NCBI GenBank assembly: GCA_034440615.1
Contig: JAOTOM010003950.1
Span: forward strand, 124,001-188,000
Direction of reading: 5' to 3'
From: Ashinkailepas kermadecensis
Taxonomy: Eukaryota; Arthropoda; Thecostraca; Neolepadidae
DNA length: 64,000 nt
Within the stretch, counting starts at the first letter, position 1. Every line of letters starts with the position of its first letter. Of this stretch, positions 1-64,000 are shown in pieces. The notes under the pieces were generated by a model. It worked only from the letters and a program-made list of their open reading frames with translations. It had not been told where the DNA came from and searched no databases. The position numbers were made by a program, and so were the translations under genes.

Positions 1-600
1 ACATTTTCGGATTACCGACGGAATTTTGGGCCCCGAACGCGATATTTGGGGGCCCCGTGGTCACTTGGTGGGATCCCTAGCTCGAGTTTTAGTGGCTACG
101 ACACGTTTTTTGGGGCCAACATGTTTTGTGGGCTTTTTGAGCGGTTATTGGGACCCCAGAGTGATTTTCCATGTCGGGACTGTTTTTCGTTTCCCCGGCT
201 TCATTTGTTGGGTTATCATAATGAGACTTTTGAAGCCCCGGTGGGACCTGTCATGCCCCTAGCGTGATTTTCAGGGATCCGGGCGATAATTCTTGGTACC
301 CCTAGACTCAGCGTGACTTTCTGGGGCCCCGGCCCGACCGTTTGTGGCCTCCGTCCTGATTTTCTTGAACCACAGCACGACTCTTTCGAGCCCCAGTGTG
401 ATTTTCAGGGGCCCAGATGGGAACTTTTGAGGCCCCAGCGTCATTTTCAGAAGCCCCTGCGCGACTTTTTGGCCCCAATGCGATTCTACGGGGCTCCGGT
501 GCGATTATTGGAGGCCCAAACGGGATTATTAAGGAGACTGGCGCAATTTGTTTTCAGGAGCTCGACGCGATTCTCGGGGGCCCCACAACCTGCCCACGAT
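1..600. repeat. Degenerate ~20-21-bp periodic array, family A
   Basis: The sequence alternates a GGGGCCCC-like block with a GATTTT(C)-like block about every 20-21 bases, with strong divergence between units. Translated, it gives a 7-residue rhythm (for example DFLEPQH, DSFEPQC, DFQGPRW), which is a by-product of the 21-bp period and not evidence of a protein. The array runs off the left edge. The same motif recurs at 18360-18915 in this orientation and at 27015-29045 in the opposite one. Confidence 0.7.
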
Positions 601-1150
601 GTCCCCTCCCCATATGGCATGCTACTGTGCCGTGCAATTCTGCAACATAAGCATATAGGAAGAGCCCATCTGTTTCATCACTCACACGTGATTTCAACTC
701 CCAAGTTCTCCAGACAGTTTGAGGAAAGTCAAACATCTCAGGGAACAGGGATACCATGGAATTCAGATCATAGTACTCTTGCTGCAATACACACCTTGTT
801 CCGCAGGCTGCTGTAGAGATGGATGCGCTCCTGAAGTTTGGTCAGGGTTGTAGTTGGAGGTGGATGGAGCAGCACTGTGAAGGACATTACATATGGTTGA
901 AAGGACTTCTTTCTGTTTACATTAACAATGTAGGTAATGAAGTGACACTTTCATTAATTGACTTCTGTAGTGTCCTGAGTGAGCAGTAGAATCAAGATGG
1001 GTTCTTGTGATATACGTTATAGAAGAAAGGTTATGATAGAGCTTTTATACTCCAGTGGGAATGGTATGGATTCACTCATTAGTGAGTCCATACGATAACC
1101 TAATAACCATAGCAAACATAAACTAATCTAGCATATCCTAACCACCCTTT
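601..1150. other. No recognisable feature
   Basis: Ordinary mixed-composition sequence. No convincing open frame, RNA gene or repeat was found. Confidence 0.5.
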
Positions 1151-1199
1151 GAAGAGAAAAACATAAGTAAACAATTTTAGGCAATATATTCTCTGAAAA

Positions 1200-2065
1200 T
1201 TTTATAAATTAGAAAACCGAACCAAACCTAGCCTAACCTAACGTCAGCTGCTTTTGAAGGAAAAATTCCCGATTTTTAGAAATGTTTCAAAATTTTGGAA
1301 AAATTTCCAACTAAAAAAAAACTAAACTAGCCTAACCTAACCAAACCGGTATTATGGTGCTTTAAGGTGGTAACAAGACAAGTTTTTACACACCTTTGTT
1401 TCCATAAAGCAAACAAGTGGGTTAGGTTTGGTTAGGTTAGGTTAGTTTAGGCTTTTTAAGTTCGAAAATTTGTCACATTGTGTTTCCAATTTTAAACAAA
1501 AATGCGATAGCACATAAAATAAGTGGTCCCATCATCTTAGCCCATCTTCATGAACATGGTATTCTGAATAATTTTTTTTTAACAAAAACACCTTAAATTG
1601 AAAATTGACAAATAATTTTTTCTTCAAGAGCAACTCATGTTAGGTTAGGTTAGGCTGGGTTAGGTTTTTAAAGTTTGAAAATGTTCAGAAAATAAAATGC
1701 TTTAACTTTTCCTAATTTTATTTTTTGATTTTGTTTTCTCCAAAGGAGGTTAGGCTAGGTTAGGTTAGGTGATGCTGAATTTGTATTGTATTTTATACAT
1801 TTCTTTTTATGCTATGCTACCTAACTCAAAGCCCCTTTTTGGTGTTATTTTGCTCACAACCTGAAAACTAAGCATTTGCGCAGAAAAATGAGTGGTCCCA
1901 TCATCTTAGTCACATTCATAAACATTGCATTCGAATTATAAATTCCAAGAATTCATAAAACACTTTAAAGCACAAATTTACTACAAAAACTAAGCTGTTC
2001 GTTTGCTCTATGGAGGAAAATGTCTGTAAAAACTTGTCTTGTTACCACCTTAAAGCACAATAATA
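1200..2065. repeat. AT-rich interspersed repeat with TTAGG tracts and internal inverted repeat
   Basis: Short tracts of GGTTA/TAACC units occur at about 1220-1240, 1330-1345, 1418-1450, 1638-1666 and 1744-1775. A segment around 1351-1425 (GTGCTTTAAGGTGGTAACAA) is repeated inverted at about 1985-2065. The phrase GTGGTCCCATCATCTTAG occurs directly twice, near 1520 and 1890. Much of 1800-2065 reappears around 55140-55470, partly inverted. I infer a dispersed mobile-element family. The TTAGG unit matches the arthropod telomere repeat. Confidence 0.7.
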
Positions 2066-3870
2066 CTCAAATATGGTAGGTAGGTAGTTAGGTATCTGAC
2101 ATTAATATAGAAACACCGTGCAGAAATAAAAAAAAGCATGGACTGGACTTGTTGAAGCTTACCTGCCAACTTCTTCCTCCATTGTTTCTTTGGGAATTAA
2201 ATAGCAGCAAGTTATTAACTGCTTAAAATCACACCAATCTGCAGACACATCGGGTATGAAGTATAAAAAATGAAGCAGCGCGACGTCATATGAGTTTGGC
2301 CACCGGATTAAACATCGCGCGCAATTGCACAAGTGTCTCACCTCCGTCATATTCGTCGAAAACAATCGCTAGTTTGAGATTCTAGGATTTTTGTACTTTG
2401 ACTTTTTATCTTTCGATGCTACGGTTTTGGATGTTCTGGAGAACAGACATCACGACCGGTGGCCGCTATACCCAATTCTATTTTTTCAAGGAGGGAGACA
2501 GGAAATTTGCAACTTCAAACACATAATTACTATATTGCTAATTACTGGTTATTGTTGGGTGGTATTGTCTTTCCTCAATCAAACGCATCAATGAAAGCAT
2601 TCTCGGACTATGCCTAGCTGCGCCAGCATGCAAAATACCAATACAGGGTAGTCCTCCATTTTGTCGATACAAAAACATGTAACGTGCAAAACTACATGGG
2701 CAATGCATAAACTTCGTATGTTTCATGCGCAGCACCGCCAACACGCAAACTACAAATCATTTTGTGGTGGAATAAAGTAAAATTAAAACCATTTATACAT
2801 CAGGGAGATGTCCCCATCCCAGCCTACGCCTTCAGCACCTAAAATATCACACAAACTATAACGTAAAATTCCCTTAACGTAAATGTTCACCTGCCTGCAC
2901 CTTGATCGCAAACACTCGCTATTATAGACAGGCATGTAACGTACTCGCTTTAAAGGCGGCGCAAATGACCTTAATGGTCCGGCACGCCTAAAAAATCACT
3001 CTCCGCATGCGCAGCGAACTTGAAACATACCTCATGCTACCAATTTATGCAATATATGAGGAAAAAGCTGTGACGTCACCAAGGCTTGAGGGGAACTTTG
3101 GTGTACCTTTTAAGGTTTGCCTTGTAAGTCATGTGCGCCATAACTTAGCACCTATTACTTTCTTTAGGAATATAAATTATAATGCAGTGTCCATGCAGCT
3201 TATTGCTGAGTTTTGTCTTTCATGGTATCATAAGCTGGCAGATTGGCTCACGAATGGGTCTCGTTGGTTCAGTTTGAGACTTGGTATCCCCATATCAATA
3301 TTGAATGCATGCCCATTGTCACTGGGCATGTACCTAGGTAGGCACCAGGTAAATATCAAGCTAATAGTGTGATGGGTGGGCTGTTGAAGATAATTATAGT
3401 TTGTATATCCACAATCTCCATGATAACTGTGATTGTTGTTCACTGGTTCACTCACTGGTATGCAAGTTTGACAATGACTGGAAAGTTAGAATGGAATGAA
3501 TCTTGTCCAAGCTCCATATGCATGTGGTTTTGCCATTGGTGGTGTATGCAAACCTCAATATGACAATGCAATTGCTGTTTTGTGGCTGAGCATATTTTTT
3601 TGGGACAATGTGGTTTAAAATGCGTTAGCATCAGCAAATCTCAACATTTTATGATGCAAGTTGTCCTTCCACAGGGGAGGGAAATCAAGCTATTTTGTTT
3701 TTTTTTGCACACAATTTTGAATTTTGTAGCAAAAGGTGGAGAGTCAACCCACTATTTAATCCAAATCTGTTTCTTTTCAGTACAAAATGTGCTAGTTAAC
3801 ATCAACTACGTTTTCTATGTACCTAGAATGGTGTTTTTTCTTCTTTTTTTCCTTTTACTTTTTTATCAGC
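2066..3870. other. No recognisable feature
   Basis: The longest open frame (3007-3372, + strand) has no motif I recognise and ordinary composition for chance. A TGACGTCA palindrome lies at 3071-3078 with no nearby gene. The stretch is otherwise unremarkable. Confidence 0.5.
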
Positions 3871-3884
3871 ATAAAAATAGCATA

Positions 3885-4056
3885 GGTTATTGGGGGGCCC
3901 AAATCAACATTGAGCGGGGACAAGATCAACATTGGTGGGGCCATGGCCCCCACACAAGGATTCAAATCGACGCCCCTGCACACTGGCGGATCCAGGGGGG
4001 GCATTCCGCCCATGGCCCCCCTGGATGGGGGGCGGCATGGCCCCTGGATCCGGTGA
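3885..4056. repeat. Fragments of hAT-like MITEs
   Basis: One fragment ends near 3978 with CGACGCCCCTG, after a run of CCAAATCAACATTGAGC-type sequence. A second begins at 3981 with CACTGGCGGATCCAGG, the terminal motif shared by several better-preserved MITEs in this window. A reverse-oriented CCTGGATCCGGTG lies near 4042-4056. No target-site duplication was found, so these are called as fragments. Confidence 0.5.
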
Positions 4057-4059
4057 CCG

Positions 4060-5340
4060 GCAGTGACGTATGCGGCTGTCGTCCTTCGGTCAGAAGGAAT
4101 AACTCTAAATCTCCACTGGCTACAAGCTGATCGTGGATTGCGCTGCTGGATACGAATCGCTACGTGTGGTAGGAAGCATGTTGAATTGTGATGGATGGTG
4201 ACAAAGGTCACGGTCTGCCAAAGGAGGGGTTGAGAAGGCCAGACAAAAATGCGGTACATGGCGTAGATTTTGATATCTTAGAGCAGGAATAGCAATTGTG
4301 ACAGATCAACTTGGAATTTGAATGCATCAGCTTGTGATATGCACCCATTTGTGTTCCATTTAGGTGGTAGTAGGTGTGGAACTTTAGCAAACAGTGTGCT
4401 TAATTAACGGTTCCTAATTTCGCACCCAGGATCAGGACAAAGCAGTTCCATAAAATGAAATCGTGGACCTTATCCTCATGATTAGTGGGAAAGAACGTCT
4501 TCAACTTTACTTAGGACGTTCCTTCCTCTACGTCAATCTACATCTACATCAATGTCAATGATTTGATACTGAAAATAAGCATATTTCATTATCGCTATTA
4601 CATTGACTACAGATACAATAGTTTGTATTCATTTGTTCGCATGCTGACGATTTCGGCACTCTGGGATAATGCGATACACATTCACATCCGTGCCCTGCAT
4701 TAGACAACCAGCATGCATGTGAGAGTAGGAACAATGGGGCCAGTGGGTCATTGCCCCCCCCCCATGTTCTGCGATCTTGACCACATACGTTGACCTATGG
4801 TGTTGACTGGAAATAATTGGCCTAAAAACCCGCTTCTCTCCCCCTCCCCTCCAAAAAAAGAAAATCAATTATATGCCCGTGGTGGGGATCCCAGCCAAAA
4901 CCTTGAGGAGACATCGGTATGGGAAAGTGAAGAGTCCTGGTAACATCCAGCTCGTGTGTTTCGAGGCGGAATTCAGCCCGGAACTGGAGGGGTTGACGGA
5001 TTCAGCCCCTTGGCGAGTAGTTGACGGATAGGATTCGGCTGATGGAAAAGGCCTTGCACGGCACTGCGAGCCGCACCCGCACCGAGATCTTTCAGGACGC
5101 TCAACCCAGACCTGCAAGTGCTGATCAGCTACGTGGGCGGCTATGCTCACCACCGGAAGCCAAACTAAGAAAACACTCGCTCGAAGCACAAGCCACGGTG
5201 CTCACGTTGTCGACATTCAGAAGTATTTAGCGGCCGCAGAAAACTGCAAGCAAACAAGGACTGTACTCCACAAACGGAGGAAAGAAATCGGCGATTAAAC
5301 GACGATGAACAATTAAGGAAAACGACTGACAGTGTGGTCG
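4060..5340. other. No recognisable feature
   Basis: Mixed sequence with several weak open frames of about 70-110 codons on both strands that overlap one another and show no family motif. No RNA gene or structured repeat was seen. Confidence 0.45.
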
Positions 5341-5343
5341 GTG

Positions 5344-6471
5344 CAGTGGCGTAGCCAGGGGTGGGGCGAAGGGGGCAGCGACCCTCCTCGGAGGGTTCGG
5401 AGGGCCGCAGGCCCGCAAGGGCCCCCTGTACCGACGTGAAGGGCGGATATGAATGGTCCCTAGACCGATTCAAGGGACCGGGACTGACGGAAATGGTCCC
5501 GGGTCGATGCAGATTGCCCAGTCAACGGAGAGTTCTCCCTTGGGAAGATATTGAGAGCCCTGGGATGGGCCAACGTGAAGGGCTTCGAAGTCGACGGAGA
5601 GGGCCGCAGATAGTTTGAAGGGGCCCCGGGCTGACGGAGAGAGCCCGAGCCAACATGAAGGGCCCCTAAGCTGATGGCGGGGCCGAAGTCGAGGCCCTGA
5701 CCTGATGAAGATGGCCAAAACTTTTTTTAACGGGCCACCATCCTGCCGGAAAAGGCCCTGGGTCGTCAAAGAGGGCCCTGCAACGAAAGAGGATGTCCTG
5801 GTTGCCTGAGAGGACCTTGGGCCGTCAGAAATGTCCCTTGGGCAGACTGATGGGTACAAGCCGTACAAGGGCCTCTGTCCTGATAGAGGGGCTCAAGCTG
5901 TTTATAGATGGCTTCCGGACCGACAGAGGAAGCCCTGGATCGCTATAGAGGACCCCTGTGCCGACTAAGAGGATCGCTAACGGTTGGGGACCTTCGACCA
6001 TCGGAGAGGGCCCAGAGCCGGCACGAAGGGCCCCTTGACCAACGGAGAAGGCCGAGGCCGCACAGGGGCCCCTTGCGTGATCGGGAAGGCCCAAGGTCTT
6101 GAAAGAGGGGCCTCCGGTCGTACGGAGATTGCCCTGAGCCGTGAAAGAAGGCCCTTGAGCCGATGGAGGGGCCCGGACCGGACGTGAAGGGCCAGTGGAT
6201 CGGCTTTGGCTCACGCTGATGGAGATGGGTTCAGAGCTGACAGCGGGCATCACGCTGATGAAGAGGCCCCGAGCTACGGAGACAGTCCGGGCCAAAGCGG
6301 AGGGTTCCCGGTGCTACATAAAGGGCCTCTGAGCACAAGGAGGGATCAAAGCTGCAAAAAAGCAGTGTTGTAACCAAGGGATGAAGGGGAATACGCTCCG
6401 CCGTGAAGGGTCTCTATTTCTTCACCTTCTATTTTGCCAGGGCCCCTTAACAAATCCTGGCTATGCCACTA
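5344..6471. mobile_element. TIR-bounded element filled with a ~20-bp periodic array (family B)
   Basis: The left end reads CAGTGGCGTAGCCAGG from 5344. The right end, read on the minus strand from 6471, is TAGTGGCATAGCCAGG, a near-perfect terminal inverted repeat. Between them most of the sequence is a degenerate ~20-bp repeat built on GGGCCC followed by a GACCGACGGAGAA-like segment. The ends match the hAT-like MITE group of this window. No 8-bp target duplication could be found. Overlapping open frames here (5361-5618 +, 5470-5868 -, 5825-6295 -) follow from the low-stop repeat and are not called as genes. Confidence 0.6.
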
Positions 6472-6479
6472 TTTGCAAA

Positions 6480-6930
6480 CAACCTTGTGCAAAGACGTCA
6501 ACGTTTTCCGGAGTCATTTTTTTACTCGTGAAATGTTGAGAGTTGCAATTCGTTCCATTTCCGTTATCAGAGGAACAGAGCTGACTTTAATGTCGTGTGA
6601 CATGTTTTTTTTCAGGGCGCTTCTGGCGATTCTATCTACTCTCTGCTCCGATATATTATTATATCTTCCGAATTCGATCTCCCATCTATGGATGGATAAA
6701 GGAGCAATATGGGTTTTAATTGATGAGGAAACCTACCTGGCAAGTGGTTTTCTACCATCACAATTCCTATCAATCGCGGGTTAATGTAAACGAAAACATT
6801 CATAACCATTCTATCACGACCTTCTTGATGGAAGTGCTTAGTTCATTAAAGTCTAGTACGATAAGACATCCCTGAACACACCACTAATATAACTTGTATG
6901 GAACCTCATGCGATGGGTATCACTTAATAA
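6480..6930. other. No recognisable feature
   Basis: An open frame at 6434-6784 (+) has hydrophobic runs but no family motif and overlaps the end of the preceding element. I do not call it as a gene. Confidence 0.4.
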
Positions 6931-6934
6931 AGTT

Positions 6935-7135
6935 GGTCGGGGGCGGGGGCTACATAACCTTTTTGGTGGCCAAAGCTGCCCCAAAAACCACTCGTATATA
7001 GTGTACGTCAATATGGTTAAGGCTCAATGGTTAAGCTTCAGCCTGATTGGGGGTCCAAATCGATGATTGAGGGGGCAAATCAATGATTGAGGGGCCAGTG
7101 GCCCCATTAGCATATAAAATGACATCCCTGCCTAA
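6935..7135. repeat. Short interspersed repeat (copy 1 of a pair)
   Basis: Contains CCTTTTTGGTGGCCAAAGC, then a GTGTACG segment, GATTGAGG motifs and an end reading AAAATGACATCCCTG. The same order of motifs is seen at 9405-9575 (CCTTTTTGATGGCCAGAGC, GTGTACGCCC, ACGATTGAGG, AAACGACACCCTTG). The conserved end (CAGGGGTGTCRTTTT in reverse) also occurs near 37825 and 59033, so this is a dispersed non-autonomous element. Confidence 0.55.
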
Positions 7136-7139
7136 TGCA

Positions 7140-8070
7140 ACGTTCCTAATGTAACTTAGCACCCTCATAATATAATAAGTACTATTTTCAGAGTTCAGAA
7201 GACGCTTCCGTCTATTTAGACAAAGTGTGCTTTGCTACGGTTCCACCGTGTTTGCATAGAAGGAAGATCCAGCTTCAACTCAGATGCTAATTTAGCAGTG
7301 TACATCAGCGCATATGAACCCAGCATGCAAAGCCGCTTAACCTAGGACCACACGCTCCTATATCGTAAACAATTTATGGGAAGTGCAAACTAGTTGGGCA
7401 GTCTGGTAACTGTTAGAACATGTTGCACGATTCATAGACTAGAGCATAGATGTTCGGCTACGAACGATATCAGAGTTCGAGGAAACAGATTTTGAGGTTG
7501 CCTATTTCTATAATGCAGCGTGCCTGTTAACTGAGGGCGACTTGACGGCGGCTTCTACAGCTGCTCATATCCATCCAGCCAGGGGCAAATACAGAAGGGG
7601 GCAAACTCGATTGGACCGAGTAAGAATGTTAGTTAGTGCCTGGGGCCCAATTTTAGATGGCTATTGTTTCCAGCATCAGCATGCAATATTCAGATTGGAT
7701 GCATTATGGCTCCAGGAGATATAGGCCTTAAAAAAAAACAGTTGCAAGAAATAGCAACACATGGTTGAGACAGGCAAACAGCTTGTTTATCCTTCCCTTC
7801 CGCACATAAGTGCATGCAACGCCCATGTAGTGCCAATACCAAAATTCCTTCAAAGCTGGGGATGGTGTCCATCCCGATGGTGTCCATTCCTTGCACACCT
7901 ACCAACTGCTGCTCGTTCATACCTTAACTTGACGCGTTTTGGTGGACGAAGATCGATCCTACGAGGAAACAGGCTGGGCAAATGTCAGCTTGAGCCGGTT
8001 TAATCTCGACGCGGCAGGCGGTGCGTTGCCCACGCATCCGACCCCGTGGGCGCTGCCGGCCCTGCAGCTG
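7140..8070. other. No recognisable feature
   Basis: Mixed sequence. Open frames of up to about 80 codons overlap in several frames and none shows a recognisable domain. Confidence 0.45.
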
Positions 8071-8073
8071 GCC

Positions 8074-8084
8074 AAGATGGCGGC
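8074..8084 (+). promoter_or_regulatory. YY1-like motif
   Basis: AAGATGGCGGC matches the published YY1 consensus exactly and sits in a locally GC-rich stretch. The same motif family is repeated in the retroelement leader near 62 kb. There is no supporting gene start here, so function is unproven. Confidence 0.3.
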
Positions 8085-8251
8085 GGCTCTCCGCCCCGGC
8101 ACGCTGTTGGCTCCGGTGCACTGTGCACAGTGCTGAACCGTGGGCGCCTGACATCGGGGGACGTGGGAGTATCTTCTCCGCTTTGGGGAAGTGTGGCATT
8201 GATGATGTGTCGTTGAGTGGGAACATAGGACTTAGGCGGCTGCTTCTATCC

Positions 8252-8252
<1 letters not shown>

Positions 8253-8319
<67 letters not shown>
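8253..8319. repeat. (TA)n microsatellite
   Basis: About 33 uninterrupted TA dinucleotides. Confidence 0.95.
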
Positions 8320-8321
<2 letters not shown>

Positions 8322-8559
8322 TACTTATTTACCAGGAATACATAGTCAACGATGTACGAATGCACGTTCACGAATTCATCGACCCAACCACTTACTTCGC
8401 AGTCCGGGGTAACCCGCTGCTTCGCGGATTACTAATTGCTTTACCTACGAAAAACAGTGATAAGAGAATGGGTCAATGCAACGTGAACGAAATGAAGTCC
8501 AGTGCCAGGCGATGCCGTACACTCGCTGGAAAAATCAGTCGCTTCACAGATATGTCCAA

Positions 8560-9140
8560 ATCGACACGCAAAAGAAAAACCATGCGGTACAGGTGGCGAC
8601 CCTGGACGGAGACAGGCCAGCGACGCGGCATCCTTCGGTTCGGCGGAATATCCCGCCGACACGAGGGCTTTTGTCAGGAGCCGTCTCTGTTCACCACAGA
8701 CCCGACAACTCCAACTACGTGGGCACGCAACGATGTGGGAGACACAGGGAGGGGCACATCAACCGAGCTTCTGCTCCGGGCTTCCCTGCGACGACGTCGG
8801 AACAATGAGACCGGCGGTGAAATTGGACAGCGCTTCTTGCCGGCGGATGCATTTGCGTCGCGATTCGCGGCGCCGCGGCGCAGGCTGAACTTTTGCAATA
8901 GTGGTGTCGCTGGGCGCGAGCGGCGGCCGGAATCCCTCTTAATAACGCGCCCGGTCGCGTCGGTGTGCTCGGCGGTTACAGCAAGGCCGGCGGCGACGAC
9001 AAACGGACGCGCGCCAACGGCGGGCCGCCCGGATCTGGACGTCGCACGACCAGCTGCCGGCGTCCGACTTCGGACCTGTGGATCTCGCTGTGGGATTGCT
9101 GCCGTCTGGTGTGCAGTCCAATGGAATCGGAAGTCGGCAG
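8560..9140. other. CpG-rich stretch
   Basis: Dense CpG dinucleotides and long overlapping open frames on both strands. The largest, 8021-9289 (+), runs through the (TA)n tract and has no domain. I read this as a CpG island or GC-rich non-coding DNA. A host exon cannot be excluded but no splice-bounded conserved segment was recognised. Confidence 0.45.
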
Positions 9141-9142
9141 TC

Positions 9143-9203
9143 AGCTTACCTTTGTCCTTTCCTTACCTTACCCTTGTCTTTACCTTACCTTACCTTTGTC
9201 CCG
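9143..9203. repeat. Short CCTTA/TTACC-type tandem repeat
   Basis: Irregular reiteration of TTACCTT and TTGTCTT units over about 60 bases. Confidence 0.7.
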
Positions 9204-9404
9204 TGTTCATTTTCGATCACGAACACGGCCGCTGGGGCTCCGTCAAGGCAGAGTGGTTGAAGTTGAATATGTGGGAGGGGGAGGGGTAGGTCCATCTGGG
9301 GGCGCAACGTTCATCTTCATGGTTGGTTGGTTATTTGGGCTTAAGGGCGCATCGACTGCGTTGGTCATGCAGCGCCCAGTTCATCTTCATGGATGTCATT
9401 TCAT

Positions 9405-9575
9405 GAAAATGATTGAGGGTTGGGGGAAATGACCTTTTTGATGGCCAGAGCTGCAACGAAAGCCATTTTTGTCTCGTGTACGCCCATAGGCCACATTCTG
9501 ATTGTGGTTGACAATCAACGATTGAGGTCGGTGCCCCCACCCCTAGCATTTACAAAACGACACCCTTGTCCATCA
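9405..9575. repeat. Short interspersed repeat (copy 2 of a pair)
   Basis: Homologous by motif order to 6935-7135. Ends with AAACGACACCCTTG, the reverse of the CAGGGGTGTC terminus seen elsewhere in the window. Confidence 0.55.
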
Positions 9576-9659
9576 GCACAATGGTGAATAAAAAGACCAC
9601 TCCCCTTCACCGCAAAGGGCTGCAGAGCCCAAGAGAACCATACAAAGATATAGAGCAAT

Positions 9660-10145
9660 CCATCCCGCTCAAACCCGCACATGACGACGTCCACGGCAGA
9701 CAACATCTGGGTGGCGTATGGACCGACTTCTCCATCACGCCGCCACAGGCGTGCAAGGTACGCCCGCACCACCACCGCTCAGTCTGAATTCCTCTCCGCC
9801 TCGCATCCCACTGTCGCCGACTGGCCTCGCAGACGGCAGGGCACTCCGTTGTCCAGCGCGCGGGCGACCGTCGCACAGCGTGCGGCAAACGAGCGCCGCC
9901 GGCCGACGGCAGCGGGCCGGACGCGTCGACAGCGGCTGACCTTTTATCGACGGTATCGACGCCGGAATCATGGTCGGCGGCAGCGGTGGTGACGTCACCA
10001 GCGTGTTTTGATTGGGCGCGCGGACGCCGGCGAGAATCTATGTTTGGCCGGCGGCGGCAGCGGCGGCGGCAGCGGCGGAGGCGGCGATCTGCAGTCGAGT
10101 ATTTGTGCCGGCCGCCGGCGGCGTCATCGGCGCGGGTCAGCCGAC
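9660..10145. promoter_or_regulatory. CpG-rich region with CRE and CCAAT-like motifs
   Basis: The stretch is strongly CpG-rich. It holds a perfect CRE palindrome TGACGTCA at 9990-9997, followed by GATTGGGCG (reverse CCAAT-like) near 10010 and GGC/GGCA-rich repeats at 10045-10090. This combination is typical of animal promoters, but no downstream exon was recognised. The 63-bp minisatellite starts just to the right. Confidence 0.35.
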
Positions 10146-10154
10146 ACCGCGGCA

Positions 10155-10181
10155 TCTCACACACACACACGGACGCACGGA

Positions 10182-10213
<32 letters not shown>

Positions 10214-10221
10214 CACACACA

Positions 10222-10260
<39 letters not shown>

Positions 10261-10300
10261 GCACACACACACACACACGCACAAACACACACACACCGTC
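10155..10300. repeat. (AC)n / (ACGC)n microsatellite
   Basis: Mixed ACAC and ACGC repeats about 145 bases long. They lead directly into the 63-bp array, whose units each end in a short (AC)n run. Confidence 0.95.
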
Positions 10301-11465
10301 AGCTGGTCTCTAATAAAACGCCCACCGGCCGACACCGCGGCATCTCACACACACACCCCGTCTCTAATGAAAACGCCCACCAGCCGACACCGCGGCATCT
10401 CACACACACACCGTCAGCTGGTCTAATGAAAACGCCCACCGGCCGACACCGCGGCATCTCACACACACACACACACACCATCAGCTGGTCTTTAATGAAA
10501 ACGCCCACCGGCCGACACCGCGGCATCTCACACACATACCCCGTCAGCTGGTCTCTAATGAAAACGCCCACCGGCCGACACCGCGGCATCTCACACACAC
10601 ACCCCGTCAGCTGGTCTCTAATGAAAACGCCCACCGGCCGACACCGCGGCATCTCACACACACACCCCGTCAGCTGGTCTCTAATGAAAACGCCCACCGG
10701 CCGGCACCGCGGCATCTCACACACACACCCCGTCAGCTGGTCTCTAATGAAAACGCCCACCAGCCGACACCGCGGCATCTCACACACACACCGTCAGCTG
10801 GTCTCTAATGAAAACGCCCACCGGCCGACACCGCGGCATCTACACACACACACACACACCATCAGCTGGTCTTTAATGAAAACGCCCACCGGCCGACACC
10901 GCGGCATCTCACACATAACACACACCCCGTCAGCTGGTCTCTAATGAAAACGCCCACCGGCCGACACCGCGGCATCTCACACACACACCCCGTCAGCTGG
11001 TCTCTAATGAAAACGCCCACCGGCCGACACCGCGGCATCTCACACACACACCCCGTCAGCTGGTCTCTAATGAAAACGCCCACCGGCCGACACCGCGGCA
11101 TCTCACACACACACCCCGTCAGCTGGTCTCTAATGAAAACGCCCACCGGCCGACACCGCGGCATCTCACACACACACCCCGTCAGCTGGTCTCTAATGAA
11201 AACGCCCACCGGCCGACACCGCGGCATCTCACACACACACCCCGTCAGCTGGTCTCTAATGAAAACGCCCCACGGCATCTCATATAGGCCGTCAGCTGGT
11301 CTAATGAAAACGCCCCACGGAATCTTATATAGGCCGTCAGCTGGTCTCTAATGAAAACGCCCCACGGCATCTCACACACACCATCAGCTGGTCTCTAATG
11401 AAAACGCCCACCGGCCGGCACCACGGCATCTCACACAAGGCCGTCAGCTGGTCTCTAATGAAAAC
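10300..11465. repeat. 63-bp minisatellite, about 19 copies
   Basis: Each unit contains GTCAGCTGGTCTCTAATG, AAAACGCCCACCGGCC and ACACCGCGGCATCTC followed by (AC)n. Successive GTCAGCTGG positions at 10543, 10606, 10669 and 10732 give a period of exactly 63. Units at the left and right ends are truncated or lack the GGCCGACACC segment. Because 63 is a multiple of 3 the array stays open in several frames (for example 10299-10787 -, 10862-11278 -). I regard these as non-coding. Confidence 0.95.
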
Positions 11466-11469
11466 GCCC

Positions 11470-11968
11470 ACTGCTGGCGGCACGAAACGGGCAGATGGCG
11501 AACTTGGAGATCAGCAGGTGATGGGCTCCCGGACAGACGGACAGACAGCGAAGAGAGATCAGCAGATAAATAGCTGAGGTCAGCAGGTGAAAGGTTCCGG
11601 ACAGACAGATAGACAGCGAACAAAGATCATCGGGCAACCGGTCCATGGACAAAAAGAATGCATCCGCACAAATTAACAGCAGGAAACACATTTACAAACT
11701 ATTAAATACCGGATGGAAGGCAAATGGAAAATATGCGTCCACCAGAAATCAGCACGCCATGGTGCTAATAATCAGTGGGCAACGAGCTTAGATACCAGCA
11801 AGACATAAGCCACCAACAAGCAACATTATCAAAACGTCAACACTCACGGAGACGTTTCAGGCACTGCGGTGGGGCTTGAGAGCAGTGATGTTTATGCGAG
11901 CTCCAAAATTAACACGGGAGCCGATAAGTAAGCCTTCCCGGCATTCCGAGCGCTCCCGAATTTGTCGC
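11470..11968. repeat. Short imperfect direct repeat, then unremarkable sequence
   Basis: CCGGACAGACGGACAGACAG and a related CCGGACAGACAGATAGACAG segment occur about 65 bases apart within 11530-11630, each followed by GCGAA(G/C)A and an AGATCA segment. Nothing is recognised from 11640 to 11968. Confidence 0.5.
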
Positions 11969-12300
11969 CAATCACCGACTGCATTGGCTGGGACAGCTGA
12001 CTTATCACCATGGCGGATACAGAAGTCCCATACGAAGGAGGTGGCGAAATAATATCCGCGTGATAATGCCGAACATCCCCACATGAAGGTCATTGAAGGT
12101 CATTAGCGGCAGCTACCGCGCAGCGCTAGCTACCAATCACCGACTACATTGGCTGGGACAGCTGACTAAATCACCGGCAGGTTACAGAAGTCCAATACGG
12201 AGAAGGTGGCGAAATCATAACTGCGTGGCAATGTCGAACATCTCCACACGAAGACAGCCATTAGGGTAGCTCCTACGCAGCGCAAGCCTCCAAGCTTGGT
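11969..12300. repeat. Tandem duplication, 165-bp period
   Basis: CAATCACCGACT starts at 11969 and again at 12134. GGCTGGGACAGCTGACT and GGTGGCGAAAT follow in both copies at matching distances. Two diverged copies are visible. Confidence 0.8.
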
Positions 12301-13440
12301 ATGCTTTGGCGGTGGGAAAGCTGGTGGTCACAGTGTTCTTGTTGTCTCTTGTAGCAGGTAAGTGTTCAGGGGTCAGCTCTGATACTGAGTGCAATGAGTG
12401 CGATGAGTGCTTTTCAGATGAATCACCATGCTTACAGTGAGATCTAAACCTGAAGGTCAAAGTAGCACACATTCGAGTTCCCTGGCTTACGATGCTTGAA
12501 GCTGAGTTCATGGATTGGGAAAGGTGCTCTAGGAAAAGCTAGCCGAATATGCAGGATGTATAAGCTACAAGCGTTATTTGAAGAGTATTGAAGCGTATCG
12601 GGACGCGTCCTCCAAACCTTGCACAGTTTAACATTACGGTTATGGCTTTGAGTGGAAAAATCAACCTAAAGATCCTTTCATCCTCATTTCCATATCCAAA
12701 ATACGTGGCGACGGTCACCGGTCGTCGCCACGCCTCCTAGGTGTGTGGGGCGGACCCAAGGAATGCAACGTAACAGAGAAAGCGTTCGGCGTTGGTTTCT
12801 TGGGGGAGGGGGCATGTGTTTTTACAGGTTCCCAGCCTGGCTACAGGCCTGTTCCAACCACTCCAAAGAGACAGAAGCGACACCCGTGTTTCCGTTTTCA
12901 GTATGGAGTGTCGGCAAGCTAACGTGCGACCGTCCTGTTTGCAATCGGCATTGCCGATGAAGTCAGACCTGAATTTCGCCCGTGATAAACATCTGCGAAC
13001 CAGATGCATCGGTGTCCACAACGTCCGCTTGCTCGGCGTGGCGGGGAGAAGGTCCAGCATTGGTGAGGCGCTGAGCCGTAACGTGTCTCGAACTAGAATA
13101 GTTACTCTTCTTTCCTCGCCCAGCATCTGATATTGCATAACCGGTTGTTTCATACGTGACTATGCTGGGCTCTCGGTGATATTGTCTAGGTCGGCCAACG
13201 CTTCAATATTCTGCATGCTGCTACAGTGGTCAAACGGGCTGCAGATGTGGGTGCTCTCTGTTCTTCCTCAGGCTTTGTTCTCGAGTGTTGGCACTTGGCA
13301 GATCGTCGAGATTTTCTGCTGTAAGTCGGACACGATATTTCTACTTGTCCGCTGGTCTGTGCTCTCAGCTGTTTGGCTACGAACGTGATCGCCGTCCGTC
13401 GCCAGCATCGCCGCACCTCTGCCTGTGCGCTTTGACCGAC
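12301..13440. other. No recognisable feature
   Basis: An open frame at 12737-13153 (-) is moderately long but shows no family motif. No splice-bounded conserved segment was found. Confidence 0.4.
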
Positions 13441-13447
13441 GGACTGC

Positions 13448-14484
13448 ACCATGCCACACCTGGACGACCTGGTGACAACCCCACACGACGGGGTCGTGTC
13501 CCACGGCCTCCACTCCACACCTGGGCGGCCTGGTGACAGCCCCACACGACGGGGTCGTGTCCCACGGCCTCCACTCCACACCTGGGCGGCCTGGTGACAG
13601 CCCCACACGACGGGGTCGTGTCCCACGGCCTCCACTCCACACCTGGGCGGCCTGGTGACAACCCTACACGACGGGGTCGTGTCCCACGGCCTCCACTCCA
13701 CACCTGGGCGGCCTGGTGACAACCCTACACGACGGGGTCGTGTCCCACGGCCTCCACTCCACACCTGGGCGGCCTGGTGACAGCCCCACACGACGGGGTC
13801 GTGTCCCACGGCCTCCACTCCACACCTGGGCGGCCTGGTGACAACCCCACACGACGGGGTCGTGTCCCACGGCCTCCACTCCACACCTGGGCGGCCTGGT
13901 GACAACCCCACACGACGGGGTCGTGTCCCACGGCCTCCACTCCACACCTGGGCGGCCTGGTGACAACCCCACACGACGGGGTCGTGTCCCACGGCCTCCA
14001 CTCCACACCTGAGCGGCCTGGTGACAACCCCACACGACGGGGTCGTGTCCCACGGCCTCCACCCCACACCTGGGCGGCCTGGTGACAGCCCCACACGACG
14101 GGGTCGTGTCCCACGGCCTCCACTCCACACCTGGGCGGCCTGGTGACAACCCCACACGACGGGGTCGTGTCCCACGGCCTCCACCCCACACCTGGGCGGC
14201 CTGGTGACAACCCCACACGACGGGGTCGTGTCCGACGGCCTCCACTCCACACCTGGGCGGCCTGGTGACAACCCCACACGACGGGGTCGTGTCCCACGGC
14301 CTCCACTCCACACCTGGGCGGCCTGGTGACAACCCCACACGACGGGGTCGTGTCCCACGGCCTCCACTCCACACCTGGGCGGCCTGGTGACAGCCCCACA
14401 CGACGGGGTCGTGTCCCACGGCCTCCACTCCACACCTGGGCGGCCTGGTGACAGCCCCACACGACGGGGTCGTGTCGCACGATC
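13448..14484. repeat. 61-bp minisatellite with a hairpin in every unit, 17 copies
   Basis: Each unit contains CACACCTGGGCGGCCTGGTG, CCCCACACGACGGGGTCGTG and TCCCACGGCCTCCACTC. The period is 61. Each unit holds the inverted repeat ACACGAC-GGG-GTCGTGT, able to form a 7-bp hairpin with a 3-base loop. No stop occurs in the minus-strand frames, so an open frame of about 441 codons (13186-14511 -) with a 61-residue super-period results. I regard it as an artefact of repeat sequence. Confidence 0.95.
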
Positions 14485-14821
14485 GCCTCTCCGACAACTA
14501 CCCAATGGCAATGCTGGCGTTTTAGCTCACAGAGTGCAGTGGATCGTCGCAGGGTGACTGCCGCCGCCCGACCTCCACCAGCGTGTGATGAAATCATCGA
14601 GCAGGCGGCCGTCATATTTACTAGTGCAGGAGCGCATCCAGGACGGTCTAAAGATGATGAGCCAATGCTGAAGAATGGCATGGCTTAGAATAATCGCTGG
14701 CATTGGGCGGCCTTCGCTGTGGCACGAGAAAACATCGGCCTGATGACGGGGGAAATCTCCCCATGTGCTCCACCTCGCGGCTGCTCTCCTGTTCCGGAGC
14801 GTGCAGCGTGGCCCGGCTGAT

Positions 14822-14945
14822 ACACCCTCGAACATGTGCACCATCGCTGCCCAGCTGGCACACCCTCGAACATGTGCACCGTCGTGGCCCAGCTGGTACA
14901 CCCTCGAACATGTGCACCGTCGTGGCCCAGCTGGTACACGCTCAC
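14822..14945. repeat. 38-bp tandem repeat, about 3.5 copies
   Basis: ACACCCTCGAACATGTGCAC occurs at 14822, 14860 and 14898, each followed by CGTCGTGGCCCAGCTG or a close variant. A truncated copy ends near 14945. Confidence 0.9.
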
Positions 14946-14976
14946 GTGCACCCATACCGATTGATGAAGTCATATC

Positions 14977-15633
14977 CACTGGCGGATCCAGGGAGGGGCC
15001 ATTCCGGCCATGCCCCCCCCCCCTGAAGCGCTTAAATGGGGGCATAGTGTCTTGCCATCCCGAAACCAACAGAAGTAAACTAAATTAAAATGCAGCAACC
15101 TTTGCTGAGGTAAAAAAATAGCGTCCGGATTAAAAAATATCAAATTTTGAAGGTATTTTCTCTAATTGTTTGAAAGCCCAATATGGTAGCATACTAGATT
15201 CTGACCCACATCGAGGGTTCCATGCTGCTCAAGTTCTGCTTACAGCAAGAGTTGACAAAATCGGATCGGCCAGTGTGTACACGTGCATGAACGTTGACGT
15301 GGTACAATACGTTGGACGTGAACGTGAACGTTATAGTAAACAAGAACAAAAATCTGGTAACTTAGAAACGGTGGAGGTAGGCTGGGGTCCCTACACGGGG
15401 TATTATGTTGTCATTAATTATTATCTTTAAAAAATGGGCCCTTTGCCAAATAGTGGTCGAAATCCGGTACTTTTAAACCAAAAATAGTGGGATAATGGGC
15501 ACCCTTCAAATCCGTTCGAACCCTCCCCTGGTGCAATTCCTAGGTACGCCACTGGGGGAGGGGTTGGGCTGATGCCGAAAACCGAAAGTTGTCCCCCCCC
15601 AAAAAAAAACCCGGTGGACTAGATCCGCCAGTG
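14977..15633. mobile_element. hAT-like non-autonomous element (657 bp)
   Basis: The left end is CACTGGCGGATCCAGGG from 14977 and the right end is GATCCGCCAGTG finishing at 15633, an inverted pair. The flanking 8-mers are GTCATATC (14969-14976) and GCCATATC (15634-15641), 7 of 8 identical, as expected for an aged 8-bp hAT-type target duplication. No transposase is present. A second terminal motif (TACGCCACTGG near 15545) suggests a nested fragment. Confidence 0.75.
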
Positions 15634-15639
15634 GCCATA

Positions 15640-16070
15640 TCCATATACTGTTTACATTAGATGCAGCCAACCTTTGCGGCAATATACCGATTGATGAAGC
15701 CATTTCACCAACAGTAAGCATGTTCCGGGTACTTGAGCTAGGGTAGCTTTGCTTGGCCTCACCGTAAATGGCTCTCAAGAACGACCAGAGGCGTCGCCAT
15801 ACCGTATAGGATATATTGGGTGTGCCAATATATCACCTCGCCAACGGTGATGGCGAGGATTCTCTCAGCCACGGGGCTATTAACGGGATGTGGTGGTGAG
15901 CTGGTTTCATTGTGTATGGATTAGTTATATATCACTAATTTTATGACACGTTTCGAGTGCACCATTGAAACAAAATCAGACTTCTTGCTGGGGTGGCTTT
16001 ATGAACCAGGGTTATATTGCTAAGCAGAGCTTGTTGCGTGAACCCTGGCCCGGGGGCCCCACCACCCGAC
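15640..16070. other. No recognisable feature
   Basis: Unremarkable sequence. The phrase ACCGATTGATGAAG at about 15686 repeats one just left of the preceding MITE (14957), implying a small local duplication. Confidence 0.45.
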
Positions 16071-16079
16071 CCATTAATT

Positions 16080-16296
16080 CCAGTTCAACGGCAGAATTTT
16101 GACCGAGAGTTTAACGTGCCGTCAATGCACCGACACGGCCGCCCGGTAGCTCGTCCCCGGCCTCATCGGGCCAGCTGCCAACTGACCCTCCCAACCGGGG
16201 GCTAGATGCGAGCGCGCGTAACGACTCGAACCCTGTGTTGCGAGGACAGGGGGACCAGTGCAGGCCAGCGCTCTAGCCATCTGAGCTACCGGGGCG
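16080..16296 (-). mobile_element. tRNA-derived SINE
   Basis: Read on the minus strand, the right end begins GCCCCGGTAGCTCAGATGGC, a tRNA-like head. The A box TAGCTCAGATGGCTAGAGC lies at 16270-16288 and the B box GGTTCGAGTC at 16223-16232. The anticodon and T stems do not pair, so this is not a functional tRNA gene. It has the RNA polymerase III promoter layout of a SINE, followed by an unrelated GC-rich body. ATTAATT occurs at 16073-16079 and 16297-16303 and may be a short target duplication; this is weak because it is AT-rich and short. Confidence 0.65.
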
Positions 16297-16299
16297 ATT

Positions 16300-16585
16300 A
16301 ATTACCAAAAATTACTATAATTCACTAAAATTTATACTGGTCGCGTCTAAAGCCGCTGGAATGGATGTGTGCATTTGTCGACCGGTAGCGGGGAAACATT
16401 CAATGGGTGACAAAGTTCGATCGAATTATAATAAACAACACGTCTATGGTATAGAGTTGCAAGTATTGAGCCTGCGGTACCAGCACTGGGACCGGGTGGA
16501 ACTGACCGCGCGTTCGCTTTGGTTAAGGTGTGTTAAGGTGTGTCGGTTATAACCAGGCCGTGCACTTTTCCACTGAAAGGCTGGG
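16300..16585. other. No recognisable feature
   Basis: Unremarkable sequence between the SINE and the repeat-rich stretch to its right. Confidence 0.45.
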
Positions 16586-16589
16586 CTCA

Positions 16590-16672
16590 GACAGGAGGGG
16601 ACCTCATAGATGGTGGATAGATGGTAGAAGACACCTCATAGATGGTTGAAGACACCTCATAGATAGACGAGA
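16590..16672. repeat. Short tandem repeat with ACCTCATAGATGG units
   Basis: ACCTCATAGAT occurs three times within about 80 bases, with GAAGACACCTCATAGAT in the second and third. Confidence 0.75.
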
Positions 16673-16852
16673 AGATGGTGCCAGTAGCAACACGTGTGGT
16701 AGCCATAGCAACCGGCTTCATACTTTTGGAGAAAATACTGTTGCATCAACCATCCCGTGTATCGACTAGACCCAGGCTCCCCTATATATGAAATTACGTG
16801 TATATATGGAATGAATGAACTGAAATTCATACGTGCATACACGTAATGAATT

Positions 16853-16855
16853 GCG

Positions 16856-16939
<84 letters not shown>
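16853..16939. repeat. (TA)n microsatellite
   Basis: About 40 TA units with one ATACAT interruption near the left end. Confidence 0.95.
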
Positions 16940-16941
<2 letters not shown>

Positions 16942-16999
16942 GCAGTACAATTATACATCATGCAACTATATATGATTTTCTATTCAAGCAACATCTTTC

Positions 17000-17718
17000 C
17001 TTTACTTCGAATATCATTTTGTATTCCTCTATATTGCTTTGAAAGCAACCCTTCATAAATTTCGGTCCATGGAGTTTTGCGTCGAAACAAGACGTTGGGC
17101 CGAAAATTATCGTTTCCCAATCGAATCAATAGGAACCGTGAGAAATCCATAACGCAACAGATATAGCCCCATCAAGCCAAAATATATGTTGGCATTGGCG
17201 CCACCATGGATTTGGGATAGGGACGAGGATCAAACCTCCGAAGATAGTAGATATCCTGTTTTATATACCGCATTTACGAAAAAGAAGAAGACAAAAGTTC
17301 GTGTGTACTGAACTTGGATCCATATCGATGAGGCAGCAAAAGTCCAGGGCCTTTTTTCCAAGTGCCACCGCAAAACGAGCAATACCACGGCAACGAGGAC
17401 AATCGCTGAGTACCGTTTCACCTATTATGATTTCGGCATTCGCCACCATCCAACAACGTAACGCCGCACGGTTAATATCGATAAGTGAAGCGTATTCCAG
17501 ACATAAGTAGCGGAACGTCCGAATATAGGTGTGAGTGTGTGGGGGGGGGGGGGGAGTGACACCGGGTAGTTTTGGAGTCGATTCTTTTCAGTCAGCGCCA
17601 GTAATAATTAAACAACAATATGGTAGCCGCATTGAACTAGCGTGTCGTAATTAGTGGACGAGAATGTTCGCTTCACTGGGTATTCGGTCAGGCTGCCCGG
17701 GATTACGTCAGGTGCTTA
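17000..17718. other. No recognisable feature
   Basis: Mixed sequence with a G-run at 17540-17553. No gene-like frame or structured RNA was recognised. Confidence 0.45.
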
Positions 17719-17726
17719 CGTCACGC

Positions 17727-17906
17727 CAGGGGCGGATGAAGACATTTTGATCGAGGAGAGACGCACTTTTGGACTTGTGACGGCAGCTGTATGGGGTGAC
17801 GGCTGTCATTTTGACGCTTCCCGGGAGCGGGCATTTGGCGCTTATCCCCACTTCTCTACTAGGCACTTCGCCATACAAACCTGACCTCCTCCCTGGATCC
17901 GCCCTG
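17727..17906. mobile_element. hAT-like MITE (180 bp)
   Basis: Begins CAGGGGCGGATGAAG at 17727 and ends GGATCCGCCCTG at 17906. The flanking 8-mers are CGTCACGC (17719-17726) and CGTTACGC (17907-17914), 7 of 8 identical. It has no coding capacity. Confidence 0.75.
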
Positions 17907-18359
17907 CGTTACGCAAATCAAACTGGCAGTGCTACAGTGGGGCGGCTCGGTGAACATCTTCTCTGCATTAGACCGGGCTTTGACCAGAAAGTCCTATCAG
18001 ACCCAGACTAGGTTTCTGAGCTTAAAGCGAATGAAATATCTCGCGGCGAATCCCAGCGAGGGTCATTCCGTGGCCACACCCTGCAAATCGGTCAAAATGA
18101 AGCTTGATGTGGGCGAGATAGGGCCCAGATCAGGATGACCTATTAACCAATTTGCCCCGATCGGGGACCGACGAAAATGCTAGTTGGGATGGTGCTGGGG
18201 TCGTTTCATGAACTGCAGGATTCCTGTTCGCTGAGGATCTGTATATGCTCGCTGCTCCGGGTCCAGGTGTGATTGTTCGAGACCCGGGTGCCATATTTGT
18301 GTACCGCCACGATTTTTTTTTGTCGAGGCCAGTACGTTCCTCGGTGCCCAATGTAGGAT

Positions 18360-18915
18360 GTCAGCAACTTCTAGCGTGATTTTTGAGAGTCCAGAGGGAT
18401 TTCATAAGCCAGAACATTATTTTGTTCGGGGTCGCAGACTATTTTGGGGGACTCAGCTTGATTTTTGTGTGGTTCCGATGCAATTTTTGGAAAGACGCTG
18501 CATATACTTGGGTCTCATGCGAATCTTTAGGGTCCCAGTACGACTATTCGGGGTCCCTGGTGAGATCTTTTAATGGGCCCACGCGATTGTTTGGGCCCTC
18601 GAGGGAGTTTTCAATGTCTCATTGCATTTATTTGGGAACCCAGACACTCATTTTTAGGCCCCCGAAACGAACTTCGTGGCTCTAGTGCGCGACTTTGGGG
18701 GACCGGTGCGATTTTCCGGGCCCCGGCGAGAGTTGTCGTGCGCAGTTGTATGCTATTAGGTCGCCCGACGCATTTTTTGGGGGGGCCCCAACGGCAAATG
18801 TTCGGGTCCCGGCGCGAGTTTGTGGGTCCGGCACGATCCTTGGGGCCCGCTACCTCTAAGCGGGGCAGGGTGGGTCTGCCCACTTTGCCCTACCGTATTG
18901 GGTACGCCGTTGCTG
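18360..18915. repeat. Degenerate ~20-21-bp periodic array, family A
   Basis: Alternates GGGGCCC/GGGTCCC blocks with CGATTTTT/GCGATTGTTTG blocks in the same orientation as 1-600. The right end reads GGGTACGCCGTTGCTG near 18900-18915, the reverse of a GGCGTACCC-type terminus similar to the one at 27020, where the array runs the other way. The array therefore seems to be carried inside a transposable element. Confidence 0.65.
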
Positions 18916-18919
18916 GGCC

Positions 18920-21900
18920 CTGATATGCCAACCTATACTCAGCCACGGTTTTACAGACATGATGTACCGACGTGCCTGCGTGGCAGCCGATCGACTTGGA
19001 TCGACTTGGGTCACGTCATGTCAATGCTGAGGTCACGCTAACGTTCCGCAAGGCCGGAAGTTGGTCCTGTCACACTCCCACATCCGCACACTGCCTTATG
19101 AAGTGATTAGCATCGCCTCATGACGTTTGTCACACGCACAAAGCAAAGCAGAGCATTGCTTTTTTTCTTCTTCCACAATGTAAGGATCATAATCATGATC
19201 ATGATCATTCTGGCAGGTTTCATCATAAGAAACCTGTCAGAACATGCATAGGCAGGCACGAATAGGCGTACAATAATCTGCATAGGCAGGTGGGAATCTA
19301 GGACCGTGCAGTTCACCTCTCGACCTTCACGGTACCTTTTCGTACGAACATAGTGTTTTTTGGGGCAAGAGGGGATAAGCTCTGGCTGAACTCTGCTATG
19401 TCACTTGGCACAATGGCAGCTGTAGTGAACAGTCGAGGAGCGCATCACGTATCAAATGCAAAGCGGAAGGCAGCGATGAATAAGTAGAAAATGGAATAGC
19501 GGTATCGATTAACGGAAACGGTGAGGCGCAGGGAAAGCAAGTACCAATCAACCGATGTTTATTGGCAAATTATCCCGCCCAGCGGACTTCGGCCGCCTTG
19601 TCGTTCGAGAGGGAGTGGCCGCCACCCATCGCCATTTCGATAGGCGACGCCAAGGACTTTGAATACGGGTGGGGGTGGGGGGTGATACGATCATTTTGGG
19701 TCCATTCTTTGCATGCAACGCTCATAGGCGTTGTGCTAAACTTCGCGACGTTCGCGGGACAGGTCCCCTCGTCTCCCCCCCCCCTTCGGCACCGCCCATG
19801 GTAATTTCGTCCCAAATGTAGACAGAAACACAGAAAAACCAGCGCGTTGCGTGCCACGAGGAAGACTCAGTGGCACCCAGTTGTAACCAGGGCAACCAAC
19901 CCATTCACATCGGGATAAAGGTAAACTTACCGAGACGACGGGCGTCGGCAACCTCTTACCTACTTACTTACTTACTTACATACTACTTACGACAACTTCT
20001 TACTGCTGGAAGTCGGGCCACCAAGCTGTTTCAGATTAGAGTGACCCACCCTTTTTCAACCTTTCCTGGAAAGTTTTGTCCGGTGTTCGTCTTCCGCGTA
20101 TTTCGGTGCGCTAATTCCAAATATGGCATTATAAATTCGATTTTCGAACGTTTGAGTGCCACGTACGGTTGAATTTTAAGAGGAAATACCTCATGCGTCA
20201 CGGCTCGACAGTCAGATACGCCTCGTCAGTAACGCATGAACATAATGATGGCAATTAACTAATTGGAATATTGTACAACTATGTATCTGTCTTTCGGCGT
20301 AAATTGCACCCCTCAATCTTGCTTAGTAATCTCACAAATAACGTTGAGGAGTTGGCAAGTACGCCAAAATTGAGCTAGATGGCGCTAGCGTCGCCGGCAC
20401 CACGGCCGCTACAGTGCCAGCGTTCGGTCGCCATCCTCGGATTTGTGTGGGCCAAAAGTGGAATAAAATGGCCAAAAGTGGAATAAAATGTCATAGCAGC
20501 ACCTATCTGATGCGAGCGCGGTATCAGTGACGTATTCAAAGCTTACGAAGACGGTAAAATTTCATCATAGTAGCAGCTTCATCTACTGAATACCTATCGA
20601 TAACAGCGAGAATCGGGGTAGTTGTGGCGGCGAGGTCTCTCATGCTGGCACCACAAGAAAACAGCACACAGGGGGCCAAGTAGGCTGCAGCCCTCTCCTT
20701 CCGCCGGGTCGGGCCGCTGCCATGACAAGCGCATCATGCTTTTCACACAATATTGCGTGGCCATGTTAGGACTTCCAGTCGAACACGCTTTCAAGACATG
20801 CTTCGCCAATAAGAAAGGGAGAGCATGCGGCCCGGTTCATAAGCATTGCTGTTCGCCGAAGGTTGGGGAATCCGTCCCTCCTTAACCGGGTGTTGCGGGC
20901 ATAGGTGGAGACCTTTCGCGATTCCAGTGAGGTCCAGCAGCAAGAACTGCCACTCATTTGCACAAAATCCAACCTAGAATGGAAAAGACAACGATGCTGG
21001 AGTGTTCTCAGCTCCTCCCATTGGTTGTATTGCATTTACATTGACTGCTTTGCAAGGTAAATTTTCCTGGGAGAATCTAGGGATGGTCCAACAAACCCAG
21101 GGATGGTCCTACCCCTAATCCCCTCCCCCAGAGTCTCCATCAATGGATGAGGGAACACGTTCCTACCGCCCCCACCCCGTGACGTAGCCACCGCTGGGAC
21201 ACCATTTCCATAGGCATGTTTGACCAATTTCCGGGGAAATCGCAATCATTGGTTTGGGTTTTGCTTGATCGATTGCTTGAGCTTAGGGTCGCATCAACTG
21301 CAAGAGGTCATATAGTGCTTATGGTTACGGCTTTCTTCAGTTAATGTGCCACGATGAGCAACATTTCACACTTAGGTACAAATGCTCTCAACTGTGTCTC
21401 AATGGCCACCGTCCAAAGGTCAAGAAAGACCGTTGACCTTTATTAACCCGCCCCGTCATTCCGGTCAGATCCCCACACCCCGTCTCGGGGAGGGTCATTA
21501 AAAGCCCCCCTCTAACCTCCAAACTAAGCGTTGCACGAGAACGAGAGAGGTGTCATCGGAAAGCACTCGACGAGTTGGCCAGAAACCACCCCCAAAATGT
21601 TATCCCTTCAAAAAGTTACCTCACTAGGAGGGTTGTGAGGTCACGATTGACGTCATATTTTTGGCTCTGGGGAGTTCATTTGGGGAAGAAGCGCACTGAG
21701 AAACATTGCTTTAAGTAAACTTAGAATCATACAAAGTGCTTACATTAGCCAGAATATTCTATTTTGGCCCTAACAGGCAAATATGCACAATAAATAAGTC
21801 ATGCAAACGCTAACATTCAAACATTCCTCTGGTGCACTCTATTGCGTATCTGAAGGCAAGTAAACGATGAAAGTTTAATTAAAATATCTCTACCCGTTGC

Positions 21901-22426
21901 AGCGTGACGACTAGTTGAACTTTTTGGAGATAGTCTCACTTGACCGTGACTACTACTGTGACCGTTGATGACCTGACATCACTATTTTCGCAAATTGTCA
22001 AATTGATGTGAGAAAAGGTATGCAAATTTCGACGCGCTGCCATGCGCCCTTTTTCCACTATCGCGGAAACCTTACGGGGAGCGCAAAAAGAGCCCCCCCC
22101 CCCCCCTGGAGACGGCGCAGATTAACTTCTGGCGACATTTTCGATTAAAAATACATTCCAGAACATTTTGCGGCCTAAGTTTGATTGACCAACCATCGTT
22201 ACCGCTACTTAATCTAAAGTAGTATCTTCAAGGCTATTTTACAGAATATTGCAGGTGTAAGTTGCATGGGCGTTGTCACCGCTGGGCCCCTGGGTTTCGG
22301 ATCCCAATTGTATTCATTTTCGACCACCGCCTGACCCTCGAACCTGAAAATTGTTCCTGAGACGCGAGGTTGTACACCACCTGGAAACTGAAGGTAATAA
22401 CGCCCTATATCACCCTTGGCATGAGC
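18920..22426. other. Long gene-poor stretch with minor repeats
   Basis: Only small features were seen: a hairpin at 19208-19242, an (ACTT)n-like run at 19955-19990, and a 20-base direct duplication (GGCCAAAAGTGGAATAAAAT twice at about 20450-20490). A TGACGTCA palindrome lies at 21648-21655. No open frame shows a domain I know. Confidence 0.45.
19208..19242. other. Perfectly paired 14-bp hairpin
   Basis: TTCTGGCAGGTTTC (19208-19221) and GAAACCTGTCAGAA (19229-19242) pair over 14 positions with one G-T pair and a 7-base loop. A GCATAGGCAGG motif is repeated just downstream. It is too short for a usual animal microRNA precursor, and its function is unknown. Confidence 0.6.
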
Positions 22427-22434
22427 TCGGAAGT

Positions 22435-22665
22435 CAGGGGTGGATCCAGGAAGCCTGATTTGCGGGCTTTTTTATTTTAGTTTCGATTTCGATAGAGTAA
22501 TCAGATTTGAACAGCTAACATTCGTCGGGTATGTTTTAGACAGTACTTATCTCATAAAATATTCGTATATTCCGCGAAAATGCCATATTAATGCACAATT
22601 CGGCACAAATATGTATCTTGCGGGACGGGGAGCAAGTTGGCCATAATTCCCTGGATACACCACTG
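22435..22665. mobile_element. hAT-like MITE (231 bp)
   Basis: Left end CAGGGGTGGATCCAGG at 22435; right end CCTGGATACACCACTG finishing at 22665. The flanks TCGGAAGT (22427-22434) and TCCGAAGT (22666-22673) match at 7 of 8 bases. Confidence 0.75.
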
Positions 22666-22679
22666 TCCGAAGTGAAATT

Positions 22680-23215
22680 TTAAAATTGTTGTTGCGAAAC
22701 TAAGCTACCCTGGCTGTCTGGTTCGCCGACGCATCCCATACACGTTCGTCACTTCTGGAAGCACAATCAGGATTAAAGTCGACGAGCAGCTTTTCGGGAA
22801 ATGTTGACATTTGATGGACCCCGGGCGTCACTGGCTGACGGGATTGCACCAAGAATGTGGCACGAGTGGATTTGTCTGACGGCACCTCACGTATTTCTGT
22901 CTGGTGGCCTCTACTTCGGTCAGGGGCGCACTGGCAGGGGGGGGGGGCGGCGGCTGGAGACGAGCAGGCTGGCGAAACACTCTCGATAGGCAGGGCTCAA
23001 CCGGGGCTCAACGTGTGGCCATTAGCGACGGCCGCCCCGCTGGTACGCCCCTGGGTGTTCGACACGCCACGTACCAGCTGACCCCGCCGGCCGGCGGCTA
23101 ATTGTGATAGCGTGGAACGAATCGGTCTTGCCAGGCCACGGCAGCCCCATGGTGGCCAGCGCTCTGCCAGATGCAGGGCGATCGGCACTGCAATATGTCA
23201 CCTATTTGCCAGGTC
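22680..23215. other. GC-rich stretch, possible SINE-like relic
   Basis: The block 22930-23110 shares loosely ordered phrases with the SINE body at 16 kb (CAGCTGACC, CCGG-rich, GGCTA). The similarity is too weak to call a copy. Confidence 0.3.
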
Positions 23216-23224
23216 ACGGAAGCC

Positions 23225-23473
23225 CACTGGCAGACTTAGGGGAGGGGGCACGTGGTCATGACCCCAAAACGCTGATTCTTCCTGGACCGGGCCAATAAAA
23301 TGTCATTTTCTCCCAATCTAAAAATATTTTATGAGGCAAATATTTTTTTTCTTCGAACGGACCCATTGAATGTCAGCTGAAATTTGAAGTTTTCGAAGTC
23401 GGATAAACATATTTGAAATCCTCCCCCCCCCCCCCACACACACAGTTATAAGACCATCCTGGATCTGCCACTG
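23225..23473. mobile_element. hAT-like MITE (249 bp)
   Basis: Left end CACTGGCAGACTTAGG at 23225; right end CCTGGATCTGCCACTG finishing at 23473. The flanks CGGAAGCC (23217-23224) and CAGAAGCC (23474-23481) match at 7 of 8 bases. Confidence 0.75.
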
Positions 23474-23489
23474 CAGAAGCCCAATGTTG

Positions 23490-24637
<1,148 letters not shown>

Positions 24638-24639
24638 GG

Positions 24640-25955
24640 CATGTTAAATACTGTGCCACTTAGGCATATACATAGGCGTAGGAACAGGGGGGCAGGGGGC
24701 CATGGCACTCACACTTTTCACAGTGGGGGGTCCAATAATGGTAGCTGGCCCTCCCACTTTTGAGACATTTAAAGTTAATAAAAGGCAGCATGCACACATT
24801 TGAATATGTGAAAAAGTGCCTGCAATCCATAACTAAATAAAAGTTCCACATACCACATGGTAGCACTTCATTTTTTAAGTCATACACACTTGGACATGAC
24901 CTTATAACAAAGCAACTAATTCAGTTGATGTAATGCAACAGATGTATGGATATTCACACCTTATATTATGTTATGAAAAGACTATAAAGCAGATGATGTG
25001 CCAGCTAGTACCAAAATACATTCATACTAGAATTTCACTGTAGTTATTTTACTGTTAACATATTTAACATCGATTTCATTAATATTGCCTACAGTGGAAC
25101 ATTATATAGGCTGAAGGCAGTAACGTAACACAATCAAGGTAAGACGTACAATTTGCAAGTGCAAGTTCCTTGCCTTGATATTACATAGCCATGTAAAATA
25201 TATGGCCTTACTCCAAGCTGCCATACACTTCAACATTTACATGTATTTTGATCATTGAAGCATCAAATTACTGCCACGATACATACATTGCGTGACTGTA
25301 GTATGAAATAGAACGTAAAAAATTCCACATTTCAATGGATTTTCACAGTTTGGCACAGCACACAAATATCCAACCTTTTCAGTGAGATGCCTGGGTATTA
25401 TCGGTGCTGGTATCCAATATAGCAAAATACATATTTCCATCATCTATTATGGTAGCAAAGATACAATAATGAATTCCACAACCTATTATATCAACTTCAA
25501 GTGCGAGAACGCCTGTCAGAATCCCAGAATCCCCGAGAGGATTAGGCGCTCATGGTGCGACCTGACAAGGTCACACGAGGAGTGATATGAAGAGTGATGA
25601 TGTGACGAGTAACGAGCAATGCTTGTCATGTGACCTGAGAAGGCACATGACGAGCATGGCAACTGACCCGGGTGGATCTTAAGCTGGGTAACTGCGTAGT
25701 GGCATTGACAGCACGTTAAACATTGAATTCAAATTATGTCGTTGAACAGAAATGGTTCGGTAAGATAGTGTTGCCATGGTATATGTAACAATATCTGCTT
25801 AGCAAAGACACTGATCCCATAATCTATTCCATGAAGACATTTTGATTAAAAGTACAAAACACCGAATTACAACGGAGACTACTACCAAGGCTTTTCATCG
25901 TCCAGTGATGTGTACGTCCAGGCCGAGATTTAAGAACCCTGAAGATAATGAGATG
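24640..25955. other. AT-rich, no recognisable gene
   Basis: A GGCGTAGGAACAGGGGGGC motif near 24675 resembles a MITE terminus, but no partner was found. Nothing else was recognised. Confidence 0.45.
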
Positions 25956-25959
25956 AATT

Positions 25960-26945
25960 TAAGCCAATTTCAGGGTGTATATTTCTGAACACTACTTCTG
26001 GTGCAAGCAGTTAACACGCGCACTGGAGAGGGGGGGGGGCGAAATCCGCCCACCCCTCCGGTTTTTCGTACATAACTGCAGATTTTACCGGTAGATATAC
26101 GCGATTTTCTGCGTACCTGCTTAGAAATGACCAGCACGTCGTTTAAACTAAGAAACATGGAAATCGGCCGAATATTTTTCAACTTAGGGGCCGTTAAAGT
26201 AAAAAATAATTCCTAGCACCAGACCACAAAAATTGGCGCTGATGCGCTTCTCGTATATTCGCAAAAGGGAAGTGTTCTTGGCAACACTAGCGCCTTGTTT
26301 GATGTATATTGATATGCTATATAGTTTCAAGGTCATGTTAGGTCACAGAGGTCAAGTCAGGTCAAGTTCATGCCAGGTTAATGGAACCAAACTTGATCAA
26401 CTGGAATGTTGTCATAAATGCACTCTGTTTGTCATTTGTACTGTTTGTCATTGCGTTTCCATACTTTATTCATGTACTTCACTCCTTTCTTCACGAAGCC
26501 GATTGCGCCGAGCTGCCCGACGGAGCAGTCGGGCGGGCGGCCCGGTTCCGGTAACTGGAACAGGTAACTGACCTGATAAAGTGCTGCTATATAGGTGACC
26601 TGAGGTCGAATGTTGGGTCTAGCATCTGCATTGCATCATTAGTATGTCCAAAACATCATTGATGCCCATTTTGGAGCATTTAAACACAATCACAGCGATC
26701 CATAACAATGACAAGCCACGCCACGCAAAACAAGAAAATTTTGACACATGTGACCTCATTTGACCTTGAAGATATTGACCTAAGGTCATGAAATTTGCGC
26801 ACAATATAATTCACTAGCGTACCCATCCACCCTGCGAATTTCGTTCCTGCAGCTTTAATAGGAGCCGAGATCTTAGGGGGGCGGAATCCGACCCCCCTCC
26901 AGTACGCGTAATTTTCAGAGGCCCTCCAGGGCGCGTGTTAAATGG
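25960..26945. repeat. Dispersed repeat family with CGCGTGTTAA / GGCGGAATCCGCC ends, two facing copies
   Basis: AGTTAACACGCGCACTGG with a G-run and CGAAATCCGCCCACCCC at about 26010-26060 is mirrored at 26876-26945 by GGCGGAATCCGACCCCC and GGCGCGTGTTAAATGGG in opposite orientation. A third related segment lies at about 58390-58440. Between them are AGGTCA-rich repeats (26325-26400). I infer a dispersed non-coding element. Confidence 0.5.
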
Positions 26946-27014
26946 GCATAGGAAAGTCGATTTTGTGCGATGTACTCCATAGACGTCATGGTTAAGCTAT
27001 ACAATCATTGGGGC

Positions 27015-29045
27015 ATGCGCATCGGCGTACCAAAGGGAGGGGGCATTGGAGCAGTCTCCCTCCCCATGAGAGGTTGTGGACCCCAAATAATCGCGCCTGG
27101 GTTCGAAAAAATAGCGCCAGGCTCCCTAAAAATCATGCTGGTGTCCACAACAATCGCACCGGGGCCCATAAAAATCACTTTGGAGCCGCCAAAAAGTCGC
27201 GCAAGGATCCCTGAAAATGAGGCTGGGGCCTCCAAAAATCCCACCAAGGCCCCTGAAAATCACATTGAATGCTTCAAAAATCGTCCCGAGAACCTAAAAA
27301 TGACTGGCCGCAGAAAGACTGTCTGGGCCGCAGAAAATCACGCTGGAGGCTCAAAAGTTCGCACCTGGGCCCAGAAAATCACGCTGGGGGCCTAAAAAGT
27401 CATGCCGCGGTTCTTGAAAATCATAACGGGGACTCAAAACGTTGGGCCGGGGCCACTGAAAATCACGCTGAGCCTGAAGGTACCAAAACGTCGCACCGGG
27501 GCCCCTGAAAATCACGCTACGGGCTTGACAGGGCGCACCGGGGCCCCAAAAGTCTCATCGGGAACACCCAATAAATGAAGCCGGGGCAACGAAAAAACAG
27601 TCTGGACAAGGAAATTCACTCCAGGATCCTAGCGGTCGATCCAAAAGAAACCAGAACGTGTTGGCCCCACAGACGTGTCGAGACCACTAAAACTCGCGAT
27701 CGACGTCCCAACAAATGAAGACATGGTCCAAAAATCGCACTTATACCCAAAAACGTTGAGCCGCTGTCCTTGGAAATCACATTAGGGGCCCAAAACGTCC
27801 CGCCGGAGCCCTACAAGTCGCAGCTGGCTTCCCAAAAATCAATTCCTACCCGGAATGTAGCTCTACGGCCACAAAAATTGCGTCAGACTCCAAAAACGCG
27901 TCTGGCCCCGGAAAAGAAACGCCTTGGAGCACCGAAAGAAATGCACCGGGAGACCGAAGAATCGTATCGGGGCCCAAAAATATCGCGCAAGCGGCTACAA
28001 AAATACAAGTCGACCGCCAAAAAATCACAAAAGGACTCCATCGAGTCGACCCGAGCACCGAAAAATTCAGAACAGGCCCCGAAGAAAGTTCTCCAAAGGG
28101 CCTTTCTACTCTTAAGGGTGCCATCGGCTGAAAAAAAAAACTCGTTGAGCAACCGCAGTGGCATACCAATCGCAAATGCCTTCCCCCTCCCCACATCCTG
28201 AATAGGTAGACTTCCAAGAACCCAAGAATCGCGTCGGGGTATCCAAAAATGGTTCTGGGGCCCATAAATTTGCGTCGGGGCCCCCAGAATTAGGAGTTAT
28301 AAATAAATGCAACGGGCACCAAAAAACTTGCACCGTACCCGAAAATTTGCGCCGGGGAACGCCAAATTGGCACTAGGGCCCAGATAAGTACAACACGCTC
28401 CTCGAACTAGCGCCAAACCACTAAATATCGCGCTTTGGATCCAAAATTCCTGTCAGCAGTCCCATAAATCCTGGTCGGGGCATTAAAAACTCCCTTCGGG
28501 GCTCCCAAAAATTAGCGTCGGTGGTCCCAGCTAAGCACAGCGTAGCCCAAAAATCGCATCTAAACCCGACAAGGATCAAGCCGGAGCCCTTCAAAATAGA
28601 TTCCGAAAAATAAATGTCCGAGCCAGGAAAATCGCTCCTTAGCTCAAATATACCACTAGATGCCTTAACAAATCGCATACGGCACCGAAAAACGTACCGG
28701 AGCTCGAAAAATAGCCGCGGGACACAAAAATAAATGTCGCCGGGGGCCCGAAAAATCAGGCCGTGGCTCGGACTTTACATAATTCCGAAGTCAACAAAAA
28801 TTGCGTCGAGCCCAGAAAACTGACGTCGGATTCCCCCGGAACCACGCGCCTGGGCCCGAAAAGTCGCGACGGGACCCCCGAGAAATTATACCGGAGCCCC
28901 CAATATCGTGCTGGGGTTCCACAAATGTGAGCGAGGAACCCAAAATAAACACAGGGGGATCCTAAGAGCACAACTGGAGGACGAAAATGCACCTGGCCCT
29001 CCAAAGCGTACCGACTCTGGCAAAAGGCGGCCGGGCCTTAAAAAC
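27015..29045. repeat. Large ~20-bp periodic array, family A, inverted orientation
   Basis: About 2 kb in which AAAATCACGCTG- or AAAATCGCG-like blocks alternate with GGGGCCCC-like blocks at 17-23-base spacing (clear at 27250-27500). It is the reverse complement of the arrays at 1-600 and 18360-18915. The left end carries ATCGGCGTACCAAAGGG near 27020, and a CAGTGGCATACCAATCGC motif inside (28157) suggests two adjoining elements. Open frames such as 27846-28265 (-) are by-products. Confidence 0.75.
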
Positions 29046-29565
29046 CATACACATTTGATTAAAAAAACACACGAACACCATACAATTCTGCTAGCCTGCC
29101 AATCTTGGTCTGATACACACCGGATCAAAGAATTTTCAACCAGCGATCACCCGTCCATTCTGTTTCTCATCCTTTCCAACATCAATCATGAGACTTCTTT
29201 TGCCATGGGCCAGCAAGTAAGCTACGTTCTTGCTTATTCTTTCTCCTCACCAACATCGGTGACATTTACAGCGGGGGACATCTTAGAGACATGTAGTACT
29301 ATATCATGGAAACTAGAGCACACCACATACTCATTATTGAGGCTGTAATAAGCTTGCACCCCCCCCTCCCTACACACATTGCGGAAGTTGAAGAAATTTT
29401 GTTCGAAAAGCAATAGGTGCTAATGGTTTCACTTGCACCAGGAAGATAAACCTATTATTGCACAAGAATCAATCAGTAGTGAATAGAGTTCGAAGTTCAG
29501 AGTGAAGTGTGAATTTGAAAGTACTCATACTGCGATGATAGTTCTTTTTCAGTACCACATGTTGC
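29046..29565. other. No recognisable feature
   Basis: Mixed sequence between the family A array and the next MITE-like segment. No gene-like frame with a known motif. Confidence 0.45.
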
Positions 29566-29569
29566 TGTT

Positions 29570-29762
29570 AGCCATAGGCGCGTCCAGGGGGCCTGCCCAA
29601 TCCCCATTGGCGGTTAATGTTGTGTGTTCACTATTAAAATTATCGCGTTCTCTATCCAAAAGTGCTCAGCCGTGGTACTTTCCGAAATCCTTGGGTGCGC
29701 CCCTGCTATTGACCCTGCCCTTACCCCACACATACACTTTTTCAGACGTTCCTACGCCTATT
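29570..29762. repeat. Possible MITE
   Basis: CCATAGGCGCGTCCAGGGGG at 29573 and GACGTTCCTACGCCTAT ending near 29762 form a loose inverted pair, with CCCCTG-rich interior sequence typical of the other MITEs. No target duplication was found. Confidence 0.4.
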
Positions 29763-29816
29763 TATATATATATATATGTGTGTGTGTGTGTTTGTGTGTG
29801 CGTGTGTGTGTGCAGG
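29763..29816. repeat. (TA)n(TG)n microsatellite
   Basis: A short TATA run passes into TGTGTG with minor interruptions. Confidence 0.9.
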
Positions 29817-29829
29817 TGTAGCCTTCGCG

Positions 29830-30270
29830 AAATTATTGGTGTCGTCATGGATGTAGCCACGGTTTCGAAACGGGGGGGGGGGACAAACCAGGGACGCGAT
29901 AAGCTTCGACAGGATAGAGGGGCATAGATCCGTCCCCCCCCCAAAAAAAAAAAAATCCTTGGAATTCAGCCCCTTCTTTTTCTATGTCTGGTTTTCAGAT
30001 TTGCCATTGTTAAGGATGATATTTTGCGGACAAAAAGTGCCACCAAATTTGCATGTTTTACTCGTCACTGCCTATGAACATCTAGCTTCATGTCATTATT
30101 ATATGCTGGGCCCGATTTCACATCACCACAGAGCCATGCTGTAAGTATGCTAAACGTTGCCCTCTTGTAGCAGGAAAAACATAAAATATTGGACGATGGT
30201 TTTATGGTAGTAAATACGGATATACAATAACCCTTCCCCTGCTTTCCTGTTTACGGGGACACATTTTGAT
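29830..30270. other. No recognisable feature
   Basis: Contains a G-run (29873-29881) and a C-run/A-run (29935-29955), otherwise unremarkable. Confidence 0.45.
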
Positions 30271-30281
30271 GCGATGACAAC

Positions 30282-30597
30282 CAGGGCGGATAACGGCTGT
30301 GGCACTGAGGGCATGAGCCCCCCTCGTGGAAGGTGGCGTCCCTCAGGCCGGCAAAAGGTGCCCCTCTGAAAAGGTTCCGGTGTACCCGCTCGAATTTTTC
30401 AGACAAAAATGCCCCTATGAAATAAAAGGCACCCCCTTGGAAGGAACGGCGCCCCTTCAGGATGGGCCGAGTGCATCCCGCCCCTCGAATTGTGCAGCCA
30501 GAGGCGCTCCTCCAGGTGTTTTCGCAATGGTGCCGCTCCAAAGAAATGGCGCCCTTCCAGACAAGTGCCCCCATGACAATTCCTGGATCCACCACTG
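30282..30597. mobile_element. hAT-like MITE (316 bp), related to 54436-54693
   Basis: Left end CAGGGCGGAT at 30282; right end CCTGGATCCACCACTG finishing at 30597. The flanks ATGACAAC (30274-30281) and ATTACAAC (30598-30605) match at 7 of 8 bases. The interior (GCACTGAGGGCATGAGCCCC, CCAGAGGCGCTCCTCCAGG, CTTCCAGACAAGTGCCCCC) aligns in order with the copy at 54436-54693. Confidence 0.8.
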
Positions 30598-30609
30598 ATT
30601 ACAACATTG

Positions 30610-30955
30610 CTCTCTCGTGGTTATGAACTCCGGCTGGTTATAAAATGGTGCGCATTCACGTGTGGCTTCTTTTCCAAATTTGACAACTTCCGTTGAACCA
30701 TTACGAGGAAAGCGGACAATTTGAAAAAGATCTACATTTTACATGTCCAGAACAGCAATGTGGCAGAGTAAATTAAAAACCAGCGATGAGAGCGCCGTCC
30801 GAGCAGGTTATGACGGGACTTCTTGGGGGAGCTCCTAGTGATATAGTTCGTGCTATCACAACGGCTGCAAACGAAAACAGATTTGATCTTCCTATTCCTA
30901 TTACATTCAATCATTGTACACACAGCGGACCTTCGACACCTTTGGAATTATTTCG
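30610..30955. other. No recognisable feature
   Basis: A short open frame at 30786-31010 (+) has no recognised motif and overlaps the tandem repeat that follows. Confidence 0.4.
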
Positions 30956-30959
30956 ATAT

Positions 30960-32340
30960 CTCAACATTCTGATACCGTACGGCAAGCCACGTCGAAAGAC
31001 ACACACATAATGCAAATTGAAGCCATAGCGACGAAACGCGAAGACTTTGAAAAATTAAAACTAACCTTGACCTGACCTGTCCCGGGTTGAAATGTTGCTC
31101 GAGGGTTGCCCACAGACTATCTCTTGATACCAAACATGAGTAGCTTTAGGAGAAAAGGAAGCAGCGCGGGGCGACCGAATAAATGAGCAAGATCATTGGC
31201 TTTGAAAGTTAATGTGATTTCTAAACAGTTTGCTAGAGTACCTCACGACACGTCGAATGACTTCCACTTGATGAAAACTGAAGGCATAGCGACGAGGCGT
31301 GAGTACTTCGAGCAATGTAAGCTAACCTTCGATCTTGTGGTTTGACATTGACATGTTCCGGTTTGAAATGTTACTCGAGGTGCACCACGGGCTATTGCTT
31401 GATACCAGATGTGGATAGGTTATGGTAAATAAAAGTACGGGGCGACCAAGGAAATCGGTTTGACCTATGACCCTTTGAAATTAATTCGATTTTGTAACAT
31501 TATAATACGGCACAAGCCACGTAGAATGACACCCACTTCGTGCAAATTGAACTCGTAGCGACGAATCGCGAGGACTTCGAGGAATTCAAACTAGCCTTTG
31601 ACCTTAAGGTTTGACATTGATATATCCCGGTTTCAAAATGTTACTCGAGAGTTCACCATGTGCTATCGCTTGATAGCGGATCTGGGTGAGCTTTGGCGAA
31701 AACCAAAAAAAAAATGTGAGGCGATCGAAGAAATTCAGCTTGAATTATGACTCGTCGAGATGATTTTGAATTATCAACTTTTTGATACCGCATAGCAAGC
31801 GACGTCGAATGACATCCATTTTCTGTAAATTGAAGTCATAGCGACGAAACGCGAGGTCATCGAAGAACTCAATCAAACCTTTAACCCTGGCATCTCCCGG
31901 TCTGAAATGCTACTCGAGTGTTCACCACTGGTTATTGCTTGGTACCAGATTTGGATGGGTTTGAGCGAAAACGAAAACAAAATTGAGCGGACTGGATGAT
32001 CAGCCTGGCCTTTGTCCTTGAAAAAGAATTCGATTGCTTAGCTTTCTGATACCGCATAACTATCCACGTCGAATGATGCCGATTTGATGGAAATTGAAGC
32101 GATAGCAACCGAGCCTCGCGTTCGGCAGATATCGCTTCAATATCGCCATCTAATAAATCAAGCTATCCTTTGACCTAGAAGGTTGACCATGACATGCACC
32201 GGTTTGAAATGTTACACGATGGTTCACCACAGGTATATTGCTTAATACCAGATGTGGGCAGGTTTGGGAGAAAACGAGAAAAAAACGGGAGGCAACCAAA
32301 GAAACCGGTTTGCGTTGGACCTTGACTGTTAAAGTGGTAA
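30960..32340. repeat. Diverged tandem repeat, ~270-bp period, about 5 copies
   Basis: The landmark CCACGTCGAA-like phrase followed by ATTGAAG(C)CATAGCGACGAAACGCGA recurs near 30985, 31250, 31515, 31797 and 32065. The second landmarks GAAATGTTACTCGAGG and CTATTGCTTGATACCAGAT recur at matching offsets. Spacings are about 265-285. Copies are strongly diverged, and the last grades into sequence with two short open frames (32357-32542, 32582-32779) of unknown nature. Confidence 0.75.
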
Positions 32341-33265
32341 TGCGAGACCTATGTAGTTGCTTGCAGCATGTTCAGTGCAAGCAGAAGCATTTGTGGTAAT
32401 TGATTCGAACGATCATAAACCCTTCGCTGAATGCCGATGTCAATATAAATACGCCTCTGGCGAACACGTCGCTGAATACGAATACGAGGTTAACTTGACG
32501 TACTTGTTTACGGCTGCCAATGACTCCCTTTCATGGTTTTGAAGATACCCAAGGACAACCAGTCAAGTTTGTTCAAGATGTATGAATATATACGCAGGGG
32601 AATGCAACCTAAGATTGCCTTGCGATAATGCAAATGTGTTGCCTCGCGAAGCAGTTGTCCACCCAAGCGAAAACACAAGATGGTCAAGGTTCATGTTATT
32701 CAAGAATGGTCTAGAAGCAGAAATTACTACGTTTGCTGATTTACCATTCGGAGATTTTGTGACAACAGATAGCCTGTGAAGCCCATTGATTGGCTAGATC
32801 GGCTTCTAGTTTCTAGTTGATTCTCATGCATATATATATATATATATTTTCACTTTATAAATGATTAAGTAGAACTTTACGATGATCATACTCAGGTAGC
32901 TGAGACTTGGGGAGACATGGAAGAATTGAGGGGGACAAATCGCCACATTTCACAAATTAGGGGGACATGCCCCCCCCAGTGGTTACACCCATGGGTGTCG
33001 CAAACATGATATTCAATAATATTGTTTTCATGCAACGACGTAAACTGAATGTTGAAACCGTGAAAATTATCAGTCTTGCATTGACAGAGCCAAATAAGCA
33101 GGAGCTTCCATCAAAGGTCTGTTGTACCCTGATTTACTGAGCAGCATTTGTTTCTTTCTCTTAAAAGAGCTTGGTGTCTTATTTAAAGCCAAGGAGTGAA
33201 TAACGGCATTCGGTGGCCAATATAAGGCTAATCAAAATGTTGGCGCTGCATGACAACACCAAATA
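32341..33265. other. No recognisable gene
   Basis: Two adjacent open frames (32357-32542 and 32582-32779, +) lack known motifs. A short (TA)n run lies at 32829-32848. GACATGCCCCCCCCAGTGG near 32965 resembles a MITE end. Confidence 0.4.
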
Positions 33266-33266
33266 T

Positions 33267-33270
<4 letters not shown>

Positions 33271-33322
<52 letters not shown>
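33271..33322. repeat. (TA)n microsatellite
   Basis: About 26 uninterrupted TA dinucleotides. Confidence 0.95.
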
Positions 33323-33325
<3 letters not shown>

Positions 33326-33532
33326 GTCGATACGACCATAGATTCCTTTCAGCCATGACCAGATTATAATCACCTTATAAAAGTTTGTTTTGGATCGCAA
33401 TCATCTCTGAATCAATGCGAGCAAATATGCTATCCGAATTGGATAAAACGTCAGACGTCGTGAATTAGTCAGATTCAGCTCGACTGTCCCCGGTTTGACC
33501 CGACACCGAATTGCTCGTCCAACACAAGTCTG

Positions 33533-33775
33533 CTCGTGAGAGACGCGCAAGGACAACTTCTCCGTGAGAGACGCGCAAGGACAACTTCTCCGTTCGTGAG
33601 AGACGCGCAAGGACAACTTCTCCGTGAGAGACGCGCAAGGACAACTTCTCCGTTCGTGAGAGACGCGCAAGGACAACTTCTCCGTTCGTGAGAGACGCGC
33701 AAGGACAACTTCTCCGTGAGAGACGCGCAAGGACAACTTCTCCGCTGAGAGACGCGCAAGGACAACTTCTCCGTT
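33533..33775. repeat. 28/32-bp minisatellite, 8 copies
   Basis: GAGAGACGCGCAAGGACAAC followed by TTCTCCGT is repeated eight times. Units with an extra TCGT are 32 bases, others 28, and the two forms alternate irregularly. Confidence 0.95.
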
Positions 33776-33779
33776 TAAT

Positions 33780-35560
33780 CGCGGATGGCAAGGTGGAAAG
33801 TTTCTCCTCTTACCCTGCATGTGGCGTAAGCGATACGATTAAGAAAACCAGACGCAAGTGGCTCGACCTCCGCAAGCGGAATATCATTCGTGCTGCCACC
33901 TATCGGGAAGGCAGGCAACTCGCGTCGCCCTCGCCCGAAACTGAGCAGCAACATGATACCATAACGCGTTTCAGCAGGTAAATTGCGATCACGCCTGCAT
34001 CCAGTGTCTTGCCACCCTGGGCACGCGTAGCGTTACGCCACGCCGGCGTTCTTGCGTGATCAATCCGGATGTCTCCTTTTTCAAAATGGACAAAACATTC
34101 AGATTTAATGGAGTATCGCGAGCGCTGGTCGCATTTGAAACGGTTTATTTACAGGTGATATCACAAGATTGTGGTATTGATAAAACCTTGGTAGTCTAGT
34201 ACATGCGGCAGTACGACTGGATCCCAGCGGACGCTGGGAATGAACTCAAGGACATCACTCACTCATACTCTTTGGTCATACGCCGACCACAAGTCATCTG
34301 GAACGCAAAGCATTGCAAACACACGAAAAACGGAATCTTAGCCATGTTAGGTAAAATGAAATCCTGTCAGCAGCTTCCTTTGGTCTTGGTAGCTGTTCGT
34401 TCTTGTGCATTTCAAATCATGTCCGCAAAAAGCACATGGGTGAACCATGTGCTTTTTCCGCGCCCGTATCGAGACGTTTCAGCATGGTCAATACGTTCCC
34501 GATCAACCAGACTACATTCTGCATCGATACGGCCGCGACGGCCGGCCATCTTTCGGTAATGAACAGATCCTTGACCTGGCTGACTCACAAACTCAGGTCT
34601 ACACAAACATTATATGCGCCAGACACAGTGCGGGGTAACGCTGGCCACGAGGGTACACGTGAGTTACGTCACGGCACACTGAACCTCCAGGCAGCATGAG
34701 ATCGATAAATACCAGCTAAAAAGTTGCGCTTAAAATGGTTTAGGTATATTTCATTAGTTACGTAGTTAACAATGCCCCTCCCCCCATTCAGAGAACCGTT
34801 GAGATTCTTCCGAGATTAAGGGGATGGGTGGATGGATGAATGGATACGGAGAATGCTGCGGTTAAGCAAGCTAAAAACAAAACTGACTGTCGCCCACGTT
34901 ACTCCCAGCTCATACGGCGGCGCTCCCAAAGCAGCATCGAAAAGGCCGTGCCCAGGTAGAGGACGACAAACACAGTTCCCACCACGTCTTCCACTCGCGC
35001 ATGACTAAATCATAGCGGCAGCATCTCACCGCCACGAGAGGCGGGTGGCTACACAACTACGCAAGACAACCAAGTCCCACGCCCGCATTGTTCCGAGAGC
35101 GGCGGCACTGTAACAAGACGTGCCCAGCCGCTCCTCCCACTGAAATCCGACACGTCAGGACGCATTTGCACACGACAATGGCAATGCGACACGGCAGCGT
35201 GTGCCGTGGAGCAATGTTTGCATTCAATTTGCCCGCCTGCGTGCAGCACCTTTCACCGCACGTTTGTCTTCGGGTCATACACTGATTAACAGCGGGACGA
35301 CACACGCCGCCCGTGAGAACCGCGCGACATGCCGACGTGAATACCTCCGGCAGTGGCACACAACACGAGCCGGCACACAACAATCCGTTGTCGATTGCGT
35401 ACAGAAGTGCTACGAGCACCGTTCAAACGACAATCGACCGTTGTTCACCACAACACCACAACCGAGCCGATTCATAAGTTGTTTGCCGTCGGCAGAACTA
35501 GGCGACTATTTCTGTCGACGGCAGCCGTGTTTTTTTTTCGGCCTGCATGATCACTTCATC
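33780..35560. other. No recognisable gene
   Basis: Several overlapping open frames (for example 34203-34559 +, 35057-35419 -) without known domains. Composition becomes GC-rich toward the right. Confidence 0.4.
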
Positions 35561-35825
35561 CAGGCGCGGTCGGCCGGTTAATTTGGCGTCGGCCGCGCGG
35601 CCGCTCGGGTCACAGATGACGTCATGGCACGGCCGGCCGGAACGTCAGATCGATGCGGCCGTGACGTCAGCCGTTCCGGTCCCGCGAAGCGGCGCATCGA
35701 TGAGCTGCGCCAGCCCAGAATATCGCCCCGCCGCCGTCCCGACCGCTTCGATCGACCTAGTCGCACCTACCGGGTGAGGCGGCCCGCTCGCAGCGCGACC
35801 CTCGCCGCCGGCACACACGCCTCCC
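35560..35825. promoter_or_regulatory. CpG-rich region with two CRE palindromes
   Basis: Dense CpG. Perfect TGACGTCA at 35617-35624 and 35662-35669, with GGCCGGCCGG between them. The 42/45-bp minisatellite starts just to the right. This layout (CpG-rich, CRE, minisatellite) resembles 9660-10300. Promoter activity is inferred only. Confidence 0.35.
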
Positions 35826-35829
35826 GGCA

Positions 35830-36860
35830 GGGCACAATACGCCCCTGAACACGACAGTCTGTCTACTACCAGCAGGACACGGCACGCCCCTGAACATGAC
35901 AGTCTGCCTACTACCAGCAGGACACAGCATGCCCCTGAACACGACAGTCTGCCTCCCGGCAGAACACACCACACTTCTCAACATGAATCTACCTGCTGTC
36001 AGGACACAGCATGCCCCTGAACACGACAGTCTGCCTACTCCCAGCAGGACACAGCGCGCCCTTGAACACGACAGTCTGCCTCCCGGCAGGGCACAACACG
36101 CCCCTGAACACGACAGTCTGCCTACTATCAGCAGGACACGGCACGCCCCTGAACATGACAGTCTGCCTACTACCAGCAGGACACAGCATGCCCCTGAACA
36201 CGACAGTCTGCCTCCCGCCATGACACAACACACTTCTCAACATGAATCTACCTGCTGTCAGGACACAGCACGCCCCTGAACACGACAGTCTGCCTCCCGG
36301 CAGGACACAGCACGCCCCTGAACACGAGTCTGCCTACTTCCAGCAGGACACAGCGCGCCCTTGAACACGACAGTCTGCCTCCCGGCAGGACACAGCACGC
36401 CCCTGAACACGACAGTCTGCCTCCCTGCAGGACACAGCGCGCCCTTGAACACGACAGTCTGCCTACTCCCAGCAGAACACAGCACGCCCCTGAACACGAG
36501 TCTGCCTACTCCCAGCAGGACACAGCGCGCCCTTGAACACGACAGCCTGCCTCCCGGCAGGACACAGCACGCCCCTGAACACGACAGTCTGCCTACTCCC
36601 AGCAGGACACAGCACGCCCTTGAACACGACAGTCTGCCTACTCCCAGCAGAACACAGCACGCCCCTGAACACGAGTCTGCCTACTCCCAGCAGGACACAG
36701 CACGCCCCTGAACACGACAGTCTGCCTCCCTGCAGGACACAGCGCGCCCTTGAACACGACAGTCTGCCTACTCCCAGCAGAACACAGCACGCCCCTGAAC
36801 ACGAGTCTGCCTACTCCCAGCAGAACACAGCGCGCCCTTGAACACGACAGTCTGCCTCAG
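35830..36860. repeat. 42/45-bp minisatellite, about 24 copies
   Basis: The core GCCCCTGAACACGACAGTCT is followed either by GCCTCCCGGCAGGACACAGC (42-bp unit) or by GCCTACTCCCAGCAGGACAC (45-bp unit). Some units lack two bases (CACGAGTCTG), which breaks the reading frame, and two units near 35982 and 36239 carry a divergent AACATGAATCTACCTGCTG form. Open frames on both strands are a repeat by-product. Confidence 0.95.
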
Positions 36861-38620
36861 ATCAGGACACGGCCCAACTGTGAGAGTACAGCCTGCTTCT
36901 GAGCGCGGCCCAGGACGCCGAGCGCTAGCACTGCGCACAGGCCGACCGACCGCCTGACCAGACCCACGGCCACCTGCCCCACCTGCTCACTTGCCTTCTC
37001 ATCACCCCGCCCTGCGCACGATACGGAGCAACAACAGCGGTGATGGCGGATTTGTTTCAAGGCGCGTCAACTGCGTCGATCATTTTGCGGCAACGAAGCA
37101 ACAAAAGCAACAACCTTGCCCAAATGCCGGAAGCCAAATCAAGATATATTACATCAAGGAAGCACCAAGGAAGTTTGTTTTCGTACTCATATCTGCGAAG
37201 CCAGTGGATTCGTTGTCGCGGGAGCACTATCACAGACGGCCGACACGCGCACGCACGCACACACACACACACACACGTCGGTGTCGGACGTCGCCCGCAG
37301 CACTTGATTGAAGCGCGCCGCCCCGGCAGCCGCCTCGACACGGCAAGCTAGCCAGCAACGTGCCAGGCACAAGATTTGCGATACGCGACGCGATCGAACA
37401 CAGCAGCTGAGCCGCCGGTAGGCACAGAGCACGCGGCGATCGTCGCGCCCACGTGAACGTCCACGTCACGTCCACGTGGACACGGAGTGTGCCGGCTGCG
37501 TCCTCGTGGTCGCGGCCACACCTGACCCGGATACAGCTGCGCCCAGCGGCTTCCACGCCGCCGCTGCCTATTCCACTTACAGCTCGGTGTCCGAGTGACG
37601 GGCGAATTGCCAAAACAGGCGGCCGTCACAAAACGCCAAGTACAAAATACGTCGCCGAAGTGTAAGTCGTGGCTAACCAGACCAGAGCTAAACAACTACC
37701 CCCCCCCCCCACCGGGAAACATTAACATACTGTCCAAAAATAAACCCATACAGCTGGAGAAGCATCAACACAATTGACCTAGAAATGCACGCCTCAGATC
37801 ACCCATACTCATGACCATACACCAGGGGTGTCACTTTGTACATGCTAAGAGAGGTTACCAGCTACCTCAACCATTGATCTGTCCCCTCCCCCTCCCTTCC
37901 AATCAGACCGAAGCTTAACTATTGGTCGTACACTAAATAAAAAATAGCTTTCGAGGAAGCTCAAACTATAAAAAGTGATTCCCTCTTCCCCAATCAATTC
38001 CACAGTGACACCAATACCCATGCCCATGCGCTTATCCAAAGCTGGATATATTTCACCAAACAATGAGGAAGGAGTCCCGGTCGATTTTCAGATTGAATAG
38101 AGAATCTTAGAAAATTAAGATGAAGATAAAGAATACAAAATTAAATTGAGAAATCACCACGGTATCAAACCAGGAGGTGCACACACCGATACATATATCA
38201 TGAAGGCAGGTGGGTACACGAAAAGGGCGTTGGGGAGGAGCTACCAGTGTGCCAGTGTGGCGTGCGATCACCGGCCCCGACGACCAGGTGGTCGGCGCTG
38301 CTGCTCGAGCGGCGCAGCCACTCGCAGATAGCACATGTGACGCCCGTCACACCTGGTAGCGGCCCGTCACACCTGGTAGCGGCCGGCGGCCGGGTCGGCG
38401 TGGTCGTCACCGCTCAGCAGCACCACCTCCACTCGCTTCTCACTGCAATACAGCGCCGCGACGCCAGCCGCGACGCCAGCGGCGGTAAGCGCTGGCAGCG
38501 AGCACACCCCGCAACAGCCAAGCACGGCTCAGCACAGCACAGCAAACTGGCGCCACCAGACGCGCGGCAAACGACTCGCCAGCACACGTCTGGTGAGATG
38601 GCAACTAAATCGCAATCTGC
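36861..38620. other. GC-rich stretch with clustered palindromic motifs
   Basis: Includes an (AC)n run at 37255-37276, a cluster of ACGTG cores at 37449-37480 with two CACGTG E-boxes, and a 20-base tandem duplication of GTCACACCTGGTAGCGGCCC at 38348-38387 that repeats a T-box-like TCACACCT site. A CAGGGGTGTC MITE end lies near 37825. Open frames are numerous but have no known domain. It could be CpG-island regulatory DNA. Confidence 0.4.
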
Positions 38621-38624
38621 CATG

Positions 38625-39390
38625 GATAACTAGAAACAAAAAAGGCCCACATGCGTAAAAGCGCAAGCAAACAGAACGCCCCCTCCCCCCCCAAAAAAAA
38701 ACGATGGAGTCGTGGATGCACTGAAACCTCTGTCGCACGCAGTCACATAAGCTGGTGATGATAGAACAGTGAAGCATCCTTTTCAGACGTATTCAATCCG
38801 GGAGACACGAGGTAGGAAGGTGAAAAGGGAGAGGAAGAATTTGGTCAGGGTGGTGAGGTCCTCTGGTAATTAATGAGGAGCAATTCATTGTTATAGCACT
38901 TCTCAGTTCAAAACAGTTTACAACATGTCAAAACAAATATGTTTTAAGATCACGCTTGTTAAACGCGGACGTATTGTCAGATAGCCACGATCAATGCAGG
39001 AAAACAGACGACAAAATCAACCGGGATTGGTACTACGGCACAAACAAGGTATAATTCGCATAATTCGCTTCAATTTGAACCTGCATTCACAAAAGCTCCC
39101 CACAGCTTCACTAGCTTTGTCACGGGACGAGATATGCAGATAGCGAGCTAAGACAACGTTTTATTTGGTAAACTACAAAATTTCGAATTGACCATCGTGG
39201 CATGTTCAGCTTCAACGTAGAAAAGATAAAACAGGATCTTGCCTCGGTTGAGCATTGGATTACTTGCACGAATTGGCATGTCAAATTAATTATAAACCAT
39301 TCATATGGTGCAAAGGTAGAGGGACTGCATGATGGATGCTGATAACACCGAATATATATATATGAATATATAATATAATAAATCCACATA
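38625..39390. other. No recognisable feature
   Basis: Mixed to AT-rich sequence, no gene-like frame with a known motif. Confidence 0.45.
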
Positions 39391-39392
39391 CC

Positions 39393-39565
<173 letters not shown>

Positions 39566-39864
39566 TAGGGTGTGTCACATTGGGGGTTTTTCCTTTGGAT
39601 TACATTTGGATAGCGATAAAAACATGCGCAAGGGCCTAAAGTTATGAGAAAAGTACAAAAAAACGAATTAAATCGGTTTTACCTTAGGCGCACAGCCGAT
39701 TTGTGAAGAGCATTTCGGCTCCAGCCCGCCAGCCACGCGTCACATGCGATTCTCGCCCCACCGGCCGCACCGACGATGCTGCGTCGCGGCGCCCGGCGTG
39801 ACTGCCGTAGAGGCGAAAATCGCCTGCTATTGACGGCCTAGCGGAGGTGCGGTCGCGCCGCTGC
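39566..39864 (+). repeat. Left terminal inverted repeat of the 3.7-kb transposon
   Basis: Pairs with 43013-43299. It ends at CGGTCGCGCCGCTGC, after which the two arms diverge (left continues TTGCCA, right reads CCTCAG). Confidence 0.85.
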
Positions 39865-40147
39865 TTGCCATTACAAACTACTCTGTCGACCAGAATTCTG
39901 TTCCGATGCAGGCAGTGCATAATATATATATTTTTTTAATCCTAGTTATCTGAGTTATTAAGCAATAACACGCTTGCCACCATATTACCTTCCAAAATCT
40001 GATTGGTACTGTACCTAAGTAGTTTGAATGTTCTTGATATTTATTATTGTTCAGCGAAGCCCGATTGTAAACAAATCATATTGCATTTAAGTTATCTGGT
40101 CTGGAGAAGGTATTTTAGACCGATATATCGCAGTGAAAAGAGGTAAT

Positions 40148-42367
40148 ATGCCACCATTCAAATCGGGCAGACGGGGCAGACAAAAAACAAAGCATTTTCT
40201 TATCGGCCACCCAAGTGATCTGAGACGCAATGTGCTGCCCACAAGGAAGGACGTGGTCAACTATGTACGTAAATTACGCACAGACCTGGGTAATGAGCAC
40301 AATGACGGCAACTTTCCGGTTCGCACCGCATTTAAATCGACTGCCGAGACGCTCCGGGACATTTGGACAATGGAGGATATTCCAGTGGTTTTAGATCGAA
40401 GGATAGAAACAATGATAGAACTGTGCTATTCAAAATGGCGCAGCAGCTCCAAGAACACACTCAGGGTTACTGCCCTGGATTCGCTCTATCAGTGGCTCGA
40501 CAAAGTTCTTGACATAGCAATCTGCAAGTGCACTATAAGAGATGATTTCACGATGGACTGCGCCTGTGCAAAAGAGCATAAAGTACCGGCATTGGAAAGA
40601 CCGTACCTGTACGATCAGCGGGGCCCGAGGAAACTGCAAATTGGATCGGTGGATAGAAAAGAGAGTACGCGAAGACAGAAATGGAAATGCCGATGGGACA
40701 CACTAAAAAAACAGGAATCAGAACCAAAGAAGAGCAAAGCAGACGACATAGAAGACAAAGAAAGTGCAGAGCTCTGTTCAGATCCTCAACAACCTTCCGA
40801 AGATGACGATTGCGCTGATCGTAACGAGAGAGAATCTGAAGACGAATTTGAAGCCGATCTGCCCACTACTGACGTGAATAGAAATGTTTTGGCAGAGTCT
40901 GCTTTGGTAGCAGATCGGTACGGAATATCGAACAGAGCAGCAGCTGCCCTCATAAATGCGTACCAGGTGGATATAGGACGGTTAACCAAGGATAGTACCT
41001 CTACTGTTGTTGACGCCAAAAAACTGTGGAGGGCTCGAAGAACCGCCAGACAGAATGAAGCAAGTGCAAGAACAGAGAATATCCTGCAAGACGGATTGAC
41101 TGCGCTGTATTTTGATGGCCGTAAGGATGCGACCCTGGTAATCGACACCAATATGCGCGGCAAGTTGGAAATTCAGGAGCACTATGTAGTATTATCCGAG
41201 CCGAATGATCAGTACCTTACCCATTTTACGCCTGTGTCAGGAAAATCAGCTGATATCCACAGGGAACTCGAATCGATAGCGTGTGAGTACGGGGCAGGTG
41301 TGAAAGTGCTAGGCTGCGATGGGTGCGCTGTAAACACTGGGGTGCATTCGGGTGTTTGCCGACGCTTCGAACTTCAAAGGGACAAAGCTGTGCATTGGTT
41401 CGTTTGCATGTTACATGCCAATGAATTGAATCTGAGAGAGCTTTTCAAGACTGTCGACGGCATTACCACCGGTCCTAGATCATTCAGCGGGAATTTAGGC
41501 AAACATCTATCGGCGGACGTTGAGAATATGCCACTTGCAGATTTTGAGCTAGTCTCGGGGAAAGTAACTGAACTGAATGGAACCATGGCGGCTGACCTCA
41601 GTGCGGATCAGAAGTTGTTGCATAAGCTTAGCATTGCAGTGCAAGATGGCGCTGTACCCGAAGACGTCGCTCGTGCAAAGCCAGGACCCGTCAACGACGC
41701 GCGATGGTTGACCCTCGCATGCCGCATACTTCGCTTGTATGTGGCAACCACAAGACCTTCAGCCGCCCCGCGCCGTCTCGTCAAGTTCATCGTCAACCAC
41801 TATGCGCCCATGTGGTTTTTGATTAAGAGCCACTCTCACTGCACAGAAGGTTCAAAAAACCTCTATGAATCAGTCCGGCTGCTAAGAACGCTCGACGCAG
41901 AGGATCAAGTGATCGTCAGTCCAGTCATCCAGCGCAACGGGTTTTGAGGTCACCCGGAGGAGCTTCTCTTGGCCATGGCAGCTGACATTCGTCAACGGGC
42001 GTCGGAGATGATTCTGGGATGTCGACGAAGAATCACGAGGGAGGGTGTCCGGCCATACGAGATTCCGAAACTGGATTTTGACGCCACCACATACGTGGAC
42101 TTGATTGACTGGGACTCGGTGGCTATAACGGAACCACCGCTTCTTCGAGACGTGCCGGATAGTGAGATTGAAGAGCTCGCGGCCTCGCCTATCCTGATAA
42201 AGCACTATCCTGTACATACGCAGGCCGTTGAGAGAGCTATTCGGGAGGTAAGCAAGGCGTCAAGCTCCGTTGTTGGCCAGACGGCTCGACACGGCTTCGT
42301 CTGTGCCCGCCTGACCCACAGAGCGGCACAGCCAAACTTCGCCTCCAAAAAAGACATGAAACTGTAG
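40148..42367 (+). pseudogene. DDE-type transposase, interrupted by one in-frame TGA
   Basis: The first ATG is at 40148 (GGTAATATGCC); the open frame extends upstream only through a GTG. About 599 codons run to TGA at 41945-41947, and the same frame then continues to 42365-42367. Visible features, numbered from that ATG: a Cys cluster (CKC...DCAC) near residues 133-147, a charged linker, a first catalytic-type Asp in YFDGRKD (323), a second in CDGCAVN (391), and the CMLH motif (420-423), matching the C-x-x-H signature after the second Asp in several transposase superfamilies. After the stop the frame reads GHPEELLLAM and later YPVHTQAVERAI, which I recognise as the C-terminal part of the same family, common in arthropod genomes. 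One nonsense mutation therefore appears to be the main lesion. Family assignment is from memory and the superfamily is not settled. Confidence 0.85.
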
Positions 42368-42410
42368 GCAGTAATGAAGAACTGTATACTAGTGACAGTG
42401 ACTTCAGAAC

Positions 42411-42560
42411 CACTGGCTGATCCAGAACTGGCTATTGTTGTCCCGTGGTAGAAACAAAAAGCATTTTGGCCATAAATCGAGTAAAACATAGTTTATGACC
42501 CAGTTTCAAATATTTTGGCGGGGACAACCCCCCCCCTTTGCTCCCCTGGATCTGCCAGTG
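42411..42560. mobile_element. hAT-like MITE nested in the transposon (150 bp)
   Basis: Left end CACTGGCTGATCCAG at 42411; right end CTGGATCTGCCAGTG finishing at 42560. The flanks TTCAGAAC (42403-42410) and ATCCGAAC (42561-42568) match at 6 of 8 bases. It lies between the transposase stop codon and the right inverted repeat, so it inserted after the larger element. Confidence 0.65.
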
Positions 42561-42569
42561 ATCCGAACT

Positions 42570-43012
42570 GGTTGTTGACTGGAATTTGCTACATCCATGA
42601 TTGTTTTGTTGACACATGAAAGTTCTTCCGTGCGCCAGGTTTTATTAAATTTGAATTGGCTAATTCGACATACCTAACATTTACCGAATCCGTAACACCT
42701 GATAGTCATAATTTGTTTCCTTCATTTTTTTTTATATTGGTAAATGGTTCCCACTGTCAATTTTCCCCCATTTCCGTACGAAATTTGCATCTATTGTGTA
42801 ATATAAGTGGGTGTAACTTTCTCCGAAGTTTCTCTTTTGCTCCTATTCGTTCATGTGTTCATATGAATTTTACTGGCACCGCCGGAGCTTGCTGGCACTT
42901 GCCACTACCATTCTGGCATCGAAAATGTGGTGGCAATAGTCTGTATAGCTATATGCATACTTTAGAACATAATTCTGGACGACAAAGTCGTTTGTAATGC
43001 AGAGCACTGAGG
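42570..43012. other. Transposon 3' non-coding region
   Basis: Lies between the nested MITE and the right inverted repeat. The open frame at 42656-42997 has no known motif. Confidence 0.5.
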
Positions 43013-43299
43013 GCAGCGGCGCGACCGCATGGCCGCTAGGCCGTCAATAGCAGGCGATTTTCGCCTCTACGGCAGTCACGCCGCGCGCCGCGACGCAGCA
43101 TCGTCGGTGCGGCCGGTGGGGCGAGAATCGCGTGTGACGCGTGGCTGGCGGGCTGGAGCCGACATGCTCTTCACAAATCGGCTGTGCGCCTAAGTAAAAC
43201 CGATTTAATTCGGTTTTTTGTACTTTTCTCATACCTTTAGCCCCTTGCGCATGCTTTTATTGCTATCCAAATGTAATCCGCTTCCATCGACACACCCTA
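43013..43299 (-). repeat. Right terminal inverted repeat of the 3.7-kb transposon
   Basis: Inverted partner of 39566-39864. The outer end is ...CGACACACCCTA at 43299, followed by (TA)n. Confidence 0.85.
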
Positions 43300-43525
<226 letters not shown>

Positions 43526-43710
43526 ATAATGTCATCCAGAATGCATTCACTGTAAGACGCACCCTACACGAAGTCTTACTCGCGCTGGTTTAAAATATAA
43601 ATAGAGCACATTTATGCCATCATTGCATCCCCACATGAAGCACTCGGCGGCTTAAACCACCTACATCCATGGTTTTAACCACCTGGCGAACACTAGCTAC
43701 CCTACGTAGC

Positions 43711-43725
43711 GTGGTGGATTAACTT
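43711..43725. repeat. Target-site duplication, left copy
   Basis: GTGGTGGATTAACTT, identical to 43884-43898, bounds the tRNA-Val-like SINE. Confidence 0.9.
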
Positions 43726-43883
43726 GGTTATTGGTTTTACGACACGTCGACCGTTGAGTCATATAGCGTCGCCAATCTCTCACGCCGATTGGTCGCGGGC
43801 GAAGAGTAGCGACAGGTGAGACTCGAACCCACAACCTTTCGATTGTGAGACGAGCATCTTACCGCTAGACCACTCGTCCCCGT
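43726..43883 (-). mobile_element. tRNA-Val(CAC)-derived SINE, 158 bp, with perfect 15-bp target duplication
   Basis: On the minus strand the element starts near 43883 with ACGGGGACGAGTGGTCTAGC. The A box (TGGTCTAGCGGTAAGA) lies at 43857-43872, a CTCACAA anticodon-loop-like segment with anticodon CAC follows, then the B box GGTTCGAGTC at 43820-43829. The T stem pairs but the acceptor ends do not, so it is not a tRNA gene. The 3' end is TCGTAAAACCAATAACC. GTGGTGGATTAACTT flanks it on both sides without mismatch, direct evidence of a fairly recent retrotransposition. Confidence 0.88.
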
Positions 43884-43898
43884 GTGGTGGATTAACTT
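43884..43898. repeat. Target-site duplication, right copy
   Basis: Identical 15-mer to 43711-43725. Confidence 0.9.
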
Positions 43899-43899
43899 A

Positions 43900-45298
43900 A
43901 TTTTCGTATGATCCTTTAGCATATGCTATCTGCCTAAGGTCAAGCATAAACACGCTCATAGTCAAACCAACTCGTGGCAATTTCCCCGATTTGCGTCGCA
44001 CTGAGTGCCAACATTATGCCAAAAAAATAACCTACACTTGAAGAAACCTCTACCGAAAGCAGCTTCGTAGTGCACTGAAACTTTGCTGCACAACTATCGA
44101 ATAAACAAAATCACATGCACATAGCTGTCATAATCTGTAGCATACATGCGTTCGTACGGATATATGCTGCACGAGCTTTGCCCAGCCAAAAAAAAGGTTC
44201 CGCCACGTTAGCCAGCTATAAGCACGCACAACTACCGCGCCGGCGTGCCCCTAAGTAGTTCTCTTCGTATTTATACCAACCATGTCATGCAGGGTAGCGC
44301 TACTTTTCAACGCAATGCAGCCATACGCAGCGCAGTTGAAAATTTCAACATCCCAGTCCTACCTGTAATTCAAAACCAAAGCAAGGTTCAAGCGAATTAC
44401 AAGATAGGCTGAATGCATGAGTTGTAAACAGCATCTCAGAAACAGTGGAGGTGGCGAGAAGCAGTCGGGGCTTTCTGCCATGGAACATATATCCACACAC
44501 AACAGTGATACATTATTCGCGAAATAGGGTGGAATGTACCACTTACTGAGCGCTGAATCGACATTCCTCCTAAAGGAGTATCGACATGATGATTCTTGGT
44601 GCGAGTTTGTAACGTCCTCATTCCTCGTTTCTAACTGTATCCCGTTTACAAGTATAATGCCTATGCTTACCATAAAGGATCCGGGATCGTGATAAGGAAC
44701 ATCATGTAGCGCAATTCCAGATGAAGGGATTACCTATGATGCGCTATGTTATACAATGCTGGTTTATAGCATGGGTGATTGCATCGTTATCGTTGGTATC
44801 GGTGTCACCAAATCAGGTACCTCTCAAAACACACAAAGCAGGAACAATGATATGTACGAAACCAGTCTCAAAACTGGGTTTCCAGGACTTTTCTTTTGTT
44901 TTCTAGTTGATTTAGCATTTAGTATTTAGTATTCTAGTTGATTTAGATTTATAGTTGATTATTTAGATTTAGATCTAGTTCTAGTTCATTCTAATTGTTT
45001 TCTAACATTACTTCCATGGCGATTTTGACATCCTGCTGTTCTCGCTTCGACATCTCACACACAAGGAGAAATCATTATTTTAACACTGCAGCATAATGTC
45101 AGCAGTCCTGAGTGGACAGTGGTGCAATTACCCATTATTGAACCTTCTATCTGAAGTGCATATGCACTGAACATTTCACACAGCTGGTCAAGCCGTATAT
45201 TCAGATCGAGTACAGGCAGCTTGGGCGTGATAGTGGACGACTGAGGATGGGCGTCAGGCGGACGGATAGTTCGGCGGCCGCCCGCCAGTAGGCAGCAC
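43900..45298. other. Region downstream (3') of the RNase T2 gene
   Basis: Part is presumably the 3' untranslated region on the minus strand. No AATAAA was clearly identified. A low-complexity TCTAGTTGATTTAG-type repeat lies at 44900-45000. No other gene was recognised. Confidence 0.45.
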
Positions 45299-45466
45299 TC
45301 ACAGTTCGGTCCTGGCCGCGACCGGTGTGGGCTCGATCTGCGGGTACAAGATACCCTCCTTGGGGCAGCCGGTGGTGATGGGCTCAAGCTTGTGGTGGCA
45401 GTCGATCAGCGCGAAGGTCTTGTCCAGACACAGCTTGATCTGAGACAGATACCACTGCTTGGTCTC
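45299..45466 (-). CDS. RNase T2 exon D (C-terminal exon)
   Basis: Begins at 45466 after acceptor CCGCCCACAG with ETKQWYLSQIKLCLDKTF, continues ALIDCHHK and GCPKEGILYPQIEP, and reaches TGA at 45301-45299. The L-C-x-D-K-x-F-x-L-I-D-C pattern is characteristic of T2 RNase C-termini. The bases around the stop also form a good donor (GTGAGTG), so a further exon cannot be excluded. The first 54 bases of this exon are the founding unit of the 86-bp array. Confidence 0.88.
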   Translation of the reverse strand, partial: ETKQWYLSQIKLCLDKTFALIDCHHKLEPITTGCPKEGILYPQIEPTPVAARTEL

Positions 45467-48400
45467 CTGTGGGCGGATTGTCACACGTGGTGAGGTACGA
45501 AGGTCTTGTCCAGGCACAGCTTGATCTGAGACAGATCCCACTGCTTGGTCTCCTGTGGGCGGATTGTCACACGTGGTCACGTACGAAGGTCTTGTCCAGG
45601 CACAGCTTGATCTGAGACAGATACCACTGCTTGGTCTCCTGTGGGCGGATTGTCACACGTGGTCACGTACGAAGGTCTTGTCCAGGCACAGCTTGATCTG
45701 AGACAGATACCACCGCTCGGTCTCCTGTGGGCGGATTGTCACACGTGGTCACGTACGAAGGTCTTGTCCAGACACAGCTTGATCTGAGACAGATACCACT
45801 GCTTGGTCTCCTGTGGGCGGATTGTCACACGTGGTCACGTACGAAGGTCTTGTCCAGGCACAGCTTGATCTGAGACAGATACCACCGCTCGGTCTCCTGT
45901 GGGCGGATTGTCACACGTGGTCACGTACGAAGGTCTTGTCCAGGCACAGCTTGATCTGAGACAGATACCACCGCTCGGTCTCCTGTGGGCGGATTGTCAC
46001 ACGTGGTCACGTACGAAGGTCTTGTCCAGGCACAGCTTGATCTGAGACAGATACCACCGCTCGGTCTCCTGTGGGCGGATTGTCACACGTGGTCACGTAC
46101 GAAGGTCTTGTCCAGACACAGCTTGATCTGAGACAGATACCACCGCTCGGTCTCCTGTGGGCGGATTGTCACACGTGGTCACGTACGAAGGTCTTGTCCA
46201 GGCACAGCTTGATCTGAGACAGATACCACCGCTCGGTCTCCTGTGGGCGGATTGTCACACGTGGTGAGGTACGAAGGTCTTGTCCAGATACAGCTTGATC
46301 TGAGACAGATACCACCGCTCGGTCTCCTGTGGGCGGATTGTCACACGTGGTCACGTACGAAGGTCTTGTCCAGGCACAGCTTGATCTGAGACAGATACCA
46401 CCGCTCGGTCTCCTGTGGGCGGATTGTCACACGTGGTGAGGTACGAAGGTCTTGTCCAGATACAGCTTGATCTGAGACAGATACCACCGCTCGGTCTCCT
46501 GTGGGCGGATTGTCACACGTGGTCACGTACGAAGGTCTTGTCCAGGCACAGCTTGATCTGAGACAGATACCACCGCTCGGTCTCCTGTGGGCGGATTGTC
46601 ACACGTGGTCACGTACGAAGGTCTTGTCCAGGCACAGCTTGATCTGAGACAGATACCACCGCTCGGTCTCCTGTGGGCGGATTGTCACACGTGGTCACGT
46701 ACGAAGGTCTTGTCCAGGCACAGCTTGATCTGAGACAGATACCACCGCTCGGTCTCCTGTGGGCGGATTGTCACACGTGGTCACGTACGAAGGTCTTGTC
46801 CAGGCACAGCTTGATCTGAGACAGATACCACCGCTCGGTCTCCTGTGGGCGGATTGTCACACGTGGTCACGTACGAAGGTCTTGTCCAGGCACAGCTTGA
46901 TCTGAGACAGATACCACCGCTCGGTCTCCTGTGGGCGGATTGTCACACGTGGTCACGTACGAAGGTCTTGTCCAGGCACAGCTTGATCTGAGACAGATAC
47001 CACCGCTCGGTCTCCTGTGGGCGGATTGTCACACGTGGTCACGTGCGAAGGTCTTGTCCAGGCATAGCTTGCTCCGAGACAGATACCACTGCTTGGTCTC
47101 CTGTGGGCGGATTGTCACACGTGGTGAGGTACGAAGGTCTTGTCCAGATACAGCTTGATCTGAGACAGATACCACTGCTTAGTCTCCTGTTCATGTAGGC
47201 CGATTGTCACAAGTGGTCACGTAAGACACATCAACACACCAGCATGAACACCTGTAGTACAGCACATACCGACATCGTGCAAAGCAACGCTGATGCGTAG
47301 GTTGTCTTCAGCTGCAACTGGCCGCACCTGGACTCCCAACACACCCCGACAGAAACCCAATACACTAAACAGAATCAAACTGCACGCAGGCCACGGACGC
47401 TCCACACATCTATTGTTCTATGGGCTAGCCTCCTGTGAGTCAGGCACGTCCCAGGCTGCCACACCAGAATGACGCCCACCATCAAGGTCCTTCAAGGTGG
47501 GCGATTCGCCCGAAGTGAGCACACCTTATCCCGACAATCAGCCCCCTATCCCCAACAGACGACCCTCCTCATCCTCAATACAGTCGATCCAACTTGTCGT
47601 AACAGTCGCCCTCCCTACCTCCGATACCTCCAATCCTCCTTTTTTCCCCGATGCAGTCGACCCAACGTATCTTCAACAGCTACCCAGCTGATCTCAGAGT
47701 CTTATCCCTGCCGGGTGAACCCATGCAACTCCCAGACAGTCGACCCGCGTTAGCACTACCGGTCAACTCGACCATTATCCCCCCGAGAGTTGACGCACCT
47801 TATCCCTGACGCAGTCGACAACCATGTGTCGCGAGAAGTGGGCGCTGAGCGCGGCTCGGATCTGCTCCCAGCTGTAGGCGGCCGAACCTGGCCGCACGCC
47901 TCCGGCACTCAGCACGGCCAGCATCTGGTAGCGCGCCAGCCAGCTGAGCCCCAGCGCAAAGTAGTCGCGCTCGTCGCCTATAGATGGCAGCTCGGCGGCG
48001 CACGTGCCGTGTTTGGTCCACTCGTGCTGTGCGCGTGCGAGGCGTCAGGCGGCGGTGCGGGCGTGCGAAGGTCGGCTCGCCAAGTCCGGTTAGGGGACGC
48101 CGTGCAAGGGGTGTGGAGGACTGAACGGGATCAAGGAGGCTACCCGCTGTGAGAACGTGGGACCCGGGATTGTCGGGTGACGGTCGGGAATGAGGCTCGC
48201 ATGTGCGGTGAGACGACTGTGAGGTTGGGCTGCACGAACAGCTTGCGTCCTTCTCCACTCTGTCCTCTATGCGTCCTTCTCTACAGCACGAACAGCTGAA
48301 CATTTTTACCAGACATCTTGAGTAAAGGGGAGGAGTGGGTGCATGGAGTTGAGGAAGAGCATGGGAGAGAAGCAGGAATTGGAACAAAAGAGCAGGTGGA

Positions 48401-51392
48401 ATTGATGTTGCTCTTTCAGTATAGCTGGCATCATGTCCGACTAGTACTCGATGACTGTATCATTCGTCCGACACCTAAATCACCAAACGGACGCTCAAAC
48501 TAAGCAAATATAGATAATATGATGCTTAACCACCCAAATCTAAAGATTGTTGACTTTATTTCCATTCCATTCTATACTAAACAGGTAAAAGTAGCATCCG
48601 TCCAACCTGTTGCGCATCACCTTAATTATTTATATTTTATTGGTATTCATAGTGTAAAGCATGCCAACAAAACTTTCCAAACACAAAAACACTGGCCATA
48701 CTTCTTAGCTTTTATGGAATCGGTTTGTTAAATCTCGCAAATACAAATACAAACAATAGCTTCCTGTCGCATGTCGGTACCTTCCAGAGCGAATACACAG
48801 AGCGACCGGCAAAGATGTTGGGCCAGAACTCCAGCAGATTTGGCTCCAGTTGCATCAGTTTGCTGAGGTCGAAAGGCAGCTTCTGACAGTGGTACGGGCC
48901 CCGAGTTCCAGCCTTGGTAGGCCTGAATAAGCACAACAGAGATGTGAGAACACCGGCAGAGTACTCTCTGATGTCGTCTGAATCGGCAACACTCGGCTCA
49001 ACACTCAGCTAGCCAACATTTCGTCCGACAGACAGCTTGCGATGTGGATGTATTTATGACTTTTTAAACCACTAGTGAATACCAGAAAACACACGTGTTA
49101 CTTCTATGCCACTTTAAACAATACATGAAGCACTTCCTGCCAAGGATTACAACTGTTTGAAACACAGCAGTATCTCCTCCTTCCAGAAAGAAACACTGGC
49201 ATTTCCGAAAAGTGTCAGTCGTCGCCAGCATTACATCCGTCGTCACTGCGCACTAAACTGTGAGCTGCAAGAGCTGAGTTGCGAGCTCTGCTAACCATGC
49301 AGGTGAGGCATCTGATCTCCAGCCCAAAGTGAAGCTGACGTTGCGAGCTCGTGCTAGACCGTGCAGGTGAGAGTGGGGCTCATCTGACGCCATTGCTCCA
49401 GCTCCAAAGTGAAGTGACAATGCATTGCTCGTTAGAGTGTGGAGGTGAGAGTGGGGCTCACCAGACGCCATTGCTCGTCAGAGTGTGGAGGTGGAGTGGG
49501 GCTCACCAGACGCCATTGCTCGTCAGGGGGGGGAGGAGGGAGGGGTAGGGGCTCACCAGACGCCATTGCTCGTTAGAGTGTGGAGGTGAGAGTGGGGCTC
49601 ACCAGACGCCATTGCTCGTTAGAGTGTGGAGGTGAGAGGGGGCTCCCAGACGCCATTGCTCGTTAGAGTGTGGAGGTGAGAGTGGGCGGAGCCATTGCTC
49701 GTTAGAGTGTGGAGGTGGTGGGGCTCACCAGACGCCATTGCTCGTTAGAGTGTGGAGGTGAGAGTGGGGCTCACCAGACGCCATTGCTCGTTAGGAGTGT
49801 GGAGGTGAGAGTGGGGCTCACCAGACGCCATTGCTCGTTAGAGTGTGGAGGTGAGAGTGGGGCTCACCAGACGCCATTGCTCGTTAGAGTGTGGAGGTGA
49901 GAGTGGGGCTCACCAGACGCCATTGCTCGTTAGAGTGTGGAGGTGAGAGTGGGGCTCACCAGACGCCATTGCTCGTTAGAGTGTGGAGGTGAGAGTGGGG
50001 CTCACCAGACGCCATTGCTCGTTAGAGTGTGGAGGTGGAGTGGGGCTCACCAGACGCCATTGCTCGTTAGAGTGTGGAGGTGGGGTGAGTGGGAGTGGGG
50101 CTCACCAGACGCCATTGCTCGTCAGAGTGTGGAGGTGAGAGTGGGGCTCACCAGACGCCATTGCTCGTTAGAGTGTGGAGGTGAGAGTGGGGCTCACCAG
50201 ACGCCATTGCTCGTTAGAGTGTGGAGGTGAGAGTGGGGCTCACCAGACGCCATTGCTGTAGGGGGGGGGTGGGGGCTCACCAGACGCCATTGCTCGTTAG
50301 AGTGTGGGGGAGAGTGGGGCTCACCAGACGCCATTGCTCGTTAGAGTGTGGAGGTGAGAGTGGGGCTCACCAGACGCCATTGCTCGTTAGAGTGTGGAGG
50401 TGAGAGTGGGGCTCACCAGACGCCATTGCTCGTTAGAGTGTGGAGGTGAGAGTGGGGCTCACCAGACGCCATTGCTCGTTAGAGTGGGGCGACGCCATTG
50501 CTCGTTAGAGTGTGGAGGTGAGAGTGGGGCTCACCAGACGCCATTGCTCGTCAGAGTGTGGAGGTGAGAGTGGGGCTCACCAGACGCCATTGCTCGTCAG
50601 AGTGTGGAGGTGAGAGTGGGGCTCACCAGACGCCATTGCTCGTCAGAGTGTGGAGGTGAGAGTGGGGCTCACCAGACGCCATTGCTCGTTAGAGTGTGGA
50701 GGTGGGCCAGACGCCATTGCTCGTTAGAGTGTGGAGGTGAGAGTGGGGCTCACCAGACGCCATTGCTCGTTAGAGTGTGGAGGTGAGAGTGGGGCTCACC
50801 AGACGCCATTGCTCGTTAGAGTGTGGAGGTGAGAGTGGGGGCTCACCAGACGCCATTGCTCGTCAGAGTGTGGAGGTGAGAGTGGGGCTCACCAGACGCC
50901 ATTGCTCGTTAGAGTGTGGAGGTGAGAGTGGGGCTCACCAGACGCCATTGCTCGTTAGGAGTGTGGAGGTGAGAGTGGGGCTCACCAGACGCCATTGCTC
51001 GTTAGAGTGTGGAGGTGAGAGTGGGGCTCACCAGACGCCATTGCTCGTCAGAGTGTGGAGGTGAGAGTGGGGCTCACCAGACGCCATTGCTCGTTAGAGT
51101 GTGGAGGTGAGAGTGGGGCTCACCAGACGCCATTGCTCGTTAGAGTGTGGAGGTGAGAGTGGGGCTCACCAGACGCCATTGCTCGTTAGAGTGTGGAGGT
51201 GAGAGTGGGGCTCACCAGACGCCATGCACGGTCCACGTGGTCACGTTGCTGAAGATCTCGCAGGCCCGCTGACTGCTGTTGCCCTTATAGTCGATGCACG
51301 CCGACTGCGGCCACTGCTGCGTGAAGATCAGGAAGTCCCAGCTCTTGTCGGGCACTCTCTCCGGCTGCGCCGGGGTCACGTGTGGCCGACAC
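45299..51392 (-). CDS. Ribonuclease T2 family protein, four visible exons, 5' end missing
   Basis: A T2-type endoribonuclease cleaves RNA through a 2',3'-cyclic phosphate and acts in lysosomes or outside the cell. Four minus-strand segments join in phase with GT-AG borders: exon A 51392-51216, B 48922-48781, C 48026-47799, D 45466-45299. Across the A/B junction the sequence reads WTVHGVWPTKAGTRGPYHC, the first catalytic box with its His. Exon C opens with HEWTKHGTC, the second catalytic box with its His. FTQQWPQSAC in exon A and the paired Cys residues also fit the family. The joined exons give about 237 residues, close to the usual mature length. Signal peptide and first codon are not fixed. 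Introns A-B and C-D hold the 46-bp and 86-bp arrays. No lesion is seen, so it is probably functional. Confidence 0.9.
45413..47222 (-). repeat. 86-bp minisatellite of exon cassettes, 21 copies including the real exon start
   Basis: GAAGGTCTTGTCCAG starts at 45413, 45499, 45585 and so on to 47133, which is 20 steps of exactly 86 bases with no length change. On the gene strand each unit is a 32-base spacer beginning GTACGTGACC and ending CCGCCCACAG, plus a 54-base segment encoding ETERWYLSQIKLCLDKTF or the exon's ETKQ form. Unit 1 is the start of exon D. Units near both ends keep the exon-like CTGCTTGG version, while central units carry CCGCTCGG, so the middle has been homogenised. A few units have GTACCTCACC at the spacer start. 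Confidence 0.97.
47223..47798 (-). other. RNase T2 intron C-D, unique part
   Basis: Non-repetitive intron sequence between the 86-bp array and exon C, mildly C/T-rich on the plus strand. No feature recognised. Confidence 0.7.
47799..48026 (-). CDS. RNase T2 exon C (second catalytic box)
   Basis: 228 bases (76 codons), phase 0 at both ends. The acceptor is ACGCGCACAG. It starts HEWTKHGTC, continues with YFALGLSWLARYQML and ends VVDCVRDK before donor GTGCGT. GC-rich codon use is similar to exon A. Confidence 0.92.
48027..48780 (-). other. RNase T2 intron B-C
   Basis: 754 bases bounded by GTACCG and CGCACAG on the gene strand. No repeat or internal gene recognised. Confidence 0.8.
48781..48922 (-). 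CDS. RNase T2 exon B
   Basis: 142 bases. The acceptor is GTGCTTATTCAG and the first base G completes the Trp codon. It reads PTKAGTRGPYHC, then LLEFWPNIFAGRSVYSLWK, and ends AAG before donor GTACCG. The WPN and S-W-K pattern is the conserved segment between the two catalytic boxes in T2 RNases. Confidence 0.9.
49376..51224 (-). repeat. 46-bp minisatellite containing copies of the exon A splice donor, about 40 copies
   Basis: The plus-strand unit contains GGGGCTCACCAGACGCCATT, GCTCGTTAGAGTGTGG and AGGTGAGAGT. The standard period is 46, with several truncated or G-run-expanded units (near 49527, 49680, 50260, 50490 and 50700). On the gene strand every unit carries ATGGCGTCTG followed by GTGAGCCCC, which is the last 10 bases of exon A plus its donor site. 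The array abuts exon A directly, ending at 51224, and fills most of intron A-B. Confidence 0.97.
51216..51392 (-). CDS. RNase T2 exon A (first catalytic box)
   Basis: Encodes WDFLIFTQQWPQSAC and then VTTWTVHGVW, ending two bases into the Trp codon (TG) before the donor GTGAGC. The acceptor is placed at GCGTGCTCAG just before 51392. The frame stays open further upstream, and an in-frame ATG at 51568 is followed by a hydrophobic stretch (IICTLIASVAFWSLISV) that could be a signal peptide, so exon A may instead be the first exon, 51568-51216. The intervening Arg-rich segment makes me prefer the shorter version. Confidence 0.85.
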
Positions 51393-51829
51393 CTGAGCAC
51401 GCAGACGCCAGCTGAGAGGCGCTCGATCGCAGGCACACCACTGCGCCGCGGCGACGCAAACCAACGACGTGCAACACCTCCGCGCGTCTGTACCGAAATG
51501 AGGCTCCAAAAGGCGACTGATGCAATCAAGGTGCAAATTATCTGCACTTGGGGTTTGAGTGAATACATTCGAGAATAAAGCAAGCATGGGTTTTGCTTCC
51601 CGGTTGCCCTTCCCCAATATACCCAGTCGCGTATTATAAGCCTGACTACAAACAAAAAGGCATGACGCAAATTTCAGGTGTGATGAACTTCATTCCTGTA
51701 TATCTAATTATCTGAAGCACACAGGGATATTTTAACACATACTCATGGACCTAGTCACCACTAATAATTTTGGTGCAATGATTAGATATGACCAAAAACT
51801 CACAAATCTGGTGTACCCATGTGTCCAAT
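51393..51829. other. Upstream of RNase T2 exon A
   Basis: Should contain the 5' exon or promoter of the RNase T2 gene, or more intron. An in-frame ATG at 51568 (minus) is the only candidate start. The rest is not interpretable. Confidence 0.4.
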
Positions 51830-53400
51830 TGTTTTGGGTATGGGAAGTGCTCCACATAAGCTGGCGAGAGAAAACAAACTAGCAAAACCTTTGTCAGAAA
51901 TGCCAGGGCAGATAAGTGAAACATGAGAAATTCAAGCAACTTACTAGGTGGAATCCAAGGGATAGACTTCACCAGCAAAAAAGACATGAAATCCTTGTTC
52001 ACGAATGTCCCTATCGGGGGAGCCATGGAAGCGGTTTCTCGGGCCTTAAACAAGTAAAACAATTTGGAGCTTCCAGTTCCCAAGTCATTGCATACAGCTT
52101 GTGCATATATGTGTGGAATTTGGAGCACTACAGTTTCAGGGGGAAGAATATCGTCAAATCAGCGGCCTCACCATGGGTTCACCATTGAGTCCTGTTCTGA
52201 CATGTTTGTTTATGGAAACCCTCGAGGCAGACAATTACAAATCTATGATTGGCCCGAACTCCCTTTGGCTGAGATATGTAGATGATGTACTGGTGAATGT
52301 TGATCAAGATACTGATATTGATGTGGTCAACACAGATATTAACGCTGTACATCCATCGATTCAATTACGTTAGAAAAAGAAAAAGAAAAGGATGATGAGG
52401 CTGAGATTCCTTTCTTGGACACACTGATCAAGCACTGACAGCAGATGCAGATTTTCAGTATACAGAAGGTCCACTAGCAAGAACGATATTTTGCACTATT
52501 TCTCGGGTCACAGCCATGAAACAAAAACAAGGGTCCTAATGGTTATTTTCTTAAGGGCTTATATAATCTGCCACCCTGAGTGCCTCACGGAAGACTGCCT
52601 GTCTTTCATCAAAGAGTCTTTCAAGTTGCTGAAATATCCAGAGGGTCTGATAGTGAAGTTGCACCAAAAAGCAGAAAAGGTGATGTGCATGAAAAAGGCC
52701 AAGCAACAAGTTTTGACAATTATGTTACTGCATATCAGTAACATAATCACAGGGAGCAGTCACCATCTCCCGATTCATAAAAGACAAAATTTACATCAGT
52801 CTATCAGCAGGGGTCAAAATCAGACATAGTCAGGAAAGGGGTTTGTAACATGAGCAAAAAAGCATGGTCTACAAAATTCCTGGCACAGGAGGATGTGGAA
52901 AAAGTTACTAAGGGGAAATGGGGCAGGGGATAGGGGCTAGAATTGGGGAACATCGTTCAGACCTCAGATACCATAGACTTACTAATGCTATGCTGATGAA
53001 GAAGGCCATCTCCCAAATTGGAAAAGAACATCTGTTCTTTGCGGTGGACTTGGGAAGGGGTGTCAGAAGATGGTGGAATCTGCGTATATTGCCACACATG
53101 AGAATATCAATGGTATTTCTGGTAGTTTCAAAATTGCAAGTGTTGTAGCAGAACTGAATGTGGAACATGTTGAAAAATGGTAGGTTAAACATCACTGTCA
53201 TACTTATTTGGTTGTTTCCAATTTACTGGTTTCACTATTTGGTTTACTCGGTGTCAGTGCATGCAGTGCTGCATGATTTGTCTTGCTACCTGTGTTAAAA
53301 AAACAAGTGCTAAATATTACCATGCCTGGAAATCGTTGGTAGCTTGAGAAAGGTGTGAGCTGAAATGTTGCTAATAAAATTATGTTCCCATTGCTCTGTG
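51830..53400 (+). mobile_element. Penelope-like retroelement, decayed (reverse transcriptase and GIY-YIG remnants)
   Basis: Spread over three frames with stops, the plus strand reads LFTNVPIGGAMEAVSRAL near 51991, GLTMGSPLSPVLTCLFMETL at about 52160-52220, and LRYVDDVLV near 52270. The last is the catalytic box of a reverse transcriptase, and the GS-PLSP form is typical of Penelope-like elements. EIPFLDTLIKH and VYRRSTSKNDILHYFSGH follow, as in the family. GARIGEHRSDLRYHRLTNA and FKIASVVAELNVEHVEKW near 52930-53180 fit the C-terminal GIY-YIG endonuclease part. CTAATAAAATTATG near 53367 may be the 3' end. Multiple frameshifts make it inactive. It lies upstream of the RNase T2 exons and may sit in a further 5' intron. 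Confidence 0.82.
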
Positions 53401-53442
53401 TTCTCACAATTTGTCATTCCATCCTAACTAGTACAAATATTA

Positions 53443-53573
53443 TACATACATACATACATACATACATACATACATACATACATACATACATACATACATC
53501 ATACATACATACATACATACATACATACATACATACATACATACATACATACATACATACATACATACATACA

Positions 53574-53628
<55 letters not shown>
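53443..53628. repeat. (CATA)n and (TA)n microsatellite
   Basis: About 39 CATA tetranucleotides with one missing base near 53499, then (TA)n from about 53600. Confidence 0.97.
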
Positions 53629-53629
<1 letters not shown>

Positions 53630-53632
<3 letters not shown>

Positions 53633-54430
53633 GATGTCAATAAAAGCAAACATACATGCCAGAATGCAAGGAATGAATGGGAGAAGCTAGCTTTCATGGA
53701 CTAGGAAGTTGACCATCCCTCTTTATGAAAAAAGAGCCTGATATAATAAACAATGGAAAACATAGCTCAGCCTAGCACAGCTATATTATTATCTATGCAG
53801 AGCATTGCTGTAGAATAGCAACAATAACAACACTACTCATATCACAGACAGGTAACAGTATTGGTAACACTATTTAGCAGCATTGCCATTGACAGTATTA
53901 CCATTACAGTAACAGTATTATTCTTCCATCTTCTCATATTCCAACAGCATATCCTTTTTTTGGTAGGCACAGAAATGGACAGAATAGCAAAAAATGAGAG
54001 AAATGTAGATACAAACTGTGAGCTATTGATATATTGTGTGCAAAAACTAGTGTTATTAGCCATGAACCAGCACATAGAAAGTTGAAGATTCAAGGTAGAC
54101 AATTGAACAATTGAAAAGGCAAGTAAATGCATATTGAAATGAAATGTGCAATTCATGCTAGTACAGAAATGTGCATGGCTGCCTCAATAAGTAGGTAGAT
54201 GGGTTTCTTTGTGACCAAAATGGTGGTTTATCTGTGGTTTACCTGCCTACCTTGATGACATCAAGGGCGAAACCAGAAATTAGCCAAGGGGGAGGGGCAC
54301 CTAGAATTTTGGTGCCCCCAGGGCTTTAGTGTTCCTATCATGAAATTTTTGTTGACCAGGGGGGGCTCCAAAAATATTTATATTAAATTGCCAGTGATAT
54401 CACAACATGGTACAATAGCAAACCACAGCT
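53630..54430. other. No recognisable feature
   Basis: Contains a small ACAGTATTACC-type tandem repetition at 53850-53920. Otherwise unremarkable. Confidence 0.45.
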
Positions 54431-54435
54431 GGTAT

Positions 54436-54693
54436 CAGGGACAGATGCAGGAGCACTAGAGGCATGTGCCTCCCCCTTCCCCCCCCCCCCCCACCCACAT
54501 GAAGGGTAGCATACTTCCTGCTGGGAAAACACACCCATCTGAGAAGGATCAAGTGCACCCAGCCCCCCGTACCTCCCTCAGATCAGTTATCCAGAGGCAC
54601 TCCTTGGAGGGAAAAAGCCCTTCCAGGTACTTCTGCAGCAGCACCCCTCCAGACAAGTCCCCCCCCCCACAACAAATCCTGGACCCATCCATG
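54436..54693. mobile_element. hAT-like MITE (258 bp), related to 30282-30597
   Basis: Left end CAGGGACAGATGCAGG at 54436; right end CCTGGACCCATCCATG finishing at 54693. The flanks GCTGGTAT (54428-54435) and GCTGGTTT (54694-54701) match at 7 of 8 bases. Interior phrases CCAGAGGCACTCCTTGG and CCTCCAGACAAGTCCCCC align in order with the copy at 30 kb. Confidence 0.78.
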
Positions 54694-55074
54694 GCTGGTT
54701 TTTGGCAGTCTCATGGCATAGGACAGTTTGCAGGCATATTTTGTATGATTTGTTTATAATTTATCAGATAAAAAAATTGTACACTATATTACCAAACCTC
54801 AAGTATCATTTGGTGATATTTGGCCTGCCAATTAAAAAGTACGTATCTATTTGCAGAGGAAATCAGTGGTTGCATCATGTCAACCATATTCATAAACATT
54901 GCATTGGAAAAACAAGAAATTCCAAGAAATTAAAAATCACCTTGAACTGCAAATTTTGCACAAAAAACAACGATGCAACCTGACCTCGCCAAGCATATCC
55001 GAAGAAAAATATGGTCCAAAATTTGTTATTTTTTATTGTTTTGAGGAAACAAAATTGAGAAAAAATTGTAAATT

Positions 55075-55470
55075 TATCAAACCTCAACTAACCTTAACCT
55101 AACTGGTAAATTTGTCTCAAAAGGTGTTTGATTTTTAGAGCTTTTCTTTGGAATACCATGTTTATGAAGGTGACTAAAATGATGGGACCACTTATTTTCT
55201 GTGTAAATGCTTACTTTTCAGGTTGTGAGCAAAATAATGCCAAAAAGGGGCTTCAAGTTAGTTAGGTAACATAGCATGAAAAGAAACATCACCTTCATAA
55301 ACATGATATTCTGAAGAAAAATTATAAACCAAAATCAAAGCACGCTTTTTAAGATAATACGACCTAACCAAACATAACCCATTTGTTTGCTCTATGGAGG
55401 AAAAACATGGGTGTAAAACTTGTCTTGTGAAAACTTTAAAGCACAATAATACAAACATATACATTCCATC
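55075..55470. repeat. TTAGG-associated interspersed repeat, second copy
   Basis: Starts with CTAACCTTAACCTAACTGG. AAATGATGGGACCACTTATT and GGTTGTGAGCAAAATAATGC are the reverse of phrases at 1800-1910. TTTGCTCTATGGAGGAAAAA and CTTGTCTTGTGAAAACTTTA match 1995-2060 in direct orientation. The family is therefore rearranged relative to the copy at 1200-2065. Confidence 0.7.
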
Positions 55471-55669
55471 ATTCCTCTGGCTTTAATTTGTCATTTGTTC
55501 TTTTTTAATCAGGTGGGGAGGTGAGATGCAATGAAAACCAAGTTAAGCTGGTTACCTAACAGGGAAAGTAGCACTTGGCTCAGGCAAGATACCTCAATTC
55601 TTCATTATGCAGTATAATTTGATAGAGCAGGATGAAATAGTATCATTCCATGCCAGTCCAATTACAGGC

Positions 55670-56762
55670 AAATATATTGATCAAGGTAAAACTGGATTTT
55701 TTTTTGATATTTTTGGTAATACAGGGTATTTTAATGTAAAAATGACAATGCAACCACTCATTTTCTCAGCAAATGATTATTTTGAGTTGGCAAACAAATA
55801 CATAATCATAATCTTCACTCTGCAAATATAGCACATCGCATATAATTATCTGTACCTGGTGTGTCACAGACATGATAAAGAAGAAATTCAACACTTCATG
55901 CACTTGATTTAATACTCTTTGACATTGAAAACCTTATGTTTCCGCCTTAATTCGAAATGTATTTCTGAGAATGAATACTTGCAACCTGGCGCATCTGCAG
56001 CAAAGGCCGGAAATTCCTTGCGATGCTGTATTATTCTATTTTTCATATATCTGATGTCATGGCCAAAAATTTGTTTTAGATGACTGGTTTTCTGGGTAGG
56101 TTAGGTTAGGTTAGGTTATATTATATTATGATATAATATATTATATATTATGCTACATTATCTGCCATTCTTACACTGCATATTGTTACTGCATATACTG
56201 GAGAACACTGTCGAGTTCTGCCTACGGTCGAGTTAAAAAATTACATATGAATAGATAAATAATATAAAAATAACATAACCTAACCTAGACTAAGATAATG
56301 TAGCATAATATATAAAATATATTATATCATAATATAATATATTATAATCTAATCAAATCAAATCTAACCTAACCTAACCTAACAGGAAAACCAGAATCGT
56401 CCAAAACCAATTTTTTGCCCATGACATCGAATATATGAAAAATAAAATAATACAGCATAGCAAGGAACTTCTAGCCTTGGCTGCAGATGCATCAGGTTGC
56501 GAGTATTCATTCTCGGAAATAAATGTTGAATGAAGGCAGAAACATACAGTTTTCGATGTCTTTATCACATCTGTGACACACCAGGTATGGATAATTATAT
56601 GCGATGTGCTATATTTGCAGAGAAGATTATGATAGTGTATTTGTTTGCCAACTGAAAAGTAATCCTTTGCAGAAAAAATGAGTGGTCACATCGTCATTTT
56701 TACTTAAAATATCCTGCATTACAAAAAAATCCAATTTTACCTAGATTGACATATATACCCAA
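55670..56762. repeat. 1.1-kb imperfect palindrome (foldback element) with internal TTAGG tracts
   Basis: The left arm (about 55670-56155) and right arm (about 56285-56762) are inverted copies. Paired landmarks are GTAAAACTGGATTT with AAATCCAATTTTAC, TTGGCAAACAAATAC with GTATTTGTTTGCCAA, and ACCTGGTGTGTCAC with GTGACACACCAGGT. GGTTAGGTTAGGTTAGGTTA (56097) faces TAACCTAACCTAACCTAAC (56364). About 130 bases of spacer lie between. It shares GAGTGGTCACATCG-like sequence with the TTAGG-associated repeats, so probably belongs to the same mobile family. No coding sequence. Confidence 0.85.
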
Positions 56763-56769
56763 TTACCAA

Positions 56770-57210
56770 GGTACACTTTGGTCAGAAAGCACCATACCTA
56801 CCTACCTAGGTACCTACCTACCTAAATGCAGTAACTTACATGTCAATGGTGGCACTCAAAATCACGATGAAGCAAAAACTCATTGGCAGCATTTTTCCCA
56901 TCTTCATCTGCTGATCCCTCTTTTGGCACAATTATTGCTATATCCAATGATTTCTTCAAACTTGAGATGCTTCAGCAAATTAAGCTACTGGATATATGCA
57001 TATTGATATGCCTCACCAGCACCATTATGCATATTCCTCACGTTGTGATGACTGAAGCCCAGCCAGCAACCAGTGCGCAGCCTGTGTTCAGCCCGCCGAC
57101 TGTATCCTGTAAGTACCTACTTAAAGAGGGTCTCCACTCCCCAGTGGCCTTGACCTAAATCACAGAGTTCAGTATGGCCTCGAGGCCATTGACCTATATT
57201 GATATGTCGG
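56770..57210. other. No recognisable feature
   Basis: A small ACCTACCTACCTAGG run lies at 56798-56825. The rest is unremarkable. Confidence 0.45.
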
Positions 57211-57214
57211 GTCT

Positions 57215-57655
57215 ATATCAGAACCTCTAATGCCCAAAACCGATAATGCTTCAGAACCTATAATACTCAAAACTGCTCAAAACCTATAATGCTTCAGAAC
57301 CTCTAAATCGTCGTCTTGGGGAATTTTCAATACCTATAATACTCAAAACCTATAATTCCTCAAACCATATGATGCTTGGAACATATAGTTGTTCAGAATA
57401 TCTAATATCCAAATGCTATAATGCTTCAAAGCCTCTAATACTACGTCCTGTGGGAACATTCAAAACATATAATGCTCAAAACCCATAATGCTTCTAAACC
57501 TATAATGCTCAATTCCTATAATGCTTCGTTTCAACTAATATTCAGAAAGTATAACTCTCGAAGCATCTAATGCTTCAAAACCACTAATGCTCAAAGCCTA
57601 TAATGCACAGAATCTATAATGCTCAGAGCCTATGATGCTCAAAACCTCTAATATC
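57215..57655. repeat. Degenerate ~17-18-bp tandem repeat
   Basis: Reiterated AACCTATAATGCTTCAG and AACCTCTAATACTCAAA phrases, about 25 units with many substitutions and two short insertions containing GTCGTCTTGGGG and ACGTCCTGTGGG. Confidence 0.85.
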
Positions 57656-57659
57656 AGCT

Positions 57660-60600
57660 GACAACTGCATGCCATTATCGCCCTTATCAGTTTACTTCAC
57701 ATCTCCACCGTACTCTACCAATACTCGCGCCAGGTACAGGGTTGTAATACAGGTCCTTCAAGACGGAAATCGGTGGAAGGTGAACTCGTGGGCCAATCAC
57801 TAGTCGGAATTTCAGAGGAATGCGGCGGCTTCAATGTCCCGTATGTTTCCAGGGCGGCGCTAATATCAGCATGTTCCCCCGCTGGGAAACATGCTGCATT
57901 CCCATGGGGGCACATTTCCCAGTGCCCCTTGTATCCCCCACTGCTAGGTACCTAGGTACCGACGTGGATACGTCGATTAACACGAGCGACGGAGGGCCTC
58001 TGACATAACACACACAAGAGGGGGATGATTCGGCCCCATTCCCCCTAAGATTTCGGAAACTACTGAAACCATAAGCACTCAATTTGGAAGGTAGATTATT
58101 GATGTAGTGAGCTCGCTTCAGTACATAATATATGACCCTAGACCTTTAAGGTCAAATGAGGTAGTGATGGGCTGCCTCACCGTACCGCCGGTCCACCGTA
58201 CCGAAGAAGCCTTTGTGACCTTGAATGCCCGCCAGCCGCCGCATGGTCGGTCGATTTGGCACCCCGCAATTCTTATATTTACTGACAGATTGCGATTGTG
58301 TTTTGCATAGGATGGGCTTATCGATTTTTAACAGTCACAACATTGCATTACAATATCGCCGCCCGATTATGAGATAATGTTAAAAAAGATAAATGGGCGG
58401 ATTCCGCCCCCCCCCCCCTCCTTCGGTGCGCGTGTGAAACAGCCACATCTCATAACTACATCAATTATGTAGCACTTTACCCCCCCCATTAATTTTCATA
58501 CAACAACACCTGTGACAGGCAGTATGATTCGAAAGCAGGCACGTAAATTAGTATCTCATGACCAGTGAAAAACATGTTTCAGTACTATCACATACCACCT
58601 CTACTGTCTACAACAAATCATTTCAAACATCATCGCACACTGCCCTGTAGGGTACATAGGACGGCTGGAGACCGGCGGTCTAGCCGAAGCTGCGCACGCA
58701 TAGCACCGTGCCGCCGCACCAGGGTGTTCCCCTGTTTAATCTGCTGCCGAAGGAGGGGATTTGGGAGGGGTGACGACCGCGCCATTCCGGGCGCGCTCCA
58801 GCGCTTGCCTTTTCTCCCCTCCTTGACCGACGAAACCAGTCGGACGGTGATTTTTGGTGATTGATGACCTACATGCACATATTTCACATTTCTATCGATC
58901 TTTGCCAGGCACTTGCTGATGAATGTTGCTTTTCTTCTCGCTTGCTTGCTTTGCCGCCAGAAAACTGCAGGTGAAAAAGATCATAAAAAGCCTGCGGCAC
59001 TAAAAGCAACACTCACAAGTAGTCGTTACAGCAGGGGTGTCGATTTTTTAAAAACATTGGGGGGACCGAAGTGTCAACGTACTAGACCCCCCCCCACAAA
59101 AAACTCATCGGATTTCGCCCACTATATTTTCAGACCTCAATAATTCTGATTTTTTATTTGACAATGTGTATGTTTATGTTTATTCACCATCCTCGCCAAC
59201 GGGAAAAATCGTCCAGTAACAGGTGAAGTCACCTAAGCAAAAGAGCAGTACACGGTACATGTCAACATAAAAACTTTGAGTCATAGCATGCGACTACAAT
59301 CATACAATGGACTCGGGTCCATCGTAATCGTCAACGTCATCGTCATCGTCAACGTTACCGCCACCCTCCCCTCACTCTACACACCAACAAACACACACTG
59401 GCTTAAGTAAAATATTTCTGCGCCCATATGCAGGCTAAAATACACCGGCCTTGAAGGAGCATCGAAGCACAACAGGCCTGAACTGTGACGACGATGGGTA
59501 AAGGTATTTCCTTGTGGCCTAACATTAGGGAGGGGCGAAGCCAAAGTTTTGGTGGGGCGAATTTGGGGTCGGGGAGGGGCACAGCCTCCACAAAAGCATA
59601 TAAATCGAAAACAATGTCCTCTCATCGAACATGTGCATTGATGTAGTCATCGTGATCGCCGAGTCTAGTCAGTCACCACACACGACACCAAGCAAACTAA
59701 AATGCACAACGGATCATAGACATCAATCAGAGCAATCGTCCTACTACTTGTCTACAACAATCTAAAAACTCCACACGTACCCAATGGCGCAGCCAAGAGC
59801 AAGAGTAGGACACACCGGGTACATGCCTCTCCGGTCACGGCCAAGGAGTCCGAAAAGGTCAGCCCAGGAGATTTCCAGAAGTGCCATCCGACGGTTTTGA
59901 AATGGATATGTCGGCTGGAATAGTTCCTTTGCTAGAGTCGGAAATACAAAGTACAAAACTTCGGAAAGTGGGAATAATGGCAGAAATCAAAGCAGTTTTC
60001 AAATCGGCGGAATTGGAATGGTCCCCGCACCAGGTGGGTCGCAATGGGGGCATTTGTACTGCAGCCCTGTTAGTACTTGTAATCCTTTCCCTCCAGAAGG
60101 TTAAGTGCGGAGTTTTCTATACCTTTGGTGGTGCTTGGACTCCACCAAATTTGCCTTCTTGACCTCATTCACCAATGTGACATCTAATTCCCCTTGAAAT
60201 TCACTTGGGACGGTTCCAGGAGGATAATATTCCAAAATCTGAAAAATGCCGAGATTCGCAGTGGTTGCAGCATAGCAACACCAAATCCAGATCATACTGT
60301 TCTTTCATCAAATCAAATAACTCTGCTTTCCCAAAATTTTAATCAAGGCCAAGGTTACTAAACGGAGGTCAGGTCAAATTATCTCTTCTTATCGCAGTAA
60401 GGGGAAAACTTTTCGTGCAGAACATGATGAAAGAATGATATAGACATTAGGCCTTCAAATATGTGACAAGGTCAATGGTGTTAGGTCAGGTCAAGTATTA
60501 TGCTTATTCTACACAGCCGTCTTGTGTGTGGAGTTGGGATTTTTGTGCGCGTTAGCTGCCTTAGCGACATTGCGCCCGCAATGTGGTCTTATGCCGAATG

Positions 60601-61425
60601 CTACTGTTCCTTGTGAATTTAAATTTTAATTCAGTTTTAGAGCCACCGAAGTAGTACTCCAGGACATTGTGTGAACAATGATCCGAGATGACCCGACTTC
60701 GTGTGACCGGACCTTATCATATAAAGCAAATATAGAGCATATAAAGGGCAAATATAAAGAAGTGCAATATGTCGGACAGTAGGAACACATGACAGACGTA
60801 AGGTGTCTTCATATAGGTGCGAGGGACACGAATAAGGCTACAAGGGTGTCGGGTCCAAAGGCATTTCTGGCCGCACTGCTGTTAGTACCTGTAATCATTA
60901 CCCTAGTGGAAGTAAGGTCAGTCTCGCTGCTGACAGAATTTGCTTTTCTGATGGCATCAATATTCATCGCTCGAAATGCACAACAAGAGCAGCTGTGTCT
61001 CAAGCAGATTCAATGTCTGTGACGAATTGGGAAATATTAATACATCGGTGACATTGGTACCTATTAATGGTAAGGTGAACGGTAGAATGCGGAGAAAGTG
61101 ACAACTAATGCACACAAAACTGCTCGGAAAGATGATGCAAAGCCGTGACTAATCCCACACCGTTCACTGTGACTCACCAGGGCCGTGGAGTACGCACCGT
61201 CCACCAGGGTTGGATTTATACTTTGCAATCCTGGGTGACGAGTTTCCAGTTTTGTTGGGTTGGGCACTTCGGCCTGCTCAGGCCATTTCGTGCCGTGAGT
61301 AGAATGAATGAAAATTTATGTTATGGCAGTATAGCCCTTGAAGCAAGTTGGTTTTTCGGAGAAAAATGAAAAGTAGATTGATGAGGAAAGGGTGCTGATC
61401 TCCTAACAGTGTGGGTACAGAAAAG
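57660..61425. other. Gene-poor stretch with dispersed-repeat fragments
   Basis: GGCGGATTCCGCC with a C-run at 58393-58425 belongs to the family seen at 26.0 and 26.9 kb. CAGGGGTGTCGATTTT at 59033 is a MITE-type end. A segment around 60048-60110 (CTGTTAGTACTTGTAATC) is repeated in diverged form near 60875-60930 (CTGTTAGTACCTGTAATC). Open frames of up to 93 codons have no motif I know. Confidence 0.4.
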
Positions 61426-61573
61426 GGGATGTTGTGTGTACGGCAGTAGTTGGTAAGTGTTTTTCTATGGTCATGGTAACGTTGACAGTGTAGGAGAATA
61501 TGTGAAACTGTAAGATGAGTGTTGCATGATGGGCATGAAGGTCGTGGTGAAGCAATGTAAATATGTAGACGGG

Positions 61574-61581
61574 TGACGTCA
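61574..61581. promoter_or_regulatory. CRE palindrome in the probable LTR
   Basis: TGACGTCA followed by ATGGTCCCGCGCG and then GATTGGC about 40 bases on. The CRE plus CCAAT layout is usual for an RNA polymerase II promoter. Confidence 0.4.
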
Positions 61582-61999
61582 TGGTCCCGCGCGTCGCCAA
61601 GGCGACGCGTGCATTCCGATTGGCTTGTTGTTTTCGCGCCAAAAGATCCCCGGCCGCGGGAGTGTGAGAATAAAGCTGACGGTGACCGGACGTGCGGTAC
61701 ATCCGGGCGGGTTGGACTTGAAAGCTGTCAGACGTGTTTGCAATTCGGACCCAGCGACTACATTGGCGGCGGCGGTGCGATTGACAGCTTTCGGATCGTC
61801 TGACTCGCACGACGGGAGCCAGATGACTCGATTAAGCGTTGTGGCGGACTGAGGGGCGGAGGATTTGAGTCCTCGGAATCCTGTCGTAACGGTGTGTAGT
61901 GACACTTATGACTTGACTCGGTGTGACCCGCGAGTACAGCCACTTACACAAGAGGATGGCGTGCAAGAGATGAGTTGGGGGGTCGCAAACAAGATGAAT

Positions 62000-62378
62000 G
62001 GCCATGGGAAGATGGCGGCCCGGCCAGATAAAGAGTCGGGTGATGGTGCTTCTGTCGCATAGCAACGGTAGACTGCAGCAAAGCACCTTCAGTGCTCGTT
62101 GCGCGGCAGCTGACGTGAGTCGCGAAGGTGCACGGCCATGGCAAGATGGCGACCCGGCCAGGTAAAGTTTGGTGAGGGTGCTGCTGTCGCCTAGCAATGG
62201 CAGAATGCAGCAAAGCACCTTCAGTGCTCGTTAGGCGGCAGCTGACGAGTCGCGAAGGTGCACGGCCATGGCAAGATGGCGACCCGGCCAGGTAAAGTTG
62301 GGTGAGTGTGCTGCTGTCGCCTAGCAACGGCAGGCTGCAGCAAGGTGCCTCCAGTGCTCGTCTACGCGCCAGCTGACA
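62000..62378 (+). repeat. Three ~130-bp tandem repeats in the leader, each with a YY1-like motif
   Basis: AAGATGGCGGC at 62009 and AAGATGGCGAC at 62143 and 62273 mark three units (spacings 134 and 130). Each is followed by CCGGCCAG, a CTGTCGC(C/A)TAGCAA segment, CAGTGCTCGT and CAGCTGACG. The first motif is an exact YY1 consensus and the others differ at one base. Confidence 0.85.
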
Positions 62379-62579
62379 GAGACAGGACTCATCGCTAGCA
62401 ACGGGCGATTTTCAACGTCGGAACCGTGAGTGCCTTGTCAAGGCGAGGCATACATGTTCAATGAGGCGTGTGGCATGATGCGGTCCAGCCAGATGCGTTT
62501 GGATATTGGAAGTGTCGGATGATGAGTATACGCAGTGTTCACAAGTCTGTCTAGTTGAAGCCCAGTAGGTACTAGCAGA

Positions 62580-63398
62580 ATGGAACCCAGGTTTGCTATG
62601 GTTGGTGTGCCAAGTTTCGACGGAGATGGCTCGGTGCAGAACTTTTTAGACGAATATGAGAGGTTCAGTAGGCTTCATGATTGGGACGAGAGGCGGAAGT
62701 TGGATATTTTGCCATTGTGTCTAACAGGAATCGCGAGGGATGCGTTCGATGCCTTTGGTGCCTGACAGAGAGAGTTCTATGGTGGAGTTGAGCTCGGCCT
62801 GAAGGGGAGTTTCAGCAGTGGTAGCTCTGTGGACCACCATGTGGCCCTTATGGATCTCAGGTACGACCCATCCCAGTCGCTAGATGCGTTTGTGATACGG
62901 CTTAAGAAGATGGTGTCTCAAGCATTCCCAGGACAGGCATTGGAGGGTCTGCTATACAACCATTTCCTGTCGGCACTTCCAGGCGACCTGTACTCGCCTG
63001 TTGTCGCGTCGGGAGCGAGTACTTTTGAGGATGCAGTGGCAAAAGTACGTCACGTGTGCAGTGCCGCTCGGCACGTGATGCAGCCGGTGCGCCAGATGGC
63101 TGCAAGGGGGGCCCAGCCTGGAGCGTCAGCTGTTGCTCGGTTAGAGAAGAGGATAGCCGAATTAGAGCTCCAAGTCCAGACTGGACTCAGGTCCAGTGGA
63201 CCTGTGCGTAGGCCGCGCGAGTGTTACGCCTGTGGCCAGCCTGGTCACATGAGGTATAACTGTGACAAGCGAGATGTTAGGTGCCCGAAATGCGATTGTC
63301 AGGGGCATGTGCAAGAAGTGTGTGGGAGGTATTTGGGAAACTTCCGCGGGTCCACCCGAGGGGCCATGGGGGGACCCGGACCCAGTCAAAGGCCGTGA
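62580..63398 (+). pseudogene. gag: Retrotransposon Gag, interrupted by one in-frame stop
   Basis: Gag packages element RNA into particles. ATG at 62580 starts MEPRFAMVGVPSFDGDG, then a retrotransposon-gag-type helical region with LTGIARDAFDAFGA. TGA at 62763-62765 interrupts the frame, which continues unchanged afterwards (LRYDPSQSLDAFVIRLKKMV) to TGA at 63396-63398. Near the C-terminus are two CCHC zinc knuckles, CYACGQPGHMRYNC and CPKCDCQGHVQEVC, both C-x2-C-x4-H-x4-C. The total is about 272 codons. Apart from the stop the frame is clean, so the insertion looks recent. Two knuckles and the following aspartic protease place it with Ty3/gypsy-like elements. Confidence 0.88.
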
Positions 63399-64000
63399 GG
63401 AATGGGCTGAGAGGATGTGATTCCGGAAGGGACAAAGGGACCTGGAGAGAAACCGAGAGGGAAGCGAACATAACCGACGGTGACCCAGGCGACCGATGGG
63501 TTTCACTGAACGAGGACATGACATTTGTGGCTAAGATTTCGGGAGTCGACTGTAAGTGTCTGCTGGACACAGGCAGCAACATTAGTATTCTGAACCAAGC
63601 AGCGTTCGACCTTTTGCCAAATTCCCCGAGGTTACGTAAGACTGCAGTGCGGGCCAAGACGGCGTCACGAGATGAGCTGCCACTGGCAGGCAAAGCCACT
63701 CTGTGCTTCCATGTTGACGGAATGCCAGTGAACATGAGTGTTTTCGTGTCGGACCACATAGATGTGCCGTGCCTACTGGGGCTCGACTTTCTGCGAGCTT
63801 GTCCATGCGTGATTGATATGAAGAGAAGGAGATTGATATTGACCCCGGCTGAATCAGTTCGCTCGGTGTCGGCGGAGGCCGTGTCAGTTGGGCGTTTGGT
63901 GATGTCGAGTAGTGTCATAGTTGCACCGGGTGAGGAGACTGTTCTGAGGGCATGGGTGCCCAATTGCGACTACATTGGCTTAGCTGTAGTGGAGCCGTCG
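63281..64000 (+). CDS. pol: Retrotransposon Pol, protease part, truncated by the window edge
   Basis: Open in the -1 frame relative to gag from just after TAG at 63278-63280 to the last base, overlapping gag by 118 bases. Expression would need the -1 shift at 63335-63341. The aspartic protease core is visible: KCLLDTGSNISIL (active-site DTGS at about 63566-63577) and later VPCLLGLDFLRACPCVIDM, the usual hydrophobic-hydrophobic-G-x-D-F/W motif. The linker between gag and protease is charged. Reverse transcriptase, RNase H and integrase should lie to the right of the window. No stop is seen in the 240 codons available. Confidence 0.88.
   Translation, partial: MPEMRLSGACARSVWEVFGKLPRVHPRGHGGTRTQSKAVRNGLRGCDSGRDKGTWRETEREANITDGDPGDRWVSLNEDMTFVAKISGVDCKCLLDTGSNISILNQAAFDLLPNSPRLRKTAVRAKTASRDELPLAGKATLCFHVDGMPVNMSVFVSDHIDVPCLLGLDFLRACPCVIDMKRRRLILTPAESVRSVSAEAVSVGRLVMSSSVIVAPGEETVLRAWVPNCDYIGLAVVEPS
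63335..63378 (+). promoter_or_regulatory. -1 ribosomal frameshift signal between gag and pol
   Basis: The heptamer G-GGA-AAC (63335-63341) is in the correct phase: gag reads GGA AAC and the pol frame reads GGG AAA. After a 5-base spacer, CGGGTCC (63347-63353) pairs perfectly with GGACCCG (63372-63378) across an 18-base loop. Slippery site, spacer and stem all fit known -1 frameshift elements, and the site lies inside the gag-pol overlap. Confidence 0.75.

What the first reader, a model, noticed from the sequence alone, without database searches (positions are those of the whole stretch)
45299..51392. RNase T2 gene whose two large introns are tandem arrays of its own splice junctions
Seen directly: the 46-bp array in intron A-B repeats the last 10 bases of exon A plus its donor about 40 times, and the 86-bp array in intron C-D repeats the acceptor and first 54 bases of exon D 20 extra times. 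Two independent arrays in one gene, each seeded by an exon boundary, is very unusual. Inferred: splicing could choose among many near-identical sites, giving length-variable or buffered splicing, or both arrays arose from a shared junction-linked amplification process.
Basis: partly seen in the sequence, partly recalled or inferred. Interest (0 to 1): 0.9.

Follow-up and report, generated by a model that had tools for sequence, protein, structure and literature searches.

The report
Splice junctions amplified into intron minisatellites
In a likely barnacle genome, an RNase T2 gene carries two repeat arrays that copy its own predicted splice junctions dozens of times; similar arrays sit at predicted splice junctions of other genes, and splicing would likely ignore the extra copies, so this is probably a common way for introns to grow here rather than a switch for one gene.

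Summary
On the minus strand lies a predicted four-exon RNase T2 gene (237 codons; signal-peptide exon not found) whose closest named relative is a barnacle protein. A 46-bp array (40 units, 36 with an intact donor) starts in the last 10 bases of exon A; an 86-bp array (20 extra units, all with an intact acceptor) repeats the intron end plus the first 54-55 bases of exon D. Both were found only at this locus. Used alone, any extra donor (35 of 35) or acceptor (20 of 20) brings an early stop, so 'buffered splicing' fails; only 54-nt mini-exons would keep the frame. The arrays match amphioxus 'mirage' minisatellites. So this looks like one example of a genome-wide tendency of minisatellites to form at splice junctions. 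How copies are born, and whether splicing ignores them, is inferred.

The parts
51216..51392 (-). RNase T2 exon A (177 nt), ends ..CATGGCGTCTG|gtgagc, holds the first catalytic motif HGVW(P)
   Evidence: tblastn of P0001 and P0002. Motif name recalled.
49394..51225 (-). 46-bp junction-spanning array, units 1-39: last 10 bases of exon A, donor and 36 intron bases
   Evidence: locus-private.
49250..49393 (-). Most distal, degenerate stretch (40th unit, 144 bp as cut; donor lost)
48781..48922 (-). RNase T2 exon B (142 nt)
47799..48026 (-). RNase T2 exon C (228 nt), holds second catalytic motif HEWTKHGTC
   Evidence: the predicted protein P0087 diverges at about both ends of this exon.
45467..47186 (-). 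86-bp junction-spanning array, 20 units: first 54-55 bases of exon D plus 31-32 bases of intron 3' end
   Evidence: locus-private.
47187..47222 (-). Degenerate older copy of the intron part of the 86-bp unit, upstream of the most distal unit (boundary approximate, judged by eye)
   Evidence: Read by eye.
45299..45466 (-). RNase T2 exon D (168 nt incl. stop)

Best explanation
Both arrays are junction-spanning minisatellites of the kind called 'mirages', which likely arose when a short stretch straddling a splice site was duplicated in tandem and then amplified, and which splicing is predicted to pass over by using the copy next to the exon. Shown by the sequence: each normal unit carries exon-edge sequence plus the splice site; apart from the exon's own copy the arrays lie on the intron side; the units were found only at this locus; arrays with unrelated units span predicted junctions in other genes of this genome; use of any single extra site would truncate this protein. 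Inferred: the gene model itself (no RNA), that the exon-proximal donor and acceptor are the ones used, that birth favours splice junctions rather than only being tolerated there, and that the arrays do nothing in this gene beyond lengthening introns.
For: Unit anatomy and counts. No repeated segment in P0001 (252 aa on a 1,049-bp contig, so presumably spliced cDNA) or P0002. In 60 kinase/myosin loci 6 of 81 junction-like edges are spanned: donors L037, L049, L055, L079, acceptors L050, L083; expected 1.45, P 0.004. Arrays within 50 bp either side of an edge: 14 against 3.93 expected, P 6e-5. Only 1 array lies wholly inside the 31.2 kb of exon matches of the 80 loci. Eight junction units compared with each other show no similarity at E 0.01. 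In amphioxus such arrays were reported not to disturb regular splicing (PMC3087553 and PMC3902484, passages).
Against: No RNA data for this gene. The test was devised after I had seen the arrays, junctions were taken from profile-match edges, and the spanning cases were assigned by eye, so P values are guides. Among the other 46 edges, which I had set aside as not junction-like, 5 also have near arrays. Splice sites in the extra copies have mostly not decayed, which a useless site might be expected to do; concerted homogenisation may explain it.
Confidence: 0.8

Rival explanations
1. Minisatellites are born anywhere in this repeat-rich genome; junction cases are chance hits that survive because splicing hides them, with no preference for junctions.
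For: Minisatellites cover 11.9% of the 60 loci. Array-edge density rises with GC and exon-near DNA is GC-richer.
Confidence: 0.3
2. The 86-bp array is a bank of alternative 54-nt mini-exons (acceptor CAG, donor GTACGT) that add 18-residue repeats to the RNase T2.
For: All 20 units are open over 54 nt with an intact acceptor; 15 of 20 have GTACGT after codon 18; inclusion of 1, 2 or 20 keeps the frame. None of the 20 units has an indel.
Against: The exon-side donor context (TTC|G) is weak by recalled donor consensus. Variants in the 54 nt mostly change the residue (6 of 9), so no sign of protein constraint. 5 of 20 donors are altered (4 GTACCT, 1 GCACGT). The six aligned homologues that cover this region have no such repeat.
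Confidence: 0.06
3. Extra splice sites buffer splicing.
For: 36 of 40 donors and 20 of 20 acceptors are intact. At another gene, L094, the second acceptor copy is 84 nt upstream with no stop in the exon frame, so there an extra copy could be productive.
Against: 35 of 35 extra donors and 20 of 20 extra acceptors of this gene, used alone, give a premature stop. At the four other spanned donors reading on past the true donor also meets a stop within 11 residues.
Confidence: 0.03
4. Assembly artefact: arrays inflated or misplaced by the assembler.
For: The 46-bp array has odd C-run indels that look like read errors in some units; the assembly is in 4,689 contigs.
Against: Units carry distinct variants in mosaic order, the distal end of the 46-bp array grades into a degenerate copy, exon ends are exact, and the same layout recurs on other contigs.
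Confidence: 0.04

Closest known systems
'Mirage' minisatellites of amphioxus (Adh3, globins BflGb6 and BflGb9, PGBD5)
   Same: [quoted passage not shown] PGBD5 has two such arrays in one gene (PMC3087553, PMC3902484 passages).
   Different: A likely barnacle, not a cephalochordate; 40 units and 20 extra units here against 6 and 3 repeat units in the two BflGb6 haplotypes and 2-7 in PGBD5; here an excess over uniform placement was tested in other genes.
Variable internal tandem repeats at exon-intron boundaries of human segmental-duplication genes
   Same: Minisatellites at an exon-intron boundary that may create introns (PMC2812944 passages).
   Different: On average 30-bp units repeated 4 times, in recent human paralogues, half of them in coding sequence.
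Intron gain by tandem duplication of AG/GT segments (Rogers model)
   Same: Tandem duplication of a stretch holding splice signals, extra copies removed as intron (discussed in PMC3087553).
   Different: Here existing introns are enlarged; no new intron is shown.

Membership tests
Mirage minisatellites | Tandem repeat unit spans an exon-intron boundary | tested here: met
   Both arrays, at boundaries predicted from homology and splice motifs.
Mirage minisatellites | Many repeat units carry AG/GT splice signals | tested here: met
   36 of 40 donors, 20 of 20 acceptors.
Mirage minisatellites | Unit length in the reported range (10-160 bp) | tested here: met
   46 and 86 bp; range from PMC3087553.
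Mirage minisatellites | Regular splicing despite the repeats | not testable with these tools
   No RNA data for this gene; only homologues without repeats.
Mirage minisatellites | Length instability between haplotypes or cells | tested here: inconclusive
   No second copy of this locus found. A different, non-spanning array in a kinesin gene present on two contigs differs more (20 of 205) than its flank (11 of 428); its full lengths could not be compared because both fetched stretches end inside the array.
RNase T2 family | Full-length Pfam PF00445 domain | tested here: met
   165.3 bits, profile 1-188 of 188.
RNase T2 family | Both catalytic motifs with their histidines (motif names recalled) | tested here: met
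   HGVWP and HEWTKHGTC in the translation; H107, E108, W109, K111, H112, G113, T114, C115 invariant in alignment A1 of 8 sequences.
RNase T2 family | Signal peptide exon | tested here: inconclusive
   tblastn of P0002 against the window found nothing convincing for its first 45 residues.
Introners or other dispersed intron-making elements | Same element at many loci | tested here: not met
   Units found only here; eight junction units unrelated.

The most novel reading that the evidence does not exclude
In hyper-variable genomes exon edges are where homology between the two parental copies breaks down, and recombination or repair that runs off the exon births tandem duplications right at the splice junction; introns then grow by junction copying, hidden from selection because the spliceosome uses only the exon-proximal site. 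This would explain why the same arrays occur in amphioxus and a barnacle.
Probability: 0.15. Interest if true: 0.85.

Novelty: new member of a known kind. Interest (0 to 1): 0.6.

Why it matters
It takes a curiosity known to me only from a few amphioxus genes (and, loosely, from repeats at human exon-intron boundaries, PMC2812944) to a likely arthropod, with a measured excess at splice junctions. That gives a large natural set for asking how introns grow, how splicing picks one site among dozens of identical ones, and whether junctions are hot spots for tandem duplication. In the listings of my searches of the held library I noticed no other report of such arrays; the passages that my search words brought up in five barnacle genome papers do not mention them. 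I read none of these papers whole.

Tried and rejected
Donor hairpin: GGTGAG can pair with CTCACC 8 nt on, but three RNA folds are no better than shuffles (z 0.34, -0.23, 0.19); rejected as a special feature. Polarity of the 46-bp array: edits rise with distance from exon A (Spearman 0.34, P 0.03 with all 40 units; 0.22, P 0.19 without the last two), so weak. Dispersed element: rejected. C. elegans CeRep25B (PMC4039745, passages): an intronic minisatellite near alternative exons, a dispersed family, not junction copies as far as the passages show. Comparing full array lengths of the two kinesin contigs failed, because both stretches end inside the array. A comparison of this locus in other barnacles was not possible: no animal genome collection is on hand, only proteins. 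The literature search with 'barnacle genome' found 0 papers. The amphioxus Adh paper is not held (the identifier tried was recalled and wrong); I know it from its citation in PMC3087553.

Rows dropped before counts: of 138 kinase matches I left out four (C3441, C2231, C774, C3729: stops inside or at a contig start) when listing regions, but that list was never fetched, so no count rests on it. The P values use 81 of 120 edges of the 60 loci (open-frame extension at most 150 nt); 33 of 40 kinesin edges met the same rule but do not enter the P values. Of the 46 edges set aside, 5 had near arrays: L056, L069, L094 acceptor, L094 donor, L102; by eye L069 and the two L094 edges look like junction cases. 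L065 (-96) falls outside the 14. Several loci overlap; this adds to the background, not to the near-edge count, as far as I checked the listed cases. The spanning counts allow mismatches, and some L055 hits lie outside its 2.6-copy array. L058 holds an N.

Full report
What is there. The window is part of a 907.7-Mb assembly in 4,689 contigs. The RNase T2 gene lies on the minus strand. Joined exons A-D give 714 nt, 237 codons and a stop, with GT and AG at the predicted inner boundaries, a full-length Pfam match of 165.3 bits, and best relatives P0001 (71%, unnamed JGI protein) and Amphibalanus amphitrite P0002 (74%), then other crustaceans at 46% or less. The organism is therefore likely a barnacle; no record names it. 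The exon carrying the signal peptide was not found in the window.

The arrays. The 46-bp array begins inside exon A: its first unit is the last 10 exon bases plus 36 intron bases, and 40 units in all run away from the exon. 36 of 40 keep TCTG|GTGAG; the first three are identical; the 40th stretch is degenerate. The 86-bp array has 20 extra units upstream of exon D, each exactly 86 bp and each ending in CAG; 15 of 20 carry two variants (positions 7 and 11) that exon D lacks. Searching the whole assembly with either unit returned only this locus (21 and 18 matches, all on contig C3453; such counts are lower bounds by the tool's own warning).

What use of other sites would do. I translated the mRNA for every intact donor and acceptor. 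35 of 35 extra donors end the protein after residue 59, before the second catalytic motif. 20 of 20 upstream acceptors end it after residue 205. Treating the 54-nt exon parts as mini-exons (acceptor CAG, donor GTACGT in 15 of 20) keeps the frame open for 1, 2 or 20 copies. Of nine variants in the 54 nt, six change the residue, which gives no sign of protein constraint. So extra sites are not interchangeable with the true ones; mini-exons are possible but unsupported.

Is it special to this gene? I took exon matches of two large families (kinase; myosin head) and read the 30 best-scoring loci of each, 60 in all, so chosen without regard to repeats but biased to long exons. Minisatellites (period at least 15, at least 2.5 copies) cover 11.9% of 206.5 kb. 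By reading contexts I found six arrays that include exon-edge sequence and the predicted splice site: donors L037 (57 bp, 25 of 25 motif copies with GT), L049 (66 bp, 5 of 5), L055 (32 bp, 4 of 6), L079 (39 bp, 29 of 30); acceptors L050 (56 bp, 7 of 10 with AG) and L083 (95 bp, 3 of 3). L064, L069, L078 and L082 have arrays that stop within about 10 bp of the exon without including it. L062, L065 and L072, also inspected, do not span. At the four spanned donors reading on past the donor meets a stop within 11 residues.

Statistics. 81 edges of these loci look like junctions (open frame ends within 150 nt). With uniform placement 1.45 spanning arrays are expected and 6 are seen (P 0.004; 0.013 with a GC factor of 1.3). 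Within 50 bp either side of the edge lie 14 arrays; the 29 bins of 50 bp farther out hold 57, so 3.93 are expected for two bins (P 6e-5). Array edges are commoner in GC-rich DNA, 0.3 per kb below 40% and 1.8 at 60-70%, and DNA within 50 bp of the edges is 56-60% GC against 49-54% beyond 100 bp; GC factors of 1.3 and 1.6, my choice, leave P at 9e-4 and 5e-3. The test was devised, so it is not a blind one. Of 20 kinesin exons fetched afterwards, L094 has an 84-bp acceptor duplication (2 copies; its upstream copy is in frame) and a donor array that starts at the donor, and L097 and L086 have weak acceptor-spanning arrays; no expectation was computed for these. One array lies wholly within the 31.2 kb of exon matches of the 80 loci. 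The eight spanning units compared (six loci plus the two RNase units) are unrelated.

Turnover. One kinesin gene is present on two contigs. Its non-spanning array differs at 20 of 205 positions, its flank at 11 of 428; another stretch of the same pair has no mismatch in 592 aligned bases and one 9-base gap. These may be alleles or paralogues. It suggests faster change in arrays but says nothing on junction arrays.

What is known. Amphioxus 'mirages' are tandem repeats over exon-intron boundaries, found in Adh3, globins and PGBD5, at 5' and 3' boundaries, with 6 and 3 units in two haplotypes of BflGb6, with RT-PCR pointing to regular splicing, and proposed as a source of new introns (PMC3087553, passages; PMC3902484, passages). 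The present arrays meet the structural features that I could test. Very high nucleotide diversity is reported for the barnacle Balanus improvisus (about 5% in coding regions; PMC8270832, passages); that amphioxus is also highly polymorphic is recalled. This is the basis of the novel reading, which I could not test.

Verdict. 'Buffered splicing' is disfavoured for this gene. A junction-linked amplification process is supported by a modest, post hoc but consistent excess.

Noticed in passing
window 52050-52373 (+): Reverse transcriptase fragment (RVT_1, 38.3 bits), within 1 kb of the RNase T2 exon A; by eye it resembles Penelope-like elements (recalled).
   Followed up: partly
window 62766-63398 (+): Zinc-knuckle ORF (zf-CCHC, 23.5 bits), likely a retroelement gag.
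   Followed up: partly
window 40091-41947 (+): 618-codon open frame with no Pfam match at E 0.01; possibly a transposase remnant (guess).
   Followed up: partly
window 43814-43874 (-): tRNA-like match, 38 bits, perhaps a SINE head (guess).
   Followed up: no
window 10285-11409, 13454-14481, 33534-33775, 35819-36870, 62000-62381: Further minisatellites; I did not find out whether they touch exons.
   Followed up: no
C2392:48679-48870 (L003): A second, weaker RNase T2 match elsewhere in the genome (29.3 bits, profile 74-135).
   Followed up: no
L094, sense position 266: Upstream acceptor copy lies 84 nt from the true one with no stop in the exon frame, so its use would add 28 residues: a case where a junction copy could be productive.
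   Followed up: no
L066, L068, L070, L071, L072, L077: Several copies of one myosin exon (profile about 376-436) lie in a row on contigs C4393 and C4673, like mutually exclusive exons.
   Followed up: no
L031 and L034: Two contigs 99.75% identical over 3.2 kb with no mismatches, only gaps: retained haplotigs or a recent duplication.
   Followed up: partly
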